Assembly: GCA_022566355.1 (NCBI GenBank)
Contig: JADFJB010000128.1
Span: 1-12,584 of the forward strand
Length of the DNA stretch: 12,584 nt
Source: a candidate division KSB1 bacterium
GTDB lineage: Bacteria; Zhuqueibacterota; JdFR-76; DREG01
Reading direction: 5' to 3'
Part shown: piece by piece, positions 1 to 12,584 of the stretch
Layout: every line of letters begins with the position of its first letter
How positions within the stretch are numbered: the first letter of the stretch is position 1
The notes under the pieces: model-generated
Database searches by the model: none
Seen by the model: only the letters and a program-made list of their open reading frames with translations
What the model was told of the DNA's origin: nothing
Translations under genes and position numbers: made by a program

Positions 1-293
1 TTGCCGTCCGCATCCCGTCCCACCAGCACCGCACGCAACCCCCACCCTATGCCCCATATCTATAGGGAATGTAGCGCTTTCGCACCGCGACCCGAAAAAA
101 TATGGCGGCCCGGAAACCTTGCCAATGTGTCAATTAAGGCTGATATCTCCCCTGCAAGAATAATTTCAGATGCGGGCATGGAGACAGTGAACCTGTCGCT
201 CGTAACGCGTACCTGCGCTATTGCTGCACGCGGCCGGGCATCCCCTATTTCTGGAATGCTCAATATATCGGTGATTTCTTTGGTAACCCAGAG
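1..293. other. GC-rich left edge, no assignable gene
   Basis: This stretch is clearly more GC-rich than most of the window. The + strand frame 1 stays open from the edge to 306, and a - strand frame is open over 60-263 and further up to about 350. Neither translation resembles a protein I recognise, and neither has a convincing start with a ribosome binding site. Mutually overlapping open frames of this kind are common by chance in GC-rich DNA. The frame of the following Roco gene is also open back to about position 144 (stop at 141-143) without a good earlier start. It may be the tail of a gene outside the window or non-coding DNA. Confidence 0.4.
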
Positions 294-2636
294 ATGTACG
301 CAGTGATAACTATGGATGACCAGGTTGTTAGCTCGAATAATGTTGTCGTTTTACCAAGTAAATTTCCAGAAGAAATGGACTTGGAGGAGTATCTCTACGA
401 AAACCCACTCACTTCTCTGCCGCCGGAAATCGGGAACCTCACCAACCTGTCTAAACTGTCTCTAATCAGAAACCAACTAACTTCCCTACCGCCGGAAATT
501 GGAAAGCTTACAAAGCTAACGCGTTTGGATCTTCAGCGGAACCGGATTACTCAACTGCCCAGGCAAATATTTGATTTAGACGTCTGGACAGATAAAGTCG
601 CAATTCATTTAGATAAGAATCCCCTTAAAATTCCCCCTATCGAAATTATTAAACAAGGCAAAGAAGTAGTAAAAGCTTATTTTAAGGAAATCGAAAAAGA
701 AGAAACCACACAACTATTTGAAGCCAAGCTGCTCATCGTCGGGCAGGGCGGCGTGGGAAAAACCTATTTGATGAACCGCCTGATATATAATAAAATCGAT
801 CCCAAAACCATTTCCACCGAGGGGATCGACATCAACCGATGGATGCTCAAAACCAAACGGACCGACAGGTTCAGGGCCAACTTCTGGGATTTCGGCGGCC
901 AGGAAATTTACCATGCCACCCACCAGTTTTTCCTCACCAAGCGCTCTCTATACCTGTTTGTCTGGGAAGCCCGCACCGATGCCGACCTGCTCAGTTTTGA
1001 TTACTGGCTCAACACCGTCAAAGTTCTGAGCGATAATTCGCCGGTGATCGTCATTCAAAATAAGATCGATGAACGGAAAAAATCCATCAACCAAACCAAC
1101 TGGAAAAAGCTGTTTCCCAACATCGTGGAATACCATGATGTCAGCGCCGAGAAGGCAATCGGGACAGATGCGCTCAAAGATGTAATCATTCGGGAAATTG
1201 AAAAACTTCCCCATATCGGCGACCTGCTGCCGAAACGATGGCAGGATATCCGCCAGCGATTAGAAGGGATAAAAGAGAATTTTATTTCCTATTCCCACTA
1301 CCAGGAAATTTGCGGTGGATTTGAGATGGACGACGAACAGACAGAGCGCTTGAGTTTATATTATCATGATCTGGGTGTTTTTCTTCATTTTAAGGAAAAC
1401 CCGGTTTTACGAAACATTATCTTTCTCAAACCGGAATGGGCAACCAATGCCGTCTACAAAGTCACCGACAACAAGCAGGTGAAAGAGAACCACGGCAGAT
1501 TTCGCTTTGGTGATTTGGGGAAAATCTGGCAGGATAAGAAGGAGTATCCGCCAAACAAGCACGTGGATTTAGTGGAATTGATGAAGAGCTTCGAGCTCTG
1601 TTTCGAGCTTCCCACCGGCCAGGAATACATCATCCCGGAATTACTGCCCGCCGACCAGCCGGCATTGGATTGGGATACCGCGCAGAATTTGCGCTTCAAG
1701 TATGTCTATGATTTTATGCCTGCCGGTGTGATGACCCGCTTTATCGTCAACACCCACGATCTGATCAAGCGTGAACTCTACTGGAAAGACGGCGTCGTCT
1801 TAACCTGGGAAAACAGCGAGGCGCTGATCGTCAAAACCGATAACCGGATCATTGAAGTGTGGATCGACGGCGATGACAAGAAAACGCTCTTGGGTATTCT
1901 CCGGCGGCATATGGATTATATTCATTCTCCCTTCAGCAACCTGGAAGTGAGTGAAATGGTGCCATGTATCTGTTCTAAATGTGACGGAAACCCTGACCCT
2001 TATTTTTATCCTTATCAGAATTTGATAGAAGCCAGAAAACAGGACGCAAATGAAATTCAATGCCAAATAAGTTTTACGCTCATTTCCATCGAAAAATTAT
2101 TAGGTGGAATTGAGGATGAAGAACGGAAAAAGAGCGGTGGAAAGCTACAAAAGATCAAGATCTTCTTAGCTTCTTCTGCCGAACTTGAGGAAGAAAGACA
2201 GATTCTGAAACAGTTATTTTATGATGAAACCAAAAAATATATAAATAAAAATATTTTCCTCGATCTGGTGATCTGGGAAGATATAAAGCTCGCTTTTTAT
2301 GGAGATAGTATACAGGACTATTTCAATGAAAAGATGCTGAAATGTGACGTGGTTATATTCTTGTTTTGGAAAAAAGTTGGTGACTTCACGAAAGAAGAAT
2401 TTGACCTGGCTTACAAGAATTTTAAAGAAGGCAAAAAGCCTTATTATTTGTATGTTTACTTCAAATCTGGAAAAGTGGATATCGATGAGATTGATGAAGA
2501 GATTTTAAAAATACGCGATTTAAAGAAAGAAATCGCAGAAGCGGAGCAGATTTATAACGAGTTCAAATCAAAAGAAGATTTGATATTGCAGCTAAAGAAG
2601 CAGTTGGATTTGATTATTCCTGAAATTGGTTCTTAG
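294..2636 (+). CDS. LRR-Roc-COR GTPase with C-terminal TIR/DUF4062-like domain
   Basis: A 780-residue Roco-family protein. In order: about three leucine-rich repeats (residues 28-95, pattern LTSLPPEIGNLTNL); a Roc GTPase domain with P-loop GQGGVGKT (150-157), switch motif DFGGQE (199-204) and base-recognition NKID (256-259); a COR dimerisation region (about 310-545, with YHDLGVFLHF and FLKPEW); a cysteine cluster CICSKC (558-563) with a further Cys at 590, possibly metal-binding; and a C-terminal domain from about 620 opening KIFLASSAELEEER. That opening and the later CDVVIFLFWKKVGDFTKEEF resemble TIR or DUF4062-type domains. Roco proteins are GTP-regulated switches, and bacterial versions with TIR-like tails are inferred to be immune or signalling sensors. 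It is probably cytosolic. ATG 294 gives the longest product; ATG 312 and ATG 375 are alternatives, and none has a strong ribosome binding site. The LRR array is short for the family, so the N-terminus may be truncated or collapsed. Confidence 0.9.
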   Translation: MYAVITMDDQVVSSNNVVVLPSKFPEEMDLEEYLYENPLTSLPPEIGNLTNLSKLSLIRNQLTSLPPEIGKLTKLTRLDLQRNRITQLPRQIFDLDVWTDKVAIHLDKNPLKIPPIEIIKQGKEVVKAYFKEIEKEETTQLFEAKLLIVGQGGVGKTYLMNRLIYNKIDPKTISTEGIDINRWMLKTKRTDRFRANFWDFGGQEIYHATHQFFLTKRSLYLFVWEARTDADLLSFDYWLNTVKVLSDNSPVIVIQNKIDERKKSINQTNWKKLFPNIVEYHDVSAEKAIGTDALKDVIIREIEKLPHIGDLLPKRWQDIRQRLEGIKENFISYSHYQEICGGFEMDDEQTERLSLYYHDLGVFLHFKENPVLRNIIFLKPEWATNAVYKVTDNKQVKENHGRFRFGDLGKIWQDKKEYPPNKHVDLVELMKSFELCFELPTGQEYIIPELLPADQPALDWDTAQNLRFKYVYDFMPAGVMTRFIVNTHDLIKRELYWKDGVVLTWENSEALIVKTDNRIIEVWIDGDDKKTLLGILRRHMDYIHSPFSNLEVSEMVPCICSKCDGNPDPYFYPYQNLIEARKQDANEIQCQISFTLISIEKLLGGIEDEERKKSGGKLQKIKIFLASSAELEEERQILKQLFYDETKKYINKNIFLDLVIWEDIKLAFYGDSIQDYFNEKMLKCDVVIFLFWKKVGDFTKEEFDLAYKNFKEGKKPYYLYVYFKSGKVDIDEIDEEILKIRDLKKEIAEAEQIYNEFKSKEDLILQLKKQLDLIIPEIGS
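411..542 (+). repeat. 69-bp tandem repeat encoding LRRs
   Basis: Near-identical DNA recurs 69 bp apart: ACTTCTCTGCCGCCGGAAAT at 411-430 and ACTTCCCTACCGCCGGAAAT at 480-499. This equals 23 codons, one leucine-rich repeat. The second unit diverges after about 500. Such arrays expand and contract by recombination and can be collapsed in short-read assemblies, so the true repeat number may differ. Confidence 0.8.
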
Positions 2637-2692
2637 AAGACTGCAAGACTCAACTAACCACAACTAAAAGAACACTTCGAGGTTATTAAACC

Positions 2693-3272
2693 ATGAATTC
2701 GGAAAAATTTGATTACGGAGAATGGGCAACCGTCATTTTTTTCATTCTCTTTTTTCTGGTTTTTGCATTAAGCTTCACTCGCCCCAAGAAGCACGCGTGA
2801 TTGGCGCTCATTTGGCGCTTTTGCCGCTTTTATCGTGGTGCTATTCGTCGAAATGTATGGCTTCCCATTAACCATCTATTTGCTGGCCGGCTGGCTGGAA
2901 AACCAGTTTCCCGATATTGAACTGTTCAAGCATGCAACGGGTCATTTATGGCATACGATTTTTAATTTAGCGGGTAATCCCCATTCTCACCTAATTGACT
3001 CCATTTCCACGGTCCTGATTTTGGGCGGATTGGCCGTACTTGGATTTGCATGGAAAGTACTCTATAAGGCACAGCAAACTCACTCCATTGCAAATACCGG
3101 CCTCTACTCCCTGGTTCGACACCCGCAATACATCGCATTTATTGCCATCATGTTGGGCTATTTACTAACCTGGCCGACCGGCCTTACCCTGATCATGTTT
3201 CCGATTCTGGTTACCGCGAATCCGCCGTGGCGTCAAGCAATCTTAATGCGACAAAATTATTTCAGAATCTAA
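2693..3272 (+). pseudogene. Frameshifted isoprenylcysteine methyltransferase-like (ICMT/PEMT) membrane protein
   Basis: The 5' part starts at ATG 2693 (MNSEKFDYGEWATVIFF, one membrane segment) and stops at TGA 2798-2800 after RPKKHA. The next frame continues without a gap from CGT 2796 as RDWRSFGAFAAFIVVLFVEM, then IYLLAGWLENQFPDIELF, and the family signature TGLYSLVRHPQYIAF followed by membrane segments up to stop 3270-3272. Together they match the order of small multi-pass methyltransferases of the ICMT/PEMT class, which use S-adenosylmethionine at the membrane. One base too many (or two too few) near 2790-2796 breaks the frame. The C-terminus is also abnormal: after FPILVT the expected charged cytosolic tail, usually containing Glu-Glu and Arg-Tyr features, is replaced by a short unrelated sequence. 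Two separate lesions suggest genuine decay rather than one sequencing error. The substrate cannot be told. Confidence 0.75.
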
Positions 3273-3333
3273 TTGCAAACCGTTGGCATTTTTAATATTT
3301 TGTCGTTTACGCGAAAGCAAAAGGAGATGTGTT

Positions 3334-4445
3334 ATGTTTAGAATCCTAGCCCTATTTATTAAAAAGATACTCCCTTTCTTGTTGTTTGTGGGGTTGCCAA
3401 TAGTCTGTTTGGCTCAGGCCGACAAGAGCGGGGCAAGCCAAACCGTGCAATCGGATCCACCATTCTCGGGCACCATCTTCATCGATCCGGACATCATCAC
3501 CTCGTCGGATACGAGCACATTCCAGGGCGTGTCGTATTCCGGGCGCGGTTTCCGAACCATGTCGACCGACGGGTCAATAGCTGTATTACCCTCAATGCAT
3601 TCCTGTTCGACGCAAGTTTTGACGACGGGCTGACCGCCGAGATTCAGGTCAATCCGGAATTCGATAGTTCATCCGCGGCATTGGTGGAGGCGAAGAAGTA
3701 CGGTTGGGTCATCGGTCAATTGCCGACCGCGCTTCGGGCCGATGTGCAAACTGTCTGGATTCACAAAGGCACCGAGCCGTTCGGAGGCGGGAACAATAAT
3801 CTGCTCATCCATATTGGCCAGGCCGACCTCTATGTAAATGACGGTATTCTCGAGGAGACATTCGTTCACGAGGCGGCGCACACATCACTGGATGCGGCTC
3901 ATGCTGCCTCAGCCGGTTGGCTCGCCGCCCAGGCTGCCGATGCCGAATTCATCTCCACCTACGCACGCGATTTTAACACTCGCGAAGATATTGCCGAGAG
4001 TTTCCTGCCCTATTTGGCTGTACGTTTCCGTTCGGATCGGATCTCCCAGACACTTAAAAACACCATAGAGCAGACCATCCCCAACCGGATTTCCTACTTT
4101 GATAACCAATCATTCGATATGTACCCGATTTCCGAGTCGACCACCAGCGTACTTGATCCCCTTGCATCCGGTCCACCCAAAACCTTCGTGCTTTTTCAAA
4201 ATTATCCTAATCCGTTTAATCCGTCAACAATCATTTCGTATTCAATCCTTAAACCCGGTTTTGTTACGCTAAAAATTTATGATATTCTCGGCAGAGAAAT
4301 TCAAACGCTGGTCAGTGAATTTCGAAAAGCAAATACGTATTCTGTTGATTTTGATGCAAGAGAACTAGCCAGTGGTATTTATTTCTATAATCTGCAAGTC
4401 GGCAATAATTTCGCAGAAAGGAAAAAAATGTTGCTGATGCGTTGA
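3334..4445 (+). pseudogene. Secreted HExxH metallopeptidase-like protein with T9SS sorting domain, split by a frameshift
   Basis: Starts at ATG 3334 behind the ribosome binding site AAGGAG (3321-3326). The first frame gives a signal peptide (MFRILALFIKKILPF ... CLAQA) and runs to stop 3633. Homology-like coding jumps to the frame of 3681-4445 at 3562-3563, where ATG-TC-GAC lacks one base. With one base restored the protein is 370 residues and reads on as DRRVNSCITLNAFLFDASFD. HEAAH lies at 3867-3881 (reconstructed residues 179-183), followed by REDIAESF, so a zinc peptidase with a downstream Glu ligand is likely. Residues about 285-370 form a type A type IX secretion sorting domain (NYPNPFNPST, LKIYDILGREI, ASGIYFYNL), so the product would be secreted or surface-attached. 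The metal-binding role is inferred from the motif. The lesion may be a sequencing error, in which case this is an intact gene. The sorting tail is more AT-rich than the catalytic part. Confidence 0.82.
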
Positions 4446-4662
4446 GCGGGGGGGTGCCACATAACATAATTAAGTGGGATTGTCAAAAAGTATGGGTCGT
4501 AATTTTAAGTCAGTGCCCAAGAACTGAAATGACGTTACAACGCACTTTTGCGCAACTTATTATAATCGGTATATCGCTAAAACAACGGTTTGATTGGGCT
4601 GGAAATTGTTATTAGTTTTGTCAATATTCAATATAAATAAATTAGCATAAAAGGATGAAAGT

Positions 4663-5802
4663 ATGATAAAACATGTTTCAAAATTTGTATTTGGTTCAAT
4701 ATTGTTTTTCACCTTTTTAAGCGTGAATGCCCAGGAAAACCTTGAAGATATAGCAATAGGGTTTTATAGAACCATACACTCGGAAATAATGAATGAAGAC
4801 AGACTTTTATATGTTCATTTACCTGAAGGCTATGATGATTCAACTGAATCTTATCCCGTTGTTTTTCAACTATACGCCCATTTTCTTTATGCCTATTTTT
4901 TACCAACGGTGAGATCGGTTGAAAGGTTTGGTAAGCATGGGAAAACCCCCAAAATGATCGTAGTTGGGATCAAGAATTTTGAATTCAGGTATAGAGATTT
5001 ATTACCTGAAGACCATTATGGCGCGAAAAGTGAAATTGATCATTTCCTGCGTTTTATTAAAGATGAATTAATACCGTTTGTGGATAGGAATTATCGCACC
5101 AAAAACTATCGAATTTTATCCGGTCCCCAGGCTGGCGCCTCTTTTGGGATCGTTGCAATGGCAAAACATCCGGATCTGTTTAATGCCTTAATTTTAAGCA
5201 ATCCCTTTTGGATAGAATCTTCTCGAAAGACTTTAATAAACCTTTTTTCTAATGCCATAAAACATTATAACTATTCAGAAAAATCGTTAATGATTTCTTA
5301 TGATATCGAAGAAGATCCTGACGCTATTACCACTTTGAATGAATTTTCAAAACTTCTGAAAACTGCAGGCAATAATTCACCTAAATATTTCTTACACCAA
5401 TTGGCGCCGGATTTTGATCTTTCTGTGAGTGTGAATTTTGATAAAGGGTTGAGACACTTATTTAAGGACTATGAATTTCCCGCTAAAGAAAAAGGCCAAA
5501 ATTTGGACAAAATAAAACATTATTATAAGAACTTATCCCAAGAAATGGGTTTGTCTATAAAAATTTCGGAACTTACACTCGTTTTTGAGGGTGATAAATT
5601 TACTCATGTTAAGAACTATACGGATGCCCTGGAAATTTATCGGTTTATGCTCGAGGGATATCCTAATTCTGTGATGGCTTTTGACAGATTAGGGGATGTT
5701 TATAATAAAACCGGTAAATATGATTTAGCTATTAAATACTATGAAAATTTCTTAAAATGCAGCCTGGAAATCCAAGAGTTAAAGGAATTATTGAGAAAAT
5801 AG
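4663..5802 (+). CDS. Exported esterase-D-like alpha/beta hydrolase with C-terminal TPRs, probably catalytically degenerate
   Basis: A 379-residue protein preceded by AAAAGGATGAAAG. Residues 1-23 form a signal peptide ending VNA|QE, so it is periplasmic or secreted. Residues 30-270 follow the putative-esterase (esterase D/enterochelin esterase-like) fold: LLYVHLPEGYDDS, FIKDELIPFVDRNYRT, then the nucleophile-elbow position. Where active relatives have G-x-S-x-G this protein has GPQAG (154-158), with Gln156 in place of the serine. The late conserved segment is PDFDLSVSVNFDKGLRHLF, where active relatives usually carry the catalytic His before Ser-Val. Residues 280-379 contain TPR helices, best seen in AFDRLGDVYNKTGKYDLAIKYYENFL. 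It may therefore bind rather than hydrolyse. The alignment is by eye. The gene is AT-rich and ends 48 bp before the next hydrolase, so co-transcription is plausible. Confidence 0.82.
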   Translation: MIKHVSKFVFGSILFFTFLSVNAQENLEDIAIGFYRTIHSEIMNEDRLLYVHLPEGYDDSTESYPVVFQLYAHFLYAYFLPTVRSVERFGKHGKTPKMIVVGIKNFEFRYRDLLPEDHYGAKSEIDHFLRFIKDELIPFVDRNYRTKNYRILSGPQAGASFGIVAMAKHPDLFNALILSNPFWIESSRKTLINLFSNAIKHYNYSEKSLMISYDIEEDPDAITTLNEFSKLLKTAGNNSPKYFLHQLAPDFDLSVSVNFDKGLRHLFKDYEFPAKEKGQNLDKIKHYYKNLSQEMGLSIKISELTLVFEGDKFTHVKNYTDALEIYRFMLEGYPNSVMAFDRLGDVYNKTGKYDLAIKYYENFLKCSLEIQELKELLRK

Positions 5803-5850
5803 GTAACCAGTAATTTGATTTGTAATATCGGATGAAATAAAGATTTTTTC

Positions 5851-6789
5851 ATGACTAAATTTGTTGGTTTTTGCAGGATTGAAATTTTGGATGAGCATAA
5901 AGGAATAACATTCCCAATGTTGGTAATGTATCCAACCTGCACTCCCGCAAAACCTGTCACATTTGGACCGTTTTCTTTAGATGTTGCCATTGAAGCACCC
6001 GTTGAAGATGGCAGCTTTCCTTTAGTAATGATTTCTCATGGTTCCGGTGGTTCTTATTTAACTCATCGGACACTCGGAGCAAATTTGGCGAAGAATGGCT
6101 TTGTTGTGTGTATGCCTGAGCACCCGTTTAATAATCGTAATAATAATGAATGGCAATATACCCTTGAGAATTTGACTCATAGGCCAAGGCATATCCGGTT
6201 GGCTATCGACCAGGTTCTTTCTCATGACAAATTAAAAAATCACCTGGCTTCGGATAGGGTAGCCATAATTGGTCATTCTGTTGGTGGATATACTGCATTG
6301 GCTGTTGCAGGTGGTGTTCCTCATACTCAATTTATAGTTGAATTTTGTCAAAGAAGTGAGAACCAAGATTTACTATTTTGCACGATAGTGAGAAGAAATG
6401 AACTAAAGCCCCAAAAAATTGCAGGGGCAGCGGATAGCCGAATAAAAGCAGTCGTGCTGTTTGCACCAGATGTTAGCCTGTTTATGTCTGATGGAGCATT
6501 GAGTAATGTTAATGTTCCGGTTTTATTGCTTGTTGCTGAAAAGGAAGATACACCGCTTGAGACGGCTGAAATCGTCATGAATGGTCTTCCTGATAGCTCG
6601 CAGCTCAGTTACAGAATGGTTGAAAATGCCGGACACTATTCTTTCCTTAGCCCATTTCCCGAATCTATAAAAAACAGGTTGGGTGGCGCTGCAAGGGATC
6701 CGGCAGGCTTCGATCGGGATAGATTTCATGAAGAACTGAATTTGGAAGTATTAGACTTTCTACAGAGAGCGTTAGAGGTTGATCATTAA
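5851..6789 (+). CDS. Dienelactone hydrolase-like alpha/beta hydrolase
   Basis: A 312-residue cytosolic-looking enzyme with no signal peptide. Oxyanion-hole motif HGSGG is at residues 63-67, the nucleophile elbow GHSVGG at 141-146 (Ser143), a likely acid in LLLVAEKEDTP (Asp233), and catalytic His262 in NAGHYSF, so the triad appears complete. The arrangement fits the COG4188-like predicted dienelactone hydrolase/platelet-activating-factor acetylhydrolase-like group, which cleaves ester bonds; the substrate is unknown. The start ATG 5851 has only a weak upstream purine stretch (GGATGAAATAAAG), and no other start fits better. It follows the esterase-TPR gene by 48 bp and is followed by a terminator-like hairpin, so the two hydrolases may form one transcription unit. 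The two proteins are not obviously paralogous copies. Confidence 0.87.
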   Translation: MTKFVGFCRIEILDEHKGITFPMLVMYPTCTPAKPVTFGPFSLDVAIEAPVEDGSFPLVMISHGSGGSYLTHRTLGANLAKNGFVVCMPEHPFNNRNNNEWQYTLENLTHRPRHIRLAIDQVLSHDKLKNHLASDRVAIIGHSVGGYTALAVAGGVPHTQFIVEFCQRSENQDLLFCTIVRRNELKPQKIAGAADSRIKAVVLFAPDVSLFMSDGALSNVNVPVLLLVAEKEDTPLETAEIVMNGLPDSSQLSYRMVENAGHYSFLSPFPESIKNRLGGAARDPAGFDRDRFHEELNLEVLDFLQRALEVDH

Positions 6790-6811
6790 GATATTAATCC
6801 TTTTATATAGT

Positions 6812-6842
6812 AAAAAGCTTGAATTTTGAGTCAAGTTTTTTT
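6812..6842 (+). terminator. Rho-independent terminator-like hairpin
   Basis: AAAAAGCTTGA, an 8-base loop, then TCAAG followed by seven T. The core stem is CTTGA/TCAAG, extended by A-T pairs around one unpaired G. It lies 23 bp after the stop of the hydrolase gene, as expected for the end of the two-hydrolase unit. The stem is AT-rich, so its strength is uncertain. Confidence 0.55.
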
Positions 6843-6865
6843 GCGATGAAATAAAATTACTTTGA

Positions 6866-7025
6866 TTTAAAATTCGAAATCCTAAATTCTAGACAATATC
6901 GAAAATTCGAATGTACAAAATAAAACAGGGCAAAACTGATTTACTCTCCTCAATAGGTTCCTTCGTTTTGTTTGGTGTATTTGGAATTTGATCATTGGAA
7001 TTTGTTTAGGATTTCGATATTAGTA
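6866..7025. repeat. MITE-like imperfect inverted repeat element
   Basis: The outer arms match perfectly: TCGAAATCCTAAA at 6874-6886 and its reverse complement TTTAGGATTTCGA at 7005-7017. The match continues imperfectly inward, for example AAAATAAAAC at 6917-6926 against GTTTTGTTT at 6965-6973. This gives a non-coding palindrome of about 150 bp, very AT-rich, with a short unpaired centre near 6927-6963. It sits in a 429-bp gap between convergent functions (the end of a hydrolase unit and the start of a regulator). The shape is that of a non-autonomous miniature element or a dispersed palindromic repeat. I cannot see a second copy in this window. Confidence 0.6.
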
Positions 7026-7066
7026 TTTCAAGTTTATTAAGCATGTTTTTCTTTTGTCGGTTTGAG

Positions 7067-7078
7067 GCGAAGCTTCGC
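7067..7078. repeat. Perfect 12-bp palindrome
   Basis: GCGAAGCTTCGC is perfectly self-complementary and lies just outside the right arm of the AT-rich inverted repeat, in locally GC-rich sequence. No function can be assigned. Confidence 0.5.
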
Positions 7079-7184
7079 TAGCATTTGGCATGGTTCAAAT
7101 AAATTCAGCCCACCGTTAACACGTATTTTGATGAATGAAGCTGAATTGTATCGGTCGAATAAACTAAAGTTTAACCTTAACAAA

Positions 7185-7194
7185 ATGGTACCAT
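7185..7194. promoter_or_regulatory. Palindrome ATGGTACCAT upstream of AraC-type gene
   Basis: A perfect 10-bp palindrome, ATGGTACCAT, lies 24 bp before the start codon of the AraC-family gene. Its location would suit an operator or a leader structure. This is weak evidence because 10-bp palindromes arise by chance. Confidence 0.25.
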
Positions 7195-7218
7195 AAAAGA
7201 TGGGATTTTGAGAAACAA

Positions 7219-8100
7219 ATGAGCGAAAAGCAACAGCCTTTCTATTCAGAGCAAAATAGCCGACGCGATGAAATCAACATTTATCGGATCGATGATGCGC
7301 TCTTAGAAACCTATCACACAAGACCACGTGAGCCGCACAGGAATAACTATCAAGCGATAATCTGGATTAATACAGGCCGCGGGACACATTTGATCGACGA
7401 CCAACTTTATGATGTTGAACCGAACACGTTTATGTTGGTCACCAAAGACCAGATGCACGCGTTTAATCCTAAGTCCGGTACATTAGGATGCGGTATACGG
7501 TTTTCCGACAGCTTTCTGGATTCTGCAACTTATCATTCAACGAGTAAGTACAGCCTTTTCAATAACCTGACCGTCAACTCAGTACTTAAGGTGAATGAAA
7601 CGGAAAAGCCTTCTTTCGAAACGTTAATTCTTCAGCTTATAAATGAATATGAAAAAGAAGATGAATCCGGCAAATTTAATATTATTCAACATTTACTGGA
7701 AGCTTTGATCATCAAGCTGGATCAATTTAAAAAAAAGCAATTTACCAGGCAATACGACACGAACAATTCGACCTACCTGATATTTCAAGAATTTAACTTT
7801 GAGTTAGAAAAATATTTCAAAACTTATCATGATGTTTCAAGTTATTCCGGAAGGCTAAATATTTCTAACAGAAAACTGTCTGATGTCCTTAAATTATTTG
7901 TGGGGAAATCCACCGTCGAAGTGATACAAGAAAGAATTGTAGCGGAAGCAAAAAGAGCTCTTATGTATTCCGGTCAAACTATCCAGGAAATCGCATTTGA
8001 ATTAGGGTTCGATGACCCCTACTATTTTAGTAAAGTATTTAAGAAAGTCACCGGCCAGGCTCCTAAAGCTTTTAGAGATAAACTGCAGAAATTTACATGA
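7219..8100 (+). CDS. AraC-family transcriptional regulator
   Basis: A 293-residue protein. The N-terminal half (residues about 18-105) has a cupin-like sensing domain: YQAIIWINTGRGTHLIDDQ, then VEPNTFMLVTKDQMHAF. The C-terminal 100 residues carry the paired helix-turn-helix DNA-binding domain: first helix pair around 205-228 (LNISNRKLSDVLK), second in QTIQEIAFELGFDD (253-266), ending with the AraC signature YYFSKVFKKVTGQAPKAFR (268-286). It should bind DNA as an activator that responds to a small molecule, which cannot be identified. Start ATG 7219 has only a weak GAGAAA upstream; an earlier ATG at 7203 region is closed at once by TGA. It lies 109 bp upstream of, and in the same direction as, the exported MBL-fold hydrolase, which is a plausible target. 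Confidence 0.93.
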   Translation: MSEKQQPFYSEQNSRRDEINIYRIDDALLETYHTRPREPHRNNYQAIIWINTGRGTHLIDDQLYDVEPNTFMLVTKDQMHAFNPKSGTLGCGIRFSDSFLDSATYHSTSKYSLFNNLTVNSVLKVNETEKPSFETLILQLINEYEKEDESGKFNIIQHLLEALIIKLDQFKKKQFTRQYDTNNSTYLIFQEFNFELEKYFKTYHDVSSYSGRLNISNRKLSDVLKLFVGKSTVEVIQERIVAEAKRALMYSGQTIQEIAFELGFDDPYYFSKVFKKVTGQAPKAFRDKLQKFT

Positions 8101-8209
8101 TTTTTACGGTTTGTTGCATTGTCAAAAGGGTGCAAAAACATTAACTTCTCTCTATCAATTTCAGTCTAGACTCATTTAATTTATAACTCAAATTTAAGGA
8201 GAGGCAAAA

Positions 8210-9052
8210 ATGAGAAAGATTATTAGTACCTTAATCCTGGTCGCAGCGGTTTTTTCTACTGCGGCGTTTAGCCAGAATGCTTCCTATAAGGCCATAAAGG
8301 TTGCCGATGGGGTTTACAGTTTTGGTGGCGGCCCATGGTCTTACTATTCCATGTTCGTTGTTGCCGATGATGGCGTTTTCGTCGCCGATCCGGTTAACGC
8401 GGATCTTGCTGCAGCCATGATGCGGGAGATCAAAAAGATCACGGACAAACCCATTCGATACATGGTCTACAGTCACAACCATTGGGATCATGTTTCGGGC
8501 GGTAAAATCTTTAAAGATGCCGGCGCAGTTGTTATTGGCCATGCTGAAAACAAGAAAAATCTGAAGCCGAATCCACAGGTTGTTGTGCCGGATTTGACCT
8601 GGGATGGAAATCGTTATGATGTCGTGATTGGCAATAAAACAATCGAGCTGCATTACTATGGTGAGAATCACGGCAGCGGCATGACCGTAATGCTCCTGCC
8701 AAAGGAAAAGGTCATGTTCACAGCAGACCTCGTGGTGCCAAAGCGGCTTGGCTTCATGTTTCTGCCCGATTTTTCTGTTAGTGGTTGGATCCGAACGTTG
8801 AAAGAAATGGAAAAGCTTGACTTTACAGTTGCGTTGTTTGCTCACGATCATCCCAAAGGCACCAGGCAAGACCTGATTTCGCAAAGGGAATACCTGGAAG
8901 ACTTAACCAAAGCCGTGCAGCAAGCCATGCAAAGTGGAGATATGATGCTGCAAAGTCTTTCGCTGCCAAAATATAAAGATTGGGCACATTATAACGATTG
9001 GTTGGGCCTGAACGGCGCGGCCGTAATGTTAGAAATGATGATGGGTCTCTAA
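8210..9052 (+). CDS. Exported metallo-beta-lactamase-fold hydrolase
   Basis: A 280-residue protein with ribosome binding site AAGGAGAGG just upstream of ATG 8210 and a signal peptide (MRKIISTLILVAAVFS ... AFSQ, cleavage near residue 21), so it acts outside the cytoplasm. The zinc site is nearly complete: HNHWDH (His89, His91, Asp93, His94), His154 in GENHGSG, Asp173 in FTADLVVP, and a final His in LFAHDHPKGT (212 or 214). It belongs to the broad MBL-fold hydrolases related to SoxH/quinoprotein-relay or class B-like exported enzymes. The true substrate is unknown, and beta-lactam hydrolysis should not be assumed. The AraC-type regulator upstream may control it, and a strong hairpin follows it, suggesting a single-gene transcript. 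Confidence 0.92.
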   Translation: MRKIISTLILVAAVFSTAAFSQNASYKAIKVADGVYSFGGGPWSYYSMFVVADDGVFVADPVNADLAAAMMREIKKITDKPIRYMVYSHNHWDHVSGGKIFKDAGAVVIGHAENKKNLKPNPQVVVPDLTWDGNRYDVVIGNKTIELHYYGENHGSGMTVMLLPKEKVMFTADLVVPKRLGFMFLPDFSVSGWIRTLKEMEKLDFTVALFAHDHPKGTRQDLISQREYLEDLTKAVQQAMQSGDMMLQSLSLPKYKDWAHYNDWLGLNGAAVMLEMMMGL

Positions 9053-9088
9053 GACGGCAGCGTTTTTCCGGATAAGAATTCAGACGGG

Positions 9089-9128
9089 AAATCTCCATTT
9101 CCAGACGGAAGTGGAGATTTTCTATTTT
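9089..9128 (+). terminator. Strong hairpin terminator after MBL-fold gene
   Basis: AAATCTCCATTTCC (9089-9102), loop AGAC, GGAAGTGGAGATTT (9107-9120) form a 14-bp stem with a single G-T wobble, followed by a T-rich run (TCTATTTTC). It lies 37 bp after the stop codon. Part of the left arm, GAAATCTCCA, recurs at 9151-9160 without a partner. Confidence 0.75.
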
Positions 9129-9281
9129 CGCTATTGACTTACAGACGCGAGAAATCTCCAACAAATCGTTGTACCTGAACGCTTACCTCTTCGTTTTTTT
9201 AACCATACCATGTCCGCGAAGTCACATTTATTTGTGGCAAACCTCACTGGCCCGGCACCCGGGTAAACTCAAGCGTTATTC

Positions 9282-9322
9282 ATTTATCAGAAATCTGATA
9301 CTGTATCAAATTTCTGATAAAT
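9282..9322. promoter_or_regulatory. Tandem operator-like palindromes forming a long inverted repeat
   Basis: ATTTATCAGAAAT-C-TGATA, loop CTG, TATCA-A-ATTTCTGATAAAT forms a 19-position inverted repeat with one mismatch and a 3-base loop. Inside each half is a smaller palindrome: ATCAGAAATCTGAT (9286-9299, perfect 6-2-6) and ATCAAATTTCTGAT (9305-9318, one mismatch pair), with centres 19 bp apart. This layout suits two dimer-binding sites for a regulator about 184 bp upstream of the lipoprotein gene. It is not followed by a T run, so a terminator is less likely. Confidence 0.5.
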
Positions 9323-9505
9323 ACAGAGACTTAGAAACATAAAAACATCTTATCAAGAAATGGTTTTAGTTGATTTTTATATGGATAAATCATTTTGAAT
9401 ACGCGACTGCTAAGTGTATTATGACTTAATCTATCTGGCAAGGTTTTTGTTCTCCTTAATGTACATGAAATCACAATAAATCATTTAAGAAAAGAAACTT
9501 TTGAA

Positions 9506-9940
9506 ATGAACAGAAATCTGTTAATGAAATGGTTTGATTTAAAAATGGGTTTGATCTTTTTGGTTTTAGTTGTCAATGCCTGTCAAAAAGGACCCAATGA
9601 ACCGTCCGAAATAAAAATGCAAGACTTTTATCAGACCTGGGTTCATTCTTACGAAGAAAACTCTACTGATACCAGCGATGTATATCGGCCCGAGAGTTAT
9701 AAAGAATTCCAGCCTTCCAGGTTCCGCAGGATATACATATTTGAGGAAGACGGTACTTGTCAATGGTTAGTCCTGCACCCGGCTGACGCACATTACATCG
9801 AATCAGGCACATGGCTAACTTCCGGGAAAGACAATCGGGAAATATTGCTTTATGACGCTAATGGACAATACCAAAAATCAATATCATTCAGAATCCAAAC
9901 ACTCCAAAAAGCTCTGTTGGAGATTACTGCTATTGAATAG
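9506..9940 (+). CDS. Small lipoprotein, lipocalin-like
   Basis: A 144-residue protein with a hydrophobic signal segment (LIFLVLVVNAC) and lipobox-like VNAC, with lipidated Cys26, so it should be anchored in an envelope membrane. The mature part includes MQDFYQTWVHSYEEN, then IFEEDGTCQWLVLHPAD, and ESGTWLTSG ... ILLYDANG. This resembles the beta-strand rhythm of small lipocalin-like or copper-resistance-type lipoproteins that test for a threshold of GTW plus a strand, but I do not recognise the family with confidence. ATG 9506 has only the A/G-rich AAGAAAAGAAA upstream; ATG 9524 or 9545 would still keep the signal peptide. It precedes a second lipoprotein gene by 115 bp. Confidence 0.75.
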   Translation: MNRNLLMKWFDLKMGLIFLVLVVNACQKGPNEPSEIKMQDFYQTWVHSYEENSTDTSDVYRPESYKEFQPSRFRRIYIFEEDGTCQWLVLHPADAHYIESGTWLTSGKDNREILLYDANGQYQKSISFRIQTLQKALLEITAIE

Positions 9941-9942
9941 AG

Positions 9943-10008
9943 GGGTTTTCACATTTGAATTGGGCGGCCAATAAATGCTTAATTGTCTAAACAAAGTTGA
10001 GAAAACCC
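9943..10008. repeat. Short inverted repeat between lipoprotein genes
   Basis: GGGTTTTC (9943-9950) and GAAAACCC (10001-10008) are perfect inverted copies enclosing about 50 bp, which also contains the small hairpin ATTGG-GCGG-CCAAT. It begins two bases after the first lipoprotein stop codon. It could be a weak terminator or mRNA structure, and may be chance. Confidence 0.3.
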
Positions 10009-10055
10009 AATGCAGTAACCGCTGGGTTCAACCGTTACAATGAAGGGATAGAGAA

Positions 10056-10523
10056 ATGAAAAAAATACTGGTTTTGTTTGTTATCACAGCAGTCGCTATT
10101 GGTATCTATTCATGTGATGATGGCGGCAATCTGCTTTCGCCGGAAAGTGCTGAGACGGAATTTTTGCTCAAAAAAGTTTATTCCATAGGCGATACAATGG
10201 AAGTTAATTTAAAGAACAATAGTCAGGATACCATCATTTACAATACATTCTATGCTGCATGCAATCTGCATTATTTTGATAGCAACAATCGGGAATTTCT
10301 GATACCTCCGGGAACACATTGCGACCTTGTCAATGAAAGTGAGCTCTTCCCAGGGCAAACAATTACATTGTTTAAATGGGATTTGAGCGAGTGTACCAAA
10401 GACAATTGGGGATGTGTCGAAAAGTCACCTCTACCTCGAGGGCAATACAAAATAGTAGGTGTCTTCAAGAATAAGGAAAATTCGAAAGAATATGAGGTGA
10501 GTGCCGTTTTTGAAATCAATTAG
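10056..10523 (+). CDS. Lipoprotein with BsuPI-like domain
   Basis: A 155-residue protein starting behind AAGGGATAGAG. The signal peptide ends in IGIYSC, with lipidated Cys20 followed by DDGG. The acidic residues right after Cys could matter for membrane sorting, since surface-export signals of Bacteroidota lipoproteins are acidic, but that is inference. The mature region follows an immunoglobulin-like pattern typical of the intracellular proteinase-inhibitor BsuPI family: GDTMEVNLKNNSQDTIIYN, FPGQTITLFKWDL, and PLPRGQYKIVGVFKN. Four cysteines (69, 89, 113, 120) may form disulfides in the envelope. Despite the family name, inhibition of proteases is not established for such lipoproteins. It may be co-transcribed with the preceding lipoprotein gene. 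Confidence 0.82.
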   Translation: MKKILVLFVITAVAIGIYSCDDGGNLLSPESAETEFLLKKVYSIGDTMEVNLKNNSQDTIIYNTFYAACNLHYFDSNNREFLIPPGTHCDLVNESELFPGQTITLFKWDLSECTKDNWGCVEKSPLPRGQYKIVGVFKNKENSKEYEVSAVFEIN

Positions 10524-10899
10524 ATCCTTTAAAAAATTGCTGGCGCTACATATTTGTAGTCGTATTGGATCTGATTAGGGGATTTTTGTCGCTCAGATGA
10601 CGATTCGTGATTCTTTGTGAATGAGTTGAATGACTTAACTTTTATTCCTTCCTTTATATCAAGCATTATCCACTCACTTAATGAAAAAAGGATTGATTTT
10701 CGAAGTGTGGGTTTGTTAATTTAATTATAATTAGGAACCAATAAAACAGATCCGGAATAGTTCGTGGGAAATATTCATGGTTATGAAGGTGTAAGTGATA
10801 GGGAAGAAACTTAATGTGATTCATAAATCAGGACTTTATGCAACAAAATATTGTCAGCTGTTAGCTGTATAAAGAATTTGCTTTTAAGGAAATTAGTAC
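10524..10899. other. 376-bp AT-rich gap, no gene
   Basis: No ORF of note is seen. AGATCC (10522-10527) and GGATCT (10567-10572) bracket the hairpin CTACA-TATT-TGTAG, a possible terminator-like structure for the BsuPI-like lipoprotein gene. CAGCT-GTT-AGCTG is a small hairpin shortly before the next gene. The rest is AT-rich leader without a clear promoter. Confidence 0.5.
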
Positions 10900-12516
10900 A
10901 TGCCCCACACAGATTTAACTTTTATCACCAACGAAGAACAAAAAAACCTCAAATCCAGGTTCCAAGCATTAATCAAAGACACCAAACTATTTGACTGCCT
11001 TGTTGGCTATTTTTACACGAGCGGATTCCATGCCATTTATAAGTCCCTGGAAAATACCGAGAAAATTAGAATTCTGATTGGCATAAGCACAAGCAAACAA
11101 ACATATGAACTACTTTCTGAAGCCAACAATGACAAGCAACAGGCACTGCAATTTTCCCATGCGGAAACAAAGCAGGAATATGAGGAGCTTGTTGAACAGG
11201 AGATGGAGAATTCGGAAGATAAACGGGAAGTCGAAGAAGGTGTTGTTAAATTTATCGAATGGATTAAAAACAATAAACTGGAAGTAAAAGCCTACCCATC
11301 CAAAAATATTCACGCCAAATTATATATTATGACTTTTGCCAAAGATGACCGCGATGTTGGAAGAGTCATTACCGGGTCAAGTAATTTTACTTACTCGGGT
11401 TTAGTGGAGAATCTTGAATTTAACGTCGAGTTGAAAAACCATTCGGACTATAAGTTTGCCAAGGATAAATTTGAAGATCTTTGGAAAAACGCCGTAGATG
11501 TCAGCGAAAAATACATTCAAACGATTCAGGAAAAGACCTGGCTCAACCCCGACATAACCCCTTATCAGCTTTATCTGAAATTTCTATACGAATATTTTAA
11601 AGATGAATTGAGTCAAACTGATGAAATGTTTTCCAAGTATTTTCCTCAGGAATTTAAGAAGCTAAAATATCAGGAAGAAGCGGTCTATGACGCCAAGAGA
11701 AAACTTGAGGAGTATGGCGGTGTCTTCATTTCCGATGTCGTGGGATTGGGGAAAACCTACATCTCGGCCATGCTTGCCGGTCAGATTGATGGCAGAACGC
11801 TGGTCATTGCTCCGCCGATTCTGCTTGACAAAACGAATCCGGGTTCATGGCTAAATGTTTTTTCCGATTTTCGGGTTCAGGCAGATTTCGAATCAATTGG
11901 AAAATTAGACCAGATACTTCGAAGAGGAACGGAAAAATACAAAAACATAATCATAGATGAACCTTTTATAATAGCTTGTAATCATGCCAGTTATCTTGAT
12001 GATTTTGCTGTACCCCGTGCTTTCTACCCCCCTATTGATAGGAAATTCCATTTCTATGTCAATTCTTTGTATTTTAAGAATATTCTTTTTAGGATATTCC
12101 TAAATTTATATGAAAGCATACCTGTCGATACAAAAAAAGGCAAGAATCATAAGCAAGTTAATCGAAAGGCAATTGATATGGCAATGAAGTACCTTAAAAA
12201 AGGCGATATAATCTTTATTTTTCCTGAAGGAGCAAGGAGTTTGGATGGTAAATTGCAAAAGGGAAAAGTTGGTATTGCGAAACTAGCATTGGAAGCAAGA
12301 GTTCCTGTCCAGCCTGTTGGTATAATTGGATCTAACAAGATTTTGCCAAAGGGGAAGTTTTTACCCAGGCCAAAAAGGTGCAAAATTAATATAGGGGAGG
12401 CATTATACTTCAAGGAATACTACAATAAAACAATAACAAAAAAATTGTTAAGAGAAGTTACAAACAAAATCATGAGAGAAATAGCAAAATTAATAGGCCA
12501 AAAATATAATTATTGA
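10900..12516 (+). CDS. In-frame chimera: PLD-like nuclease/SF2 helicase N-part fused to PlsC acyltransferase body
   Basis: A 538-residue ORF with ribosome binding site AAGGAA before ATG 10900. Residues 1-215 form a phospholipase D-like nuclease domain, with H138-A-K140 (NIHAKLYI) and GSSNFT (159-164). Residues 216-354 begin an SF2/SNF2-type helicase: KYQEEAV, Walker A GLGKT (282-286), TLVIAPPILL, and Walker B IIIDE (350-354). Such helicases normally run many hundreds of residues beyond DEAH. Here the sequence switches at Glu354/Pro355 (about 11959-11962) to PFIIACNHASYLDDF, the H-x4-D motif (His362, Asp367) of lysophosphatidate acyltransferases, then FPEGARS (441-447) and VPVQPVGI (468-475). 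The acyltransferase lacks roughly its first 30-35 residues. The second part is more AT-rich. The helicase half cannot work as an ATPase without its later motifs. This is either a deletion fusion or an assembly chimera. Confidence 0.85.
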   Translation: MPHTDLTFITNEEQKNLKSRFQALIKDTKLFDCLVGYFYTSGFHAIYKSLENTEKIRILIGISTSKQTYELLSEANNDKQQALQFSHAETKQEYEELVEQEMENSEDKREVEEGVVKFIEWIKNNKLEVKAYPSKNIHAKLYIMTFAKDDRDVGRVITGSSNFTYSGLVENLEFNVELKNHSDYKFAKDKFEDLWKNAVDVSEKYIQTIQEKTWLNPDITPYQLYLKFLYEYFKDELSQTDEMFSKYFPQEFKKLKYQEEAVYDAKRKLEEYGGVFISDVVGLGKTYISAMLAGQIDGRTLVIAPPILLDKTNPGSWLNVFSDFRVQADFESIGKLDQILRRGTEKYKNIIIDEPFIIACNHASYLDDFAVPRAFYPPIDRKFHFYVNSLYFKNILFRIFLNLYESIPVDTKKGKNHKQVNRKAIDMAMKYLKKGDIIFIFPEGARSLDGKLQKGKVGIAKLALEARVPVQPVGIIGSNKILPKGKFLPRPKRCKINIGEALYFKEYYNKTITKKLLREVTNKIMREIAKLIGQKYNY

Positions 12517-12518
12517 AA

Positions 12519-12584
12519 ATGGTTTACCCAATTACAAAAAAGACGATACTCCCCATAATCAGACTTTGGATTAAGGAAGTTAAC
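12519..12584 (+). CDS. Start of a second PlsC-like acyltransferase (partial, runs off window)
   Basis: ATG 12519 lies two bases after the TGA of the chimeric ORF (TGA-AA-TG spacing), and 22 codons are visible, beginning MVYPITKKTILPIIRLW and ending KEVN at the window edge. This resembles the N-terminal amphipathic segment that precedes the NHxSxxD motif in PlsC-type 1-acylglycerol-3-phosphate acyltransferases, which attach a fatty acid to lysophosphatidate at the membrane. It is the very segment missing from the PlsC part of the preceding ORF. No Shine-Dalgarno sequence is seen, so translational coupling is likely if this is genuine. The call rests on a short stretch. Confidence 0.55.
   Translation, partial: MVYPITKKTILPIIRLWIKEVN

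Follow-up and report, generated by a model that had tools for sequence, protein, structure and literature searches.

Near the end of this contig an open reading frame (ORF) joins part of a defence-type helicase to an acyltransferase, which raises the question of whether the two have been fused in a new protein or whether DNA from two different organisms has been joined. The window, the whole 12,584-bp stretch analysed, is the entire contig 128 of a 213-contig draft genome, whose bin is scored as 98.5% complete and 0.21% contaminated. The preliminary description reported that the frame switches from helicase to PlsC directly after the Walker B residues IIIDE. This switch was confirmed by the open ORF, by Pfam and by the ends of blastn alignments. 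No stop codon was found across the junction. Residues 1–354 cover the N-terminal third of a PLD-nuclease/SNF2 helicase, and residues 355–538 are a PlsC acyltransferase. Pfam matched PLDc_2 at residues 44–195 (E 9e-10), which shows that the N-terminal PLD nuclease domain is present, RE_NgoFVII at residues 119–199, ResIII at residues 254–323 (sub-threshold) and Acyltransferase (PlsC) at residues 348–475. The location and description of the break were also correct: GATGAA, which codes for the DE of Walker B, is at 11956–11961 and CCT TTT ATA ATA GCT (PFIIA, from PFIIACNH) starts at 11962. Thus, the source of the sequence changes at 11961/11962, 623 bp before the contig end. The features are listed in Table 1.

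Table 1. Features at the end of the window, with their positions, strand and basis.
Feature	Positions	Strand	Basis or remark
Chimeric ORF, 538 aa	10900–12516	+	Helicase N-terminal third in frame with PlsC
PLD-nuclease/SNF2 helicase gene, 5' third	10900–11961	+	PLD domain, Walker A GLGKT, to Walker B IIIDE
Junction GATGAA/CCT between sources	11956–11964	+	blastn alignment ends and start of archaeal plsC1 similarity
DPANN-type plsC1, 3' part	11962–12516	+	Identity up to 58% to DPANN genes; clade support 99/98
plsC2 (second acyltransferase gene), first 22 codons	12519–12584	+	Severed by contig end

The helicase half is a member of a widely transferred family of bacterial defence genes. The identities between residues 1–354 and the nearest five relatives were 82–86% for protein and 78–81% for DNA, and the genomes of the close relatives are labelled Spirochaetota, Paludibacter, Caldithrix and Neomarinimicrobiota. 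Further relatives, with identities of 60–77%, were from many more phyla and included one in a complete Brocadia genome. One relative, L047, occurs in a bin labelled Parvarchaeota. The protein of the intact relatives matches the PADLOC candidate C3a139 'HKD+Snf2'. Residues 1–354 align end to end with the N-terminal third of this candidate; different from it, the window lacks the ~700 motor residues after Walker B as well as the downstream methylase gene, before whose expected position the contig ends. The blastn alignments of the close relatives terminate at ORF positions 1061–1065, which correspond to 11960–11964 of the window. Past this breakpoint the relatives read DEAHRFRTE..., and most of them reach ~1,060 amino acid residues or more where their contigs permit. 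The complete helicase motor, with a DEAH box and Helicase_C that are both found in the intact relatives, is missing from the ORF, and a search elsewhere in the bin did not find the remaining two thirds of the helicase. Compared with L024, the kept third has 125 synonymous vs 30 nonsynonymous single-change codons. Because the differences are mostly synonymous, the window copy is not decayed, and the helicase part is under purifying selection.

In 19 of the 22 relatives' loci, a type IIG restriction-methylase gene is downstream of the helicase. The loci with an intact helicase and this methylase are L024, L025, L027–L037, L039–L041, L043, L044 and L047, and the pair, which occurs in many phyla and with DNA identities to the window of up to 81%, resembles a compact defence system of two genes that is widely transferred. 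Moreover, the helicase gene is truncated inside the contig in two further cases, one at about residue 123 in a candidate division KSB1 genome (L045, 6001–6380) and one at about residue 220 (L008, 440–1087). Either decay or another false join would account for them. In addition, three contigs of related genomes end within the helicase gene (G002:C82, G042:C356 and G056:C256).

The origin of the PlsC half is different. When residues 355–538 were compared with the host genome and 82 genomes of its phylum, the best match was ~33% identical over most of the length, a maximum that holds at the search thresholds used. PlsC relatives with identities >40% were found neither in the Neomarinimicrobiota sample nor in the sampled phylum of the Berkelbacteria genome. 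Among 371 sampled genomes of the phylum of the L047 genome, the identities reached 58%. The Candidatus Parvarchaeota taxon with which the L047 genome is labelled is placed by NCBI in Archaea, Nanobdellati. The archaeal genomes with PlsC matches are many, range from 0.6 to 2.1 Mb and usually have two of the genes side by side. In a maximum-likelihood tree, PlsC of the window was inside the archaeal plsC1 clade with a support of 99/98 and apart from the proteins of the host phylum. Judged by identity, tree and gene order, the PlsC half is foreign to the host and belongs to DPANN archaea. The preliminary description had proposed that the best-hit taxa of the two halves be compared, and this comparison, a bacterial helicase vs a DPANN PlsC, gave the outcome that it had attached to an assembly chimera.

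The preliminary description missed the start of plsC2 and the contig end that cuts it. The plsC1 stop codon TGA (12514–12516) is followed by 2 nt and then by an ATG opening a frame, MVYPITKKTILPIIRLWIKEVN, that continues to the last base. Compared with the starts of archaeal plsC genes, this frame has up to 14 of 22 identical residues, for example with plsC2 MVYPIGKIIIPAIIRPWIKEISG, and in 8 of 9 archaeal loci plsC2 starts 1–2 nt after the plsC1 stop. Because it has the same gene starts, tandem order and spacing as the archaeal loci, 11962–12584 is one uninterrupted piece of an archaeal plsC1-plsC2 locus that starts ~31 codons into plsC1 and stops after 22 codons of plsC2. Similar to the tandem plsC1-plsC2 of DPANN archaea, the window has an identity of up to 58%, a place in the plsC1 clade, the order of stop, 2 nt and ATG, and a plsC2 start. 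Different from it, however, plsC2 of the window ends at codon 22 and bacterial DNA is attached.

These results bear on the possibility of a functional fusion, in which the PLD nuclease module and the acyltransferase would act on membrane lipids in defence. The frame is continuous and the motifs of both parts are there, with NHxxxxD (as NHASYLD) and FPEGARS kept in PlsC. Purifying selection on the helicase part would also be consistent with such a protein, although the same is expected of a chimera or of a gene truncated only recently. The ATPase, however, is severed at Walker B, and PlsC has lost its N-terminal segment, with helicase sequence in place of ~31 N-terminal codons of plsC1. Moreover, the ORF is followed by the start of an archaeal-type plsC2, and a homologous fusion was absent from every collection searched: no PLD-helicase/PlsC fusion was found among 59 relatives, 139 plasmid records, 25 genome-contig loci and 7 phage records. 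A functional fusion is thus hardly credible. Helicase or PlsC relatives were not found in viral contigs either, and a search of plasmid DNA returned short chance matches only. The preliminary description left the choice between a false join and a novel fusion that had lost its ATPase core. The former is supported by the split taxa of the two halves; the latter is not supported, as no relative of either half is fused. If real, the fusion would have hinted at a membrane-lipid defence effector, and the evidence points the opposite way.

Alternatively, a fragment of DPANN plsC1-plsC2 would have been transferred between domains and have truncated the helicase gene via illegitimate recombination, in which case the fused frame would probably be useless. 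The open frame and the assembly of the contig as a single piece are consistent with such a transfer, as are the wide transfer of the helicase family itself, even into the Parvarchaeota-labelled bin of L047, and the broken helicase copies of other contigs. However, both ends of the archaeal slice lie within genes, its position is exactly at the contig end, and the contig never goes back to bacterial sequence, so a real transfer would need to have left the marks of a chimera by coincidence. It was also seen in no other genome. Thus, a real inter-domain transfer is very unlikely.

The composition of the DNA changes modestly at the junction. The change in base composition noted from the sequence earlier was reproduced, with a GC content of 39% upstream and 33% downstream. 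The helicase half has a tetranucleotide distance to the host genome that is typical, and the tail after the junction is atypical, with only 4.7% of host stretches equally distant. Codon usage did not separate the two halves, and the PlsC half was inside the host range.

A chimeric contig or read, formed in assembly or in the library, very probably explains the apparent fusion, and the joining of 11962–12584 to a bacterial gene at the contig end is almost certainly an artefact and no new protein. The two parts of the window differ in taxonomic origin, the one from a bacterial helicase family and the other from a DPANN archaeal plsC1 clade. Similar to chimeric metagenome contigs as defined previously (PMC8201837), different lineages are joined near a contig end. 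A chimera is also favoured by the contigs of related genomes that end within the helicase gene, by the atypical tetranucleotide composition of the tail and by the lack of the remaining helicase part, plsC2 and an archaeal radA in the bin. In this reading, the bacterial sequence of the contig enters the PLD-nuclease/SNF2 helicase gene, switches at Walker B to the DNA of a DPANN archaeon, runs through the rest of plsC1, the 2-nt spacer and 22 codons of plsC2, and stops there. The join would be in frame by chance, which is expected in 1 of 3 cases. It would have arisen outside the cell, during library preparation or assembly, and the archaeal donor presumably lived in the sample that also held the bacterium. 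The high similarity of the helicase gene between many organisms, which would tangle its assembly paths, is a plausible cause.

A shared GATGAA, which the preliminary description proposed as a possible driver of recombination or of a false join, may form a microhomology at the junction. GATGAA is helicase sequence, and the archaeal plsC1 relatives, whose similarity starts at the P/F of PFIIACNH, vary at this place and mostly have other residues. Any shared sequence is short at most and below the k-mers of common assemblers, so a chimeric library molecule or a gap-closing step may be needed. A fork in the assembly graph would show as an overlap between the contig end and another contig of the bin, and no such overlap was found. 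In metagenome-assembled genomes, misassembled contigs are reported to be relatively rare next to mis-binning (PMC8201837), so the prior for a chimera is not high. The breaks in L045 and L008, which mean either that the helicase gene is sometimes broken otherwise or that it is often mis-joined, also count against a chimera, as does the codon usage of the PlsC half.

Given a chimeric contig, 11961/11962 is where the ORF should be split, with 11962–12584 regarded as archaeal contamination of the contig. If left unsplit, the ORF would be recorded in databases both as a nuclease-acyltransferase fusion and as an inter-domain gene transfer. Moreover, a readable join across domains is possible near a contig end, in a conserved and widely transferred gene, despite the low contamination score of the bin.

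The DPANN loci L086–L095 have a conserved cluster of radA, plsC1, plsC2 and gpsA. In their translated frames, all 10 loci have gpsA and 8 of 10 have radA. Two RadA proteins were tested, and both scored above the curated cut-off for archaeal-type RadA; a single GpsA was tested and scored above the cut-offs of two GpsA subfamily models. Different from these loci, the window has no radA or gpsA neighbours, and the contig stops before gpsA. Neither plsC2 nor an archaeal radA was found elsewhere in the bin. PlsC has been noted in DPANN, though from metagenome bins only (PMC6431249). The linkage to radA would support that DPANN archaea have truly archaeal genes for bacterial-type glycerol-3-phosphate lipids.

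Among the other genes of the window, the MBL-fold gene and the esterase gene are accessory, have few relatives and are weakly informative for placement; relatives of the esterase in the host phylum were 29–32% identical. Finally, 294–2636 encodes a bacterial ROCO protein (LRR-Roc-COR). Its C-terminal domain of ~175 residues has a weak likeness to DUF4062/TIR (E 0.02–0.03, below the cut-off). The GC content of the gene falls from 45% to 33% where this domain begins, and the drop suggests that an effector domain was swapped or that there is a further join.
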